Origin: Candidatus Zixiibacteriota bacterium
GTDB taxonomy: Bacteria > Zixibacteria > MSB-5A5 > GN15 > JACZUZ01
Direction of reading: 5' to 3'
NCBI GenBank assembly: GCA_024280835.1
Contig: JAJRPJ010000016.1
Location: 1 to 64,000, forward strand
Length of the DNA stretch: 64,000 bases
A program made the position numbers and the translations under genes. Position 1 is the first letter of the stretch; each line of letters begins with the position of its first letter. Shown here piece by piece: positions 1 through 64,000 of the stretch. The notes beneath the pieces are model-generated. The model was given only the letters and a program-made list of their open reading frames with translations, made no database searches and had not been told where the DNA came from.

Positions 1-1
1 C

Positions 2-1468
2 CCAGGACCTCACTTTAGTTTTGAGTCTCGTGATGACCAACTAGGTTATGTTTGCATGGAATATTTCATGGCGAACTTTGATGTTATTCAGCAATTGTTT
101 CTTGACGGAATTGTTGTTTGCGAGGCTGCGGGCAATGGCGCTGAAAATTTTGATGATCAGTCATTGTATGGGACACTTTTTGACACGACTTCACGCAATT
201 CCAACGCCATCATCTGCGGCGCAGGAGCTCCGCCTAGTGGAGCCTCTGGTCCAGATCGTACGCGTTTGAGTTTTTCTAATTATGGCGAGCGAGTCAATTT
301 GCAGGGCTATGGTCGCGGGGTCGCGACTATTGGCTATGGCGGCCTGTTTAATGGCGGTACTGAGGATAGCTGGTACACAGCGACATTTTCAGGAACGTCA
401 TCGGCCTCACCAATAGTCACTGGCTCGGTGGCGGCTTTGCAGGGAGCGCACAAGAGCGCATTTGGTTTTCCGATGAATTCGGACGAAATCCGCACACTTC
501 TTTGTGCAACTGGATCTCCGCAAACTGGCAACACAGGTCAGCATATCGGACCACGTCCAGATTTGCTGGCGGCATTCAATGAGATTTTAGGTGTAGCGTT
601 TACCGCAGATACCACTATTGGTTTGGCTCCACTTGATGTTCAGTTTACGGGTATATCCAACAAGACGGTTACTCAGTGGTCGTGGGGCTTCGGAGATGGT
701 GACAGTTCTCTGTCTCAGTCACCCGCTCACACTTACCCACTTGGCGGACTTTTTGATGTTTCCTTAGATATTGAATCTGTAGAAGGTTCTTTCTCTACTT
801 CACGGGCACAGTTTGTCGTTGCACTGGCAGATACACTAGTCGGACTTGATACAGTCGGCCAGGCTGGCGGAACGATTCGAGTTGATGTCTACGCTCGCAA
901 CATTCTTCCTGTGTTTCAGGCCAAAATTCCAGTTGAGTGGTCTGGGCCATTGAATCTGACATTGGACTCAGCGAGTGTGGCTGGACTACGGAGTTCAGGG
1001 CTCGTAGTTGATCAAACATCAGTTAATCCAATAAATAAGCAGGCAACTTATACATTGACTGCAGCGAATACGTCCCTGAGCTCATATTTGCAATCTGGCG
1101 TTGGGCCAATTTTCAGTCTTTATTTTGGTGTTCCGAGCGGAGCATCAACCTCCCCTAATACCATTTCTTTCAATGGTTTCTTCGCCCAGCAACCTACTTT
1201 TGTAACAGACCTCATTACATTTAATCCAACCATTGAGAATGCTACAGTTTCACTGTGTTTGACCGCTGGAGACGCTGATGGCTCTGGTACAGTCAATATC
1301 GCTGACGTGACGTTCTTGATAGCTATGACTTTTTCGGGCGGGGCTTCGCCAAATCCACTGACATTGGGTGACGCAAATTGCGATGGTAGCGTCAATATTT
1401 CTGATGTTACTTTCTTGATAAATATGATTTTTAACGGTGGTCCACTCCCCTGTGGCTGCGCGCTTTAA
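2..1468 (+). CDS. Secreted subtilisin-like (S8) protease, C-terminal part, with PKD, cohesin-like and dockerin modules (5' truncated)
   Basis: The frame is open from base 2, so the gene starts upstream and the signal peptide and the catalytic Asp and His lie outside the window. What remains is the end of an S8 catalytic domain: an oxyanion-hole AAGNG motif near nt 125-140 and the catalytic serine in GTSSASP near nt 391-411. A PKD-like domain follows (about nt 610-810, WSWGFGDG), then a cohesin-like beta-sandwich (about nt 830-1250). The end is two calcium-binding dockerin repeats, DADGSGTVNIADVTFLI and DANCDGSVNISDVTFLI (about nt 1264-1455). Known for the families: S8 serine endopeptidases and calcium-dependent cohesin-dockerin pairing. 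Inference: an exported, possibly surface-assembled protease. The cohesin assignment is the weakest part. Confidence 0.85.
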   Translation, partial: PGPHFSFESRDDQLGYVCMEYFMANFDVIQQLFLDGIVVCEAAGNGAENFDDQSLYGTLFDTTSRNSNAIICGAGAPPSGASGPDRTRLSFSNYGERVNLQGYGRGVATIGYGGLFNGGTEDSWYTATFSGTSSASPIVTGSVAALQGAHKSAFGFPMNSDEIRTLLCATGSPQTGNTGQHIGPRPDLLAAFNEILGVAFTADTTIGLAPLDVQFTGISNKTVTQWSWGFGDGDSSLSQSPAHTYPLGGLFDVSLDIESVEGSFSTSRAQFVVALADTLVGLDTVGQAGGTIRVDVYARNILPVFQAKIPVEWSGPLNLTLDSASVAGLRSSGLVVDQTSVNPINKQATYTLTAANTSLSSYLQSGVGPIFSLYFGVPSGASTSPNTISFNGFFAQQPTFVTDLITFNPTIENATVSLCLTAGDADGSGTVNIADVTFLIAMTFSGGASPNPLTLGDANCDGSVNISDVTFLINMIFNGGPLPCGCAL

Positions 1469-1924
1469 GGAATTAGTAAGAATCCGCCGGAGATTTTTGG
1501 AGGGAATTGTCCAAAACAACTCTTTCAAGTAGTTTTTTCTTGATTATGCCTCGCTTTTCGGCGTTTGGGCTTTGAATCTACCCGAATTGTTCGAGAGCGA
1601 CGAGAAATTGTGCGAATAGTCGACTATGGTCTGCAGTTTGCAATGCTGCCATAAAGGTGGTTGATCGAGAAAGAGCAGATATTGGGAATAAGACAGGGCT
1701 GCTGGACTTGCCAGTCGATTGCCTATCTTGTATTCTTGCCAATGGTTTGAGGCGTTTTGCCTCAGCTTGAATTGGAACGCTCAACAGATACAATTGAGAA
1801 GAGTATTTGTTGAGAAGCGCAAGTTAGCGCCATACGAACCACCATATGCACTATAGCGAATTGGACTCTTGTCCAACTCAAATCGAAGAAAAAAATAGTT
1901 CAGACATAGAGGGTATTTTAGAAG
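1469..1924. other. Intergenic region, nothing recognised
   Basis: This 456-base gap separates the subtilase stop from the first large paralogue. Open frames here on the minus strand are short and have no protein-like composition. I see no convincing terminator, RNA gene or repeat. The promoter of the downstream gene presumably lies here but cannot be pinned down. Confidence 0.5.
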
Positions 1925-4747
1925 ATGCTGTTTCCCAAGATGTTGTTTCAGAAGATATCGCCAGAGATGTTGAGAAAGAATTCGCGCAAGAAGCAAGTTT
2001 CATCTAACAAGCGCAGTCTTAGATTTCGCGAATTGTTCACCACTGCAATCACCTGCTTTGTGGGTCTTAGTGTATTTAGTAATCTTGCGCTGGCTCGCAC
2101 TTTGTATGAGCCAGGCACATTACACAACGACTACCTCTTCCGTGTGGCAGAGGAGCGTCCATTCATTACCTTGGCAGTTCACAGAATCGGTAAGATCGCC
2201 TTGACTGTTACCAATCAGGGAACATTCGGCAATGGCTTCATTGGCAATGCCACTGACCCACTGACTGGCGAGAGAGCGCCCTCATGTGAGTACCCAAAGA
2301 ATACAAACATCGAGTATCTCTTTGCGGCCTCTTTCTGGCTAGGTGGAATTATTGGTCGCGACACTCTGGTATCAACAGGCGCAGATGGTTGGGCTACTCC
2401 TGGTGCAGAGTTGAACCCAGCTAGCTTTGACCAACAGGCGCGTACTGGCGACACTTTGACAACTCGTACCATTAGTGATCCTGAGAGCGCTGAGTTCACC
2501 CTGGCTTTATCACAGCAAGATGTAATCATGGCTTACTTTGACACCTTGACAGTAGGTGTCGTTCAAGATCCTATCGATAGTCGCCCGCATATTCCGCTAG
2601 GTATTAAGATCAAACAATCTACATACGCTTGGAGTTACTCTTATGCAGAAGACTTTGTTCTCTTCGACTACAAGATTACCAACATTGGCGTGCGGACTCT
2701 GGAAAAATTCTACATGGGTCTTTATGTTGACGCTGACGTGGGTCACCCAAGTGGCACAACAGTCCACATTGATGACATTTGTGGTTTCAAGTTGGATGTT
2801 GACCAGTTGAATTTCAAGAACACGACTTGTGAGTTTACTGATACAATCCGCATTGCTTGGATTGCTGATAACGATGGAAATAATGCGTCAGTGCCTGTTG
2901 CCGCATCAGTGATTGAATATGACCCTGCTGTCGATCCGACAAGTGTCACAGGGATGCGTGTTGTCCGCACACCTTCCGATTCTTTGAAATTCTCGTTTAA
3001 CTGGTGGATTTCGAATGGCACCGCTGGACAGGATTTTGGTCCGCGTCTATCTGGTGACGATGATGACCCATTCCGTGATTTTGGCGGATTTTTGGGAACT
3101 CCAGAAGGTGATAAGAACAAGTACTACATAATGAGCCACGAAGAGTTTGATTATGACCAACTTTTCTCGGCTGTTGACCAAACTCCAAAATGGCTTCCAC
3201 CTGGTGACCCAGACTTTGCCGATGGATTTGATACACGTTATCTACTTTCTTTTGGTCCGTTTATCATTTTCCCTGGCGAGACTTTACCGCTTACTTTCGC
3301 CTATGTCGCTGGTGAGAATTTCCATACTAATCCCCAAAACATGAACAATTACTTCGATGCTCAAAGACCAGAGATATACGATTCCCTCTTGGATTTCACT
3401 GATTTTGGTATTAACGCCCAGTGGGCTGCATGGATTTATGACAATCCAGGCGTTGATTCAGATGGAGATGGTTTCTTTGGTAAGTTTCGAATTTGTATTG
3501 ATGATTCATCCGCGTTTTCGACAGTCGATGACACCTTCCGAACAATTGACACCACAGTTACTCCTCCAGACACAATTATAGACTCTCTTGTTCCTCGGAT
3601 AGTCTTTGATAATATTGACACTGTCTTTTATGAAGGCGACGGTGTACCAGATTTCCGTGGCGCTAGCCCTCCTCCAGCTCCAGTAGTTCGACTTGAAACA
3701 TCAGAAGGCAAGCTGATTGTACGTTGGAGTGGATTGCGCTCAGAGACGACACCTGATCCATTTAGTTCGATTGTCGATTTTGAAGGTTATCGTGTCTATG
3801 TGGGACTAGATAGTCGAGCCACCGATATGGTCTTGCAATCATCATATGATCGTAAGAACTTCACTAGATTCTTCTTCAATGATATTACTAGTCTCTGGCA
3901 GATAGCTGGTCCGCCACAAACTTTGGAGCAGGTTAGATTCCTCTATGCTAACAATAGTCAGGAGTATAATCCGCTGGACAACGACATAACTCACCCGCTT
4001 CGTATCGGTGATTCATCTTTCTACTTCATCAAGCAGGATTTCAACCGTTTTGATTTGACAGACACGACCGAGATTCATAAGCCGTTGAAGTACACAGGAG
4101 AGCCATTTCCGCATACATTTGATCTCGATTCTGCATTCACCACTGACACATTCGTTGTCAACAGCGGCACAGGTGACACGACATTTTATATCGGTGGTGA
4201 ATTGACTGATGACGGAAAGTATTTCAAGTACTTCGAGTATGAGTATACTTTGGATAATCTTCTGGCTTCACAGAGATATTTTGTGGGTGTGACCTCCTTT
4301 GATTTTGGAGCGCCGGAGTCAGGTTTGGCGGCTTTGGAGACGAATCCACTCTTCAATGCTGTTGCTGAGTTCCCTCTTCCTCAGACGGATGAGATTGTGG
4401 CCAAGGAACTCAAAGTTTCTGTGTATCCGAATCCATACCGTATCAATGGTCAGTATCGTTCTGATGGTTTTGAGGGTCGCGGTAATAATGACCAGCCCGA
4501 TGAACGTGTTCGTGCGGTTAATTTTATTAATCTGCCACCAGTTTGCACTATTAGCATTTTCACGCTAGACGGTGATTTGATTCGCCAGATTGTTCATGAT
4601 ACAGCTCCAAACTCTCCAGGTAGCATGCACGACAGCTGGGACATTGTTACACGCAACATTGCCACAGCTGTTAGTGGGATTTACTACTGGACAGTTGAAG
4701 AGCCAGATGGAAAAGTCCAAATGGGCAAACTGGTCTTGATTATGTAA
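1925..4747 (+). CDS. Large secreted protein with calcium-loop, FN3-like and C-terminal sorting-like module (tandem paralogue 1)
   Basis: About 940 residues, function unknown. The N-terminus has a long basic stretch and a hydrophobic segment (about residues 40-57) ending ALA, as in a signal peptide. ATG codons at 1940 and 1967 are in frame and could be the true start. Mid-protein there is a calcium-loop-like DSDGDGFFGK (about residue 512), then a proline-rich linker and an FN3-like segment with VDFEGYRVY. The C-terminus (about residues 830-940) has VYPNPYR, LDGDLIR, SGIYYW and GKLVLI, resembling the FlgD/T9SS-type C-terminal domains of FCB bacteria. It aligns along its whole length with the next gene, so the pair is a tandem duplication. 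Role inferred: extracellular or surface protein. Confidence 0.8.
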   Translation: MLFPKMLFQKISPEMLRKNSRKKQVSSNKRSLRFRELFTTAITCFVGLSVFSNLALARTLYEPGTLHNDYLFRVAEERPFITLAVHRIGKIALTVTNQGTFGNGFIGNATDPLTGERAPSCEYPKNTNIEYLFAASFWLGGIIGRDTLVSTGADGWATPGAELNPASFDQQARTGDTLTTRTISDPESAEFTLALSQQDVIMAYFDTLTVGVVQDPIDSRPHIPLGIKIKQSTYAWSYSYAEDFVLFDYKITNIGVRTLEKFYMGLYVDADVGHPSGTTVHIDDICGFKLDVDQLNFKNTTCEFTDTIRIAWIADNDGNNASVPVAASVIEYDPAVDPTSVTGMRVVRTPSDSLKFSFNWWISNGTAGQDFGPRLSGDDDDPFRDFGGFLGTPEGDKNKYYIMSHEEFDYDQLFSAVDQTPKWLPPGDPDFADGFDTRYLLSFGPFIIFPGETLPLTFAYVAGENFHTNPQNMNNYFDAQRPEIYDSLLDFTDFGINAQWAAWIYDNPGVDSDGDGFFGKFRICIDDSSAFSTVDDTFRTIDTTVTPPDTIIDSLVPRIVFDNIDTVFYEGDGVPDFRGASPPPAPVVRLETSEGKLIVRWSGLRSETTPDPFSSIVDFEGYRVYVGLDSRATDMVLQSSYDRKNFTRFFFNDITSLWQIAGPPQTLEQVRFLYANNSQEYNPLDNDITHPLRIGDSSFYFIKQDFNRFDLTDTTEIHKPLKYTGEPFPHTFDLDSAFTTDTFVVNSGTGDTTFYIGGELTDDGKYFKYFEYEYTLDNLLASQRYFVGVTSFDFGAPESGLAALETNPLFNAVAEFPLPQTDEIVAKELKVSVYPNPYRINGQYRSDGFEGRGNNDQPDERVRAVNFINLPPVCTISIFTLDGDLIRQIVHDTAPNSPGSMHDSWDIVTRNIATAVSGIYYWTVEEPDGKVQMGKLVLIM

Positions 4748-4764
4748 TCGGACTATCACTGTAC

Positions 4765-4806
4765 AAAGCCCCCGTAAGTTATCCTTTTGTCGGGGGCTTT
4801 TTTTTG
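4765..4806 (+). terminator. Rho-independent terminator
   Basis: A perfect 10-bp stem, AAAGCCCCCG (4765-4774) with CGGGGGCTTT (4791-4800), has a 16-nt loop and runs into a T tract through 4805. It lies 18 bases after the stop of paralogue 1, so the two paralogues are probably separate transcripts. Confidence 0.93.
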
Positions 4807-4902
4807 GGAAATATCGACGTTGAGAGTATCAACTTGGTGTTGATGGAATTTAGTTTTTGTCATGAAGCACAATACGGATCCACTACTTATGAGTGTAAAC
4901 TG

Positions 4903-7647
4903 ATGAATGAGACACTACACAGCCTTCAAGGCGAGTTCCAATCAGATTCTATAAAACCAAGACATTTTGCTGGGATGATTACTCTTAAGTCAATACTAAT
5001 GGCTCTAGCGTTAGGCGCTCTTCTTCCTCTGAGTTCGCATTCCGATACAAAGCCATATGCAGAGCGGAGAATTAAACCAGCGAGCTATAAGCCCGCTCCA
5101 GGTGAGATTTGGAACAGGATGTCGATTGGGTATCGTTCGGCGGGTAATGATGTTCCCAATACGGAAGTTGCGACGCATAATATCGGTCAGATTCAAGTTG
5201 GACATACTAACCTTGGTCAATTTGGAACTGGGTTTGTTGGCAACATTGTTGATCCAATTACTGGTGAACAGCTTCCTTCAGCTATTTTTCCTGCTAACAG
5301 CGACCTTAATCATCTTTACCTTGGCGCACTCTGGATTGGCGCGGTTGTTGGTAGGGATACACTAGTTTCCATTGGAGCTGATGATGGTTTTGTTGTGCAT
5401 GAGTTTTGGCCAGGGGCGCATGATGGAATCGAGCGGCGTTCAATCATCCCTGGCGATATTTTTGAGTCTCCTCAAGCAATTTCAGAGCAAGATATAATTG
5501 CCACTTACTACGACACTCTAGATGCGACTAGCCAGACAGCTCAAGACCCAATTGACAATCGACCTCACATTCCGCTACAGTTGAAAATTGAAGAACGGAC
5601 ATTGCAGTGGAGCTATGACTATGCTGGTGATTTCATTCTTTTTGATTATAGCATTGTGAATATTGGTCGACGGCGTCTCGACAAAGTCTATATGGGTATT
5701 TATGTCGATGGGGATATACATCATACATCCAAGCAAGGCATTGCGGCCTTTGGCGATGATATTTGTGGTTTCCGTGAGACTCAGCCCGCTGAGTGTAATT
5801 TCGTTGATACTGTCAACATGGCCTATATCATGGATAATGACGGTGACCCAGTTGACAACGAGTGGGACAATACTACTTCGATTCGCAGTGTCGCTGGTGT
5901 GCGCCTGATTCGTACGCCGTCTGATTCATTGGAATATTCTTTTAATTGGTGGAGCGCAGCTCCTGGGCCAGATTTTGGGCCACGTCGTACGGGTACAGAC
6001 GAAAAGCCTTTGCGCGATATGAATGGTTTTCTTGGCGCTCCGCATGGGGACAGAAATAAGTATTTCATGCTCAGCAACGGTGAGTTTGATTATGACCAAT
6101 TGTTCACTGCGGTTAGCCATGTAGATGAGGGCTGGCTTCCTCCGCCACAATCCGCTGCAATTTTGGCGCAGGGTGGTGATCCGAAGTTTTTGCTTTCGTT
6201 TGGGCCTTTTCAGGTATTCCCTGGTGAGACTTTGCCGATTACTTTTGCCTATATAGCTGGTCGTGATTTTCATGGCGGTCCAACAGATTTCACCAATTTG
6301 CTCACAACCAATCCATTTCAGCCAGAGTTTTTTGCTAACTCGCTCGATTTTTCAGATATGAGTTTGAATTCGAATTGGGCGGGTTGGATTTATGACAATC
6401 CTGGTATTGATACAGACGGTGATGGTTATTTCGGTAAGTCTCGTATTTGTGTATTCGAAGACACGACTGCTATAGAAACTACTCTCGTGATTGATAGCAC
6501 AGTCTCTCCTTACGACACAAGTACAGCTATTGACACTGTCCAAGTCGCTTTGCTGGCTGACACTACTTTCTACACTGGTGACGGTGTGCCTGATTTTCGT
6601 GGGGCTGCGCCCCCGCCTGCTCCGCCACTTCGTGTCACTCCAGAATTCGGGAGACTATTAGTTCGCTGGAATGGTTTTGCATCGGAGAACACACCTGATC
6701 CGTTCAGCTCCGATATAGATTTTGAAGGTTATCGGGTTTACACTTCACGGACAAAAGTTACTTCGCAATTTGTCTTGATTACTTCGTATGACATCGAGGA
6801 CTATAATCGTTTTGAGCTGAATGAAATCATTGGCGATTTTGAATTGACGACTAGCCCTTTTTCGATTGAAGAGTTGAAGGCTTTGTATGGTCAGACATTT
6901 GAGCCGTTGAATTATGGAATTGACAATCCGTTCTTGTATACCGATCTAGGAACTGGTAACAATTCGACTTTCTACTTTGCACCGCAGGATTGGGACCAAG
7001 ATGAACTTCTTAGCGCCAACGATTTCCCTCGGCCAGGTTTTATCCGCAAGATCTACGACGTTCCGCGCCCCAGTTCTAATCCAGAGGATTGGACAGAGAA
7101 TGACACCACTGACGCGGGCTTACCCAAGTTCTATGCATATGAAATTATTCTCGATAATCTTCAGCCATCTGTGCCTTTGTATGTTTCGGTAACAGCTTTC
7201 GATTTTGGCTCACCAGAATCGGGGCTTTCTAGCTTAGAATCAAATCCGTTAGTGAATGTTATCCAAGAGTTTCCGCTGTTGACTACAGAGGAGGCTCAAA
7301 GGCAAGGGTTGGAAGTAGTGGTCTATCCAAATCCATATCGTGTGGATGGGAATTATCGTGCATCTGGATATGAGGGCCTTGAGGATAGTGATCGGCCCAA
7401 TGAGCGGACACATGCGATTAATTTCATTAACCTCCCCCCTGTTTGTGACATTCATATTTATTCGCTTGATGGTGACTTGATTCGCACAGTTGAACATCGA
7501 TTCCCAGAAGGTGGGCCACGTTCAATGCATGACAAGTGGGACTTGATTACGCGAAATATTCAGGTAGCGGTCAGTGGCATATATTACTATGTGATTGAGA
7601 CACCTGATGGTGAAACCCAAATGGGTAAGTTAGTTCTTATCTTCTAG
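4903..7647 (+). CDS. Large secreted protein with calcium-loop, FN3-like and C-terminal sorting-like module (tandem paralogue 2)
   Basis: About 914 residues, the second copy of the duplicated secreted family. Shared landmarks are FGTGFVGN near the N-terminus, the paired FDYDQLF and FPGETLP motifs, a calcium-loop-like DTDGDGYFGK, the FN3-like VDFEGYRVY equivalent IDFEGYRVY, and a C-terminus with VYPNPYR, LDGDLIR, SGIYYY and GKLVLIF. The frame is open back into the terminator, so the extreme upstream TTG (4804) is not credible. ATG 4903 is chosen; ATG 4975, which begins directly at a signal-peptide-like MITLKSILMALALGALL, is an equally good candidate. No clear Shine-Dalgarno sequence supports either. 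Its TAG stop overlaps the stop of the convergent gene. Function unknown. Confidence 0.78.
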   Translation: MNETLHSLQGEFQSDSIKPRHFAGMITLKSILMALALGALLPLSSHSDTKPYAERRIKPASYKPAPGEIWNRMSIGYRSAGNDVPNTEVATHNIGQIQVGHTNLGQFGTGFVGNIVDPITGEQLPSAIFPANSDLNHLYLGALWIGAVVGRDTLVSIGADDGFVVHEFWPGAHDGIERRSIIPGDIFESPQAISEQDIIATYYDTLDATSQTAQDPIDNRPHIPLQLKIEERTLQWSYDYAGDFILFDYSIVNIGRRRLDKVYMGIYVDGDIHHTSKQGIAAFGDDICGFRETQPAECNFVDTVNMAYIMDNDGDPVDNEWDNTTSIRSVAGVRLIRTPSDSLEYSFNWWSAAPGPDFGPRRTGTDEKPLRDMNGFLGAPHGDRNKYFMLSNGEFDYDQLFTAVSHVDEGWLPPPQSAAILAQGGDPKFLLSFGPFQVFPGETLPITFAYIAGRDFHGGPTDFTNLLTTNPFQPEFFANSLDFSDMSLNSNWAGWIYDNPGIDTDGDGYFGKSRICVFEDTTAIETTLVIDSTVSPYDTSTAIDTVQVALLADTTFYTGDGVPDFRGAAPPPAPPLRVTPEFGRLLVRWNGFASENTPDPFSSDIDFEGYRVYTSRTKVTSQFVLITSYDIEDYNRFELNEIIGDFELTTSPFSIEELKALYGQTFEPLNYGIDNPFLYTDLGTGNNSTFYFAPQDWDQDELLSANDFPRPGFIRKIYDVPRPSSNPEDWTENDTTDAGLPKFYAYEIILDNLQPSVPLYVSVTAFDFGSPESGLSSLESNPLVNVIQEFPLLTTEEAQRQGLEVVVYPNPYRVDGNYRASGYEGLEDSDRPNERTHAINFINLPPVCDIHIYSLDGDLIRTVEHRFPEGGPRSMHDKWDLITRNIQVAVSGIYYYVIETPDGETQMGKLVLIF

Positions 7648-8801
7648 TGCTTCTCTAGCAGTTTTATTACTGCGTTCGCGCCACGTTCGAATCCATTGAT
7701 GTCCAACAGAAATGCGCCAGCTTCTCTGCTGTTCATTGCCTCAAGCTCTCCAGATGATTGTAACTCCTTAATCTTCTCTCCGAAACTATTTGCCGCATTG
7801 GCGCTGGTTAGAGTTTTGGCGTGCGCGTATTTTATAGCGAGATCTCGATTGAGGGGCGCGAAGCTTCCGTAACATGGCAAGAGCATGAAAAAGGGTAGTC
7901 CGAGTCCGAGGGCCCAATTTGTGCGTTCGTGAGGTGGGGCGAGGAAGTAGTCTAGTTCTGTAAAGACCGAGGACAATTTGGCTTCGTCGTCTGGGATTGA
8001 AGTATAAGTTTGAAGTGTGAGACCCACTTCTTCTAATCCGGCCTCTCTGAACATTCGCTCGAGTCGTCCACCGCAGGCGGCGAAGACTATCACTTTTTGG
8101 TTTTGCTTAAGGGCGCTTCTGGCGGCTTCTACTAGCAAGGTGCAATGCTCTATTGGTTCGGCTCCCGAAGTGAAGAAGGCGCCTGTTATTGGCGCCTGAT
8201 TCTCTATGCGCTCTCGGCGTAGTTCATGAGCTCGGCTTGCCAAACCTACCAGAGACTTTTCAATACACAGGCCTGTCACTATTATTTTTTCATTGGGCGT
8301 TCCTGCGGCAAAGAAAATCTCTTTGACAGTTTCGGTGGGCGTAATGATTAAATCGGCGCCTGTGATTAGCGACTCATTTGGCGCGACCATTTCTCCATGC
8401 ATATAGATTAGTGGCGACCTGTCTTTTGTTCGCGAAAGCAGTTTAACTAATAAAGGATGATCCACTACAAGTGGTCGGTTGCGGTGTCTCCACCAGCGTC
8501 TTAGGCCAGCGCCAAATACTCTAAGGGCGACGCTATCATCAGTGGCGCTAGTGTCTGAGCGTAGTCGATTATATAGTGAGCCGAACCAATCGGACTTGCT
8601 GCCTCTGCGATAGAGTGAATTGATTAAGCGCCAGCCTGGCCTGGCCAACGCTCCAGATATATCTGGGGCGCAAAATAGCGTTGTTTCGGTTTCGGGATAT
8701 GAATGATTGACAGCGTGGTGTAGCCCTTCAAGATAGAAGCGATGCCCCCGGCCGACACCTGTTGTCAGGAAGTCAATTCTTGAAGAATTCTGGATTGTCA
8801 T
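7644..8801 (-). CDS. Glycosyltransferase-like protein (GT-B fold, probable)
   Basis: 385 residues. The N-terminal FLTTGVGRGH resembles the glycine-rich donor-fold entry of MurG/MGDG-synthase-like GT-B enzymes. A central IYMHGEMV..ADLIITPTE segment and a C-terminal LAPPHERTNWALGLGLP segment are where GT-B proteins bind the nucleotide sugar. No signal peptide or membrane segment is visible, so it is probably cytoplasmic or membrane-peripheral. It is convergent with the large paralogue and transcribed away from the glycan cluster at 10012-14316. Assignment to the glycosyltransferase superfamily is moderate; donor and acceptor are unknown. Confidence 0.6.
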   Translation of the reverse strand: MTIQNSSRIDFLTTGVGRGHRFYLEGLHHAVNHSYPETETTLFCAPDISGALARPGWRLINSLYRRGSKSDWFGSLYNRLRSDTSATDDSVALRVFGAGLRRWWRHRNRPLVVDHPLLVKLLSRTKDRSPLIYMHGEMVAPNESLITGADLIITPTETVKEIFFAAGTPNEKIIVTGLCIEKSLVGLASRAHELRRERIENQAPITGAFFTSGAEPIEHCTLLVEAARSALKQNQKVIVFAACGGRLERMFREAGLEEVGLTLQTYTSIPDDEAKLSSVFTELDYFLAPPHERTNWALGLGLPFFMLLPCYGSFAPLNRDLAIKYAHAKTLTSANAANSFGEKIKELQSSGELEAMNSREAGAFLLDINGFERGANAVIKLLEKH

Positions 8802-9086
8802 AGTCTGGGTTGCTGTTTGAGATTTACTATTTCATAGATGTTCCATAGTTAGGCCATTTACTGGTCTAGGCTAATATATACGATTTGAGTAGCTGTGGGT
8901 CTTGATTATTCCTTGCAAAATACCGCGTATATCCGATAACTTGCCCCTTGACTCAAATAGCGTCCTGTGCAGGAACTTAGAGTCTCAAAAACTGGTTCAA
9001 TGGCTTGGATGCGAAGTTCTGCTTGGCAGAACGTTTTGTGAGCTTATGAATGTCTATGAACAACAGAATTGTGAGGAATGGAAATT

Positions 9087-9989
9087 ATGAATACCAAGAG
9101 ATTATTATTCCCTGAAGTAGGTAGGTTTTCAGGGCTTATTAGTGATTCACGGAATTGGTTGCAGTTAGTCTTGCTAGCTGTTTTTATCACGCCATTTATG
9201 GCTGGATGTTCGACTGCGAAAGATGCTTCTGAGTCAGGGGCTTTGACGCAGACTGCCTTTGATCCAACATACGGGGCCTACGCTGAATTGTTGGCTGGGA
9301 TAGTGCATGGCGATCGGGTTGACTATGTGACACTGACAGCCCAAAAAGAAGCGCTTGGGAAGGTTGTGGCGAGCTTTGGCTCACTGACTCAGGATTCGCT
9401 CTTGGCTCTACCTGTCAATGACCAGATTGCTTTTTATATCAATGCTTACAATGCTATCACCCTCTACTCGATTGTTGAGCGTTACCCGAAGCTTAAGTCA
9501 ATCAAGGCTATCTCTGGAGTCTGGGATAAAAGAGAATGGGATGTGGCTGGTGAGAAATTGACACTCAACGATATCGAGAATGAGAAGTTGCGTCCGAATT
9601 ATGATGAGCCGCGAATTCACTTTGGGATTAACTGCGCTTCGATTGGTTGTCCGCCTTTGAATCCTACGCCGTTCTTGGGAGCGACTCTTGATGAGCAACT
9701 TGCAGTACGCGCTCGAGCATTCTTCAATGATCCAGAGAGATTTTCGTATGATAGCCAGAAAGGCAAATTGCATGTTACGAGAATTTTCAAATGGTTCGGT
9801 GATGACTTCTTGAGTAATGAGAATCCACGACCCAAGAATAGCTCTTTCTCTAAGAAGGATGCGGCGATTGTAGCTTTCATTGCGGCGCAAATGCCAGAGA
9901 ATATTGCTTTGGATATTCTCTCAGGAGCCAAGTCAATTGATCATATGGATTATGATTGGAAGATTAACGACATTCTTCGCGACAAATAA
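9087..9989 (+). CDS. DUF547 domain lipoprotein
   Basis: About 300 residues. An N-terminal hydrophobic segment ends in a lipobox-like FMAGC, so the mature protein is probably lipid-anchored and exported. The rest matches DUF547: YVTLTAQKEAL, an INAYNAITLY motif, IHFGINCASIGCPPL with two cysteines, and an IFKWFGDDF motif. The start at ATG 9087 is preferred because GAGGA (9073-9077) sits 9 nt upstream; the in-frame ATG at 9078 would touch that site. DUF547 has no firmly established activity. It is the first of a + strand run with the glycosyltransferases that follow and may belong to the same process. Confidence 0.85.
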   Translation: MNTKRLLFPEVGRFSGLISDSRNWLQLVLLAVFITPFMAGCSTAKDASESGALTQTAFDPTYGAYAELLAGIVHGDRVDYVTLTAQKEALGKVVASFGSLTQDSLLALPVNDQIAFYINAYNAITLYSIVERYPKLKSIKAISGVWDKREWDVAGEKLTLNDIENEKLRPNYDEPRIHFGINCASIGCPPLNPTPFLGATLDEQLAVRARAFFNDPERFSYDSQKGKLHVTRIFKWFGDDFLSNENPRPKNSSFSKKDAAIVAFIAAQMPENIALDILSGAKSIDHMDYDWKINDILRDK

Positions 9990-10011
9990 TCGTAGTTGAT
10001 TGTGGCTTCTT

Positions 10012-10710
10012 ATGTATCGTGAGACTTTTGTTTCTGTGATTATTCCGGCTCTCAATGAGGAGCTGTCTATTGAGAAGACTATTGCTGACTTACCAGCGGA
10101 GTTGGATGAAATCATAGTCTGTGATAATGGCTCCAGTGACAATACTGTCTCTGTTGCTCGTGAGGCTGGTGCGAAGGTTGTCTCCGAAAGTGAGCGCGGT
10201 TATGGAGCGGCTTGCTTGGCGGCGGTCGCGGCGGTTGATACGCGATGTCAGATATTGCTGTTTATTGACGCTGACTATAGTGACTACCCAGAGGAGGCGC
10301 CCACTTTGCTTGATCCAATTGTTGACGGTCAGGCGGAGATTGTGATAGGTAGTCGGACTCGTAGCGTTGAGTCACGAGCCGCGCTGACACCAGTGGCTCG
10401 TTTTGGGAATTTGCTTTCGACTTCGCTGATCCAGCGTTTGTGGGATGTTGAGTATAGCGACCTTGGGCCATTTAGAGCGATTGACTATGGCGCCTATCAG
10501 AGCTTGCAGATGCGCGACCGCGATTTTGGCTGGACTGTCGAAATGCAAATCCGTGCGGCTAAAAAAGGACTTGAGGCAGCGGAAGTTCCTGTTTCTTACC
10601 GCGCTCGGATTGGAACATCAAAAATATCAGGAACAATCAGCGGCTCTATCAAAGCTGGAACGAAAATACTTTATCTAATTGCTCGCGAGGCTTTGAGTGA
10701 TTTTGATTGA
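10012..10710 (+). CDS. Glycosyltransferase family 2, dolichyl-phosphate-mannose-synthase-like
   Basis: About 232 residues. The GT-A fold signature is clear: VSVIIPALNEE at the N-terminus, DNGSSDNT for nucleotide binding, and a metal-binding FIDADYSDYPE. Later motifs are IVIGSRTR and GWTVEMQIRAA. Start ATG 10012 is preferred to an upstream TTG at 10000. There are no transmembrane helices, so it resembles the soluble catalytic unit that makes polyprenyl-phosphate sugars. This fits the membrane GT87-like enzyme encoded next, whose family uses such lipid-linked donors. The specific sugar cannot be told from sequence. Confidence 0.85.
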   Translation: MYRETFVSVIIPALNEELSIEKTIADLPAELDEIIVCDNGSSDNTVSVAREAGAKVVSESERGYGAACLAAVAAVDTRCQILLFIDADYSDYPEEAPTLLDPIVDGQAEIVIGSRTRSVESRAALTPVARFGNLLSTSLIQRLWDVEYSDLGPFRAIDYGAYQSLQMRDRDFGWTVEMQIRAAKKGLEAAEVPVSYRARIGTSKISGTISGSIKAGTKILYLIAREALSDFD

Positions 10711-10814
10711 AACATTGCTTTTGATTGAAATTGTATTGACTAGCCTGACCTGACGCTTAAATCGGTCAGCGCAAAGAACCTCCACCCTCATGATCTTGAT
10801 GACAATATAGCTTA

Positions 10815-12209
10815 ATGACATTTCTTAAAGACAAGCTCACGAATATGAGCAAGCCAGTATTGTATACTTTGCTCGCTACTACGCTGATGTTGCAACTGGC
10901 TTTGTATTGTTGGTTGTTCTGGCCTGACTATAGTCAGGCGCATGTTCAGCGATTTATTTTTGTCGCGATTGGAGTTTCTGTCTGTTGGATTTTGACTCTG
11001 TATTTATTGGGCGCGTGTCACAAGGCCAAGCAAATTGGCCGCACGGCGCTAATTATTGGGCTTGTTGCTGGGGCAGTTTTTCGGATTGTAGTAGTTAGTG
11101 GTTCAGGTGAGCACACTTATTTGTCGGATGATGTCTATCGCTATGTGTGGGACGGGCGGCTATTGCAGAATGGTTTGAATCCATTTTCTAATGCTCCTAG
11201 TGACGCTTATGATGATTCGTTGGTTACGCCCTTGATTGATGAAGCGATTTATCCGCAGATAAACCATCCATCCTATCCGTCGATTTATCCACCTGTTAGT
11301 CAGTATTTATTTTATCTGGCGAATGTAATCTCAGATACTACTGTTTATGGTTTCAAGATTGTGGCTTTGATATTTGATTTGCTGACTTCGATGGCTTTGT
11401 GGGCGCTTTTGAAAGCTAAGAACATGTCTACTTGGTATGTGCTGATTTACTGGTTGGCGCCCTTGGTGATTCTTGAGTTTTCACTTAGTTCACATCAGGA
11501 TGTTTTGCTGTTGCCATTTTTGACATTGGCTTTGCTGTTTCAGTACCGCAAACAGGCAGTGGCTACTGCACTGTTCTTGACACTCGCGACCTTGACTAAG
11601 TTCATTGTGGCATTGGTTGTTCCTGCTTTGTTTCTTTCATTTGTTGGGCGACAGCGGCTTAAGTTTGCAGCGACAGTTGTTTTGTCTTCGGCTCTGATTT
11701 ATGCGCCGTTTTGGTTTTTCTTTACGCCGCCTGAGCTTTTTGGATCACTCTTTGATTATTTGGGTCAGTGGCAATACAATGGTTCGCTGTATACGGTGCT
11801 TGAGAGAGGGTTGTCTTTGATTAGTGAAGATAGCTCGTCGATTGCGCGCAGTGTTGTCAGCGGAGCGCTGTTGATTTCTTTGATTGGTATTACACTGCGA
11901 GTCACCGATAAGGTTAAGGCCGCTTATGGATGCTTATTGGTTTATGTGGCTTTGACGACCACACTCTTCCCTTGGTATTTGGTGATTTTCTTTCCTTTTA
12001 TTACACTCTATCGTGGCAGCGCGATTGTTTCTTTGCTGTCGTTAGTCTGGCTATCTTACTGGGGACTTATTGGCCAAATCGAAACTGGTTTTTGGTATGA
12101 CAATTGGTGGCTGAGAACACTTGAGTATGTGCCGTTTTATGTGTTATTGATTATTGGCCTGAAAAGTGATTTGTTGGCTCCTCGAAAGGACAGTGGTTTT
12201 GCGCTCTGA
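10815..12209 (+). CDS. Polytopic membrane glycosyltransferase, GT87/mannosyltransferase-like
   Basis: 464 residues with roughly 11-12 hydrophobic segments. The diagnostic early loop reads LSDDVYRYVWDGRL followed by GLNPF, the acidic DD-containing extracytoplasmic loop typical of GT-C enzymes that use polyprenyl-phosphate sugars. A second loop has NHPSYPSIYPP. It ends overlapping the region where the next gene begins. Inference: it transfers sugar from a lipid donor, possibly the product of the GT2 encoded upstream, to a glycan on the outer face of the inner membrane. Start ATG 10815 has only a weak ribosome site; ATG 10845 is an alternative. Confidence 0.78.
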   Translation: MTFLKDKLTNMSKPVLYTLLATTLMLQLALYCWLFWPDYSQAHVQRFIFVAIGVSVCWILTLYLLGACHKAKQIGRTALIIGLVAGAVFRIVVVSGSGEHTYLSDDVYRYVWDGRLLQNGLNPFSNAPSDAYDDSLVTPLIDEAIYPQINHPSYPSIYPPVSQYLFYLANVISDTTVYGFKIVALIFDLLTSMALWALLKAKNMSTWYVLIYWLAPLVILEFSLSSHQDVLLLPFLTLALLFQYRKQAVATALFLTLATLTKFIVALVVPALFLSFVGRQRLKFAATVVLSSALIYAPFWFFFTPPELFGSLFDYLGQWQYNGSLYTVLERGLSLISEDSSSIARSVVSGALLISLIGITLRVTDKVKAAYGCLLVYVALTTTLFPWYLVIFFPFITLYRGSAIVSLLSLVWLSYWGLIGQIETGFWYDNWWLRTLEYVPFYVLLIIGLKSDLLAPRKDSGFAL

Positions 12210-13653
12210 GTTTCTTGTATTTTACTTTTCTCTACTAGGCTTGTTGTGTCTGTTTGGGATTCACTTGTATTGGCTTTTGATTTTGTATCGTCGCCATCAT
12301 AGGACCAAACCCGAAAAGCCTGAGTTGACCAGTCGGCCATATGTGACTGTGCAGTTGCCACTTTACAATGAGAAACGTGTAGCGCGGCGTTTGATTGAAG
12401 CGGTCGCAAACTTTCAGTGGCCTCAAGACAAGCTGGAGATTCAGGTTTTGGATGATTCGACAGATGAGACTACTGAGCTTGCCGGTGAAGTTATCGCTGA
12501 GTTATGTGCGCGTGGTCACGATGTCAAACTGATTCACAGAGATTGTCGTGATGAGTACAAAGCCGGCGCATTGGCTAACGGACTCAAGACAGCCAGCGGT
12601 GAATTTGTGGCGGTTTTTGACGCCGATAATATCCCTCCGCGAGATTTTCTAATTGAGTCCTTACCTTATTTTGCAGATAAAACTATTGGGATGGTTCAGG
12701 CTCGATGGGATTTTGTTAATCGTAATCAATCACTTCTTTGCCGCGCACAGGCATTGTTTCTTGATAGTCATTTTGGAATAGAGCAATTGGCGCGTAGTCG
12801 CGGTGGGTTGCTACTGAACTTCAATGGTTCGGCGGGGATTTGGCGTACGAAAGCTATTGTCGAATCTGGCGGCTGGTCTGGCAAGACACTTACAGAGGAT
12901 TTGGAATTGTCATTTCGTGCGCAGTTGGCTGGTTGGCGTTTTATTTATTTGGATGATTTGCTAGTGCCGACTGAGCTACCAGCTTCGGTGCATGGTTTCC
13001 GAGCCCAGCAATATCGCTGGGCTAAGGGGGCTGTTGAGACGGCCTTGATAATGTTGCCGACGATTTGGCGTTCGATGATTCCGTTGCGTCAGAAAATTGC
13101 CGCGAGTATGCATTTGACTCATAAGTTTATCAATCTAGTGATGGTAGCCTTGGCAGTGACACTTGTGCCAGCTTTGTATTTACGTCTTGAAGGTGGCATT
13201 GAGAAACTGTTTTTGATTGATCTGCCGATCTTTCTTTTGGGGGCTGGGTCTATGTCGCTATTCTACGGAGTATCTTTTCGGCGGATGAATAAGAATCCAC
13301 GTCTGCGGGATATGTTGATATTGCCATTTTTGACATCGCTGGGAGTGGCTTTGGCTGTCAATAATACTCGGGCTGTTCTTTCGGCTTTAATGCGAAGGCG
13401 TTCTGAATTTATAAGAACTCCCAAGACAGGAGTCGACAAGGAAGCTGTTGAGTCCAATGAGGCGCTACCAAGCGCTTATCGCTTGCCACGTGATGGTTCT
13501 GTGCATATTGAAGCAGCGTTGGCTTTGTATGCAACATTCTCTGTGGCGGCGGCGCTTTCATTGCATTTGTATTTCACTGCTCCGTTTTTGGCGACATTTG
13601 CTGTCGGCTATAGTTACTTGTCGGTTTTGAATTATCGTGAGACTTCGAACTAG
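12199..13653 (+). CDS. Cellulose-synthase-like processive GT2 glycosyltransferase (glucomannan/mannan synthase type)
   Basis: About 485 residues. An N-terminal membrane helix precedes a GT2 catalytic domain containing QLPLYNE, LDDSTDET, VFDADN, TEDLELSFRA and the QQYRWAKG (QxxRW) motif of processive enzymes. C-terminal membrane helices follow. TTG 12199 is chosen because AAAGGA (12185-12190) lies 8 nt upstream; a longer form from TTG 12166 would overlap the previous gene by 44 nt. Related enzymes make beta-linked mannan or glucan, or glycosylate lipids. Here it sits inside a glycosyltransferase run, so it probably builds a surface polysaccharide or glycolipid. Confidence 0.82.
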   Translation: MRSEFLVFYFSLLGLLCLFGIHLYWLLILYRRHHRTKPEKPELTSRPYVTVQLPLYNEKRVARRLIEAVANFQWPQDKLEIQVLDDSTDETTELAGEVIAELCARGHDVKLIHRDCRDEYKAGALANGLKTASGEFVAVFDADNIPPRDFLIESLPYFADKTIGMVQARWDFVNRNQSLLCRAQALFLDSHFGIEQLARSRGGLLLNFNGSAGIWRTKAIVESGGWSGKTLTEDLELSFRAQLAGWRFIYLDDLLVPTELPASVHGFRAQQYRWAKGAVETALIMLPTIWRSMIPLRQKIAASMHLTHKFINLVMVALAVTLVPALYLRLEGGIEKLFLIDLPIFLLGAGSMSLFYGVSFRRMNKNPRLRDMLILPFLTSLGVALAVNNTRAVLSALMRRRSEFIRTPKTGVDKEAVESNEALPSAYRLPRDGSVHIEAALALYATFSVAAALSLHLYFTAPFLATFAVGYSYLSVLNYRETSN

Positions 13654-13671
13654 ATATTACTGGAAAGCGTT

Positions 13672-14316
13672 ATGAGTAGTAGCGATATATTGGGAATAGG
13701 TTTGATGGCTCGCGCTGCTGAAGTCGGTAAGGTCAAGACTCGACTTGCCGCTAGTATTGGCGACGCAAAGGCTACTGCGGTCTATCGTGATTTACTTAGT
13801 AATATCTCCAGTGAACTTATTGGCGCTACAAAGCAACTTTGCGGAAGTAGGGTTGAGTTTTGTTGGTTTGCTGATCCTGCGGAATCTATTCCGCAACTTC
13901 GTGAGGATTACAAAGGTTTTGAAAGTTTTGCTCCTCAAGTTTCTGGTGACCTTGGAGTTCGTATGCAACAGGCGCTTGAGACTTTACTGGGGCAGTTTGG
14001 ATTTGCGGCTTTGATTGGGGCCGATATTCCAGATATTTCAGCTAAGCATATTAACGCGACACTGGCGGCGCTTGAGGAAACCGATGTTGTTTTGGGGCCT
14101 ACATTCGATGGTGGTTATTATTTAATCGGTATGAAGAGAGTTCATCATGAATTATTTACAGGTATCCCTTGGAGCTCGACGAATACTTTTGAAGAGACGA
14201 TTAGCGCTTGTGAGGACGCAAATCTTAGCTATCATTTACTTGAGACCCTCAGTGATTTGGATGTTGTTGCGGATTTTGAGCATATCAAATGGCGGCCAAG
14301 CTCTTTTGAGATTTGA
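13672..14316 (+). CDS. DUF2064 / TIGR04282-type glycosyltransferase-like protein
   Basis: 214 residues. The nucleotidyltransferase-like fold shows GKVKTRLAAS at the N-terminus, ALIGADIPDIS for metal binding, VLGPTFDGGYYLIG and IPWSSTNTF, all typical of the DUF2064 family. Members often accompany GT2 enzymes and occur in predicted arsenosugar clusters, but no radical SAM ArsS-like gene is visible here. It is the last gene of the + strand glycan run, 18 bases after the preceding gene, and is followed by a strong terminator. Confidence 0.85.
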   Translation: MSSSDILGIGLMARAAEVGKVKTRLAASIGDAKATAVYRDLLSNISSELIGATKQLCGSRVEFCWFADPAESIPQLREDYKGFESFAPQVSGDLGVRMQQALETLLGQFGFAALIGADIPDISAKHINATLAALEETDVVLGPTFDGGYYLIGMKRVHHELFTGIPWSSTNTFEETISACEDANLSYHLLETLSDLDVVADFEHIKWRPSSFEI

Positions 14317-14353
14317 AAGCTGGAAAGTAGAAGTTCATTCCGATGGCTAATAA

Positions 14354-14391
14354 AAAGAGAGCGGATGGGAGATTTCCCATCCGCTCTCTTT
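14354..14391. terminator. Bidirectional intrinsic terminator
   Basis: A perfect 17-bp stem, AAAGAGAGCGGATGGGA (14354-14370) and its complement (14375-14391), has a 4-nt loop. A-rich sequence on the left and T-rich on the right give a U-tract in both directions. It lies between convergent genes (the DUF2064 gene and cheW) and probably serves both. Confidence 0.92.
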
Positions 14392-14430
14392 GTATTGTTA
14401 CACTGCTAATGAAATTAGCTAACAAAAATA

Positions 14431-14934
14431 CTAGGCTGCCAAGACACCAAGAGATTCAAAGTCGATGACTCTTGAGAGATCGAGGAAGATCAACAAGCGG
14501 TCTTCCATTTTGGCGACACCTTGAATGTATTCAGCATTGGCGCCAGTGGCGATGTCTGGTGGCGGCTCGATAGTCGAGACTGGGATACGGAGGACTTCCG
14601 AGACAGAGTCAACAATCATACCCATGACGTGCGAGTCAATGTCGACGACGATAATGCGGGTGTTTTTGTCGTCGTCTTGATGTGCAACACCAAGTCGCTT
14701 GCGTAAGTCAATAATTGGAATAACCTTACCGCGCAGATTGATAACACCTTCCACGAAAGCTGGAGCTTGTGGAACTTTGGTAATGTCAACCATACGATTT
14801 ATTTCTTGGACTTTGGTGATATCAACACCAAACTCTTCTGGGCCGATTTTGAATGACACCAACTGAAGCAACTCATCACCAGCGGCAGCGGTTACAGCTG
14901 AGGCAGGTTTTGCAATTGTAGTTTCTTCTGACAT
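14431..14934 (-). CDS. cheW: CheW-like chemotaxis coupling protein
   Basis: 167 residues. After a low-complexity N-terminus of about 22 residues comes one CheW domain: LVSFKIGPEEFGVDI, INRMVDITKVPQAP, VEGVINLRGKVIPIIDLR and IVVDIDSHVMGMIVDSVSEVLRI. CheW couples chemoreceptors to the CheA kinase in the cytoplasm. A strong ribosome site, AGGGGAG, lies about 7 nt before the start. No cheA, receptor or other che gene is adjacent, so its partners must be elsewhere. It is flanked by convergent terminators and seems monocistronic. Confidence 0.93.
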   Translation of the reverse strand: MSEETTIAKPASAVTAAAGDELLQLVSFKIGPEEFGVDITKVQEINRMVDITKVPQAPAFVEGVINLRGKVIPIIDLRKRLGVAHQDDDKNTRIIVVDIDSHVMGMIVDSVSEVLRIPVSTIEPPPDIATGANAEYIQGVAKMEDRLLIFLDLSRVIDFESLGVLAA

Positions 14935-15247
14935 ATGTTCTCCCCTTCACTATTTTGTTACAGCTATTAACTGCTTTCATCTATTTCTACATTGTGAGAC
15001 GCCACTCTAGCCGAGATTGGAGCAAAATTTGGCCTGAATGTGGTCTCGCTATATATATCGGGAGTAGCCTGAGAGAATTCAGGCAATGTTAGTAGAATTG
15101 TTCAAGTTCGAACTTTGCGGGTCTATTTGTATGATTACTGATATGCGTTTCAAATTGAATCGTTTTATGACGGTGAAACCTAAATTGGAATTGCTTTGCG
15201 TTTGGGAACCAAAGTACGGCTGGGATGTTATTAAGGTAGAGTATTTG

Positions 15248-15308
15248 CGGCGTCCGCAATCTCGGGTAGTTGACTAATCCCCTCTACCCTGCGGACGTCG
15301 TTTTTTTT
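15248..15308 (+). terminator. Strong intrinsic terminator without an obvious gene upstream
   Basis: An 11-bp outer stem (15248-15258 with 15290-15300, one G-U pair) encloses a second stem, GGGTAG (15264-15269) with CTACCC (15284-15289), and runs into eight T. The only upstream + strand frame is a 48-63 residue ORF ending at 15277, inside the hairpin. A small RNA or small protein transcribed from about 15000-15090 is possible, but I cannot identify one. Confidence 0.8.
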
Positions 15309-15375
15309 GCTTATTGATGAAAATCGACTGCGTTTTTTCCCGTTGTGTGACCAGAAGCTCTAATAATATAAAAAA

Positions 15376-15420
15376 GTGTCGGGTCACAATTTTCGTAAAA
15401 CGAAAATCAAGACCCGACAC
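15376..15420. repeat. 45-bp palindromic repeat, copy 1
   Basis: The arms GTGTCGGGTC and GACCCGACAC are exact complements. An inner AT-rich stem (ATTTTCG with CGAAAAT) lies inside. The same element recurs at 49479-49523 with identical outer arms and a changed loop. It is intergenic and lacks coding potential, like a REP/BIME-type dispersed hairpin. Confidence 0.9.
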
Positions 15421-15472
15421 AACCAATATCCAACATCCAACAACAACTAACGGGGACTCTATCAATAGGCTC

Positions 15473-16549
15473 TTAGCTATTGGGCCAGAACTTTCCGATT
15501 GTGGTGCGTGGGAAGAAGCTCTTCCAAGCGAACCAAAAAGTTGTAATTAGGGGCATGGATTCGAAGCCATCGACGCCAGCGCGGAGTTCATTGGCGGTGA
15601 GCGTTTTGCCAGAGAATTTGACTGAGCCATCGGATTCGACAGTTAGTTTTCCCGACTTTGCTTTTTCGGCTGTCGTTGAGTAGGCGAATGAGTCTCCTGA
15701 ATCTGGGTCATAGAAGACTAGAGCGACTTGGCCAGCTAATTCTACTTTTGCGGTGGAGGCTTTTGTGATTTTGTCCAATGACAAAGCCACAGCGTCGCGT
15801 CCGATTCGCAAACCCAAGGCGATGGTTTTGGTTCCCATGTCTTCGGATTCAAAAGTATGGCCGAAGATTCCCACTCGCTCTGGATCGGTGAAATACTTGT
15901 TGTAATAGGAACCCGCCTCTCCCTTGCTTGGTTTGTCTAGGAACTTCGCTTGTGGGTAGCGTTCGACTACTGCGGAGAAATTCATAAACTCTGACGGAAA
16001 TAATTCCAGTATCTGGCCTTTCATCTTCCCTTCTAGCCCTTCGCCAGAAATCTGAGACCAGAGTGAACTGGTCTGACGATCCATGAGGACTAGCGCGTCT
16101 CTCCATAGTGAACCAGAGGCTTCGAAGGTATATGTTTTTCCATCAATCTCAGCGGCATACACGATGCCAGTATAACAGAGTGGTCACCATGTCACCGCGA
16201 TTGCGGCGCCTCCTATGTGGTCATTGACGACTTCATGGCCATCGAGATGCCAAGTTGAATAGGCTTTGACCTCATCGCCAGAGCGAACGACCATCATCGG
16301 CTCTTTTTCATAATAGAGTTCTGCGGCTTTCTTGGCAGAGATGAACTCTGGCTTGAAAATGGCTGGGATTCCACCTGGCGGCATCAGGGTGAAAAGTGTA
16401 TCACCAGCTAGCATTCTGGTCTTGGGCTTGGGACGTTGTGCGAAAGCTCCAGATGAGGCCACCAGTCCCAGCGCAATTGCCAGTGTCGTGACCTTAAACA
16501 GGACTTGTTTGAACAGAAATGGCCTGTTAGTGTTTGTTAGGGGTTTCAT
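15473..16549 (-). CDS. DUF3179 domain protein, predicted exported selenoprotein (in-frame UGA at 16186-16184)
   Basis: One 358-residue gene read through a TGA as selenocysteine at residue 122. The N-terminal part has a signal-peptide-like segment (about residues 15-38) and the DUF3179 motif HEVVND (105-110). The C-terminal part carries MDRQTSSLWSQ and the remainder of the family. The family motif CPLC reads U-P-L-C here: VTW, TGA, PLCYTGIVY. No other stop or frameshift interrupts the 1077 bases. A SECIS-like hairpin begins 15 nt after the TGA. The start at 16549 is preceded by GGGAGGAAA. DUF3179 function is not established; a CxxC motif suggests redox or metal chemistry. The alternative is a pseudogene with one nonsense mutation, which I consider less likely because a second independent case occurs at 26962. 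Confidence 0.82.
16153..16169 (-). promoter_or_regulatory. Candidate bacterial SECIS hairpin of the DUF3179 gene
   Basis: Stem UGGCAU (16169-16164) with AUGCCG (16158-16153) encloses the loop CGUGU, whose second base is G. The loop starts 21 nt after the UGA, similar to the E. coli fdhF arrangement. Bacterial SECIS elements lie in the coding sequence just after the UGA and bind SelB. Confidence 0.6.
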
Positions 16550-16826
16550 TGCTTCTGGTTTCCTCCCATTGGGGCTGATGATTGTTTATTTATTTAACTC
16601 TGTTTGTAGACTTTCTCCATCAATTCAGAACACAATAAATGTACATAAGTTTCAGCCTTGTTTGCAATAGATTACAATAATTTGCTGGTCAATACTGACT
16701 TCGGCAGTATTTGCTCGGCATGGGCTAAATCCTTATGTTGGGTTTGAAATGGGCGTGTTTTTTTGGGGTCTGTTTTGTAGCTAATGGGAACAACTAAACG
16801 ATTCACTTCTGGTATAGGTATTCCAA

Positions 16827-17975
16827 ATGAAAGACAAGAGAAACGCCACGCTGGCTAAGACTTTGATTGATTATTCAACCGAGCTGAAGGCTGGTGAAAC
16901 AGTTTATATTGAAATCAAGGGCCGTGAGGCGCTGGAGTTGGGCAAAGAGCTTATCAAACGCGCGACTGAAGTCGGAGCTAATCCTTTTTGGTTTTATAAT
17001 GATGAATCATTGTTGCGCCAGTGGATGAAAACGGCCACTGATGAGCAGTTCAAAATGCAGGCCGATTATCATTTGGCGATGATGCAAAAAGCTGACGCTT
17101 ATATTGGTGTGCGTGGCTCCGATAATCCATTTGATCTCTCTGATGTTTCCGAAGAGCAACGTGGGAAATATCAGAGTTTGTTTTACAAGCCTGTGCATCT
17201 TGAGGAGCGGGTTAAGCGCACTCGATGGGTTGTGATGCGTTATCCGAACAATGCTATGGCGCAATTGGCGGAGAAATCGCAAGAGGAATTTGAAGAGTTC
17301 TATTTTGATGTTTGTTGCGCGGATTATGCCAAAATGTCTAAGGCGATGGACCCACTTAAGGCGCTGATGGACGCTACTGATAAGGTGCGAATTGTTCAGC
17401 CCGGAGTCGATGGTAGCGCTGGGACGGATTTGAGTTTCTCGATTAAGGATATTCCTACTGTGAAGTGTTCTGGGCTTCGAAATATTCCTGATGGCGAATG
17501 TTTTACCGCGCCTGTGCGTGACTCGGTCAATGGTGTGATTACTTACAATTGTCCTTCGTTATATAACGGTAAGGTCTTTGAGAGAATTTCACTGACATTT
17601 GAAAACGGTAAGATTATCAAAGCTACCGCTGACACTAATGGCGAAGACTTAAAAGGTATCTTTGATACTGATGAGGGCGCGCGGTATGTGGGTGAGTTTT
17701 CATTGGGATTCAATCCGTTTGTTTTGCATCCGATGAAGGACACACTCTTTGATGAGAAGATTAAAGGCTCGCTACATTTCACTCCAGGTCAATGTTATGA
17801 CGAGGCGCCGAATGGTAACCAGTCCTCTATTCATTGGGATTTGGTATTGATTCAACGCCCTGAATATGGTGGCGGTGAAGTTTACTTTGACGACAAACTC
17901 ATCCGAAAAGATGGTGTGTTTTTGGATGGGGCGCTAGAGAGTGGTTTTTCGGCGGAGAATTTGAAGGCGTCATAG
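16827..17975 (+). CDS. M29-family aminopeptidase
   Basis: 382 residues, the usual length for AmpS/aminopeptidase T-like M29 metallopeptidases. Family landmarks are the N-terminal LIDYSTELKAGETVYIEI, the central RNIPDGECFTAPV, EFSLGFNPF, and the C-terminal GSLHFTPGQCYDEAP followed by NQSSIHWDLVL, which supply the metal-binding Glu, His and Asp residues. The enzyme removes N-terminal amino acids from peptides. No signal peptide is seen, so it is cytoplasmic. It stands alone on the + strand and is divergent from the DUF3179 gene, with 277 bases between. Confidence 0.92.
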   Translation: MKDKRNATLAKTLIDYSTELKAGETVYIEIKGREALELGKELIKRATEVGANPFWFYNDESLLRQWMKTATDEQFKMQADYHLAMMQKADAYIGVRGSDNPFDLSDVSEEQRGKYQSLFYKPVHLEERVKRTRWVVMRYPNNAMAQLAEKSQEEFEEFYFDVCCADYAKMSKAMDPLKALMDATDKVRIVQPGVDGSAGTDLSFSIKDIPTVKCSGLRNIPDGECFTAPVRDSVNGVITYNCPSLYNGKVFERISLTFENGKIIKATADTNGEDLKGIFDTDEGARYVGEFSLGFNPFVLHPMKDTLFDEKIKGSLHFTPGQCYDEAPNGNQSSIHWDLVLIQRPEYGGGEVYFDDKLIRKDGVFLDGALESGFSAENLKAS

Positions 17976-18086
17976 TGAGGATTTCGAAACCAGAGGAGTT
18001 TTCAACTACAGAAATGTGGAAGTTGCCGAAATCCAAACTCTATTTGTCATATTAGTCCTGTGACCCCAAAGTAGGAATACTCGATT

Positions 18087-19118
18087 ATGAGAAAACTTGT
18101 ATCAATGTTGCTGGGTATGGCAATTGTAGTTTCTCACACTAATTCATCGGCTGCCGAATTGGTCATAACTAAGGTCTTGGAAGTAGGACCTGGTCGCTCA
18201 TCACTCTATGAAGAGCCATTGAAATTTTCTCCCGATGGTAGCCTATTGTCATACTTTAGTGGTCGGACACTAATGGTTTCTGACACTCTGGGTAATACAA
18301 GAGAAATACTGCAAATGGATTCAAACCCCATTTTTTATCAATGGTTGAATGATAACGAACTTGTAGTAATGGAGCATCGTAGATTGGGACGAGGTTCAGA
18401 TTATAGAAGGATGGTCCAAATAGAAGTTTCGTCAAACACAATGCAGGTGCTCGCTGAGCATACTCGCCCCCCCTTTGGCCAAACAGCCACCACAGAACCT
18501 TTGAATGGACCTTATCTAACAACCGACAGAAATGTCTTTTTTCAGCAAGGAGTCAAGCATAATAGATCGCCAGTTTTTCCAATCAGTGTGAATCCGGTCA
18601 ATAGAAAGCTCTTTTCTGGAAGAGTTGATCGCGAAGCAGTTTGGGGGGACGATGGGCTCTACCTCGTTTCACTTGGAACTGGGGATTCAACTCGAATTGG
18701 TCCAAAGCCACATGAGTATATGCCTTTTCGGCCGGTAGTCCACCCTGAACTAACCTACGTAATAAACGGCGGAACGATGATGCGCATAGCAGACAGCGCT
18801 TTCATCGTGTTGGACACAATGATTTCCTCTACACCTCCAGGGACAGATAATTGCGGAGTTGAATTACCAACATTCAATCCTGTTTATCCTGAGGTTGTCT
18901 TCAATTTAGTTTGTTATGGTGGAGATGAGCATAGTGGTATCCCACTGGTTGAGATTGACCACATGGCTACTTATGATTACGAAACGAATGAAATTCAAGT
19001 GCTAGACTCTCTCATTAATATCTATAATTGTACATCCCCTTGCATTGCTTCAGATGGATTGAAAATTGGATTTCTCTCCGGTGGCCACGTTTATATATTG
19101 TTTCGAGATGAAAAGTGA
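18087..19118 (+). CDS. Exported protein of unknown function, beta-propeller-like
   Basis: 343 residues. A signal peptide is evident (MRKLVSMLLGMAIVV, cleavage near residue 22). The body has weakly repeated beta-rich blocks such as LKFSPDGSLLSYFSG and the C-terminal ASDGLKIGFLSGGHVYILF, reminiscent of TolB/PD40 propeller blades. Two cysteine pairs occur in the C-terminal half (DNCGVEL..VCYGG; NCTSPC). No catalytic motif is visible. Flanked on the 3' side by two palindromic repeat elements. Function unknown. Confidence 0.7.
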   Translation: MRKLVSMLLGMAIVVSHTNSSAAELVITKVLEVGPGRSSLYEEPLKFSPDGSLLSYFSGRTLMVSDTLGNTREILQMDSNPIFYQWLNDNELVVMEHRRLGRGSDYRRMVQIEVSSNTMQVLAEHTRPPFGQTATTEPLNGPYLTTDRNVFFQQGVKHNRSPVFPISVNPVNRKLFSGRVDREAVWGDDGLYLVSLGTGDSTRIGPKPHEYMPFRPVVHPELTYVINGGTMMRIADSAFIVLDTMISSTPPGTDNCGVELPTFNPVYPEVVFNLVCYGGDEHSGIPLVEIDHMATYDYETNEIQVLDSLINIYNCTSPCIASDGLKIGFLSGGHVYILFRDEK

Positions 19119-19137
19119 TAACATCAAGAGCTAGTGT

Positions 19138-19245
19138 GTAGGGCAGGAGCCCTGTGCTCCTGCTATGTTTGTTCAAAATCAATTGTAACAATTCGAAATT
19201 ACTGTTTGAAAACAAAACGTCGGGAGCGCAGAGCTCCCAACCTAC
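19138..19245. repeat. 108-bp element with hairpin-forming terminal inverted repeats (element A)
   Basis: The left end GTAGGGCAGGAGCCCTGTGC and the right end GCAGAGCTCCCAACCTAC are imperfect inverted copies of one another. Each end also folds on itself (GCAGGAGC/GCTCCTGC and GGGAGC/GCTCCC). There is no coding capacity. It resembles a MITE or REP-pair (BIME-like) element. No target duplication was recognised. Confidence 0.75.
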
Positions 19246-19291
19246 TCAAACTACTCTCTTCTTACCTATGCTCAGTTCTACTTCTAATAAT

Positions 19292-19463
19292 GTAGGTCGT
19301 GTCCCCTTTTCAGGGACTTGACTTTAACTCTGCTTTTGACGGAGCGGTTGCCTACTATCGAGAAACTGTTTTTGGGTTCGCTGCTTTGTGTGGTTGTATT
19401 CTTGTTCGAGATTGAGTTCTTGTAGAGGAGATGTCAAGTCCCTAAAAAGGGGACTTGACCTAC
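19292..19463. repeat. 172-bp element with terminal inverted repeats (element B)
   Basis: The left end, GTAGGTC followed by GTCCCCTTTTCAGGGACTTG (to 19322), is an inverted copy of the right end, GTCAAGTCCCTAAAAAGG then GGACTTGACCTAC (19433-19463). The core of about 110 bp has no open frame of note. It shares the terminal GTAGG...CCTAC with element A, 46 bp away, and ends 8 bp from the stop of the EamA gene. Confidence 0.78.
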
Positions 19464-19470
19464 GATATTT

Positions 19471-20433
19471 CTAGTTATTTAACGTAGTTTTCTTTTTTGC
19501 GAAATTCAGTTCTACGGCTAGGACTCCGGCTATTATTAAGGCGCCGCCTAGGGCGAATTGGTAGGTTATGGTTTCGCTTTTCATGATGTAGGCCAAGGCT
19601 ACTACAATGAACGGTTGTAGGTTGTGGAACGGGGCTACTCGGGAGGCGTCGAAGTATTTGATGGCCCAGTACCAGAGGACGTAGGCGCCGATTGAGAGGC
19701 CTGTACCAAGGTAAATGACAGCGCCCCAGCCAGCGGCGCTGATTGCGCCGAGGTCGACATTCCACGTGGTGTAGATTCCGAATGGGAAGTAGACGATTGT
19801 GCCAGAGAGGGCGGCGTAGGCGGTGACTTTGAAGGCGCCATAGCGTTCGACTAGAGGCTTGCCAAGGACTGTGTAGAGGCCCCAGACTATGACTGCTATC
19901 AGGATTATGAAGTCGCCATAGAGCATATCGGCGCTGAACTCTACGCCTTGTTGGGAAACGATGATGACTGCGCCGATGACTGCCAAGGTGACACCCACTC
20001 CCCTTCTTAGGGTGAAGCGTTCTTTTAGAATGATGAGTGAAAAGATATAGATGAAAATTGGTGTAAAGGCGAAGAGTAGTGAGCCGTGTGTGGCGGTTGT
20101 AAAATCTTGGCCATAGATAAACATCGCCTGATTAAGAACGACAATCATCACACCCAGCGCGGCGATCTTGATTGCGTCATGCCGCGGGATACGGACTTTG
20201 TCGCCTAGCCACGGCAGTAGCGCCAGCATCACGACAGTCGCTATTAAGAAGCGGAAAAATGCGAATGTGAATGGCGGCACTTCCTCTAGGCCGAATTTTG
20301 TAATCGGAAAAGCAAGCGCCCCGAGGAATTGCTGGATGACTATGACAGTGTAGAAATGAATACGACTAGGTGTTTTTACAGAACTACCTTTATCACCAAT
20401 ATTTCGATTGGCGAGTTCTTCTACATTCTCCAC
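19471..20433 (-). CDS. DMT-superfamily transporter, EamA family
   Basis: 320 residues with about ten hydrophobic helices in two EamA repeats. The first shows the FPITKFGLEEVPPFTFAFFR signature and the second begins near DFIILIAVIVWGLYTVLGK. The family exports metabolites or amino acids across the inner membrane; the substrate is not predictable. The N-terminus carries about 25 hydrophilic residues, so a later start is possible. It ends very close to repeat element B and lies 33 bases downstream of the M20 peptidase gene, so the two may be co-transcribed. Confidence 0.9.
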   Translation of the reverse strand: MENVEELANRNIGDKGSSVKTPSRIHFYTVIVIQQFLGALAFPITKFGLEEVPPFTFAFFRFLIATVVMLALLPWLGDKVRIPRHDAIKIAALGVMIVVLNQAMFIYGQDFTTATHGSLLFAFTPIFIYIFSLIILKERFTLRRGVGVTLAVIGAVIIVSQQGVEFSADMLYGDFIILIAVIVWGLYTVLGKPLVERYGAFKVTAYAALSGTIVYFPFGIYTTWNVDLGAISAAGWGAVIYLGTGLSIGAYVLWYWAIKYFDASRVAPFHNLQPFIVVALAYIMKSETITYQFALGGALIIAGVLAVELNFAKKKTTLNN

Positions 20434-20466
20434 AGAAACAGAATTCCTCAGGCGCTAAGCGTGGCG

Positions 20467-21834
20467 CTAGCTTTTGACTTTCGAAAGCTCATCGAGAAGC
20501 GCGACCGCAGTCCGGCAACCACCCTCGAAATCTTCGTAACGATATTTCTCGTTGGGGCTGTGAGCATTGTCGTCATGCTGACCGAAACCGAGTAACAATG
20601 TGTTCAAGCCGAGGAGCTCTTTGAAGACTCCGACGACAGGAATTGAGCCGCCCTCTTTCATACACAACGGATCTACACCAAAGCCAGTTTTTAGCGCGCG
20701 ACCTGCGGCTTCGAGCCATGGGCCATCTGTTGGGGTTTCAACTGCGGGTGTGGCTTCACGTTCGAAGACTTCGACTGTGACACCTTTTGGAGCTAGCTCT
20801 TTGATTTTTTTGACGACTGCGGCGCTGACTTTGCTTGGGTCTTGGCTGGGAACCATGCGCATGGTGATTTTGCAGGTCGCCCACGAGGGAATGATTGTCT
20901 TGGCGCCTTCGCCTTGGTAGCCGCCAGTTATACCGTTGATATCGAGAGTTGGTCTGCGCCATGTGCGCTCAAGTGTGGTGAAGCCTTTTTCGCCAACTAC
21001 TTCAGGAAGGCCTAAGCCTTTGGCATACTCTTTTTCGTCGACTGCAAGTTTCTTCCAAGATTCCTTTTCCAAATCTGTGACTGGGTCGACATCGTCGTAG
21101 TAGCCATCGACCGTGATATGATGGTTTTCATCTTTGAGACCTGCGATTATTTCACAGAGGGCATTGATTGGGTTTTCGATCGCTCCACCGAATGAGCCTG
21201 AGTGGACATCACGGTCTGGACCAGTGACTTTGACTTCGATAAAGACGATTCCGCGGAGGCCATAAGTTACCGCAGGTTTGCCCGGGGCGAATTGCGAGCC
21301 GTCGGAGACGACAACAATGTCTGCTTTTAGTTTGTCTAGATTGGATTCTATGAATTTGGGTAGGTTGGCGGAGGAAACCTCCTCCTCACCTTCGATCATG
21401 AATTTGACATTTAACGGCAACTCGCCGCTGGCCTGAATGTGCGCTTCAAGGGCTTTGAAATGCGCAAAGACCTGGCCTTTGTCGTCGGTTGCGCCTCGCG
21501 CATAGATGACATCATCAAGCATGACTGGCTCGAATGGGCCGCTTTTCCAGAGATCAAGGGGTTCTGGAGGTTGGACGTCGTAGTGTCCGTAAATTAGCAC
21601 AGTCGGCAAGTCATCTGAGACGATACGTTCGGCATAGACTACTGGGTGGCCATCGGTTTCGCAAATCTCGGCGGTCATGCCGATATTAGTAAGATGGTCT
21701 TTGACCCATGTGGCGCAGTCTCTGAGATCAGGGGTGTGTTTACTTTGGGCTGAGACTGATTTGAAGCGTAGGAAGTCAAAATAATCGGCAAGGCGTTGTT
21801 CTTTTTGGCTGTCTAAATATTCGGCTGGTGACAT
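20467..21834 (-). CDS. M20-family dipeptidase
   Basis: 455 residues, typical for cytosolic non-specific dipeptidases of family M20. The dizinc ligands and catalytic residues are visible: YGHYDVQPP (His, with following Asp), GATDDKGQ (bridging Asp), EGEEEVSS (general-base Glu), VSDGSQ (Asp) and the C-terminal GQHDDNAHSPNE (His). The dimerisation domain starts near YGLRGIVFIEVKVTG and includes DVHSGSFGG. It hydrolyses dipeptides in the cytoplasm. It lies between the ferritin-like and EamA genes on the same strand. Confidence 0.95.
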   Translation of the reverse strand: MSPAEYLDSQKEQRLADYFDFLRFKSVSAQSKHTPDLRDCATWVKDHLTNIGMTAEICETDGHPVVYAERIVSDDLPTVLIYGHYDVQPPEPLDLWKSGPFEPVMLDDVIYARGATDDKGQVFAHFKALEAHIQASGELPLNVKFMIEGEEEVSSANLPKFIESNLDKLKADIVVVSDGSQFAPGKPAVTYGLRGIVFIEVKVTGPDRDVHSGSFGGAIENPINALCEIIAGLKDENHHITVDGYYDDVDPVTDLEKESWKKLAVDEKEYAKGLGLPEVVGEKGFTTLERTWRRPTLDINGITGGYQGEGAKTIIPSWATCKITMRMVPSQDPSKVSAAVVKKIKELAPKGVTVEVFEREATPAVETPTDGPWLEAAGRALKTGFGVDPLCMKEGGSIPVVGVFKELLGLNTLLLGFGQHDDNAHSPNEKYRYEDFEGGCRTAVALLDELSKVKS

Positions 21835-21915
21835 GCTATGAATCCTTTATTGAATTCTGGCGTTTATTGATTTGGTCAAAGCTGCGCCAGCTATTGGTGA
21901 TTAGATTTGTTATGG

Positions 21916-22443
21916 TTACTTGTGACTCTTAAACCAAGTTGCAGGGTCTTCCATGAAATCTAGGCATGAGCGTAACATCACAGTGTGAGCGTTTTCTTCA
22001 TTGATAAAATACTCGTAGATGCGCCGCACGTTTTCATCGTCGGTGTCTTTAATTTTCTGACGATAGAACTCTTCGGTGTCTTCTTCCATCTCTAGAGCGG
22101 TCTTGTAGGCTTCGATATCGCCCGCGCTGGCGCTGCCATCAACTTTCAATTCCGCTAGACGCTTATTGAAAAATATGATTTTTTCCTGAGGACTTTCGGA
22201 ATCCTCTTCCATCGGAATCGATTCTCCAGTTTCGGAGATGGCCTGATACATTTTTTGAATCTTGTCGGCGTGATTATCTTCCTGCGAGGCAAGATATTCA
22301 AACGTTCTTTTGGCTGCTGGATGTTCTGATTTGGCTGCGGCTTCAAGCAAGAATTTTTTGCCTTCATGCTCAATTTTTAGCGCGATTCTAAACGGCTCTA
22401 GAATCTTCTCTTTTCCTTCTGCGGAATAGCGCTTTGCGTTCAT
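21916..22443 (-). CDS. Ferritin-like / rubrerythrin-type diiron protein
   Basis: 175 residues, all helical. A four-helix bundle with two E-x2-H type iron motifs is visible: IEHEGKKFL, SQEDNHADKI, LEMEEDTEEFYRQ and INEENAHTVML. The C-terminal rubredoxin domain of classical rubrerythrins is absent. Members of this superfamily reduce peroxide or handle iron in the cytoplasm. The gene is on the same strand as the downstream M20 peptidase gene, 81 bases away. Confidence 0.85.
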   Translation of the reverse strand: MNAKRYSAEGKEKILEPFRIALKIEHEGKKFLLEAAAKSEHPAAKRTFEYLASQEDNHADKIQKMYQAISETGESIPMEEDSESPQEKIIFFNKRLAELKVDGSASAGDIEAYKTALEMEEDTEEFYRQKIKDTDDENVRRIYEYFINEENAHTVMLRSCLDFMEDPATWFKSHK

Positions 22444-22580
22444 CTTATTTGTGCCCCTGATTATTTCTATTCATTCAACTCTAGTAATTGACCCTGCTAT
22501 TGGGCGTGCTGGTAAAGTAATACCGAATTCGACGGTGGGCAAATCTGCCAAATACAAACTGCCACAGTGTTGCTCCAGTT

Positions 22581-23372
22581 CTACAAATCCATTCGCCGAA
22601 ATTTAAGTGTCGCCAAAAGATAGACGCCAATTGCTGATAGAGTTGAAGTCCAGAGAGGCGACCAGTCTACGGAGTTTGAGCCGAGGACTTTGGCGGATGT
22701 TAACATTGCGGAAATATCCGAGCTACGCGGCAGGAGATAATAACAAAAGTCCGCTAGTTGGGTGAGTATTGAGTTATCGACCAGCGCCAGAAGTCCGCGC
22801 ATTTTATCGAGCGACAAGATTTGAGCCAAGAGCCAGAGCGCAAAAGTCAGCAAGAATGCGAATGAACCCGAGCGAGTTGCCAAGCCGAGGAATGAAAGCA
22901 TCGGGACGTAGATCATAAAGACAATTACTTCTAAGCCGATCTGTTGAGCAATCTCCGATGCTGGAACGTGCCCTGGGAACCATTGATGCAATAGTAGGCC
23001 ATAGATTCCCAACGTAACTAGAATCACTAATGAATATACGATAGTTGTTGAGAGAATCGTGTATGACAATAATCGCGTTCGAGAGATAGGCTTTGAGAGA
23101 TAGAATCCCGCTAGGGTTGGCCTCAACATCTCTGGTAGACGCCGACTGGCTCCAAAGACCGACAAGAAAATTAGGACAGCTCCTAGAGACGAAACTCCAG
23201 TGAAAGAGTTCATTCCGCTGAGAGAGATATTACCGCTGGAGGTAATTTGGAAAGTCGCATTACTGAGAACGTAAACACCACCTGACCAAATCATGAGAAC
23301 TGCACCGAAGAGATACATCACCCGACTTTTTAGGGTGGTTGAGAATGTAAGTAACAAAATACCGCGAAACAT
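22581..23372 (-). CDS. ABC transporter permease (ABC-2 like)
   Basis: 263 residues with about six hydrophobic helices, starting with an amphipathic LLTFSTTLKSRVMYLFGAVLM segment. FYLSKPISRTRLLSYTIL is the type of sequence seen in ABC-2 membrane subunits. The gene follows the ATPase gene by 34 bases, so the pair forms one transporter. The substrate is unknown. Confidence 0.85.
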   Translation of the reverse strand: MFRGILLLTFSTTLKSRVMYLFGAVLMIWSGGVYVLSNATFQITSSGNISLSGMNSFTGVSSLGAVLIFLSVFGASRRLPEMLRPTLAGFYLSKPISRTRLLSYTILSTTIVYSLVILVTLGIYGLLLHQWFPGHVPASEIAQQIGLEVIVFMIYVPMLSFLGLATRSGSFAFLLTFALWLLAQILSLDKMRGLLALVDNSILTQLADFCYYLLPRSSDISAMLTSAKVLGSNSVDWSPLWTSTLSAIGVYLLATLKFRRMDL

Positions 23373-23406
23373 TTTGGTGTCCTTGTTTTGTCTGATTTAA
23401 GTCCGA

Positions 23407-24420
23407 CTAACCTTTTTCAGTTGTCTTTTCCGTGGGGCTATCCTGCGCCGCAGAGGTGAGAGGCGCAGGAGCTTCTCTGGTGACGCCATTTACTTCTGCT
23501 CGAGCCTCTTCGACTAATTCGAGAAAGACTGTTTCTAGTGAGCGTCGGCGTTGGCTGAGTGAGCGGATACTGGCGCCATGACCTCTGAGCCAATCGCTGA
23601 GACGGTCTATGTCTGAGTCAGTGACGACATGGGCGATTAGTTCATTGTTTGAAAAACTTATTATGCTGGCAATCTCCTCGGGAGGGTGAATGCAATCGTC
23701 ATTGAAAGCGCCTTGGATAACATATTCTAACCCGATGGCTGTTAGTTCAGCGACAGAGCCAATGGTCAACGCTCTACCCTGATTAAGGATTGCCACTCTG
23801 TCACAAATGTTCTCGACTTCGGCCAGCGCGTGCGAATTTATCAATGTTGTCTTGCCTTCGGCTTTTAGGTCGCGTATCAGTTTGCCTATTTCGGCGCGCC
23901 CTACAGGATCGACCCCGTCAGTTGGTTCGTCGAGAATGAGTAAATCTGGGTCATGGATTAGAGCTTGGGCGATTCCTACTCGTTGGGCCATGCCCTTGCT
24001 GTATTTGGCAAACTTGGTGTCTGCCCACTCTAGCATACCAACTCTATTGAGGAGAAGATCCGCTCGTTGACGAATTGCCGAATCTGGCATACCAGTCAAA
24101 CGTCCAGCTAAGGTAATGAGCTCTCTGCCAGTCATGTTTCTGGGAAATCGATGATTTTCCTGTAGATAGCCGACCTTTGCTCGGGCGGTCGGATCCGACA
24201 ATTGCCTCCCGAATAACTCGCAGGAGCCAGAGGTCGGCTTTAGGATACCAAGAATCGATTTGACTAGGGTGGTTTTGCCAGCTCCATTTGGACCGAGGAG
24301 GCCAAATATCTCGCCTGAATGGACTTCTAGGGAGACACCTTTGAGAGCTTCGATGCCCTTGCCGGTAATGCCTCCCGCGTATGTTTTCTTTAGATTAGTT
24401 ATCTTGAGAGGGATTGTCAT
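23407..24420 (-). CDS. ABC transporter ATP-binding protein
   Basis: 337 residues. The nucleotide-binding domain has Walker A GPNGAGKTT (43-51), Q-loop Gln87, signature YSKGMAQR (140-147), Walker B LLILDEP (160-166) and the H-loop His197. The signature is KGMAQR, as in ABC-2 exporters, rather than LSGGQ. A C-terminal extension of about 100 residues follows, with a proline/alanine/threonine-rich tail. It powers the permease encoded next. Divergent from the DUF1573 genes, with a 213-base shared promoter region. Confidence 0.95.
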   Translation of the reverse strand: MTIPLKITNLKKTYAGGITGKGIEALKGVSLEVHSGEIFGLLGPNGAGKTTLVKSILGILKPTSGSCELFGRQLSDPTARAKVGYLQENHRFPRNMTGRELITLAGRLTGMPDSAIRQRADLLLNRVGMLEWADTKFAKYSKGMAQRVGIAQALIHDPDLLILDEPTDGVDPVGRAEIGKLIRDLKAEGKTTLINSHALAEVENICDRVAILNQGRALTIGSVAELTAIGLEYVIQGAFNDDCIHPPEEIASIISFSNNELIAHVVTDSDIDRLSDWLRGHGASIRSLSQRRRSLETVFLELVEEARAEVNGVTREAPAPLTSAAQDSPTEKTTEKG

Positions 24421-24633
24421 TGCTGGTACTATCTTTGTTGGTTTAGTATAATTTTGTTAAGCAAAAACTGACTTCTGTTTGCATTTTAGATGGAACGGCG
24501 TATTATTCATCTTCATATAAAGAGGGCCAACTCACCGGCTTGGGTCTCTTTATCAAAGACGCGCCGTGTGGGGCAATGTAGCTCCAGATAAATTGTAAAT
24601 GCAACTCAAAAGCACGCTAAGTAGGCCTTCTAG

Positions 24634-25443
24634 ATGATTAATTTTCGCAGAGACAATAACAAAGACAATTGGAGCGACAAGCCGTCATCAATTTCAAGGA
24701 ATAGAGCGACCAGTAGCGCTGTTGCATTTGTAGGAGCTTTGGCGATTACTTTTCTTGCCAGCTCTGGACTTTGGGCGAATTCTCGACTGACAGTCTCGAA
24801 TCCTGAATTTGATTTCGGTTTTGTACCGACAAATTGTGATGTTACATACAATTATTGGCTACATTCGACTGGTTCTTCAGACTTGCGAATTGAGTGGACT
24901 GACGCCTCTTGCCCATGTGCCCAGCTTCCTATTTCCAGCGATGTTATCAAATCTGGGGACTCTACGGCATTTGAATTGATATTCATCGCTGGCCGTGTCG
25001 CTGGAGCTATCACTCGTAGTCCCTATATCAAAACCAACGCCGACAATGATCCTGAGCGTCTCAAGTTTACCGCGAAAGTTGTTCCAGGTGAAACTGGGAA
25101 AGTTGAACCACTCGGCATCAAGCCCTTTAGGGCTGATCTTTCGTCAATTGGCCGTTTTTCTCAGGACACCGCCCGTATAACGCTATTCAATAACTCCGAA
25201 TTCCCAATGGAATTAAGCGTGGTTTATACGCGACCTGAGTATTTTTCGATTGTCTTGCCAGAGACTATCAAGCCAGGAGAGTCTAGGGTCTGCTTGGTCG
25301 TTCTCAATAGCGAATCTCCAGAGGCGGTTGGCGCCGCATTTGCGAAGTCTTTTACTATTGAGGCGTCTTTGCGAAGGGTCGGAGATAGTAATTTGAAGAC
25401 TAGGTTTACGATTCCTGTTAGACGTAAGTACTCCGCCAAGTAG
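24634..25443 (+). CDS. DUF1573 domain exported protein, paralogue 1 (CPC form)
   Basis: 269 residues. A basic N-terminus and a hydrophobic segment (about 28-48) ending LWANS form a signal peptide. The DUF1573 (ASPM/SPD2/hydin-like Ig) domain starts at FDFGFVPTN. The family's CGC motif is CPC here (Cys93, Cys95). A second Ig-like region occupies the C-terminal half. It heads a run of three tandem paralogues on the + strand. The function of DUF1573 is unestablished; the domain is a periplasmic or surface Ig fold. Confidence 0.85.
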   Translation: MINFRRDNNKDNWSDKPSSISRNRATSSAVAFVGALAITFLASSGLWANSRLTVSNPEFDFGFVPTNCDVTYNYWLHSTGSSDLRIEWTDASCPCAQLPISSDVIKSGDSTAFELIFIAGRVAGAITRSPYIKTNADNDPERLKFTAKVVPGETGKVEPLGIKPFRADLSSIGRFSQDTARITLFNNSEFPMELSVVYTRPEYFSIVLPETIKPGESRVCLVVLNSESPEAVGAAFAKSFTIEASLRRVGDSNLKTRFTIPVRRKYSAK

Positions 25444-25511
25444 TGAGAGTATTATTGAGGCAGTATTATTGGGACAATATTGTTGAAAAACTTTTATTGA
25501 GGACTAATGAA

Positions 25512-26339
25512 GTGAAGCGCTACAGTAATATGAGCAAACTCTTGCGAGTTTCTCAACACAACTCAAAGATTTTTCAGACATCTATATTCCAATCATCGTC
25601 TCGTCGATTGACTCGCATTTTCTTGATGACTTTGGCGGTTATTGCATTTTCAGCTTCCATGCCCATGAAGACTGTCTGGGCTGAAAGCGGTGTTAGATTT
25701 GACCATACAGAGTTTAATTTTGGTCAGATTCCAGTCGGAGCTCTTGGGAGTCATACGTTTTGGATTCATGCCGTAGGCGCTGACACAATTGTTATTGATA
25801 CGGTGATTACGGGTTGTGGTTGTACGACTATTCCACTCGAGACAAAAGTACTAGCCCCTAGTGACAGTGTGGCTTTTGAAATTGTTTTCGACAGCAAAGG
25901 AATTTTGGGAAGCGTCGCCAAAAGGCCGGGCTTCAAAGTTAAAGATGATACGACACTCTATGATGTTAAGTTCTATGCATCGGTGATTTCCAGTGACACT
26001 GAGTTTTTCCCTATTTCTATTTTGCCACCATTGTTTCCAATTAATGAAGACAAAGCGCGTTCGGGGATTGATTTCCCATTCACTTTGTCCAATCTATCTG
26101 ACGAGGATATCACAGTTAGAGTCGTCGATTTTCCTAGAGCAATATTTGAAATCGAATTGGCAGAAGCTATTCCAGCTAAGGGTAGTATCACAGGGCATTT
26201 TAAGATGCTCGCAGGATACCCACTTGGCGAGAACATTAGTAAATCAATGACATTTGAAGTAAATAATAGTCAGCTCTTTCGACTCTCGGCTCCGATCATA
26301 ATGAAGGCGACATCGAAGGCGCCTGAAGAAGCAAAATAG
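25512..26339 (+). CDS. DUF1573 domain exported protein, paralogue 2 (CGC form)
   Basis: 275 residues from GTG 25512, chosen because GAGGA (25499-25503) lies 8 nt upstream; ATG 25530 is an alternative. A signal-like hydrophobic segment ends near MKTVWAES. The DUF1573 domain begins FNFGQIPVG and carries the canonical motif GCGCTTIPLE with Cys102 and Cys104. This copy is the reference for aligning the selenocysteine position of paralogue 3. It probably shares a transcript with paralogue 1, whose stop is 68 bases upstream. Confidence 0.85.
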   Translation: MKRYSNMSKLLRVSQHNSKIFQTSIFQSSSRRLTRIFLMTLAVIAFSASMPMKTVWAESGVRFDHTEFNFGQIPVGALGSHTFWIHAVGADTIVIDTVITGCGCTTIPLETKVLAPSDSVAFEIVFDSKGILGSVAKRPGFKVKDDTTLYDVKFYASVISSDTEFFPISILPPLFPINEDKARSGIDFPFTLSNLSDEDITVRVVDFPRAIFEIELAEAIPAKGSITGHFKMLAGYPLGENISKSMTFEVNNSQLFRLSAPIIMKATSKAPEEAK

Positions 26340-26718
26340 GATTTTGTAAGCCAATAGTTACAGGCAATTAGAGACCAACAAAGTCCACGCGACGTAAGCG
26401 ACTGGCGCTCAGACAATTACGGGCAAGGCAATACTGGAACAAAAAGCGCCGATAACTGTACTAAGAATAACGGCTAGGCTGTCAGCTAATATGTATTCAT
26501 CGTTACAGCAGTGATAGACAACCGAGAGAAGTTCTTGCCAGCAGGCCGATTAATGAGTTATATTGGTGTCGGTCGAGAATGCTGCACGTTCGCGGCATGG
26601 CGATTTTCTCGACGCAATTTTTCTCGATTTAAAGAGAATCAAAACCAGAGCTACTTTGACTTTCAACTTGAAGAAACATTTAAGAAATAAACTCACAATA
26701 AATCCGTATAGGTCTCAA
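26340..26718 (+). other. Intergenic region with a large hairpin (26572-26613)
   Basis: This 379-base gap separates DUF1573 paralogues 2 and 3. An 8-bp stem, GTCGAGAA (26572-26579) with TTCTCGAC (26606-26613), encloses a second stem, TGCTGC/GCGGCA (26580-26585 with 26592-26597). A T run starts about four bases after it. It could be a terminator or a leader structure of paralogue 3. No gene is visible otherwise. Confidence 0.5.
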
Positions 26719-27531
26719 ATGCAAAACACGATTCCAAGCTCCAAACGCTCTTTACGACGTGGACGGGCTCTCGCTTCATTCGGCGCCGCTTTGGCGTTGA
26801 CGCTGTGTTTTACAGCGCCAGCGAACGCCGAATCAAATCTTACTATTGAACAGTCGAGTTTTGATTTCGGGTATGCTCCCCAGAAGTCTAAACTCAGTCA
26901 TATATTTTGGCTAAAATCAACAGGTAGTGAAGTGTTGAAAATATCCAAGATCGTGCCTGGCTGAGGATGCACAAAAGCGCCTCTTGAGAAAGAAACGCTA
27001 GCTGTCGGTGACAGTACTCGGTTAGAAATTATTTTCAGCACAAAGACATACCGCACCAAGACGACCAAACGGCCAAAGATTTACATCGCTGGCAGTGATT
27101 TACCTCGTTCAGTGCAAATCACAACTCATGTTATCGCCGATCCGGATTCAACTTATCCTGTCGTCTTCGCGCCTTACAAACTTGACATTTCGCAGTATGG
27201 CACTAAGAAACGGGCAAAGATTGAATTCGAGATTAATAATGTCTCCAAGAAGGATCAAGCGATTGAGTTAGTTTCCTATGACAGTCGGTTTATGACTTTG
27301 AATATTCCTAAGGTGGTCAAAGCTGGTGAGACAGTCAAAGGTAGTGTTAAGATCACTGACGCCAAAATTAGTGAATCTTTCACGAAGTCAATAACTCTGG
27401 CTTTCAAACAGTCCGGTCCAAATACAAAACCAGTTCGCTTTACTATCCCAGTGACTCGAACCGTGCGTCCTCTTTCCTCGAAGTTGGATTCTGTTATGAC
27501 TTCAACTGGAAGAGGTGGTGGGTCGAAATAA
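26719..27531 (+). CDS. DUF1573 domain exported protein, paralogue 3, predicted selenoprotein (in-frame UGA at 26962-26964)
   Basis: 270 residues if TGA codes selenocysteine 82. A signal peptide covers MQNTIPSSKRSLRRGRALAS to ANA (about residue 37). The DUF1573 domain begins FDFGYAPQKS. The family motif CGC reads U-G-C: IVPG, TGA, GCTKAPLE, aligning exactly with VITGCGCTTIPLE of paralogue 2. The downstream frame stays open for 188 codons with full family similarity, and the total length matches the paralogues (269 and 275). ATG 26719 is preceded by AGG about 8 nt upstream. A SECIS-like hairpin follows at 26976. Read conventionally, this would look like two fragments ending at 26964 and starting near 27112. 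Confidence 0.85.
26976..26999 (+). promoter_or_regulatory. Candidate bacterial SECIS hairpin of DUF1573 paralogue 3
   Basis: Lower stem AGCG (26976-26979) with CGCU (26996-26999), a symmetric 2x2 internal loop, upper stem UCUU with AAGA, and a GAGA apical loop starting 22 nt after the UGA. A G in the first two loop positions and this spacing (about 16-37 nt) are typical of bacterial SECIS elements. The stem is AU-rich and weak, so support is moderate. Confidence 0.55.
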
Positions 27532-27571
27532 GGCAAGCAGGTTTGCCAAGTTAGCAAATAGTCGACACAAG

Positions 27572-27618
27572 AAAGTCGCTTCGCCATTCTCTGTTGAATT
27601 AGCGAAGCGACTTTTTTT
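27572..27618 (+). terminator. Rho-independent terminator after the DUF1573 cluster
   Basis: A 13-bp stem, AAAGTCGCTTCGC (27572-27584) with GCGAAGCGACTTT (27602-27614), is followed by a T run. It lies 40 bases past the stop of paralogue 3, confirming that the transcript is expected to continue through the internal UGA. Confidence 0.93.
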
Positions 27619-27674
27619 GTTGCTGGTACGTCACAGAAATGCGATTAACCAAGGTCGAAGAAAATTGCGAAGCA

Positions 27675-29132
27675 TTAACCTCCGCTCTGGCGGAACAATT
27701 GATTAATCTTATCCTCAACGCCCGAATCGAATTTTTCGCCCTGCGCATTCGAATGTCTCAGACGATAATCTGAGTAGCCGTATTCATTAGCAAAGATGAA
27801 ATAGACTCCTCCCTGTATTCTGTCGTAGTTCCAACGCTCCCAACCAGAGGCTTCTGTGATATCATTTCCGATTGACGGAACTGGAACATCGATGATTTCA
27901 TCAGGGAAACCATACTGAAGTAAGACACGTCCTGGATCACGTCTCCAACCGTCATGCGTTTCTGAGGAGAAACTGTATTTATTATTGGCACGTAGATAAC
28001 GTTTTTCGACATCATCACGGAATGCTGTTTGTCCCAAGGCTGGGTTGTCGCCATTGTCTATCCAGAATTGGGCGATGTATTGTTGTTGGCCGTTGTCGGT
28101 TAGCGATTTCATAAAGTCTCGCTCGCGCGGAGTCAGAAGCCAAAAAATCATTTGTGCTCGATCCTCTAGACTTGTCCTATCATAGCTTGAAACCTCTTGG
28201 GCCAGAGCATCCTCTAGCTGGTCTGGGTTCTGGAAGTATAATTGACGTGAGCTAGTGTCAGTTATCCCAGCCCCAGGATCGGTGATAATCAGACTTAGTG
28301 TTCTTGCGCCAGTTGTTATCACATTGTGCTCTAATGTCCGAGTGTAGACAATCGAACTTCCCTGTACCTCCCAGTAGACCTCCGAGAGGATAGCTGGTGT
28401 CATTTCTCCCGCTGCACGCAATTCGACTCTGGCGCCAATGTGATATTTTCCAGCAGTATCAGGTTTGATATTATATATCTCAGCATAGATTTTGATGAGA
28501 GAATCGCTTGTCGAGTAGGCTCCAACTGGATTTGGGAACACTTTCCAACCATTTTTTATTAGTGAGTTACCAGTTGTGTCTGGCCCGACACGGGTTAACA
28601 CATGGGCCATCTCGACACCGCTTATCAGCAGTAGTTTTGAATTGGCGGTGTCGACATTAATACGAAAATAATGCGATCCAGAGCTTTTGCTGGTAACATC
28701 CTGAACGACTAGTTCGGCCGAGTATTTCCCAGGCGGAATTATCATTCGCAAACGATTGGCGATTAGCATTGAGCTGTCACTAGCAAACGGACTACGAGTC
28801 GCAAAAGCTTGGGACACCGAATCAATTGGTAGGTTTTGTTTGTCATACAAGACGACACTTGCGAAGATGCCAGCAAAATAATCTCCGCTGACAGTATCTG
28901 GCAGATATGTCAAATCATTGGCGTTTACTGAATAGGAAAACTCGACAAGTGTTGCAGGACTTAACGAAGGATTCGGGAAACCAATTGGCGCAGCCTCAAC
29001 TCTCAATTCTCCCGCTGAACTTGGCGCGACAAAACCAATAACAAGAAGCAACGCCAAGCAGGACGTTATTCTGTACTTATTCTTTATCTGCAACAATTTG
29101 ATATGCCTGTGTTTCAAGAAAACCGATTTCAT
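27675..29132 (-). CDS. GWxTD domain exported protein (first)
   Basis: 485 residues. A signal peptide is seen (hydrophobic CLALLLVIGFVAPSSA, about residues 25-40). The middle is beta-rich. The C-terminal GWxTD domain has RERDFMKSL.., AQFWIDNGD, DDVEKRYLRAN and the motif GWRRDPGRVLLQYGFPDEI, followed by WERWNYD and GYSDYRL. The diagnostic T-D is replaced by R-D. GWxTD proteins are exported and common in FCB-group bacteria, with no established function. The gene follows a second GWxTD gene by 26 bases, so they form an operon. Confidence 0.85.
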   Translation of the reverse strand: MKSVFLKHRHIKLLQIKNKYRITSCLALLLVIGFVAPSSAGELRVEAAPIGFPNPSLSPATLVEFSYSVNANDLTYLPDTVSGDYFAGIFASVVLYDKQNLPIDSVSQAFATRSPFASDSSMLIANRLRMIIPPGKYSAELVVQDVTSKSSGSHYFRINVDTANSKLLLISGVEMAHVLTRVGPDTTGNSLIKNGWKVFPNPVGAYSTSDSLIKIYAEIYNIKPDTAGKYHIGARVELRAAGEMTPAILSEVYWEVQGSSIVYTRTLEHNVITTGARTLSLIITDPGAGITDTSSRQLYFQNPDQLEDALAQEVSSYDRTSLEDRAQMIFWLLTPRERDFMKSLTDNGQQQYIAQFWIDNGDNPALGQTAFRDDVEKRYLRANNKYSFSSETHDGWRRDPGRVLLQYGFPDEIIDVPVPSIGNDITEASGWERWNYDRIQGGVYFIFANEYGYSDYRLRHSNAQGEKFDSGVEDKINQLFRQSGG

Positions 29133-29158
29133 GTGCGTATTGTTACCCTAACATAATT

Positions 29159-30676
29159 CTAACGTCTTCTGCCGTCATATGGATATTGTAAACGAAAATC
29201 TTCGTCGCCGTATTCGTCAAAGAAAACAAATCGTAATGGTTCACCTGCGGCGTTATAATAGAACCAAATCTGATAAGCCCCTACAGATGCGGAAACTGGC
29301 TGGTCATTAACTTCGTCTGGCCGACCTTGTTTTAGAAACACTCCCCCTCTGTCACTTTTCCATCCCAACCTGTGTGGTGTCGAGAAGTGGGCGTCTGCGT
29401 AGCGCACTCGCGCATAGAACACTTGAAGCGACTCGTTTTCTTTGGTCTCGGGAGTTGGGTCTCTGTCTTTCCAGAAGGCAGTCCAAGCGAAGATTCGCTC
29501 TTCGGGCGTTTTGGCGTCCTTGAGAGTTCTGCGCTCTTCTGCTGTCGCAATAAGTTCTAGTTGTCTGAAGACAGTCTCATAGTCGTGACGCACTCTACCT
29601 TCGAGTGACCAATTCACAGAGAAGGCATTCTCTCTGGTGAAACTGGGCTTCTTTCTTTTCATTTTTTTCTCGCTGGTGTAAACAGCTACTTCTATTTCAT
29701 AGGACCCAGGCGAGAAGTCTCTAAGATTTATTCTTCGCAATTCTTTTGATTGAGGTCTATCTAACATTACATGGATGCTATCGTGATAGACTAGGCCTTT
29801 TGTTTGGTGTTTGATCTTAGTGTCGACGATGACATTCAGAGCGCTGTCGGCGCCTTGGTAGATCTCAAAGTAGTACAACACTGGGCCGCCATCGGCGCCG
29901 CCCTGGAGACCTCTGTCCACTAAAGGCACAGCGACGATGTCGCCTTTGCGGAAGAATCTATCACTCTCTTTGGCTGGCTTTGATGAATATAGAAACTCTA
30001 AGCCAGAAATTTTGGGATGTTTTGAGCGAGAGAAATTTGAGAGTTTGACATTTATTTCTTTCTTGGCGGTGCGCTCATTACTGCGGTCTTCCAAATTGAC
30101 AACTACGCGATACTTGCCTGACTGCAAATCGAAATCGACCAAGTTCAAGACGAAATCAGAATACATCTTAGTACGGGCGCGACTGTTGACAATTTTTTCA
30201 CGTTTGAAAGTTTCGTAGCCAACCTGCTGATTATCCCTAAAGACACGGACAGTTAGTTTGTAACGCGCGACAAAACCTTTTTCGTGTGGGAGGAAGCTTA
30301 ATCCCGTGTTGGCAATTTTGTAATAGACTTCAAGACGAGTTAATCCTGGCGTGTCAGAGCGGAATTGAGACCAGTCCAAACTGAACCTTGGATCGGCAAT
30401 ATCCCCCTTGGGACCAAATGGCGCCAATTGACTCAAAGAAGTGCGTGGAGCTATGAGCATAACTGCCACGCTGAAGATGAAAGATAGGAGAGTAACCGAA
30501 ACTGCAAAGCTCCGCGGCTTATTGGAGCCGACGACAGCTTCATTGCGTGAAATTGCGCTCGACAGACTTTCTATGGAATCGTGTTTAATTGTGCGATGTT
30601 TTTTTTTTGTAACTTTTTGTTTTGTTACTTTCAGCCATGGAAACCTCCCTTCTTCTCTAACACCAATGTAATCCAT
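29159..30676 (-). CDS. GWxTD domain exported protein (second), with a poly-A tract in its start region
   Basis: 505 residues in the longest frame. The signal-like hydrophobic stretch is about residues 58-80. The C-terminal domain has AWTAFWKDRDPTP, FYARVRYADAHF, GWKSDRGGVFLKQGRPDEV and QIWFYY. The start is uncertain: ATG 30676 lacks a ribosome site, whereas ATG 30638 has a strong AGGGAGG 5 nt upstream but is out of frame. A run of ten A on the coding strand (30608-30599) lies between them, and one A fewer would join that start to the main frame. This could be a homopolymer sequencing error, slippage, or phase variation. Confidence 0.8.
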   Translation of the reverse strand: MDYIGVREEGRFPWLKVTKQKVTKKKHRTIKHDSIESLSSAISRNEAVVGSNKPRSFAVSVTLLSFIFSVAVMLIAPRTSLSQLAPFGPKGDIADPRFSLDWSQFRSDTPGLTRLEVYYKIANTGLSFLPHEKGFVARYKLTVRVFRDNQQVGYETFKREKIVNSRARTKMYSDFVLNLVDFDLQSGKYRVVVNLEDRSNERTAKKEINVKLSNFSRSKHPKISGLEFLYSSKPAKESDRFFRKGDIVAVPLVDRGLQGGADGGPVLYYFEIYQGADSALNVIVDTKIKHQTKGLVYHDSIHVMLDRPQSKELRRINLRDFSPGSYEIEVAVYTSEKKMKRKKPSFTRENAFSVNWSLEGRVRHDYETVFRQLELIATAEERRTLKDAKTPEERIFAWTAFWKDRDPTPETKENESLQVFYARVRYADAHFSTPHRLGWKSDRGGVFLKQGRPDEVNDQPVSASVGAYQIWFYYNAAGEPLRFVFFDEYGDEDFRLQYPYDGRRR

Positions 30677-30780
30677 CTGGTTTCAAGAGGCAATTGAAGT
30701 TTACGGCGGTAAAGCAAAACTATGCTAGCGCTTTCGTACAAATCTACGAAAAACAGGGTGGCTTGTTAGCGAGGAAAGCG

Positions 30781-32034
30781 CTATTCGTAGCGTAGAGCTT
30801 CAATTGGGTCCAAGCGGGCGGCTTTCCATGCTGGATATAATCCAGCAGTTATTCCAGTTCCGAATGAAAGGACCAAACCGATAACAACCCAAAATGGTGA
30901 GAGATAATAGGTCCAGCCAATTGCGGTAGTCAGTATCAAGCCTCCCACAGCGCCGACGATAATACCAACAATGCCGCCGATTCCTGTTAGAGTTGCGGCC
31001 TCGGTGAGGAACTGCAGTAGGATATTTGAGCGTTTGGCTCCGATAGCTTTGCGGACACCAATTTCTCGGGTGCGCTCGGTCACTGAAATTAGCATGATAT
31101 TGATGACACCGATCAGGCCTACGAGCAGCCCAACACAAGAGATGGCGAACCCAGCTATGCGGATAGTATCGGTGAAGCTCCCGACTCGGTCTTTGAAGCT
31201 GTCTTGAGTCAGGAGGCCGAAGTTATTCTCTTCGTCGGGTTTGAGATGCCGGACTCTACGGAGCGCATTGGTGACTTGTTCTTTGGCATCCTCGATCTTG
31301 TCTCTGGAGACAGCGCTTAAGAGGATGCTTACCTCTTTTGTGGCAGGATAAAGTTTTTCGAAAGTCGACAAGGGAATGAAAATAAAGTCATTCTCGCTAA
31401 TTCCAAACATGTCGTCGATTTCTTCTTGGACACCAATTACTGTAAACTTGTAACTATTGACACGTATGACTTTCCCGATGGCATCTTCTCTGGTATCAAA
31501 CAACGCATCGACAATTTCTGGACCCAACACAGTCACCATTGAACGACGCTCCATATCCATTTCATTGATGAAACGACCGAACTCCACTCCTCGATTAGTC
31601 ACAACTGCTTGCGACGGCCAAACTCCTCGGAAGTCATCTGGGTTAGTTGCGCGTTTGTTGCCATATTTGGCAACATTGTTGTACGTCCGTTTGTGCGGAG
31701 CTATAGCGGCAATGAGATCACACGACTCGGAGATTGCGTCAACTTCTCTGAAGGTGAAGTTCTTGCGGTTTTCTCCAGTTTCGCGAGCTTTCATCCTATC
31801 GGAACGTGAGGCCCACTTGGTGACATAGATGACGTTGGTGCCGATTTTATCGATTGAGGCTTCAGTGTAATTCTGAAAACCTTCGAGGATAGTATTGACT
31901 AGAATAACAGCAGCAACTCCAATTAGCACACCTAGAATGGTCATGGAACTGCGAAACTTGTTGGCCATTAGTGAGCGAACGGCCATTGAGCCGCTCTCAT
32001 ATATTTCAGAGAGTTTGTTTGTGTTTTCTTCCAT
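30781..32034 (-). CDS. MacB-like FtsX-family ABC permease (first of two in the operon order downstream)
   Basis: 417 residues. One N-terminal helix (MTILGVLIGVAAVILVNTIL, about 31-50), a large periplasmic domain, and three C-terminal helices are visible. The cytoplasmic coupling sequence [17 protein letters not shown] and the terminal [20 protein letters not shown] are classic for FtsX/MacB. It lacks its own ATPase domain and must use the LolD-like ATPase encoded upstream. It pairs with the second permease, suggesting a heterodimer. The export substrate could be a lipoprotein, a peptide or a drug. Confidence 0.9.
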   Translation of the reverse strand: MEENTNKLSEIYESGSMAVRSLMANKFRSSMTILGVLIGVAAVILVNTILEGFQNYTEASIDKIGTNVIYVTKWASRSDRMKARETGENRKNFTFREVDAISESCDLIAAIAPHKRTYNNVAKYGNKRATNPDDFRGVWPSQAVVTNRGVEFGRFINEMDMERRSMVTVLGPEIVDALFDTREDAIGKVIRVNSYKFTVIGVQEEIDDMFGISENDFIFIPLSTFEKLYPATKEVSILLSAVSRDKIEDAKEQVTNALRRVRHLKPDEENNFGLLTQDSFKDRVGSFTDTIRIAGFAISCVGLLVGLIGVINIMLISVTERTREIGVRKAIGAKRSNILLQFLTEAATLTGIGGIVGIIVGAVGGLILTTAIGWTYYLSPFWVVIGLVLSFGTGITAGLYPAWKAARLDPIEALRYE

Positions 32035-32056
32035 TTGTTGTCTCGCTATTCTCGTA

Positions 32057-33277
32057 TTATTCGTAACTCAGGGCCTGTATGGGGTCCAAACGAGCAGCCT
32101 TCATAGCTGGGTACATTCCAGAAACAATTCCTACAAAGGTTGAAATACCGACTCCCAAAATCGCAGCGAGCATTGTTGGATTCGCAGAAATATCCATTAG
32201 TTGCAGAATTACTCCACCCAGCAGACTACCAAAGGTTGCCCCCAGTATTCCTCCAACTATTGAAAGAACTAATGACTCATAGAGGAATTGTGTGCGGATG
32301 TTTGAACTGCTGGCGCCGATGGATTTGCGAACGCCGATTTCTCTGGTGCGTTCAGTCACTGAGACAAGCATGATGTTCATGATGACGATTCCACCAATCA
32401 CAATCGAAAGTGTGGGTAATAAGATGACGATAAATCTAAAGGCTTTGGTAATATTGTTGATAAAACCGAGAATTGCATCAGGCGTTAGAATTGTGAAGTC
32501 ATCTTCTTCGTCGTACTCAACATGACGGCTGGAACGCATGACAACTCTGGTTTGATCCATAGCTTCTTCAAGGCGCTCTCTTGAGACGGCTTTGATTCTG
32601 ATATTGACGCGCTCGCCTCTTTCGCCGAACTGTTTTCTCATCGTTGAAAGCGGCAGATAAGCGAATCCATCTTGAGATTGACCAAAGATTGATCCGATTT
32701 TCTTCGCAACACCAATGACAATATATTTGCGGGCGCCGATATAAATCGGTTTACCTAGAGGCTCTGTGTCGGGAAATAATTCTGCGACGACATCTAGGCC
32801 GATAAAAGCGACATTCTTGTGCAGTCGTTCGTCTTCCTCGGAGAAGTAACGTCCACTGCCAACTTCAAAGTCACTGATATCGAAGATATTTGGCGTATGC
32901 CCTTCTATATTGACTCCGCGCATAGATGTTGATTTGTATTTGAGCGTTGCCGAAGCGTAGGCCTCAGCTCCGACTTCTTCACAAGCCTCACAGCCTTCGC
33001 GAATTGGTCGAATCAGCTTGCGGGTGATAATCTTGCGACGACTTTTCTCTTCATACTCGGAGTAGCTGGTGATAATGCCAAAGCGAGTTACTTGAAAAGA
33101 GTTTTCGCCCATAGTAGCAAGGACGTTTTCCATATTGCTTTGCATGCCCTCAACAGCTGAGACGATGGCGATAACCGATGTGATACCCATCACCATCCCG
33201 AGTACAGTTAATCCAGAACGTAGTTTGTTGCCCCAAACAGCGCTCATAGCCTCTCTTAGCAAAGCCAAACCTATCAC
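32057..33277 (-). CDS. MacB-like FtsX-family ABC permease (second)
   Basis: 406 residues, paralogous to the neighbouring permease. It has an N-terminal helix ([20 protein letters not shown]), a periplasmic domain with the unusual cysteine pair [10 protein letters not shown] near residue 98, the coupling motif [17 protein letters not shown], and a terminal [19 protein letters not shown]. Its start ATG overlaps the stop of the ATPase gene by 4 bases, indicating translational coupling. It probably forms a heterodimer with the first permease. Confidence 0.9.
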
Positions 33278-34002
33278 GCGACACGTCCTTGGCGTTTTTC
33301 TTCTTCGGTGACACGACTATCTCTAGAGACACAACCGTCAAAGATGGTAATAATTCTGTCGGCATGAGCGGCGATATCTGGCTCGTGCGTCACTAGGATA
33401 ATTGTATGGCCCTGTTCATGTAACCTTCCGAACAGGTTCATGATTTCCACGCCTGTTTTGCTATCAAGATTACCAGTCGGCTCATCGGCAAGAACGATTG
33501 ATGGGTCATTGACAAGAGCTCGTGCAACGGCGACACGTTGCCGTTGTCCTCCAGAGAGTTGGTTGGGTTGGTGCTTCATACGGTCACCAAGTTCTACCAT
33601 CTCTAGCGCTCGGACGGCTTTGTTGTGACGATCTTCTTTGGAATCACCACTGTAAATCAGTGGTAGCTCAACATTGTGCAACGCGGTTGCGCGAGAGAGA
33701 AGATTAAAAGTCTGAAAAACAAACCCAATTTCGCGGTTTCGAATTACAGCCAATTGGTCATCACTAAGGAGACTGACATCAACGCCGTTGAGCATGTATT
33801 TCCCACGTGTGGGTGTATCAAGACAACCGATGAGATTCATTAGGGTCGATTTACCCGACCCCGAAGGCCCCATGATAGCAACATACTCGCCGCGCTTGAT
33901 GGTCACAGAAACACCACGCAAGGCTTGAACTTGCTCTGTACCCATCTCATAGATTTTCCAGAGGTCATCAGTTTCAATTAAGGTGGAAGAATTCGAACTC
34001 AT
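33274..34002 (-). CDS. LolD/MacB-type ABC ATPase
   Basis: 242 residues from ATG 34002. A longer frame exists, but 34002 gives the usual length, has AGGGAG about 10 nt upstream, and lies 19 bases after the preceding stop. Motifs: Walker A GPSGSGKS (45-52), Q-loop Gln97, LSGGQ (149-153), Walker B IVLADEP (169-175) and the following GNLD. It energises the two FtsX-type permeases, with which it is coupled. In standard MacB this domain is fused to the permease; here it is separate. Confidence 0.95.
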
Positions 34003-34021
34003 ATTAGGCTGGCTCCCTGTC

Positions 34022-35392
34022 TTATTTATCGCGACGTGATTTTTTCGATTTCTTGCCACTGAGTTTATCAGCAGAGTTGTCATCAAGTTTGACAAGGTCA
34101 CCATCTTCGAGTTCGCGCAAGGTCTTGAAAGAACCAGAAATCACCGTGTCACCTTTTTGAATACCTGAAAGAGCGACAATGTTTTTCTCATCAGCGATAC
34201 CTGTCATTATCTCGATGAAGCGAGCTTTTCCGTCGCGCAAGACAAAGACACCTGTCAGTTTCTCTTTTTCCTTGAACTCATCATCATCGCTATTGCTATT
34301 GTCGTTGATGTCATCTTCGTCAGGTTCGGCGGCGTTAACGTCATCTACGAATATACCGTCCGAGCTGTCTTGTTTTGCTTCGGCTGCTAGTTCGGCGCTA
34401 TCCGCCGGAGCTTCACGCATGACAATTGAAGCGTATGGAACCAAAACTCCATCAAACTCAGTCGCGGTTGTGACATCCACCGAAGCAGACATACCTGGTC
34501 GGATTCTTGCGGTTGTCGGTTCGAAGCGGACTTTGACACGGAAGTTGATTGAGAACTCCTGTGTGCCTTGACCTTGGAGGATAGCTGAGTTACCGATTTC
34601 AACAACTTCGCCACTAAATACTGAATCACGGAAAGCGTCAACTTCAATATCAGCGCTTTGTCCGATAACAATTTTGGCGATTTCTGTTTCATCGACATCG
34701 ACTTCAACTTCAAAGACTGAGAGGTCAGAGATTGTCATCAGGGTTTTGCCTTGGGTGAATGATGTTCGCGCTTGGGCAATTTCCCCGACCTCGGCGTTTA
34801 GAAAGGTTACTACACCGTCCATCGGCGAGACTATTCTAGTTTTGGCAAGACTGTCTTTGGCTTTGTCTAAACGAGCACGCTGAGTTTTGACCTGACTTTG
34901 AATTGATTTGTAGTCTGCTTCAGATTTCTGAGTAGCGTATTTGGCGTTGGTGAAATCTGTTTCGGGAGTTAATTTGCGCTCAAAGAGTTTCTTCTGACGC
35001 TGATACTCTTCGGCGTCTTGGTCACGTCTGACACGTGCGGCTTCGGCTCTGGAAGTGATGTCATCAAGTGAATACTGCGCTTGCTGAACATCTGAGCCGA
35101 GCTGGACTCGGTCTAACTTAATTAGCAAATCACCTTTGTTGACGACGTCTCCCTCGTTGACATTGAGTCCGACAATTTCCGCGGAGACTTGTGAGGTGAT
35201 ATCAACTTTTGTCTGGGGTTGGATTCGCCCGCTGGCGGAAACTACTTCGGAAATGTCATGTATTTTTACGAGGTCAACCTGAACCTCGGTTGATGGTGGG
35301 CCACCACTGACTTTCATTGAGACTACGAGTATGGCTATCACGCCAATCACTCCCAGACCAATCAGTAGCTTTTTCTTAGATTTTGCTTTCAT
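34022..35392 (-). CDS. MacA-like periplasmic adaptor (HlyD family)
   Basis: 456 residues. One N-terminal membrane anchor ([18 protein letters not shown], about 9-26) is followed by the biotinyl-lipoyl half [19 protein letters not shown], a coiled-coil hairpin (about 100-180) and the second half-domain [13 protein letters not shown] beta-barrel domain follows. An unusual acidic low-complexity insert, rich in D, E, N and S, occupies about residues 345-385 before the membrane-proximal domain. The adaptor bridges the inner-membrane ABC permeases and the TolC protein encoded next. Confidence 0.92.
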
Positions 35393-35476
35393 AACTGTCC
35401 TCTATTTGATTTATCATATTCTCTTAGGTACTGGCGCTGTTTAATGACACTACTCACTGGCGCTGCGCAAAAACGT

Positions 35477-36928
35477 TTAGTATGAAACTCCCATTGCATT
35501 TTGTAGTCTGGCTACTGCAATGTTTTGGTCTAACTTGGCGCGAATTAGCTTTACCTGCGCGTCTTTGAGACTCACCTGTGCGTCGAGCATATCAAGAATT
35601 GACGCTGACCCAAGGTTGTATTTTTCTTGGGCGAGGCTCATATCTTCACGCGCAGATTTTACATTCTCGTTTGAAACTTCCACTTGGGCGACGGCCTTAT
35701 CTAGTACGAAGTAGGCTTTCTTGACAGCTAGGACAACATTATTACGCGCTTCCCAACTGTCGGCTTTGGCGTTGTTGTAAGCGACTCGTCTGTTGGTGAC
35801 TGATTGTTCGCGTTGAAACTTGTCGAAGATATTCCAGTTAACATTGACACCGAAGGCGAGCGAGCGACTTGAGAAACTCAGGTTAGCGTCAAGGTTATCA
35901 CTACGCGAACCATCGGACCAATTTTCAGAAACAAAGGCCGTGACACTCGGCAGGTAACCACCTTTGGCGGAGTTTAAGAAATGCCTATTGACATCCACGC
36001 CAAGCTCTGTTGAACGCAAACCAGGATGTGAAGTGACACCACTTTGAATCGCACCTTCGAGAGCGCCATCGAACTTATCCTCAACGTAGCTAGTATCGAA
36101 TTCCATATTTTCATTGAGGTCTAAACCGACTTCAAAACCGAGATCGGCTTTTGAAGTCTTCGCGCCGTTGCGAGCTGCCAGCAATGATATGTTGTCGTTT
36201 CCGAATTGTACTTTTTGCTTGAGCACATCTGAGAGCGAGGCCGAGCCGACATCATAGCGTGACTGGACGAGATTCAGTTGCTCTTGAGAGCGCTTGACCG
36301 CCTCTTCTTGCACTGCCAGATTGCGTACGTTTGCGAGATAGGCGAAGTAGGCGATTCTGACACTTAGGTCGAGATTCTGCTTGGCGCGCTTGAGGTCAAA
36401 GTCAGCGCGTTTGCTATTTTTCTTGACACCCTTGTAACTATTGAGTCCAGAGAAGCCCTCAAAGAGAGTGATGTTTGCTGAAAGCCGAAAAGCTGAACTG
36501 GTACGGTCTTGATCGGCAACGTCCACTTCAAAGATATTTCTGACTCCACCTGTATCAATGAAGACACCGAGCTGGTTTCCGCCAACAGTATTGATAACAT
36601 CAGATACTCCATTGCGCGAAAGTTGCTCTGATCTTTGGTCTCTTGCGCGTGATTCTGATGTTTGGTACGAACCAGACAGACTTGGCAAGAAGACACGTCC
36701 GAACTGGCGCTTTACTGATGCGGAGGCGTCACGTTTGGCGCCTTTGGCTCTGGTGATTGAGGCGCGATTTTTTTGCGCGAGGTTTAGACATTGCTCGAGT
36801 GTGTAGGTTTCGGCTTTGACAGAAGAGATTGGAGTAATCAGCCCCGCTGCCAAAACAATTACAAATGAGAGCGCTGTCGCAATTGAAAAGGTAGTTGCGG
36901 AAGCCTGACGCTTCACTGTTGCTGTCAT
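35477..36928 (-). CDS. TolC-family outer membrane channel
   Basis: About 483 residues from ATG 36928, which has CAGGAG about 8 nt upstream; a longer frame to 36973 has no such site. A signal peptide precedes YTLEQCLNLAQKN, the usual entry to the first TolC helix. Two OEP repeats follow, with coiled-coil segments such as LAVQEEAVKRSQEQLNLVQ and SARE-DMSLAQEKYNLGSASILDML. It forms the outer-membrane channel of the efflux system and is first in this operon order (TolC, adaptor, ATPase, two permeases). Confidence 0.92.
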   Translation of the reverse strand: MTATVKRQASATTFSIATALSFVIVLAAGLITPISSVKAETYTLEQCLNLAQKNRASITRAKGAKRDASASVKRQFGRVFLPSLSGSYQTSESRARDQRSEQLSRNGVSDVINTVGGNQLGVFIDTGGVRNIFEVDVADQDRTSSAFRLSANITLFEGFSGLNSYKGVKKNSKRADFDLKRAKQNLDLSVRIAYFAYLANVRNLAVQEEAVKRSQEQLNLVQSRYDVGSASLSDVLKQKVQFGNDNISLLAARNGAKTSKADLGFEVGLDLNENMEFDTSYVEDKFDGALEGAIQSGVTSHPGLRSTELGVDVNRHFLNSAKGGYLPSVTAFVSENWSDGSRSDNLDANLSFSSRSLAFGVNVNWNIFDKFQREQSVTNRRVAYNNAKADSWEARNNVVLAVKKAYFVLDKAVAQVEVSNENVKSAREDMSLAQEKYNLGSASILDMLDAQVSLKDAQVKLIRAKLDQNIAVARLQNAMGVSY

Positions 36929-37304
36929 ACGAAGACTCCTGTTTGGCCCTGCAAGGGAATTATCTATAACCATATTCTGTTTACCTGTACCAGATTTCTC
37001 TAATTGTGGAAAGCTAGTTTTTCTTATTTCAAATTACTTGTTTACGCAACCATGTTCTTATGCGATTACTTCTCTTATAGGCAATGCTGAAAAAACTCTT
37101 CTATGTTTGTACTCATTAAATTCAACCTAGACCGCTTAGACTTATTTTGGGAAGTGAACGCTTGGAACTTCTAGCTGTAAAGTTTGTAGATACATTCATC
37201 CCCACTTGCAACTACGCTAAGATTCTCAAAGAGTTGCAAAGAATCAATGAATTGTTTAGTTCCAGACTTTACTTCAACCTCATTGGGTCTAGTTTTAAGG
37301 TATA
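36929..37304. other. Intergenic region, possible minus-strand small ORF
   Basis: A 376-base gap. On the minus strand a 44-codon frame (37308-37171), starting at a TTG that overlaps the YIP1 stop, encodes a plausible hydrophilic peptide (LKTRPNEVEVKSGTKQF). Support is only reading-frame composition, so it is not called as a gene. No terminator or RNA was recognised. Confidence 0.35.
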
Positions 37305-38111
37305 TCAATAGACGATAGTACCGCCTGCAAAACCGTTGGCGAAAGCGATGAGAGCGATGCCCAAGAGCCAAATTGGTAAGAGAACATAGATGAATTTCGA
37401 TGTCGAAATATTGTAGAGCGCGCCGAGAGCAACAGAAATCGCCGCTAATTTCCACATGGTTATGAACTCCATCTGTCTCAATAAATAGTATGCGAACGAC
37501 CCATCTGGGTCTGGTTTCAGTAAACCTAGGCCTAGGTAAACATAGCTTGTTTCGTTCATGACCATTAGCCCGCCTCTGACATAGTCATGGATAAGCGATA
37601 TGATTCCCGCAAAGACAACAATCGACACTACTTGCCAAAACTTGGCTTTCCCGCCGAAAGCAAAATTGCCAACAACCCAGCAAACAAGTCCGATGACTAG
37701 AGCGAAAACTATATTGGCGGTAATTCCAATTAGAAAAGTTTTGGGAGAAAGTTGAAAATTGGTCTCGATATCTTTTGGGATTGACTCTCGCATTTCAGCG
37801 TATTGTTCAGCCCCTATGCTGTCTTTGAATTTTTCGATATTCTCGAGTGCGGCGCGTTTCACTTCTGGCATGAGGTAGGTTTTTTGTAAGTTTATTGCGC
37901 CAAAGCCTAGAGTAACAAATATCAATATCGCCAGTAACCAGTCCCATTTGTTGTTGATAACTGCGAACGACTTCGATGGCGCGTGCAACATCCCAAATAG
38001 GCGTCCAACGAACCCGACATCTTGCGCTTCTAGCGCTTGAGCATTCGCGCCACCCACCACGTTTACCACTTTTTCATCATCAGATTCGTTATCAAATAGA
38101 GATTGTTCCAT
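37305..38111 (-). CDS. YIP1-family membrane protein
   Basis: 268 residues from ATG 38111, where GAGGGA lies just upstream; ATG 38144 is an alternative. A hydrophilic acidic N-terminus precedes FVGRLFGMLHAPSKSF, the usual entry to YIP1 domains, and five to six membrane helices. The segment GGKAKFWQVVSIVVFAGII is typical of the family. Function is unknown. The gene stands alone between the TolC operon and the membrane pyrophosphatase. Confidence 0.78.
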   Translation of the reverse strand: MEQSLFDNESDDEKVVNVVGGANAQALEAQDVGFVGRLFGMLHAPSKSFAVINNKWDWLLAILIFVTLGFGAINLQKTYLMPEVKRAALENIEKFKDSIGAEQYAEMRESIPKDIETNFQLSPKTFLIGITANIVFALVIGLVCWVVGNFAFGGKAKFWQVVSIVVFAGIISLIHDYVRGGLMVMNETSYVYLGLGLLKPDPDGSFAYYLLRQMEFITMWKLAAISVALGALYNISTSKFIYVLLPIWLLGIALIAFANGFAGGTIVY

Positions 38112-38262
38112 GCTTCCCTCGTTCCTGTGTTCTTGTTGAGCCATGCCCAGTTTATGGGCTTCATCTACCTAGTAGTATATTAGATACTTTTCAAAACGGC
38201 TATTATTCACGGAAGTTTCATTTTTCTTGGTCAAACAATTTAATACCAGATTCTCACCAATG

Positions 38263-38302
38263 ACCAACAAAAGAAGGAGCGAGAATCTCTTCCCGCTCCT
38301 TC
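38263..38302 (-). terminator. Intrinsic terminator downstream of the membrane pyrophosphatase gene
   Basis: Stem GAAGGAGCG (38273-38281) with CGCTCCTTC (38294-38302). Read on the minus strand it is followed by CTTTTGTTGG. It lies 51 bases beyond the stop. Confidence 0.8.
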
Positions 38303-38353
38303 ATATAAGAATGCTATTGAGTGTAATAGTCGGTTGGACTACTTGATAGACAA

Positions 38354-40375
38354 TTACTTAACAAACAATGGCGCCATCACCAATGAAACGATGGCCATGA
38401 GCTTGATGAGAATATTCATTGACGGACCAGATGTGTCTTTGAATGGGTCACCGACTGTATCGCCGACCACAGAGGCCTTATGGGCGTCTGAGCCTTTTCC
38501 GCCATGCTTGCCAGATTCAATATACTTTTTGGCGTTATCCCATGCTCCACCAGCGTTGGACATGAACAGAGCCAAGAGAACACCTGAGAGGGTCGCTCCT
38601 GCGAGCATTCCACCGAGTGCCGACGCTGACCATGAACCTATGGCAATAGGAGCAATAACAGCGATTAAGCCTGGAAGAATCATCTCTTTGAGAGCGCTAT
38701 GCGTAGCGATTTCAATACATCTGGCGCTATCTGGTTTGGCTGTGCCTTCCATCAGACCAGCGATTTCGCGGAACTGACGACGGACTTCCTGAACCATGCC
38801 GAAAGCGGCTTTACCGACAGCGGTCATCGTCAGGGCGCCGATCATAAATGGCAATGCGCCACCGATGAAGAGTCCGACCATGACTTTGACATCAAGCAAA
38901 TCCAAAGTCTCAAGACCAGTGGCTCCGGCATAGGCTGAGAAAAGAGCCAAGGCGGTCAAAGCCGCGGAGCCGATGGCGAATCCCTTACCGATAGCGGCGG
39001 TTGTGTTGCCGAGAGAATCAAGATGGTCTGTGATGTCACGGACCTCTTTACCTAGGCCTGACATTTCGGAAATACCACCAGCGTTATCGGCAATTGGGCC
39101 ATAAGCGTCGACGGACATGGTCACGCCGATTGTCCCGAGCATACCGACAGCGGAAATACCGATGCCATAGAGTCCAGCTAGTTCATAGCCAAGATATGTG
39201 GCGCCAGCGATAACGAAAATTGGCAGTGCGACAGATTCGAGACCGATAGCCAAGCCAGAGATAATGTTTGTGGCTGAACCAGTTTCGGAGGCCTCGGCGA
39301 TTTTGCGAATAGGCTTGGCGGCTGTGTAATACTCAGTGAGCAATCCAAGGGTGATTCCTGCGACGTTACCACCAAGAACCGCCCAGAAGACGCTTTTGCT
39401 GACGTCGAGCCATTCGGTCAAAAACCAAGCGGCGGCCAAGAGAACTACAGAGCCAACATAAGTCACCATGCGCAAGACAGCGGCAGGGTTCATGTTTTTT
39501 AGGATATTAACTGAAAGGATACCCAACATTGAAGCTACGGCTCCGAAGCCAACTAAGGCCAACGGAAAGGCCATATAGCCGAGTCGCTGTGATTCTGCTG
39601 TGAAGTTTAGCGAAGGCACGTTTCCGACTACCATTGTCGCCGCAAGAACGATTGTGGCGATGATTGAGCCGACATAGGATTCAAAGAGGTCAGCGCCCAT
39701 ACCAGCGGTATCACCGACATTGTCACCAACGTTATCCGCGATAACCGCAGGGTTTCGCGGATCGTCTTCTGGAATTCCAGCTTCAACTTTACCCACCAAA
39801 TCAGCGCCAACATCGGCGGCTTTGGTGAAGATACCTCCACCAACCCGCGCGAAGAGCGCGATTGTCGAGGCTCCCATGGCGAATCCACTGAGCGCGCCAA
39901 CATCATTGGCGTTCAATAAATAGTAGAAGAAAAAGCCAACTCCGATTAGTCCGAGCGAAGCTACCGACATACCCATCACTGAGCCACCAGAGAAAGCGAC
40001 TTTAAGGGCGGCGGAGATGCCTGATTTTTGCGCGGCGGCGGTTGTACGAACATTAGCGCGAGTGGCGGCTTTCATGCCGATGAAACCAGCAAGCATTGAG
40101 CAAGATGCGCCACTGACGAAGGCTAGGCCTGTGTTCCAGCTTAGGAAGAATCCCAATAGGCACATGACGAGAATGACAAAGGCAATCAGGATTGTGTATT
40201 CCTTCTTCAAGAAGACCATGGCGCCATCGTGGATGACCTCCGAGATCTCGCGCATTTTATCGTTTCCGTCGTCCTGCTTTTTAATCCAAGCAAAGGAAGC
40301 TATGGCAAAGATGAGGCCAATAGATCCAATAGCTACGGCATAGAGGCCGAGTTGAGGTGAAATCTCAAGATTCAT
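38354..40375 (-). CDS. hppA: Membrane-bound K+-dependent, probably Na+-translocating pyrophosphatase
   Basis: 673 residues with about 16 membrane helices, the usual length. Pyrophosphate-binding motifs are visible: [11 protein letters not shown] with DDPRNPA and DNVGDNVGD, and the late [30 protein letters not shown] has Ala where K+-independent enzymes have Lys, so K+ dependence is expected. [12 protein letters not shown] places the gating Glu as in Na+-pumping enzymes such as that of Thermotoga. The enzyme hydrolyses PPi and pumps cations out of the cytoplasm. AGGAG lies 6-7 nt before the start. Ion choice is an inference from motifs. Confidence 0.95.
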
Positions 40376-40655
40376 TTGTTTCTCCTGTTTTTCCCAAGTT
40401 TGAAGCTATACTGTTTTTATTCTTATTTATTAGCTATTATTGTGATTATTCGTTAGCTGAAATGCTTGTTTTATTTCTTTTCAATCCGTAGTAAAGTCTC
40501 GCTCATGAATGTGTTTGAGCTTATAGGCCTGAGAGCGAGAATATATATATGTCTAATTGGAAATATGCCAGCGAAATCTTCTGGTCAGCGTGAGTTTTTT
40601 TGTGTTGGCGGTTTTGTTTATTGGCCTTTAAGTGGTGACTTCAAAACAGTCATAG
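40376..40655. other. Intergenic region, nothing recognised apart from a promoter-like upstream area
   Basis: This stretch lies upstream of the pyrophosphatase gene and downstream of the convergent-side terminator. No RNA gene or coding region is convincing. A 99-codon + strand frame here has poor composition. Confidence 0.4.
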
Positions 40656-40684
40656 AAAACCCGCGAGAGGTTAATCTCGCGGGT
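40656..40684 (-). terminator. Intrinsic terminator after the lipoprotein gene
   Basis: Stem CCCGCGAGA (40660-40668) with TCTCGCGGG (40675-40683). On the minus strand it is followed by TTTTC. It lies 50 bases after the stop of the gene at 40735. Confidence 0.88.
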
Positions 40685-40734
40685 ATTCTTGGCGTTTCTA
40701 GGCGCAGGTATCAAATTAGTGGTATCTGCCTCGA

Positions 40735-42483
40735 CTATTTTAGCTTTATATCAACCAGAATATGAGGCCATGATTTACGCTTATTGGCGATCGGGAAATT
40801 GACTGGTGACTGATTGCGCATTTCAAAGTTATTATTGAAGGTCGTATGATCATTGAGGAGATCGAGACTTCCATCCGTCGCTCCACCATCGCTAGAACCG
40901 CGAGAGAAATTAATCTCCACACTCATAAGAACTAATGGGAAGTTCTTTGTCGAATCTGCATAATTGTCTGGCTCGACAGTTATGAAAGCGATTGTCGTAT
41001 CACCTGGGGCGCCATGAAAATCAAAGACAGGGCCTGTTCCTCCGACAAACGGATGCGTGAGAAAATCCTCACCTGGAAATGGTGGCAGAGAGACGGCCGG
41101 CGAAGCCGCAAAAGGATTCGTATTTGAGCCAACTGTGTTATAGCCCGCTTCTCCAGAGTAATTATAGACCGAACGGACTATAATACTATCACTTCCATCG
41201 GGATTCTTACCAAAGTCGGTGGTGTCGAATTTATTGAAAGTCTGGATGACAACAGTATCATAGAAGATACCAGTGGTAAAGAGCGTGCGCCCTTCCTTCT
41301 CCCAGTTTGTCTCTTTGTTTTCACCCAAGTTCATGCGAACGAACTCTTGCGCGCTGGCTCCCTTGAATGGACCAAGAACCCAGCCCTTGTAATGCCAGCC
41401 AGTGCCTCTGAGGTCGAATAGTTCGGAGAAACCATTGTCAAACTGATGGATGTTGCGGAAAATAGAGGAGGTGGTGTCAATCGACTGCTGCATTCTATAG
41501 TCACGATTGGCACCATATTGGATTGTATCTGGGCCGTAGGTGGCTCCACCTGGTGTGGTATACTGTGGCAGGACATATTGCACGGCCGCGGAATCGACGA
41601 TATAGAATGTGTCAAGGACAGTGTCCGCTGTGATAGTTGTATCTGGCGGTACCATGACTGTGTCGATGGTTGTATCGACTGTAATAGTTGTGGTCACCGA
41701 ATCGATACCTGTTGTATCAAATGGATTGATAGGCACTGTTGCGAAGAACGACCGGACAGTATGAATATTAAACGTATCGAGATTGAATCTGGTATATCGG
41801 TCATACGCGACGTCCATCACACTATCTATACCAATGGTATCCAGAGTATTGCCATTAGCTAGGTCCGCTGACGCATTGCGAGGGACTTGTGTCAATTCAG
41901 TGGCTGAAGCGCCAATTGTATCTTGAGTGCGTGTCGAACTTCTTGAGTAAATTGCAAACCAGACACCAGCTGAATCATTGCTGAAATCACCATCGGTTGG
42001 GGTTTCAATTGAGACAAAGCCAGTGGTGATACCCGAGAAATCGATTGGGTATTTCATCAAGAGGATTTCACGCTCTTCTGGAGCGAAAATTGTGTCGCGC
42101 ATAAAAATCGGTCCAGGTCCAGAGACTGACGGAATATTTATCTCCTCAATAGAGACTGAGATAAAGTCCCATTCGAGAATATTGAGATTGACATCAAAAC
42201 TTCTCTCGCGAACTCCAGAATTCAGAGAATCACGCATGAGATAGAGTTTTTGATCCCAACCGAAACGACCGAGAGAGGTATTCGAGCCGTCTAGCTTCTG
42301 CAACCAGAGCTCGTAAATCATGCCGTCTGGTGGCGCCGGAAAGGCCTTGGGTGAAAGGTTCACTGTAGCAGCGGAGAACGAAGATGAAACAGGTTCGGTG
42401 TCCGAGCAGCCCATTTGTAGGGCGAAAACAGCAGTCAAGGCGGTTAGCAGAGTCAGAGGAATACGCGCCAAGCGTTTAAACAT
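40735..42483 (-). CDS. Lipoprotein of unknown function with Asp/Thr-rich repeats
   Basis: About 582 residues from ATG 42483 (GGGAGG about 11 nt upstream); an in-frame TTG at 42501 is rejected because it lies inside that site. The N-terminus is a lipoprotein signal with AVFALQMGC. The following PAPPDGMIYELWLQ..LGRFGWDQ segment resembles the anti-sigma-factor K-type extracellular region. A middle segment repeats VDTTIDTVMVPPDTTITADT, a low-complexity pattern also seen in the tandem paralogues at 1925-7647. Function unknown; probably periplasmic or outer-membrane. Confidence 0.75.
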   Translation of the reverse strand: MFKRLARIPLTLLTALTAVFALQMGCSDTEPVSSSFSAATVNLSPKAFPAPPDGMIYELWLQKLDGSNTSLGRFGWDQKLYLMRDSLNSGVRERSFDVNLNILEWDFISVSIEEINIPSVSGPGPIFMRDTIFAPEEREILLMKYPIDFSGITTGFVSIETPTDGDFSNDSAGVWFAIYSRSSTRTQDTIGASATELTQVPRNASADLANGNTLDTIGIDSVMDVAYDRYTRFNLDTFNIHTVRSFFATVPINPFDTTGIDSVTTTITVDTTIDTVMVPPDTTITADTVLDTFYIVDSAAVQYVLPQYTTPGGATYGPDTIQYGANRDYRMQQSIDTTSSIFRNIHQFDNGFSELFDLRGTGWHYKGWVLGPFKGASAQEFVRMNLGENKETNWEKEGRTLFTTGIFYDTVVIQTFNKFDTTDFGKNPDGSDSIIVRSVYNYSGEAGYNTVGSNTNPFAASPAVSLPPFPGEDFLTHPFVGGTGPVFDFHGAPGDTTIAFITVEPDNYADSTKNFPLVLMSVEINFSRGSSDGGATDGSLDLLNDHTTFNNNFEMRNQSPVNFPIANKRKSWPHILVDIKLK

Positions 42484-42946
42484 AAAAACGTGACCTCCCA
42501 ATCAGTTGTGGGGCAATAACTTGCCTGGTTTGAATCGGATTTTGCCAAAGCTTACGTTGGCATCTACATAGATATTGCGCTCATGAGTGAAAAAGCCCAT
42601 GAACGCCCGACGTTCGCCATAATATGGCGCTACTTCTTCCCTGTCAAGGGTTTGCAAGGCTTTGAAGCGTTTTCGGTTTTTGAGTGAAATTGGTTATATG
42701 TGAGTGTTTTTCAGGAGGTTCTTAATTTTGGGATAGCTGTTGTCAGATTCTTGCAAAACGAGGGTGTTTTTTGAAGAGACAGCGAATTGCGCTCAAGGGC
42801 AACTGGAAGGATTCTGGCCCTAAAGGTACCTATTGGGGCGCCGATGTCTATAAGATAAGTATAGCGAAGGACAGTTAGAAGTTTGGAAGTAACTGTAAAT
42901 CATAATTTGGATTCTAGGTGCAATCCAGTCGTGTGGCGTGAGAGAT
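42484..42946. other. Divergent intergenic region, no feature recognised
   Basis: A 463-base gap lies between divergent genes. It must hold the promoters of the lipoprotein gene and the PEGA/TPR gene, but I could not locate them. No RNA gene or repeat was recognised. Confidence 0.4.
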
Positions 42947-44935
42947 ATGAGTAACAATAAGAACAAATCTAAAGAGCAAAGTGACAGCGCTAAATCATCG
43001 GATTTATCGTCGAATGCTGATAAATCAAATACTTCCGAGGAAACAATCGAAATTGCTAGTCCTGGCGAATCACTTCGACCACAGCATATCGAAGAGCCTC
43101 CACTCCAACAGCAATCGCCATTGGGATCGGCCAGCGAACCCGCTGACACTCAGGCGCCAGATATGAAGGAGCCTGTTTCAAATGCGCCAACCTCAAAGTC
43201 GAAGGGTTCTGAGTCCGCTGATCCTGTAAAACGACTTTCCTCAGAACAAGTTCAAAATATCAATAGTAGATTCAGTTCTGACCACGAAGTGGCATCAGAA
43301 AACGAGCGTGAGCAATTGCTGAAATCTCTTAGCTCTGAGAGTGACAAACGGAAGAATACCTCAGAACAACCTGACCCGATAATTGCCGAGAGCAAATCCA
43401 CAGTCGGCGCTCCTCCACCCCAAAAACCTGTCGCGGTGCAGAAGGCTCCTCCGAAGAAGGCAGCTGAGCAAATCAATGTGCCAGTGCGTGGCATCGCGCA
43501 TTTCTCAGGGCGAATCATTACTCTCGGCGCTACTGAAAAGATGACCACAGAGAGCGAGTTGACTGTCAACGGAAACCGCTATCAACTGAAACCAGGAAAA
43601 GCGAGCTCGAATGTCTTGGGCTATGTAGTGTCCGCGGTTTTGATTATCGCTTCGGCATTTGTTGGAAAATTCTATTTGGCCGAGGGTCAAGTAAGCGGTG
43701 GCGAGATTCTTGGAGTTGCGCTCAGTCAAAATGGCGCTCCCTACCAAAGCGGTGCAGTTGTGCGCTTACCAGAATTGGGTATTTCGACTGTCACAAACGC
43801 CGAAGGGTTGTTCCACTTTACGAATGTTCCCAATGGCACATACAAACTTGAATACAATTTGGCTGGAAGTCTTGGGGGGTCACAAACTGTCTCGGTTCAT
43901 GACAATGGTTCGAGCATGATTACTCTCGATGGAGCGACAAAACGTTTGGCGCAAACAATAGTACATTCTCCAGAAAGACCTTCGAGTCCTAGGAGCGCTA
44001 CAAAATCTCAGTCCAAGACAACTGCAAAAGCAACTTCCCGAAAAGCGAACGGTCGGGGCGCTTTGGCTGTCACAAGTGATGTCAGCGGCGCTATTGTTTT
44101 CATTGACAATCAGAAGCTCGGAAAGATTAACAACACATTCCGCCGTATGAATACAGGCTCTAGAACAATCCGTATTGAAAAAGCTGGCTATGAAACCTAT
44201 GTTGGATCGGTAAACATCAAATCAGGCAAGATTGCAAAAGTTAATGTTACTCTTGAGCCACTGGCAAGCCAAACAGAGCCAGCGGTGGCTCCGATGTTGA
44301 GCGCTAATGATTTATTTCAAACTGGTCGTGAGGCGTTTCGCAATGATGAGAATGAGGTTGCGCTCGAGTTTTTGAACAAAGCGCTGGACAAAGACCCGAG
44401 TCTCGCTGACGCATACTATTTCCGCGCTGAGGCACTGGCAAAGTCTGGTGACTCACATAATGCAGAATTAGATTATATCCGCGCTGGTGAAACTTGGAGT
44501 CGCCAAAAACGCACACAGGACGCGCGTTCGGCATTCGACAATGCCATTGCAATCTCGAATGGCTCGGCTCTGTCTTATAAGGTGCGTGGAGATTTCTTCG
44601 TCGGCAGAAAGAACCGTGAAAAAGGCATCAATGATTACAACAACGCCCTAAAAGCAGATAAGAATTATTATGACGCTCATCTAGCTTTGGGCATTGCCAA
44701 CTTCGAATCTGGCTCATACCGTCATGCCGACAAGGCTCTTCGCAGAGCCAAAGATTTCAATGATAAAGACCCCGTTCTCTACCATTATCTGATGCTTAAT
44801 TCTTTGGCGAAGAATAATCTGAGCGATGTTAATCGCTATTACAAGCAGTTCAAGAAGAAAGCCAGTTCAGCGGAAATGGCGCGCTTCAAATCGGACAATA
44901 GACTGGTTGCGATTCGTCGAATCGTCAAAGACTGA
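42947..44935 (+). CDS. Single-pass membrane protein with carboxypeptidase-regulatory-like, PEGA and TPR domains
   Basis: About 662 residues from ATG 42947. A long disordered polar region (about 1-200) precedes one membrane helix (VLGYVVSAVLIIASAFVG). A carboxypeptidase-regulatory-like fold follows (GVALSQNGAPYQSGAVVRL..TNAEGLFHFTNVPNGTY), then a Ser/Lys-rich linker, a PEGA domain (GAIVFIDNQKLGK..TIRIEKAGYETY) and about five TPR repeats to the end. The domain order suggests a scaffold with its N-terminus in the cytoplasm and the rest outside. No catalytic domain is visible. Function unknown. Confidence 0.82.
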   Translation: MSNNKNKSKEQSDSAKSSDLSSNADKSNTSEETIEIASPGESLRPQHIEEPPLQQQSPLGSASEPADTQAPDMKEPVSNAPTSKSKGSESADPVKRLSSEQVQNINSRFSSDHEVASENEREQLLKSLSSESDKRKNTSEQPDPIIAESKSTVGAPPPQKPVAVQKAPPKKAAEQINVPVRGIAHFSGRIITLGATEKMTTESELTVNGNRYQLKPGKASSNVLGYVVSAVLIIASAFVGKFYLAEGQVSGGEILGVALSQNGAPYQSGAVVRLPELGISTVTNAEGLFHFTNVPNGTYKLEYNLAGSLGGSQTVSVHDNGSSMITLDGATKRLAQTIVHSPERPSSPRSATKSQSKTTAKATSRKANGRGALAVTSDVSGAIVFIDNQKLGKINNTFRRMNTGSRTIRIEKAGYETYVGSVNIKSGKIAKVNVTLEPLASQTEPAVAPMLSANDLFQTGREAFRNDENEVALEFLNKALDKDPSLADAYYFRAEALAKSGDSHNAELDYIRAGETWSRQKRTQDARSAFDNAIAISNGSALSYKVRGDFFVGRKNREKGINDYNNALKADKNYYDAHLALGIANFESGSYRHADKALRRAKDFNDKDPVLYHYLMLNSLAKNNLSDVNRYYKQFKKKASSAEMARFKSDNRLVAIRRIVKD

Positions 44936-45211
44936 CCCCCAGATTTTCGAGAAGTACCAAAGTAACGGTTAATCCGTCCGCCTCCCCCCTGCTTCACATT
45001 TTTTTGTTTACTGGCTCTTGGACTTTGTCCTGAGCGTCAATTTCTCGCATTGTATTGCACGTTAACCCAAGAACACGTATTCTCAATTAGGCGGTTGAGT
45101 AGGCAATTGATGCTGACTACTGGCTTTCTCTTGAGCTTTGCTCATTGAAGCGTGGCGCCGTAATTCATTGAGAGTAATATTCAAAAACTATCATATACTG
45201 GAGTTTTGCAA

Positions 45212-47245
45212 ATGAGTTTTTCTAATCCAACAGACACACGTCCCTCATTGAACGTTGTCCAAAAAACATTACGTCTATGCTCACTCTTGGCGTTGATGAT
45301 TTCTTTGGTACAGCTAAGTCCAACGACAGCTAATGCTCAGAATCCTGACATTGGCACATTCATGCAAATCGGTAGCTCTGGTATGACGGGAGTGGATTGG
45401 GAAACTGGCGAGATGTATTTCACTTCGGGTATGAGTGGCAAGACTCAGGTTTATCGTCACATGGGCGATAATGAATGGCCTTGGCAGTTGAGCTTATTCG
45501 AAGATGGCATCAATAGTTTCTATCTTTCAGAATCAGGACGTTGGGGAATTATTCGCGCTTCGGTGGGTGGTTCGGAGCAGGGTCAATTGTATTTGATGGA
45601 TATGCGTGATGGGGCGATTGATACTCTGACACAAACGGAGCTTGATACTACCTTTGTTGCGGTGATTGATTCGAGCGGCGGTAGGTTTGACACTACTTCG
45701 GTGAAAATTACAACCCGTCCGAGAAAGCTTCAATACGGTTCGGTGATTTGGGATCACGATGACGAGAATATTTTCTTCCGTTCGGATTTTGATTCGTCGG
45801 GGAATTACCAAGTCTACAAAATGAACATCAAGACCCGTGTGAAGACGAAAATCTTTGATTCTCCTTACTATGACATTCCTGCGGGATTGACACCTGATGG
45901 GAAGAAATTATTTGTTTATGCTTTGCAGGGTAATCCTGATAATGATTTGCACTTGGTGGATCTGAAAACTTTGGCAGTTGACACATTGTCATCAGATAGT
46001 GGTGGCGAGTTTAATTACTTCAATCCGTTTTTGATGCCTGACGGTAAGACTGTTTATATGATTTCCAATTACAACGAAGATGGTATGCCGCGAGTTGCGA
46101 AGATGACACTAGGCAGTCCTGACTTGGAATACGTAGAGGATTGGATTGACCCAAAGTGGGCGGTTGATGATATCGGTTTTTCACGTGACTACAAGTATAT
46201 GTACGCGGTTGTCAACGAAGAGGGTTACAAGCGTTTGCGTATTCGTAATTTGGAAACGGGCAAAGACGCTCCTCAAGCGCCGTTGGATGGCATGTTCGGT
46301 TCGCCGCAGTTTGACAAGGACGGAAACATCTACTTCACGTTCAGCGGCCCGACCTATGCGCCTGATGTTTGGAAGTTTAGTTTGGTGACAAAAGAGTTAA
46401 AGAAGTTATCCAAGACAATGTATGCGGGTATTAACCGTGAGATTTTTTCTGATCCACAGTTGGTTAAATTCAAAAGTTTTGATGGCCTAGAAATTCCTGC
46501 GTTTTTGTATTTGCCGCCGAATTACAAGAAGGGTGATAAGATTCCGTTCTTGATCAACGCTCATGGTGGTCCAGAAGGTCAATCGCAGGCGAGTTTTGCG
46601 CGTAGTTTCCAGTATTTTGCGCTTAGTGGCTATGGATTATTGCGTGTTAATCCACGTGGCAGCTCGGGTTATGGTAAAGAGTTTATGGGGCTTGATGATT
46701 ACAAGAACCGTCTTAACTCGCTCAAAGATTACAAAGCCGCTGTTGAATGGCTGATTGAAGAGAATTACACGGAGACGGGCAAGATTGGTATCTACGGTGG
46801 CTCTTATGGCGGCTATGTGACTTTGGGTATGATTACTGAATACCCTGAGATGTTCTCTGCGGCGATTGATATTGTCGGTATCTCAAATTTTGTGAGTTTT
46901 CTGGAGAACACTGCGCCTTCGAGACGTGGTGTGCGCGAGGTTGAATACGGCCCGCTTTCTGACAGACCATTCTTGGAGTCTATTTCTCCCCTCAATAAAG
47001 CCGACCGAGTTAGAACACCTTTGTTGGTGATTCATGGTGAGAATGATCCGCGCGTGCCAGTTGGCGAGGCGCGTCAGATGTTAGCGGCTGTGGCTAAGAA
47101 CGGTACACCAGTTGACAGTTTGATTTTCCCCGATGAGGGTCATGGCGCATCGAAGCGTGTGAATGTTATCGCACAGTATCGTAAGATGGTTGATTTCTTT
47201 GATACGTATTTGAAGGGTGTTAAGGTTAAGAAATCGGAAAAGTAA
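45212..47245 (+). CDS. Exported S9-family prolyl oligopeptidase
   Basis: About 677 residues from ATG 45212, with GGAG about 8 nt upstream. A signal peptide (about residues 18-45) is followed by a TolB/PD40-like beta-propeller with LTPDGKKLFVYAL and LMPDGKTVYMI. The alpha/beta-hydrolase domain has the nucleophile in GGSYGGY (Ser about 531), Asp in HGENDPRVP and His in DEGHG. It cleaves peptides, typically acyl-aminoacyl or dipeptidyl type. Exported, so it probably degrades peptides in the periplasm or outside. Confidence 0.92.
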   Translation: MSFSNPTDTRPSLNVVQKTLRLCSLLALMISLVQLSPTTANAQNPDIGTFMQIGSSGMTGVDWETGEMYFTSGMSGKTQVYRHMGDNEWPWQLSLFEDGINSFYLSESGRWGIIRASVGGSEQGQLYLMDMRDGAIDTLTQTELDTTFVAVIDSSGGRFDTTSVKITTRPRKLQYGSVIWDHDDENIFFRSDFDSSGNYQVYKMNIKTRVKTKIFDSPYYDIPAGLTPDGKKLFVYALQGNPDNDLHLVDLKTLAVDTLSSDSGGEFNYFNPFLMPDGKTVYMISNYNEDGMPRVAKMTLGSPDLEYVEDWIDPKWAVDDIGFSRDYKYMYAVVNEEGYKRLRIRNLETGKDAPQAPLDGMFGSPQFDKDGNIYFTFSGPTYAPDVWKFSLVTKELKKLSKTMYAGINREIFSDPQLVKFKSFDGLEIPAFLYLPPNYKKGDKIPFLINAHGGPEGQSQASFARSFQYFALSGYGLLRVNPRGSSGYGKEFMGLDDYKNRLNSLKDYKAAVEWLIEENYTETGKIGIYGGSYGGYVTLGMITEYPEMFSAAIDIVGISNFVSFLENTAPSRRGVREVEYGPLSDRPFLESISPLNKADRVRTPLLVIHGENDPRVPVGEARQMLAAVAKNGTPVDSLIFPDEGHGASKRVNVIAQYRKMVDFFDTYLKGVKVKKSEK

Positions 47246-47280
47246 GGCTTTCGGGCGTCGGTCTATTTTGCTCTAGCTTC

Positions 47281-48555
47281 TTAAAGCGAAAAGACGATTT
47301 GCATAAACTCGGTATTTAGAGCCGAAGCAGCTGGGTCTAAGTTTCGGTTGGCTTTGTCGTAGCGGATGTCGATTCTGCGCAGTAGCCAGCCAGTGGTTGA
47401 TGATTCCGCTGGTAGGCGCCCTGACGCCTCTAGCCAATCAAGGATTCCGCGTAGTCGGAAACCGTAGCCATCGGCGCTAAGTCTGCTTCTGAGGAAGCCC
47501 AAATCGTCGAGTATACCAATTCGATAGTAGAAAGCTCCCAATAGGCCTAGCTCTACTCCATGATGTTCGGTAGGGTTTTTTATTGTTGGGTTTGTTACAA
47601 CATCGATCTCCTTCTGCTCTTTTGCGTAACGAACAGAGAAGTATGTAATTGCGTTCTTGGAAAGTCTTGCAGTAACAGAAGCGCCGAAGATTTCAAACTT
47701 TGGCGGCTCAATCTCTATAGCTCGAGAGATACCTGAAGGCACAGTATCAGGAGCGCTTATCAACCGAACATTGTTCGAGCCACCAATCGACTTAATGTAG
47801 CCTAGCGCTGGTGTCAAAGAAACCGACCACCTCTGGGAGGTTTTCTGTCCGATACCGACTCCCTGTTGGTCAAACCTGATTGTGATTTCACCATATGCGC
47901 CTATTGAAGTAGCCTTGGCCGCTACCTCACGAAAAAAAGAAACGGCGCTTGAACCAGTAATGCTGATGTATTTTTGTTTGTGGCTCTGAGTTCTAACACC
48001 AAAACCTACTCTCGCGAAGTATTCTAAGCCGACACTTGCAGTGTAGTTGTCAACTTCATCAAACGGCTCAATTGCACCGGTTATTGTCCCATCTGGCTCT
48101 CTTAGCTCGGATATCCCAAAATCTAGCCTAGTCCGTGCGAAAGCAGCAGACACTGATATTCTGAGAGGCCTGTGTGTTTCATTCGCAGAGAGTGTGCGGC
48201 TGAGGCCGATACTACCGCCAAAAGTTTTTAGTTTGATGTCATCACCAAACCCCTTAAACCAATTTCTCGAATTGGGCGCTGTCACTGCTAATATGTGGTC
48301 GAGATGAAAAACTCCTTGCGCTCCAGGGTTGTGAAAGGCGGTGTTTTCATCGACGTCTGTCACGTATGCGCCACCCATTCCGTTGGAGGCGGCGGTATGG
48401 TTCATCAGTAAAGTTGGAAAGAGGATGGAACCGACTTTTACTTGTCCAATTACCTCTTGGGGCACAAGTAGGAAAATACAAGACGCACATATTGAGAGAA
48501 TTAGGGTGCTACAGTTTCTTCTAATAGGCTTGATACTATCGATGTTAATCAGCAT
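47281..48555 (-). CDS. PorV/PorQ-like outer membrane beta-barrel
   Basis: 424 residues with a signal peptide (about residues 15-38). The N-terminal motif AASNGMGGAYVTDVDENTAFHN matches the PorV/PorQ/UPF0164 family. Alternating amphipathic strands continue to the C-terminal FMQIVFSL, which ends in the hydrophobic pattern of barrel proteins. PorV/PorQ proteins support type IX secretion in Bacteroidota; related barrels elsewhere have no known role. Convergent with the S9 peptidase gene. Confidence 0.75.
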   Translation of the reverse strand: MLINIDSIKPIRRNCSTLILSICASCIFLLVPQEVIGQVKVGSILFPTLLMNHTAASNGMGGAYVTDVDENTAFHNPGAQGVFHLDHILAVTAPNSRNWFKGFGDDIKLKTFGGSIGLSRTLSANETHRPLRISVSAAFARTRLDFGISELREPDGTITGAIEPFDEVDNYTASVGLEYFARVGFGVRTQSHKQKYISITGSSAVSFFREVAAKATSIGAYGEITIRFDQQGVGIGQKTSQRWSVSLTPALGYIKSIGGSNNVRLISAPDTVPSGISRAIEIEPPKFEIFGASVTARLSKNAITYFSVRYAKEQKEIDVVTNPTIKNPTEHHGVELGLLGAFYYRIGILDDLGFLRSRLSADGYGFRLRGILDWLEASGRLPAESSTTGWLLRRIDIRYDKANRNLDPAASALNTEFMQIVFSL

Positions 48556-48611
48556 TGGCTAGGGTCTCCAGATTACTTAGACAGCATCGATTTCTTTACG
48601 AATCAATTTCT

Positions 48612-49376
48612 TCAAACTATGTTCATGACTTCGTTGCCAAGTTTCTTGAGCGCCTCGGCATCGTCGAAGTTTACTCTTAGGGGTGAAATTGAGACTATCC
48701 CCTGTTTGGTGACTGAGTAGTCGGTGCCTTCTATTTCGGTCCAGTCGGGCTCTCCGGCTATCCAGTAATAGGGCTGGCCGCGGGGATCTGTTTTTTCGAT
48801 GACGATGTCGTTGAAGACACGACGACCAAGGCGAGTGAATTGATATTTTTGGTATGGCTCGCCATTCGAATTGGGGAAATTAATATTCAGGAATGTCTGG
48901 GGCGCTATGTTCAGGCTTGGCATAATTTCGACAAAGCGAGCAATGAAGCCTGCGCAGTGTTTGAGCGTTGTTTCTAGGTGTAAAGTTTCAGCCCCAGTGA
49001 TTAACGAACAGGCGATACTCGGGATACCAAGTATGGAGCCCTCAATCGCCGCTGCGACGGTTCCTGAATAGGTTACATCTTCCCCCATGTTCTGACCGTG
49101 GTTGATGCCTGAGATTAGCAAATCAGGCTTGTTCTCTTTATAGAGGGCGTTGTAGGCCAAGAGGACGCTGTCTGTGGGGGTTCCATCACAGGCCCAGCGG
49201 TTTTCACCGCGATTTAGGAGGCGTAGTGGCCTTGAGAGTGATAATGAGTGTGAGGAGGCTGATTGTTCGCGATCCGGAGCGCAGAGCAATATTTCATGAT
49301 CAAGGCGCAGTCGCTCCTCAAGGCGGAGAATGCCAAGGGCGTTGATGCCATCGTCGTTAGTTACGAAAATTCTCAT
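48612..49376 (-). CDS. surE: 5'/3'-nucleotidase SurE
   Basis: 254 residues, normal length. The N-terminal metal site IFVTNDDGINA (Asp8, Asp9), CAPDREQSASSHS, GTPTDSVLL, and SGINHGQNMGEDVTYSGTVAAA are all SurE hallmarks. SurE removes phosphate from nucleoside monophosphates and is often linked to stress survival. It is followed on the same strand by no gene, and its upstream side holds a palindromic repeat and a glycosyltransferase gene. Confidence 0.97.
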   Translation of the reverse strand: MRIFVTNDDGINALGILRLEERLRLDHEILLCAPDREQSASSHSLSLSRPLRLLNRGENRWACDGTPTDSVLLAYNALYKENKPDLLISGINHGQNMGEDVTYSGTVAAAIEGSILGIPSIACSLITGAETLHLETTLKHCAGFIARFVEIMPSLNIAPQTFLNINFPNSNGEPYQKYQFTRLGRRVFNDIVIEKTDPRGQPYYWIAGEPDWTEIEGTDYSVTKQGIVSISPLRVNFDDAEALKKLGNEVMNIV

Positions 49377-49478
49377 ATAAGCAGGATATGGTTTCTGCGG
49401 TTGGCAGTCAAACTCCTGATATCACATCCAGCACAACATCCTACAACATCGGCCACATTGTCCTTCGGTAGAGGACGT

Positions 49479-49523
49479 GTCGGGTCACAATTTTCAAAAA
49501 GCGAAAACCAAGACCCGACACAA
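49479..49523. repeat. 45-bp palindromic repeat, copy 2
   Basis: Outer arms GTGTCGGGTC/GACCCGACAC are identical to copy 1 at 15376-15420, as is the CACAATTTTC that follows. The loop differs (aaaaag against gtaaaa). It lies in the gap between the GT2 gene and surE. Confidence 0.9.
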
Positions 49524-49557
49524 CTGATGCGAGTTTTGTTCAGCAGGGCGTTTGCGT

Positions 49558-50277
49558 CTAGTACCACAGTCTCCGCCAAAAGAGACCGATGAAATTCACT
49601 ATTACCGCCAAGGGATTGATATTGGATTGAGAATCGTTGTAAATAACTTTGATTTGTACTTCTTCGATTTTCGCGCCGCAAGCACCGAGCATAAAGAGAG
49701 TTTCTGACTCGTACATGAAGCGGTTGGACTCCGCTGGAGCGTATTTCAATAACGACAGCGGCAACAAGCGGAAGCCACATTGCGAGTCACGAACACGAGC
49801 TCCTGAGAAAATCGAAATCAGGAGTGAAGAGAGATTGTTTGAGAACTGCCTAGGCCAGGGCATTGAGCCTGAACGGAAGTCTCGACAGCCTAATAAGAGG
49901 GCTTCTGGCGCTTTACGGTTTCGATTGAGAAACTTGGGGATGTCTTCCGGGGCGTGCTGTAAATCAGAATCAATGGCCAAGACATAGTGGTAATTATGGC
50001 GCTGCGCCCAGCGGAAGCCAGTTTTCAGGGCGGCGCCTTTGCCACGATTTTCCTTGAGATTCAGTGATTTGATTTTCTCTCGACTCACAAATTCAACTGA
50101 AGAATCTGAACTGCCATCGTCGATAATCAACAGGTGACGCACACCGCAAACTGTATCTATCCGCTGAATAAGTTCAGGGAGACTTTTTTCGGCGTTATAG
50201 ACCGGACAAAGCAAAAGTGTCTCAGTGTCTTGTGAAATATTCTCTGAGTGTCTTCCCGCTTTGGCGTTTTCGTCCAT
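49558..50277 (-). CDS. Glycosyltransferase family 2, polyprenol-phosphate-sugar synthase-like
   Basis: 239 residues. GT-A motifs: LLLCPVYNAEKS, IIDDGSSDSS, KENRGKGAALKTGF, AIDSDLQHAPEDIP (DxD), LLGCRDFRS and SQCGFRL. The C-terminus ends in one hydrophobic stretch (NPLAVIVNFIGLFW), so it is probably attached to the membrane. It makes polyprenyl-phosphate sugar, perhaps supplying surface glycans. The tRNA-Pro gene lies just upstream on the same strand. Confidence 0.88.
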   Translation of the reverse strand: MDENAKAGRHSENISQDTETLLLCPVYNAEKSLPELIQRIDTVCGVRHLLIIDDGSSDSSVEFVSREKIKSLNLKENRGKGAALKTGFRWAQRHNYHYVLAIDSDLQHAPEDIPKFLNRNRKAPEALLLGCRDFRSGSMPWPRQFSNNLSSLLISIFSGARVRDSQCGFRLLPLSLLKYAPAESNRFMYESETLFMLGACGAKIEEVQIKVIYNDSQSNINPLAVIVNFIGLFWRRLWY

Positions 50278-50340
50278 GAGCTGTTGGTATGATTTGGATT
50301 AGTATACTAGAACGACAAGACAATCACCAAGAGACATATA

Positions 50341-50417
50341 TGGTCGGAACGAGCAGATTTGAACTGCCGACCTCTCCCACCCCAAGGGAGTGCGCTACCG
50401 AACTGCGCCACGTTCCG
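50341..50417 (-). tRNA. tRNA-Pro (anticodon GGG)
   Basis: A 77-nt cloverleaf fits: acceptor stem CGGAACG/CGTTCCG, D stem GCGC/GCGC, anticodon stem CTCCC/GGGAG with loop TTGGGGT (anticodon GGG), T loop TTCAAAT and an encoded CCA end. It reads proline codons CCC and CCU. Confidence 0.96.
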
Positions 50418-50461
50418 AACTATGCTGGATACTAGGTTACTGGTGAATGATTTCTTGAACC

Positions 50462-50821
50462 TTAGAATTCAAGAATGTTCAGCGCTTCTTCGGCCTCTTT
50501 GCGAATCTCGGCCAGAGTGGTTTTGACACGGGCTTCGGTTATCAGCATGCGCTTCTCGGGGGTTGATTTCAGTGAGCGTAGACGGGTGCGAGCGCCCTCA
50601 ATTGTGTAGTTCTCCGTATAGAGCAAGCTCTTGATACGGTTGACCATTTCGATGTCTTTTTTCTGATAGGCGCGATTACCGCCGCGATTCTTTTTGGGAT
50701 GCAAAGAAGGAAATTCTTTTTCCCAAAACCGGAGCACATAGGCCTCAAGGTCAGTCATTTGCGCAACTTCACTAATTGAATAGTAGAGTTTTTCTTCGAT
50801 TGCTTTTGACGTTCGGGCCAT
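50462..50821 (-). CDS. MerR-family transcriptional regulator
   Basis: 119 residues. A winged helix-turn-helix starts at YYSISEVAQMTDLEAYVLRFWEKEFP, and the wing has NRAYQKKDIEMVNRIKSLLY. The second helical region (TIEGARTRLRSLK) and a short C-terminal helix leave no ligand-binding domain. Such short MerR-like proteins commonly sit near ribosomal loci and tRNA genes in many phyla. It is encoded 62 bases downstream of gpsA and upstream of tRNA-Pro. Confidence 0.92.
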   Translation of the reverse strand: MARTSKAIEEKLYYSISEVAQMTDLEAYVLRFWEKEFPSLHPKKNRGGNRAYQKKDIEMVNRIKSLLYTENYTIEGARTRLRSLKSTPEKRMLITEARVKTTLAEIRKEAEEALNILEF

Positions 50822-50883
50822 GGTCTACTCCTTTATTTTTGCGAGAGAATTGTGTCTAGAATAAGCTCTTAAAAAAATCAGCC

Positions 50884-51885
50884 TTAAGTCCAGCGCTCTT
50901 TTTTGAGCGAGCGTGACATCAGGCGCCGCACCGCTTCTCGCGGCTCTTTGCCTTCGAAGAGTGTTAAGTACACTTCTTCGGTAATAGGTGTTTCGACATC
51001 AAGTTCGCGAGCTAGGCCACGCAAACCGACGCAAGTGTCGACTCCTTCGGCAACCATTTCCATTGATGATAATACATCTGGCAACGAGACGCCAGAGCCG
51101 ATCTGTTCTCCGACATGGCGATTGCGGCTATGTTTTGAAAAACAAGTTGTTACTAGGTCACCCAAGCCAGAGAGTCCAGAAAAAGTCAGAGGGTCGGCGC
51201 CAAGACGAGCGCCTAGGCGCGACATTTCCGCGAGACCACGTGTCACTAGCGCTCCTTGGACATTGTCACCAAGTCCGAGGGAGCGTGAAATCCCACTGGC
51301 GATGGCGATGATGTTCTTGACAGCGCCACCAAGCTCAACACCAACTACGTCAGTTGTGTGATAGACACGGAAGACATCGGAAGAAAATAGTTCCTGTGTC
51401 CAAATAGAAACACTTTCAGATTTTGAGGCCGCAACCACACTTGTCGGTTGAAAGGAGGCGACTTCTTCGGCATGACTGGGGCCAGAGAGGACACAGATAT
51501 TTTCGGCATTAGCCGCTGAGATTGTTTGCTCTACAACTTGCGACATGCGCCGCTGTGTGCCCTTTTCGATTCCTTTAGCGAGCAGAATATATTTTTGCTC
51601 TGGCTTGACCAATGGCGCGAGTCTCTGCGCCAGAGCTCCTGTCTGTTGCGCAGGCGCGGCAAAGACCAGCGCCTCGGCGCCACTGACAGCGGTTTCCAAG
51701 TCCGCTGAGATATTTATTTCAAGAGGAATGTTCGCTTGGGGAAGTTTCTTGGACTTGCGTTCATCGCGCAGAGATTTCGCTGTAGCGCTACGGTGCGCCC
51801 AGACGGTTACTTCTCTTCCTGCGTGGTGCAAGGCTAGCGCAACTGCTAACCCCCAACTTCCTGCTCCTAGAATCGTGACTCGCAT
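50884..51885 (-). CDS. gpsA: NAD(P)H-dependent glycerol-3-phosphate dehydrogenase
   Basis: 333 residues. The Rossmann start ILGAGSWGLAVA, LAKGIEKGT, VLSGPSHAEEV, GVELGGAVKNIIAIASGI with the catalytic Lys, and SRNRHVGEQIG give an unambiguous GpsA. It reduces dihydroxyacetone phosphate to sn-glycerol-3-phosphate, the phospholipid backbone. It lies 15 bases after the upstream small membrane protein gene and is followed by the MerR gene. Confidence 0.97.
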   Translation of the reverse strand: MRVTILGAGSWGLAVALALHHAGREVTVWAHRSATAKSLRDERKSKKLPQANIPLEINISADLETAVSGAEALVFAAPAQQTGALAQRLAPLVKPEQKYILLAKGIEKGTQRRMSQVVEQTISAANAENICVLSGPSHAEEVASFQPTSVVAASKSESVSIWTQELFSSDVFRVYHTTDVVGVELGGAVKNIIAIASGISRSLGLGDNVQGALVTRGLAEMSRLGARLGADPLTFSGLSGLGDLVTTCFSKHSRNRHVGEQIGSGVSLPDVLSSMEMVAEGVDTCVGLRGLARELDVETPITEEVYLTLFEGKEPREAVRRLMSRSLKKERWT

Positions 51886-51900
51886 AAGGTTTTGAACTTG

Positions 51901-52347
51901 TTACTCGCTGCCAACAGTTGAGTCACTGTGCTTCATTTCAGGGCTGGTCAACGAATCGCCACCCATTGACTCTAATCCATCTGCGCCTGGGACCATCATC
52001 TGTAGAGCTTCGAGAACTTTTACGGCATCATCGGCTGAGAGTGAGTCGACTGAACCAATACCCATCAAAGTTTCGCTGGCGTTTTTAATTGCCGCTTGTG
52101 AAACCCAACCCGAATCAAAGGCAGTCATTGCCCCTGAGAAAAGCTCTTCAATCTGTTCAGTCGTGTATCCTGGCGGATTGAGAGTGGTGATCTTTGTTTC
52201 AAGTTCAGCAAAACTAGTCAACATCTTTTCGCGGAGCATTCCAGGGAGATACATAAACGATATTACGGTGATAACAAGTACGACTCCAATGAGGATTATG
52301 CTAATGAGGCAGCCTTTGGACATTTTCTTTTTTGGGGCATCGGTCAT
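51901..52347 (-). CDS. Small single-pass membrane protein of unknown function
   Basis: 148 residues. A basic N-terminus is followed by one transmembrane helix (GCLISIILIGVVLVITVISFMYL, given in part: residues 12-34). The rest is a helical, acidic, periplasmic or cytoplasmic domain with no recognised motif. It precedes gpsA by 15 bases, so it is in the same operon. Function unknown. Confidence 0.7.
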   Translation of the reverse strand: MTDAPKKKMSKGCLISIILIGVVLVITVISFMYLPGMLREKMLTSFAELETKITTLNPPGYTTEQIEELFSGAMTAFDSGWVSQAAIKNASETLMGIGSVDSLSADDAVKVLEALQMMVPGADGLESMGGDSLTSPEMKHSDSTVGSE

Positions 52348-52510
52348 GATAATATCTCGTTCCTTTAAGTTACTTCAATCCTTGAAGTGGTCATCAATTG
52401 GTTTCGTGCTACCTAGTTTCGTTCTACCTTTTTACAATAACGCCGTTTGTTCTCTCTGGCAAGTGGTGACAAAGAGTGTGTCTAAGAAAGTGTGTCCAAA
52501 AAACGTGAAT

Positions 52511-52543
52511 GCAAAAAAAGGGGAGCCAAAACTGGCTCCCCTT
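52511..52543 (-). terminator. Intrinsic terminator of the ribosomal protein operon
   Basis: Stem AAGGGGAGCC (52518-52527) with GGCTCCCCTT (52534-52543), loop AAAACT, and on the minus strand a run of seven T. It lies 86 bases after the rplQ stop and closes the ribosomal block. Confidence 0.92.
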
Positions 52544-52628
52544 CGTCAAACTTAATTGATCGCTATTGTAGACTAATCAGTCGGTGACTGACTACTGGTC
52601 AGCGACTAACTAACTGGTCAGTGACTGA

Positions 52629-53060
52629 TTATTCAGCGGCGGCTTCTTTTTTGGGAGCGGCCTTTTTCTTCTTCTTGGTCTTCTCTGGCTCTTCTTCAAC
52701 TGGACGAGGAGTCAACAATTCGACAACCGAAATAATTGCCGCATCGCCACGTCTTACCTTTTTCTTGATAACACGAGTATAGCCAGAATTTCTGTCCTGC
52801 AAATTCGGGACAATTTCTGTGAAGAGTTTCTTGTGAATAGCTTTGTCGCGGATTGTCTGGGCCACCTGACGCTGAGCGGCAAGGGTGTCCTTTTTGGCAA
52901 TCGTTATCAATCTATCTGCGAGACGACGTAATTCGGTCGCTTTGGCATGAGTAGTTTCAATCATGCGGTGTGCGAACAATGATGTCGCGAGATTCGCCAG
53001 CAAAGCCTCGCGGTGCGGCTTCGGGCGGCTGAGTTTCTTTACTTTATTCTGATGGCTCAT
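52629..53060 (-). CDS. rplQ: 50S ribosomal protein L17
   Basis: 143 residues from ATG 53060, the usual MSHQNKVKKLSRP start; an upstream ATG at 53090 is less likely. L17 landmarks are HREALLANLATSLF, TTHAKATELRRLADRLI and the C-terminal IISVVEL. An extra Lys/Glu/Ala-rich tail (about 28 residues) extends beyond the usual end. L17 sits near the exit tunnel of the large subunit. It is the last gene of the alpha operon, after rpoA. Confidence 0.97.
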   Translation of the reverse strand: MSHQNKVKKLSRPKPHREALLANLATSLFAHRMIETTHAKATELRRLADRLITIAKKDTLAAQRQVAQTIRDKAIHKKLFTEIVPNLQDRNSGYTRVIKKKVRRGDAAIISVVELLTPRPVEEEPEKTKKKKKAAPKKEAAAE

Positions 53061-53113
53061 AATATATTTACTCGTTACTGTTCGGAACAACTAATAGGCG
53101 TTCCCGATACGGT

Positions 53114-54097
53114 TCAGACTTTTCCGCTCTCCTTAAGATTGTCGATGTCGAGTCCAAAACTGAGCCCTAATTCATCAAGAAGCGCATTCAATTCGTTAAG
53201 AGACTTCCGTCCAAAGTTGCGGAACTTAAGCATTTCGCTTTCGGACTTGGTTATTAATTCTTCTATTGAGTTAATGTTAGCTGCTCGCAAACAATTCGAG
53301 GAGCGAACAGTCAATTCCAGGTCATCGACACGTGTATCGAGGAGCTTACGCAATGGTGTGGTTTCCTCTTCAGGAGCACGCTGCTCTTGTAGTTCTGTTT
53401 CTTCATCAAGATGAATGAACAACTGCAAGTGATCTTTCAACAATTTTGCCGAATGGCAAAGCGCATCTTCTGGAGTGATCGAACCGTCAGTTTCGACTGA
53501 GATCATCAGACGATCATAATCAGTACGCTGTCCTACACGAGTGTTTTCGACATTGTACCAGCAACGAACCACTGGTGAGAAAAGTGAATCAACGAAGATT
53601 GTGTTGGAAGGCACGCCATCGCGACGATTCTGATCGGCGATACAATAACCACGGCCTGCGGCAACATCAATTTCCATTTCATAGGTCACACCATCTTCGG
53701 TGACTTCAGCGATATGCAAGTCACTATTGAGAACTTCAACATCAGAGCCACAGTCAAACATACCTGCGGTGATTTTACCTTTGCCGACTTTCTTGACGGT
53801 AATCGTTGTTAGTTCGTCGCCGTGCATGACGATATGCATTTTCTTAACGTTCAAGATGATGTCAGTGACATCCTCATAGACACCGTCGAGTGAGCCGAAC
53901 TCATGCAAAGCTCCAGTGATACGCACTGAAACTGCGGCAGCGCCCTGAATCGATGAGAGTAAAACGCGACGGAGGGAGTTGCCCAACGTAGCGCCATAAC
54001 CGCGCTCAAGCGGTTCGACGACAAAACGCGACGTATTGGTCGCTTCACTGACGTCTTTGACGACCTGTTCTGGCAAGTGTAGGTTTTTCCATTTCAT
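53114..54097 (-). CDS. rpoA: DNA-directed RNA polymerase subunit alpha
   Basis: 327 residues. The N-terminal dimerisation domain (FVVEPLERGYGATLGNSLRRVLLSS) and the C-terminal domain (SNCLRAANINSIEELITKSESEMLKFRNFGRKSLNE) are joined by an acidic linker (about 225-245). RpoA nucleates polymerase assembly and its C-terminal domain contacts promoter UP elements and activators. It is in the standard position between rpsD and rplQ. Confidence 0.98.
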   Translation of the reverse strand: MKWKNLHLPEQVVKDVSEATNTSRFVVEPLERGYGATLGNSLRRVLLSSIQGAAAVSVRITGALHEFGSLDGVYEDVTDIILNVKKMHIVMHGDELTTITVKKVGKGKITAGMFDCGSDVEVLNSDLHIAEVTEDGVTYEMEIDVAAGRGYCIADQNRRDGVPSNTIFVDSLFSPVVRCWYNVENTRVGQRTDYDRLMISVETDGSITPEDALCHSAKLLKDHLQLFIHLDEETELQEQRAPEEETTPLRKLLDTRVDDLELTVRSSNCLRAANINSIEELITKSESEMLKFRNFGRKSLNELNALLDELGLSFGLDIDNLKESGKV

Positions 54098-54229
54098 TGC
54101 GCTAACATTCCCTTACATCCACAAAGTTCAATTCTATCTATCGGCTGGCGATTCTTGACTCAAAAGCTGTGCGCGTCACAGAGTGAGGCTACAGTCTTGC
54201 AGAGTTGTTCGCTCGTTGCGCCGTAAGTA

Positions 54230-54856
54230 TTACTTAGAGTACAGCTCCACAATCAGCTGTTCGGTTGCGATTACCGGAATCTCCGCACGTGTCGGATACT
54301 CCAACAACTCACCTTCAAGACCAGCTTTGTTTATACGTAACCAAGAGATTAAATCTCCACGCTGATCTTTGAGAGCGCCATGAATCAAGTCCATCTTTTT
54401 GGAACTCTCGTTGACCTTGATGACATCTTTCGGACGTACGAGGAATGAAGGAATATCAACACGTCTGTCATTGACAAGGATATGTCCATGACGGACTAAC
54501 TGCCGAGCAGACTTACGTGACGGTGCGAAACCTAGACGATAGATGATATTGTCGAGGCGCATTTCTAGCAACCGCATCAAGTTTTCACCAGTGATACCAG
54601 GTTTCCTGTCGGCCATTTCAAAGTATCTGTGGAATTGCTTTTCCATCAGACCGTACATGCGACGAACCTTCTGCTTCTCGCGAAGCTGAAGACCATATTC
54701 GGAAACTTTGCGACGCATTCTCTGTCCGTGCTGGCCAGGGGCGTGCGGGCGTCTTTCAAAGGCGCATTTGTCTGAGTAACAGCGCGAACCTTTTAGAAAG
54801 AGCTTCTCGCCTTCTCTGCGGCATAATTTGCAATTCGCGTCTCTATATCTTGCCAT
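54230..54856 (-). CDS. rpsD: 30S ribosomal protein S4
   Basis: 208 residues. The N-terminus carries the zinc-ribbon cysteines (Cys9, Cys12, Cys26, Cys31) of C+ S4 proteins, followed by [18 protein letters not shown] and an S4 RNA-binding domain [27 protein letters not shown]. It initiates 30S assembly and can repress its own operon in some bacteria. A 181-base gap separates it from rpsK, longer than usual. Confidence 0.98.
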
Positions 54857-55037
54857 TAACTTCCCTCAAAAATCTATAAAACAGAACTCGTGTGTGTTTT
54901 CTTATTTCTCTATATGTGAGCTTGCTTGTTAATGAAACTCGTAACTGTGTTCAAGCGAAACTTCACCTTCAGAAACCGACATAGCCAATGCCGATACTCT
55001 GTTTATCTTCTTCTGTACTAGTCCTAAGAATCAGTCC

Positions 55038-55430
55038 TTAGACTCTTCTGCGCTTTGGTGGGCGACAGCCATTATGCGGAATTGGAGTGACATCCTTAAT
55101 TGTTGTGACTTCAAGTCCAGCGGCTGATAAGGCGCGAATCGCTGACTCACGTCCGTTACCTGGTCCATCAACGCAAACTTCGATTTTGCGCAATCCCATA
55201 TCCATCGCCTCTTTGGCGCAAGCGCTTGCGGCAAGCTGTGCGGCAAATGGAGTTGATTTTTTTGAACCCTTCATGCCCGCTCTACCAGATGACCCCCAAG
55301 AGACTGTATTGCCTTTGAGGTCAGTTAGGTTGATGATGGTATTGTTAAAAGTCGCTTTAATATGCGCAATACCGTTGGCGTCTACTTTGCGAGCTTTTTT
55401 CTTCACGCGTGTTTTTTTTGGTTCTGCCAT
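55038..55430 (-). CDS. rpsK: 30S ribosomal protein S11
   Basis: 130 residues with [37 protein letters not shown] and the terminal [15 protein letters not shown] typical of S11. It forms part of the 30S platform. It is located between rpsM and rpsD as in nearly all bacteria. Confidence 0.98.
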
Positions 55431-55531
55431 CTTTACTCAATTCCTGTCAATTAACGTCACGCCAACAAAGCCAGATAATTAGTGGCTGCGTCAACATAAT
55501 TTGTTAACTTAGTTTGGTGTGACGCTATCTC

Positions 55532-55909
55532 TTATCTTGCCGCTTTTTTCTTGCCGGCGATTGTTCTCTTCGGTCCTTTACGCGTACGCGCATTGGTTTT
55601 GGTGCGCTGTCCGCGAAGTGGAAGACCACGGCGGTGTCTGAGACCACGGTAGCTACCGATATCAATCAGACGCTTGATGTTCATTTGAACTTCGCTGCGC
55701 AATGTACCTTCGACCTTATAGTCATTCTCGATAACACCGCGCAAACGCACGACTTCATCTTCGGTCAACTGGTGTACACGCGTATCCGGATTGACACCGG
55801 TTTTCTTCAAAATGTCCGCGGAAATACTTGGGCCGATACCGAAAATGTATCTCAATCCAATCTCTACCCGTTTCTCACGCGGTAAATCAACACCTGCTAT
55901 TCGCGCCAA
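55532..55909 (-). CDS. rpsM: 30S ribosomal protein S13
   Basis: 125 residues: [26 protein letters not shown] at the start, given in part as [14 protein letters not shown], and a basic tail with [20 protein letters not shown]13 lies in the 30S head and contacts the P-site tRNA. It follows rpmJ by 91 bases. Confidence 0.98.
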
Positions 55910-56000
55910 AATCTTCTCCTGAAATTCTTCTATCGCCGAGAGATCTTTATCGCCAAGATGTAATATCTATTGGATAAAGAAGACAATCATCGTTTGATGA

Positions 56001-56117
56001 TTAGCCCTGTCTCTGCTTGTGATTCTTATTACGTTTGCAAATTACGCGAATGACGCCTTTGCGTTTAACGATGTAGCAATGCTCACATCTTTTTCTTACT
56101 GATGATTGTACTTTCAT
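56001..56117 (-). CDS. rpmJ: 50S ribosomal protein L36
   Basis: 38 residues: [20 protein letters not shown] then [18 protein letters not shown]. The zinc ligands Cys11, Cys14, Cys27 and His33 are present, so it is the C+ form. It is found by reading the gap between rpsM and infA, which exactly matches the usual position. The coding region is short but the identification is secure. Confidence 0.97.
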
Positions 56118-56151
56118 CTTCTCTCTATTCCTCTTTCCGAACTAGTTCGGG

Positions 56152-56370
56152 TTACTTATACCGATAAACAATTCGTCCACGATTGAGATCATAGGGTGAC
56201 AACTCAAGTGTCACTTTATCTCCTGGGAGAATCTTGATATAGTGCATTCGCATTTTGCCTGACACATGCGCGAGAACTTTGTGACCATTGTCAAGCTCTA
56301 CTCGAAACATGGCATTGGGAAGTGTCTCAAAAACTTTTCCCTCAACAGATATTGTTTCCTCTTTGGCCAT
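56152..56370 (-). CDS. infA: Translation initiation factor IF-1
   Basis: 72 residues from ATG 56370, the usual [13 protein letters not shown] start. OB-fold motifs [31 protein letters not shown], given in part as [15 protein letters not shown], and the end RGRIVYRYK are diagnostic. IF-1 blocks the A site during initiation. It lies between map and rpmJ as usual. Confidence 0.98.
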
Positions 56371-56400
56371 AGAACCCGAAAACGCCAATTTAGGCGGCTA

Positions 56401-57180
56401 TCAGGAAACCCTCTCCGGTTGTTCTGTTTTCAAGAGAGACAAAATGTCAACTCCTGTGTCTGTCACTGCCACCGTATGTTCAAAATGCGCCGAAGGTTGT
56501 TCGTCGGCGGTAACGATAGTCCAGCCATCTTTTTTGGTGATGACTTCATAGTCACCTGCGTTGAGCATCGGCTCAATAGCGATGACCATACCAGTCTTTA
56601 ACAATGGCCCCTTACCTGCGGGACCGTAATTAGGAACCTGTGGTTCCTCATGCATTTTGCGTCCGATGCCGTGACCGACCAAATCGCGGACAACTCCATA
56701 TCCACGTGATTCGGCGTACTCCTGAATCGCAGAGCTTATATCGCCAAGGCGGACACCATTGCAGACTTTTTCAATTCCGCAAAACAGCGCTTCGCGAGTG
56801 ACGTCCATCAGCTTCTGTTTGGCCTCGGAAATTTCACCGACAGCAAATGACGCCGCGCTATCCCCAAACCAACCGTCTAGGATAACACCGACATCTACAG
56901 AGACAATATCCCCGTCCTGCAATTTACGCGGGCCTGGGATACCGTGCACAACTTCCTCATTAATCGACACGCAAGCCGATGCTGGAAAGCCATGATAGCC
57001 CTTAAAAGCGGGCGTTGCTCCGGCCGCTAATATATTATCCTCCACCAGTTTGTCAATATCAGAAGTGGTCATACCGACAGTAATTTTGTCACCGACCAAT
57101 TTGAGGGTTTCAGCGACCAAAGCGCCTGCATTGCGCATTAGTTCAATTTCTGCCGCTGTTTTTAGGATAATCTTTGCCAT
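56401..57180 (-). CDS. map: Methionine aminopeptidase, type I
   Basis: 259 residues. Type I family sequence: GYHGFPASACVSINEEVVHGIP, the metal ligands in VSVDVGVILDGWFGDSA (two Asp), HGIGRKMHEEPQVPNY (His) and the Glu-rich MVIAIEPML. It removes the initiator methionine from new proteins. Located between adk and infA, as in most bacteria. Confidence 0.97.
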   Translation of the reverse strand: MAKIILKTAAEIELMRNAGALVAETLKLVGDKITVGMTTSDIDKLVEDNILAAGATPAFKGYHGFPASACVSINEEVVHGIPGPRKLQDGDIVSVDVGVILDGWFGDSAASFAVGEISEAKQKLMDVTREALFCGIEKVCNGVRLGDISSAIQEYAESRGYGVVRDLVGHGIGRKMHEEPQVPNYGPAGKGPLLKTGMVIAIEPMLNAGDYEVITKKDGWTIVTADEQPSAHFEHTVAVTDTGVDILSLLKTEQPERVS

Positions 57181-57242
57181 AATGGTAATTTTGCACGCTT
57201 TTCGCAGTAAATTGGTGAGAACAAGGGGGAAAGTCGAGTTGC

Positions 57243-57899
57243 CTAATTGGTTTTAACCTTTGAGACAGAATTAATTATTTGCTGCGTAACCTCATCTGGG
57301 TCAGAATCAGCGGCTATTTCGACAAGAAGTCCTTGTCCCCTATAGTAGCCCTCAAGTGGGCTGGTTTGCTTGGCATAGACTTCCAAGCGTTTCTGAACTA
57401 CATTTTCTTCATCATCGGCTCGACGGAGTAGCTTTTCTCCATCATTATCACAAACTCCGTCATTCTTAGGGAGATGTACTGGATAATTATAGCCTGCGTT
57501 GCAAGTTGGGCAGTAGAACCGTCCTGAGAGCCTTTTTGCCAGTTCGGCTCTAGGCACATTCAGGTAGATGACCTGGTCAATGGTCAATGAACTCTCTTTG
57601 AAAATCTCGTCGAGTTTTTGGGCCTGAACCAGATTACGTGGGAAACCGTCCAACATGAAGCCACTATCGTTGGAGGTCTCCTCCATCTTTGTGGTAATCA
57701 TGTCGATTATCAACTCATCTGGGACAAACTCACCAGCCTTCATGAAGCTCTCAGCTTTTGCGCCCAATTCAGAGCCGTTCTTCACTGCCTCACGCAAGAT
57801 ATCACCTGTGGACAAATGGGTCAGTCCGAGTTTATCGGTCAGCCTTTCGGCTTGCGTACCCTTACCTGATCCAGGAGGCCCAAGAAGAACCAAGATCAT
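57243..57899 (-). CDS. adk: Adenylate kinase with zinc-binding LID
   Basis: 218 residues. P-loop GPPGSGKGTQA, the AMP-binding HLSTGDILR and LDGFPRN. The LID contains C-P-T-C (Cys129, Cys132) and C-D-N-D, a Cys/Cys/Cys/Asp zinc site as in Bacillus enzymes. It converts ATP and AMP to two ADP. It begins 2 bases after the secY stop, so the two are translationally coupled. Confidence 0.97.
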   Translation of the reverse strand: MILVLLGPPGSGKGTQAERLTDKLGLTHLSTGDILREAVKNGSELGAKAESFMKAGEFVPDELIIDMITTKMEETSNDSGFMLDGFPRNLVQAQKLDEIFKESSLTIDQVIYLNVPRAELAKRLSGRFYCPTCNAGYNYPVHLPKNDGVCDNDGEKLLRRADDEENVVQKRLEVYAKQTSPLEGYYRGQGLLVEIAADSDPDEVTQQIINSVSKVKTN

Positions 57900-57901
57900 T
57901 G

Positions 57902-59221
57902 CTAGTACGATCTCCCTCGAATCTTACCTTTTTTCATGAAACCGTCATAGTGACGCATCAATAGGTGAGATTCGATTTGCTGTAACGTATCAAGCGCCAC
58001 ACCGACGACAATCAGCAAACCTGTGCCACCGAAGAAGAAATTGATACCCATCTGATTAATCAACACCCAAGGTAGGATAGCGATTAGGGCAAAGAAGATT
58101 GCTCCAGGCAAAGTTATGCGCAGGAGAACCCGCTCGATGTATTCTGCGGTGCGTTTACCTGGACGAATACCAGGGATGAAACCACCGTTTTTGCGAATAT
58201 TTTCAGAGACATCCTGTGGATTGAAAACAATCGCGGTATAGAAGAATCCGAAGAACATAATAATCAAACCGTAAACGATAGAGTAAAGCGCTCCACCAAC
58301 TGCCAACGGGCCTTCTACAAAGTCTCTGATCCATAAGGTTTCTGGAAAAAGCTGCTGGATTGTTGCAGGCAGAAACATGACTGACTGTGCAAAGATAATC
58401 GGAATAACACCAGCGCTATTTACCGAGAGGGGCAAATGTGTCGTCTGTCCGCCATAAACTCGGCGCCCGACAACCTTACGGGGATACTGCACTGGGATTC
58501 TACGCTGAGCGCGCGTGACCAAGATTACAGCGGCGATAACAGCGATCATAGCAACCAGCAAGACTGCCGCTTTGATGATGGTCATATTACCTGTGCCGTT
58601 GTAGATTTGCGTCGCTACATCATAGACACCCTCTGGGAAGCGAGCGATGATACCAATGAAGATGATGAGCGAAATACCGTTTCCGATGCCATGTTCAGTG
58701 ATTTTCTCACCGAGCCACATCACAAAAATTGTACCAGCGGTAAATGTCAGTATTGTCAAGAACATGAACTGAGCTGTCGAAAGTCCGACAACAACATTCT
58801 GTCCACCAGCGCTCAAACTTGTAAGGAACGTTGCTGTTCCATAGGCCTGCATAACAGCAATTACTACAGTTAAGTAGCGCGTGTATTGGCCAATTTTCTT
58901 GCGTCCCTCTTCACCCTCTTCTTGCAACTTCTTGATAGTCGGAATAACTGACCCCAAAAGTTGGAACATAATTGAGGCGGAGATATAGGGCATGATTCCT
59001 AGGGCAAAGATCGACGCTTTGCTGAAAGCTCCTCCAGCAAAGAGATCGAAGAGTCCAAAGATGGAATCTGAGTTAAAGGCTTGAGCCAAAACGCTTGAGT
59101 CAATACCTGGAGTAGGTAAATGAGAACCTATTCTGTATACGATAAAGAGGCCCAAGGTATAAAAAATCTTGCGCCTGAGTTCTTCAACACGAAATATTGC
59201 TGTAAATTTTTCTAATGCCAT
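57902..59221 (-). CDS. secY: Preprotein translocase subunit SecY
   Basis: 439 residues with ten transmembrane helices. Start MALEKFTAIFRVEELRRKI, plug region TPGIDSSVLAQAF, IQQLFPE and the C-terminal YDGFMKKGKIRGRSY. It forms the protein-conducting channel of the Sec system. It is separated from rplO by an unusually long 208-base gap. Confidence 0.97.
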   Translation of the reverse strand: MALEKFTAIFRVEELRRKIFYTLGLFIVYRIGSHLPTPGIDSSVLAQAFNSDSIFGLFDLFAGGAFSKASIFALGIMPYISASIMFQLLGSVIPTIKKLQEEGEEGRKKIGQYTRYLTVVIAVMQAYGTATFLTSLSAGGQNVVVGLSTAQFMFLTILTFTAGTIFVMWLGEKITEHGIGNGISLIIFIGIIARFPEGVYDVATQIYNGTGNMTIIKAAVLLVAMIAVIAAVILVTRAQRRIPVQYPRKVVGRRVYGGQTTHLPLSVNSAGVIPIIFAQSVMFLPATIQQLFPETLWIRDFVEGPLAVGGALYSIVYGLIIMFFGFFYTAIVFNPQDVSENIRKNGGFIPGIRPGKRTAEYIERVLLRITLPGAIFFALIAILPWVLINQMGINFFFGGTGLLIVVGVALDTLQQIESHLLMRHYDGFMKKGKIRGRSY

Positions 59222-59429
59222 TCATCACCATCCGTAGTGAATCGTTTGGTAGCCAGTAGTTCTATAGAAGAGCGCTTTGCCATTGCCTGAGATTCTCTGA
59301 GTCATGAGGTTCATAGTTGTCGTGAATGTTCTAAAACAGCTTTTGGGACCATTGGGTCACTCTAGCCATTAATCTTGAAAGAAAAGGTATTGCACAAAAG
59401 GCGCTCGACAAACAAAAAAGTTGTCGGCC
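59222..59429 (-). other. Gap between rplO and secY with a weak hairpin
   Basis: This gap is longer than the few tens of bases usual here. Just after the rplO stop, CGACAAC (59425-59419) can pair with GTTTGTCG (59412-59405) across a T6 loop. No open frame or RNA gene is visible. An internal promoter or attenuation site for secY-adk-map is possible. Confidence 0.4.
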
Positions 59430-59867
59430 TTAGGCCACAAACTTTCCTCCAGCTGCCTGAATTTTTTCAACGGCTGACTTGGAGCCCATTATGCCTTTGA
59501 AAGTAAAGGACTTATCAACGGAACCAACACCGAGGATTTTCACAGGACGCTTTGCCGAGCCAATTAGACGCGCGGCTCTGAGTATTTCCGGAGTTACTTC
59601 ACCGCTTTCGAGTTTACCCAGACGGTCAAGGTTAACCACCTGATAGGTGGTACCAAAGATATTGGTGAAACCACGTTTCGGTAAGCGTTGGGACAAAGGA
59701 AATCCGCCACCTTCAAACCAAGGTTGGATGCTTCCACCACTTCTGGACTTCTGTCCATTTTCGCCACGACCAGCAGTCTTGCCAAGTCCACTACCTGGAC
59801 CACGACCTACGCGTTTGCGATTCTTTCTGGCGCCTTTTGGTGGCGCTAAGTTTGATAGCTCTAACAT
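59430..59867 (-). CDS. rplO: 50S ribosomal protein L15
   Basis: 145 residues: LSNLAPPKGARKNRKRVGRG start, GLGKTAGRGENGQKSRSGG, and the C-terminal VKILGVGSVDKSFT. L15 binds 23S rRNA near the tunnel. It follows rpmD by 81 bases. Confidence 0.98.
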   Translation of the reverse strand: MLELSNLAPPKGARKNRKRVGRGPGSGLGKTAGRGENGQKSRSGGSIQPWFEGGGFPLSQRLPKRGFTNIFGTTYQVVNLDRLGKLESGEVTPEILRAARLIGSAKRPVKILGVGSVDKSFTFKGIMGSKSAVEKIQAAGGKFVA

Positions 59868-59948
59868 TTTTCTTCAGCTCATTCTCTTCGGCTTATTATC
59901 TTAAGCTTGATTATCAACAGCGCTTGAACACGCCGACGCATAATACTG

Positions 59949-60131
59949 TTATTTGATTTCCTCGACGCTAACTAAATGTAGCGTCTTGGTTATCATGCCC
60001 CGAATTGTCGGAGTGTCATCATGCACAACGGTTCTGTTTATTTTGCCAAGACCTAGCGACTCAATGACGCGTTTTTGGCGAAAACTTCTACCGATAGTGC
60101 TCTTTACCTGTGTAATTTTCAATTTACCCAT
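59949..60131 (-). CDS. rpmD: 50S ribosomal protein L30
   Basis: 60 residues: [20 protein letters not shown] then [20 protein letters not shown], the standard short L30. It lies between rpsE and rplO as in most spc operons. Confidence 0.97.
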
Positions 60132-60172
60132 TACATGCTACCAATCTAGTGTTACTACTTTGAGATGCTCCG

Positions 60173-60718
60173 CTATTCTGCGGCGGAATCTTCGGCTGGT
60201 GTTTCGCCTTCTGCTGGCGCCGTTTCTGGCTCATCAAAAGGAATTTCACGGAACTCGTGATCCATGCGCTCGGTAATCAAGGCTTTGAGGCCATTGAGTG
60301 TGGCATGCACAACGTTATTCTTGTTACGACTTCCCAAGCACTTGGTCAGAACGTCCTGAACACCTGCAGCTTCAAGTACCGCCCGCACTGGGCCACCAGC
60401 GATGACGCCTGTACCTGTTGGAGCCGGTTTGAGAATTACTCTTGACGAGCAAAAGACACCCTCAACTGGATGAGGAATTGTACCGTTGACAATCGGCACA
60501 CGAATTAACGAGCGACGAGCGGCTTCAGATCCTTTACGGATACATTCTGAAACTTCCGCAGCCTTACCGAGGCCAATTCCGATTCTGCCTTTTCTGTCAC
60601 CTGTGGCAACTAGCGCTGTAAAATTGAAACGCCGACCACCTTTGACCACCTTGGCCACTCGGTTGACATGTATGACTTTTTCGAGAAACTCTGAATTTGG
60701 ATCTTCAATACGCGCCAA
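60173..60718 (-). CDS. rpsE: 30S ribosomal protein S5
   Basis: 181 residues. [28 protein letters not shown], given in part as [19 protein letters not shown], and [19 protein letters not shown] and the S5 C-terminal domain are present. An acidic tail (about 20 residues of E, A, P) extends past the usual end. S5 maintains translational fidelity. Confidence 0.97.
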
Positions 60719-60795
60719 ACTGCTATCCTCACAAAACCTATTGTTGTTTAATTATATCCGACTGTTTTGACAAACTACTCATATTTATCGATGGC

Positions 60796-61170
60796 TTAGA
60801 ATTCCAAGCCGCCTTCTCTAGCGGCTTCCGCCAGAGCTCTTACACGACCGTGATATTGACTGCTATTGCGATCAAAGACGACCTTGGTGATACCTTTTTC
60901 TTTGGCCAACTCAGCAATGGCAGTTCCGATGAGCTTTGCGCTATCAGTTTTGTTTTTTGCTTTTGACACTTTGTCTGTGACGCCTTTGCTGAGAGTTCCA
61001 GCGAAGGCCAATGTCACACCGCGTGTATCGTCAACGATTTGCGCGTAGACATGCTTGAGAGTCTTGCAGACAGTCAAGCGTGGTTTTGCCGCAGTTCCAG
61101 AGACCTTGCCGCGCACTCTTTTGCGACGACGTTCCGCTAGTTGTGCTTTTTTCTTAAATTTATCAGCCAT
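60796..61170 (-). CDS. rplR: 50S ribosomal protein L18
   Basis: 124 residues: RKRVRGKVSGTAAKPRLTV, HVYAQIVDDTRGVTLAFA, VVFDRNSSQYHGRVRALAEAAREGGLEF at the C-terminus, given in part. L18 binds 5S rRNA. Position between rplF and rpsE is canonical. Confidence 0.97.
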   Translation of the reverse strand: MADKFKKKAQLAERRRKRVRGKVSGTAAKPRLTVCKTLKHVYAQIVDDTRGVTLAFAGTLSKGVTDKVSKAKNKTDSAKLIGTAIAELAKEKGITKVVFDRNSSQYHGRVRALAEAAREGGLEF

Positions 61171-61250
61171 ACTATTTATTTCCTATAATCGCTAATCTGC
61201 AATTCAACTATACTTTTCAATTACGCATAGCGCTTCGCGAATCGTGCGAA

Positions 61251-61793
61251 TTAAGCGCCAGCAGCCTTACCAGCTTTACGTTGAATAATCTCACCCTCGT
61301 ACTTGATGCCTTTACCTTTATACGGCTCAGGAGGTCTGACCTTACGGATACGCACTGCGGCTTCCCCGACGGCTTGTTTATCAAGACCCTCAATAACGAT
61401 TTTGTTTTCTTTCGGAAGCACACTGACTGCTACGCCTTCTGCGGCGACGAATAGCACTGGATGTGAGAAGCCAACGGTTAGAACTAATGTCTTGCCCTTC
61501 ATGTCAGCTTTGTATCCCACTCCAACTAATTGCAGAGTCTTCTTATAACCCTCTGTAACACCAATTACCATATTTTGGATCAAGGAGCGTGTCATACCGT
61601 GCAAAGCGCGGTTTGACTTTTGATCATTGGGACGAGAGACGACAACTTGTTTATCCTCTTGAGCAACGCTCATATTCGGATGCGCTGACATCTCCAACTC
61701 ACCTTTGGGGCCTTTGACCTTGATCTGCGCACCGTTTAGTGTGACGGTTACACCAGCCGGTATCTCTACGGGCATTTTACCTATTCGTGACAT
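61251..61793 (-). CDS. rplF: 50S ribosomal protein L6
   Basis: 180 residues: MSRIGKMPVEIPAGVTVTL, IKVKGPKGELEMS, and the C-terminal PPEPYKGKGIKYEGEIIQRK, all L6 hallmarks. It lies at the base of the L7/L12 stalk. Confidence 0.98.
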   Translation of the reverse strand: MSRIGKMPVEIPAGVTVTLNGAQIKVKGPKGELEMSAHPNMSVAQEDKQVVVSRPNDQKSNRALHGMTRSLIQNMVIGVTEGYKKTLQLVGVGYKADMKGKTLVLTVGFSHPVLFVAAEGVAVSVLPKENKIVIEGLDKQAVGEAAVRIRKVRPPEPYKGKGIKYEGEIIQRKAGKAAGA

Positions 61794-61833
61794 TTCGTTC
61801 TATTCCTGTCCAGATCTCTCGTAAAGTTTAGCG

Positions 61834-62235
61834 CTACCATACACGGCAGATAAGTTCGCCACCGAGGCGTCTGCGTCCGGCATCAATGTTAGTCATCACA
61901 CCCGATGATGTTGAAATAATTGTCATGCCGTGTTTACGGCGTCCCATATATGGCGCTTCGCTGGAGTTAATATACCGACGGAGGCCTGGGCGAGAAATTC
62001 TATCTATCCCGCTGATAACGGACTTGTCATCCTTGTTGTAGCGTAAGAACACTCTAATGATGCCCTGCTTACCGTCTGCGAACTCTTCGTAGTGCTTAAT
62101 GTAACTACGCTCTAGGAGAATACGGGCAATTTCCCGCTTCAATTTTGAGGCAGGAATATCAACAGCGCGTCGCTTGGCTTTGGCGCCGTTGCGAATACGT
62201 GTGAGCATATCAGCGATTGGATCTGTGACTGACAT
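61834..62235 (-). CDS. rpsH: 30S ribosomal protein S8
   Basis: 133 residues: DPIADMLTRIRNGAKAKRRAVDIPASKLK, given in part as DPIADMLTRIRNGAKAK, and the C-terminal GIISTSSGVMT-like TIISTSSGVMTNIDAGRRRLGG. S8 binds 16S rRNA and often represses the spc operon. Confidence 0.97.
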   Translation of the reverse strand: MSVTDPIADMLTRIRNGAKAKRRAVDIPASKLKREIARILLERSYIKHYEEFADGKQGIIRVFLRYNKDDKSVISGIDRISRPGLRRYINSSEAPYMGRRKHGMTIISTSSGVMTNIDAGRRRLGGELICRVW

Positions 62236-62385
62236 TTAGTCTATCTCTCTTCTAAACTTCAACGTAACCATCTGGCTTGAGCCAAAAGGGTTACACTCTC
62301 CACCATCAGTATCCGAAGACAATTATTACATTAGGACTTAATGATGACCAACAAAATTAGTTCAAGCTACTACCAACGCAGGTCG

Positions 62386-62571
62386 TTACCAACTTGCTTT
62401 CACAACTCCTGGCAAATCGCCATTGAGAGCCATTTCACGGAAACAAATACGACACAGACCGAATTTTCTCAAGAACCCGCGCGGACGTCCGCACTTGCGG
62501 CACCGATTGTACCCTTGGACCTTAAATTTCGGCTTGCGAGCGGCCTTAGCTATTAGGCATTTTTTCGCCAC
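62386..62571 (-). CDS. rpsN: 30S ribosomal protein S14, type Z
   Basis: 61 residues, the short zinc-binding form. Cys24-x2-Cys27 in [11 protein letters not shown] and Cys40-x2-Cys43 in [10 protein letters not shown] are the zinc ligands; the long N-terminal part of the S14p form is absent. It lies between rplE and rpsH. Confidence 0.97.
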
Positions 62572-62657
62572 ACATTCCTCCAGTCAACTCAGACACTCAA
62601 CGAACTTTGACAGGAATACTGTCATTCGCTCTTTGCGAGTGTCGGCGACACCTTCTC

Positions 62658-63209
62658 TTATTGCTGTCTCGGCTTCTGGAAAGGCATTCCAAATAATTCC
62701 AACAACCGACGACATTCTTCATCTGTTTTGGCGGAGGAGCTAAATGTAATTGTCAGCCCTCTCAACCTATCAATTTTATCATAATCGATCTCTGGAAAGA
62801 TCAATTGCTCTTTAATTCCAACACTGTAGTTCCCACGTCCATCAAAAGACTTTGTCGGGACACCACGAAAATCGCGCACTCTTGGCAGAGCCAAGCTCAT
62901 GAACCGATCAAGAAACTCATACATATTCTTGCGACGAAGCGTCACACGACAACCAATCGGCATGCCTTCACGCAATTTGAAGTTTGAAATCGACTTTTTA
63001 GCGCGAGTGGTAACAACTTTTTGTCCAGTGATAATTTCCAAATCGCGTTGAGCCGCTTCAATAGCTTTCGGAGTTTGGACAGCCTCTCCGACACCGATAT
63101 TAATACAGATTTTCTCAAGCCTTGGGGCTTGCATCACTGAAGTATACTTGAACTCCTTGACCATTTGCGGCAGGATTTCTTTTTGATATTTATCTTTGAG
63201 TCTCGGCAT
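62658..63209 (-). CDS. rplE: 50S ribosomal protein L5
   Basis: 183 residues from ATG 63209 ([14 protein letters not shown]); an upstream ATG at 63233 adds eight atypical residues. Motifs: [34 protein letters not shown] and [22 protein letters not shown], the last given in part. L5 binds 5S rRNA. Confidence 0.96.
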
Positions 63210-63252
63210 GACGGCGCTCGTTATTCCAAACAATTATATATTAAAGTATCTA

Positions 63253-63618
63253 TTAGATTTCTGATCCAGTTTTACGACAAATACGCACTCGCGTTTTGCG
63301 GCCATCTGGACCTTCTATGAACTTTGTACCAATACGTGTTGGGCCACCCACTTCGGCTGAGTATAAAGCAACTCGACTACGATGGATTGGCGCTTCTTTT
63401 TCTACTATACCACCCTGCTGATTAGTCTGCGAGGGCTTGGAGTGACGCTTGACGATATTGAATCCTTCAACCAACACTGTGTTTTTCTTGCGATCGACAA
63501 AGAGCACTTTACCGACACGTTTGCTGTCGCTTGAATCCTCACTCTTGTCTTTCTTGCTCTCGTGACGTCTTAGCGCCCCTGAGAGAATGAAAACCATGTC
63601 ACCTTTTTTAATATCCAT
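63253..63618 (-). CDS. rplX: 50S ribosomal protein L24
   Basis: 121 residues. The KOW motif at the N-terminus (DIKKGDMVFILSGA) is followed by a short charged insert (HESKKDKSEDSSDSKRV) and VEGFNIVKRHSKPSQTNQQGGIVEKEAPIH, given in part. The insert within the KOW loop is longer than in most L24 proteins. L24 starts 50S assembly. Confidence 0.96.
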   Translation of the reverse strand: MDIKKGDMVFILSGALRRHESKKDKSEDSSDSKRVGKVLFVDRKKNTVLVEGFNIVKRHSKPSQTNQQGGIVEKEAPIHRSRVALYSAEVGGPTRIGTKFIEGPDGRKTRVRICRKTGSEI

Positions 63619-63632
63619 AATGTCTCCGTCGC

Positions 63633-64000
63633 CTAGATAACTTCTGGCGCAAGTGAAATGATTTTCATGAACTGCTTATCACGTAATTCACGCGCCACTG
63701 GTCCAAAGATACGAGTTCCACGTGGCTCGTTGTTCTCGCTGATGATGACTGCGGCATTATCCGAGAAACGAATAATGGAACCATCGCTACGACGAACAGG
63801 CTGCTTAGTGCGGACAACCACCGCCAAACAGACTTCGGACTTCTTGACTGTACCGCCTGGGATAGCGTCTTTAACTGTGACCTTAATTTTGTCACCGATA
63901 CGCGCATATTTCTTGCGTGTGCCACCAAGGATACGGAAGCACATTACGCGACGCGCGCCTGAATTGTCGGCGACTATAAGTCTAGTATATTCCTGAATCA
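63633..64000 (-). CDS. rplN: 50S ribosomal protein L14, start cut by window edge
   Basis: The coding sequence reads [20 protein letters not shown] from base 63998, preceded by TG, so only the A of the ATG start lies past the window end. Length is 122 residues, as expected. [20 protein letters not shown] and the end SLAPEVI confirm L14. It is the first gene of the spc block seen here. Confidence 0.97.

Follow-up and report, generated by a model that had tools for sequence, protein, structure and literature searches.

The stretch of DNA analysed (the window, 64,000 nucleotides of contig JAJRPJ010000016.1 from a Candidatus Zixiibacteriota bacterium) carries on its minus strand a frame of 358 codons, running from 16549 to 15473, that contains a single in-frame TGA and ends in TAA. 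Ordinary ORF calling cuts this gene in two; reading the UGA as selenocysteine (Sec) would restore an intact, exported selenoprotein. The features of the locus, in order along the gene, are as follows.

16562..16567, minus strand: Shine-Dalgarno-like GGGAGG upstream of the ATG at 16549
15473..16549, minus strand: coding sequence of the DUF3179 selenoprotein (358 codons, the TGA counted as Sec), closed by TAA
16439..16549, minus strand: signal-peptide-like N terminus, residues 1-37, hydrophobic and ending ...SSGAFAQ, judged by eye
15950..16387, minus strand: first repeat, residues 55-200, which carries Sec and has a predicted fold resembling Rieske proteins (model)
16232..16243, minus strand: D103-G-H105-E106, conserved as DxHE and probably close to Sec, with H105 17 residues ahead of it
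16184..16186, minus strand: Sec codon TGA, residue 122, the U of UPLC; same column in 35 loci
16175..16177, minus strand: Cys125, +3 from Sec, sole Cys of the mature protein and likely resolving thiol
16153..16169, minus strand: SECIS hairpin UGGCAU-CGUGU-AUGCCG, with a 5-nt apical loop and GU at 16162-16161

The TGA stands in the context GAAIAVTW-U-PLCYTGIV, and no lesion other than it is present in the frame. The original prediction, of an in-frame TGA in the DUF3179 motif (VTW-U-PLC) of a protein that has both halves intact in one frame and is of normal length, is borne out by translation and by the Pfam DUF3179 model (PF11376), which is matched nearly end to end (residues 59-349, profile positions 2-292 of 292) with 207.7 bits, the curated cut-off being 27 bits. 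The signal-like N terminus and the HEVVND segment (residues 105-110) were likewise located. Judged from its sequence, the protein is probably exported and acts outside the cytoplasm. The promoter/terminator scan gave nothing above chance; 3' of the gene, at 15370-15420 of the window (minus strand), a palindrome, GTGTCGGGTC...GACCCGACAC, followed by TTTTTT is terminator-like by eye and was not picked up by the terminator scan because its loop exceeds the limit of that scan.

DUF3179 was sought across 132 genomes of phylum Zixibacteria, and 35 genes, including that in the window, were extracted with one TGA each, all in the identical column; 28 are full length, all with W-U-PLC, and seven have one repeat, with Y-U-P[LI]-[KQRA]. 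Taxonomically, these loci fall in four families of the window's own order and in four further families of its class. The nearest relatives keep the TGA, e.g. a same-genus copy, 69% identical to the window protein, and both sides of the codon are under purifying selection. In the comparison with that copy, dN is 0.14 on the 5' side of the TGA and 0.21 on the 3' side, with dS above 2; in twelve further pairs dN is likewise much lower than dS on either side. The idea that the window gene is a pseudogene or a sequencing error, i.e. that a Cys codon was nonsense-mutated in a dead or misread gene, draws on TGA being one substitution from TGC or TGT and on an assembly in 20 contigs, but is effectively excluded because the same TGA is conserved in 35 loci of many assemblies, and because dN is far below dS downstream, with no other lesion and with a hairpin under selection after the TGA. 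The early judgement that a chance nonsense mutation is unlikely is thus strengthened by 27 further full-length and seven one-repeat loci.

Cys was expected at the Sec column in homologues. It is present there, within the phylum, in paralogues that form a separate clade (CPLT in the ten genes that were read, one of which is in this genome) and, in other phyla and domains, in homologues from Thiothrix, Haloferax and Deinococcus (CPLC). The description of CPLC as the conserved motif therefore holds for the latter three homologues, but not family-wide, the Cys paralogues of the phylum having CPLT. The paralogue in the same genome (G000:C8:366537-367436) is likewise a full-length DUF3179 protein (290 bits), but differs in its CPLT motif, its lipobox-like N terminus and its placement in the separate clade. 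The Cys forms in RefSeq, including those of Thiothrix, Haloferax and Deinococcus, share the family and the motif, with C replacing U, but are 24-32% identical and lack the SECIS hairpin signal. Haloferax volcanii is among the species with a DUF3179 match. By maximum likelihood, the U, C and S states at the column are explained by only three changes in total on the tree.

The hairpin in the window gene starts after 14 nt from the UGA (occupying 15-31 nt after it, with 20 nt from UGA to loop), and with its 6 bp, its CGUGU loop and an energy of -10.6 kcal/mol it agrees with all of the published rules for bacterial SECIS elements, i.e. a loop of 3-9 nt, an upper stem of 4-16 bp, G in the first two loop positions, a spacing of 16-37 nt and an energy of at most -7.5 (PMC13188914). 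Stem, loop and spacing rules are satisfied by all 35 hairpins, and the energy rule by 32. Across the 35 sequences pairing is found in 90.6% of cells, with both sides changed in six of the seven pairs, as seen in compensated stems such as GGCAU/AUGCC, GGUAU/AUACC, GGCUGU/ACAGCC, GGCCGU/ACGGCC and GUCUGU/ACAGAC; the covariation score observed was reached by none of 500 shuffles, and shifting the partner by 1-3 columns abolishes the signal. Since the hairpin stretch is coding, synonymous-codon resampling was used as a control. The hairpins are more stable than their synonymous resamples (mean z -2.48), the values at eleven other sites of the same genes being -0.4 to +0.5; by the same control, the equivalent site in 14 Cys or Ser homologues has a mean z of -0.36. 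Codon choice for Ile and Val at the loop is linked, ATC going with GTG in 15 of 15 cases and ATA with GTT or GTC in 12 of 12 (p=6e-8, this and the other SECIS p-values being too small, as related sequences are counted as independent, though the direction is plain). ATT never encodes the loop Ile, although elsewhere in these genes Ile before Val is encoded by ATT more often than by any other codon. The folding energy of the hairpin region in a single sequence has a z near 0 and is uninformative alone, hence the use of covariation and of the synonymous-codon control; an Rfam scan of the window at the gathering cut-off gave no match. As read from these alignments, the hairpin after the TGA is a bacterial-type SECIS element, selected beyond the protein code.

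The Sec machinery that the original prediction presupposes is encoded in the same genome, with tRNA-Sec (anticodon UCA), adjacent selA and selB, and selD all found. Co-occurrence with selA is non-discriminating, because selA is over the cut-off in 116 of the 132 phylum genomes. No full-length selA was found in five MAGs with a Sec DUF3179 gene (G010, G029, G031, G050 and G131), of which G010 has a completeness of 93% and the other four of 83-88%. SelD itself is a selenoprotein candidate (L050, G000:C8:144518-145438), with an in-frame TGA in the context ACAG-U-ASKLGP and a GGU-loop hairpin 3' of the UGA. Reassignment of UGA, or its general read-through (e.g. as Trp) without Sec machinery, could account for the in-frame TGA in the DUF1573 and selD genes as well, but is refuted because TGA is the ordinary terminator of 10 of the 43 long ORFs in the window, and it fits neither with all three read-through genes being from known selenoprotein families nor with the presence of tRNA-Sec, SelA, SelB and SelD. 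UGA codon 122 of the window gene is very probably decoded as Sec (a probability of roughly 95%); as the comparative evidence supports, SelB and tRNA-Sec would decode it by way of the hairpin 15-31 nt downstream.

DUF3179 selenoproteins as a kind are already known. The family (PF11376, UxxC/T) is tabulated among prokaryotic selenoprotein families in two reviews (PMC9312934, PMC13188914), both of which credit it to Zhang and Gladyshev 2007 (Olavius algarvensis Delta 1 symbiont), and the RefSeq name in use is 'DUF3179 domain-containing (seleno)protein'. The listed proteins are of the same Pfam family as the window protein and have Sec at the same first position of CPLC; the Olavius algarvensis Delta 1 symbiont protein, likened here to the window protein via the review listings, is from a different phylum. 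Zixibacteria are unmentioned in both reviews (PMC9312934, PMC13188914), and within the literature searched there was no paper on Zixibacteria selenoproteins, only one in which the two words occur apart. What is new is the phylum-wide evidence, which serves as comparative proof of an uncharacterised selenoprotein family, together with a one-repeat form whose Cys pair may be displaced and a predicted fold that resembles Rieske proteins and would put Sec close to the box-II Cys.

With respect to chemistry, the motif points to a selenol-thiol redox role for Sec122 and Cys125, which we consider probable. Since Sec122 would make a UxxC pair with Cys125, there being no other Cys in the mature protein, selenol/selenenylsulfide chemistry appears most likely. 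The Sec122 selenol may attack an oxidised or electrophilic substrate, after which a selenenylsulfide would form with Cys125, with an outside reductant reopening the bond. As in the window protein, the +3 Cys is the sole Cys of the mature protein in 12 of the 28 UPLC proteins. Positions invariant in a set of 28 full-length proteins from the phylum, Sec and Cys forms together, include D103, H105, E106, N109, T120, U/C122, P123, L124, S145, D157, W164 and Q166. One homologue (L053, G098:C270) has SPFS in place of UPLC, i.e. both Sec and the +3 Cys are replaced by Ser, and has lost HE too; its genome also encodes a Sec copy (L054), and L053 is probably a paralogue without catalytic function. That Sec, HE and the +3 Cys were lost together, albeit in a single case, suggests that they belong to one shared active site. 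That Sec122 is redox-inactive or structural, the protein acting via another site, is very improbable in the light of this joint loss and of the Sec/Cys column, P123, HE and W164 being among the most conserved positions.

The predicted structure provides a further, less certain, view of the active site. The AlphaFold model of the window protein has a pLDDT of 91.4, and two repeats are apparent in DUF3179 when profiles of the N- and C-terminal halves of the Cys clade are compared (115 columns, hhalign probability 83.9%, P 8e-6). With the first repeat modelled alone (pLDDT 92.6), the top 22 Foldseek matches in the PDB are all Rieske-family chains, but with E values of at least 0.06; the leading match is a NirD-like protein (probability 1.00, TM 0.55 by target length). 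The strand order of the first repeat agrees with that of the Rieske fold, and the spacing of 17 between H105 and Sec is also the interval between box-I His and box-II Cys in every one of 30 Rieske proteins from relatives. The first repeat has in common with Rieske and NirD-like proteins the strand order, the 17-residue His-to-Cys spacing and a Pro after the Cys, and its predicted fold may resemble theirs, but the Rieske ligand set (CxH and CxxH, or CPxH) is absent from DUF3179, which has DxH and UxxC instead, and homology is not seen at the sequence level: hhalign of DUF3179 against Rieske profiles gave P 0.21, which is not significant, and Pfam/NCBIfam scans of 28 members gave no Rieske model. 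In NCBIfam, L061 matched the model of the Rieske dioxygenase HcaE (E 0.0039), but this was set aside, as other members did not show it. The PDB sequence search gave no relative, and whole-protein Foldseek gave no credible PDB match, with no Rieske-type match at the top. The DUF3179 model is also matched by a giant-virus protein of unknown function (BFVD A0A1V0SD44, Indivirus ILV1; Foldseek E 3e-9).

The moderate fold match and the strand order suggest that the Sec-bearing repeat is Rieske-like, with an incomplete set of cluster ligands and with Sec lying close to where the box-II Cys would be. If so, Sec122 might be a metal ligand, the protein being a Rieske-like metal or cluster protein with DxH and UPLC replacing CxH and CPxH. 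This proposal would accommodate the fold match, the H105-Sec spacing of 17 and the presence of a NapH-like membrane ferredoxin gene near Sec DUF3179 in three genomes; it is nonetheless unlikely, given that the one-repeat forms mostly have N/R/I/V for the His and K/Q/R/A for the +3 Cys, that the Cys paralogues have T at +3, and that profile comparison shows no sequence homology to Rieske proteins. A more tentative structural proposal, which we regard as plausible though somewhat less than even, is that DUF3179 is a tandem Rieske-like fold devoid of an iron-sulfur cluster, in which Sec replaces the box-II ligand Cys and the resolving Cys is either at the position of the box-II His (UPLC) or in an inserted CxC loop (one-repeat forms, with their lectin and dockerin regions). 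Were this the case, an electron-transfer scaffold would have become a selenol enzyme; a literature search gave no paper naming DUF3179 together with Rieske. Both the predicted Rieske-like fold and the homologue that lost Sec, HE and the +3 Cys together offer concrete, testable hypotheses on the active site.

The seven one-repeat Sec proteins (L039, L055, L056, L057, L058, L059 and L060) have the motifs UPLK/Q/R and UPIA, in which the +3 Cys is absent, i.e. UxxC is not universal, and this form falls outside the UxxC/T motif of the reviews (PMC9312934, PMC13188914). They have an inserted loop after the conserved Trp, with CxC in six and CxxC in the seventh, and it is possible that these Cys are a displaced resolving pair. 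L039 has C-type lectin and dockerin domains (Pfam); the other one-repeat forms, except L060, are similar by eye.

The gene neighbourhood varies. Within the window's genus the conserved flanks are a CheW-like protein and an M29 peptidase, which are mostly not common to other relatives and are uninformative. For three loci (L077, L078 and L081, from three genomes of two genera), the Sec DUF3179 gene is followed, in the same orientation, by genes for a Pyr_redox_2 NAD(P)H-type flavoprotein and a NapH/MauN-like membrane ferredoxin, which possibly supply electrons; this arrangement is absent from the window's own genus.

The original prediction referred to DUF3179 as a second case in an unrelated family, and the first case is very probably a DUF1573 gene at 26563-27531 (plus strand) of the window. 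Like the DUF3179 gene it has a conserved in-frame TGA (26962-26964, in PG-U-GCT), but it belongs to an unrelated Ig-like family and has the motif UGC. This gene is the third of three adjacent DUF1573 genes (24634-27531), and for most of 39 relatives the best match has this TGA as well. Its hairpin, CUGUC-GGU-GACAG, lies approximately 40 nt from the UGA, which is unusually distant.
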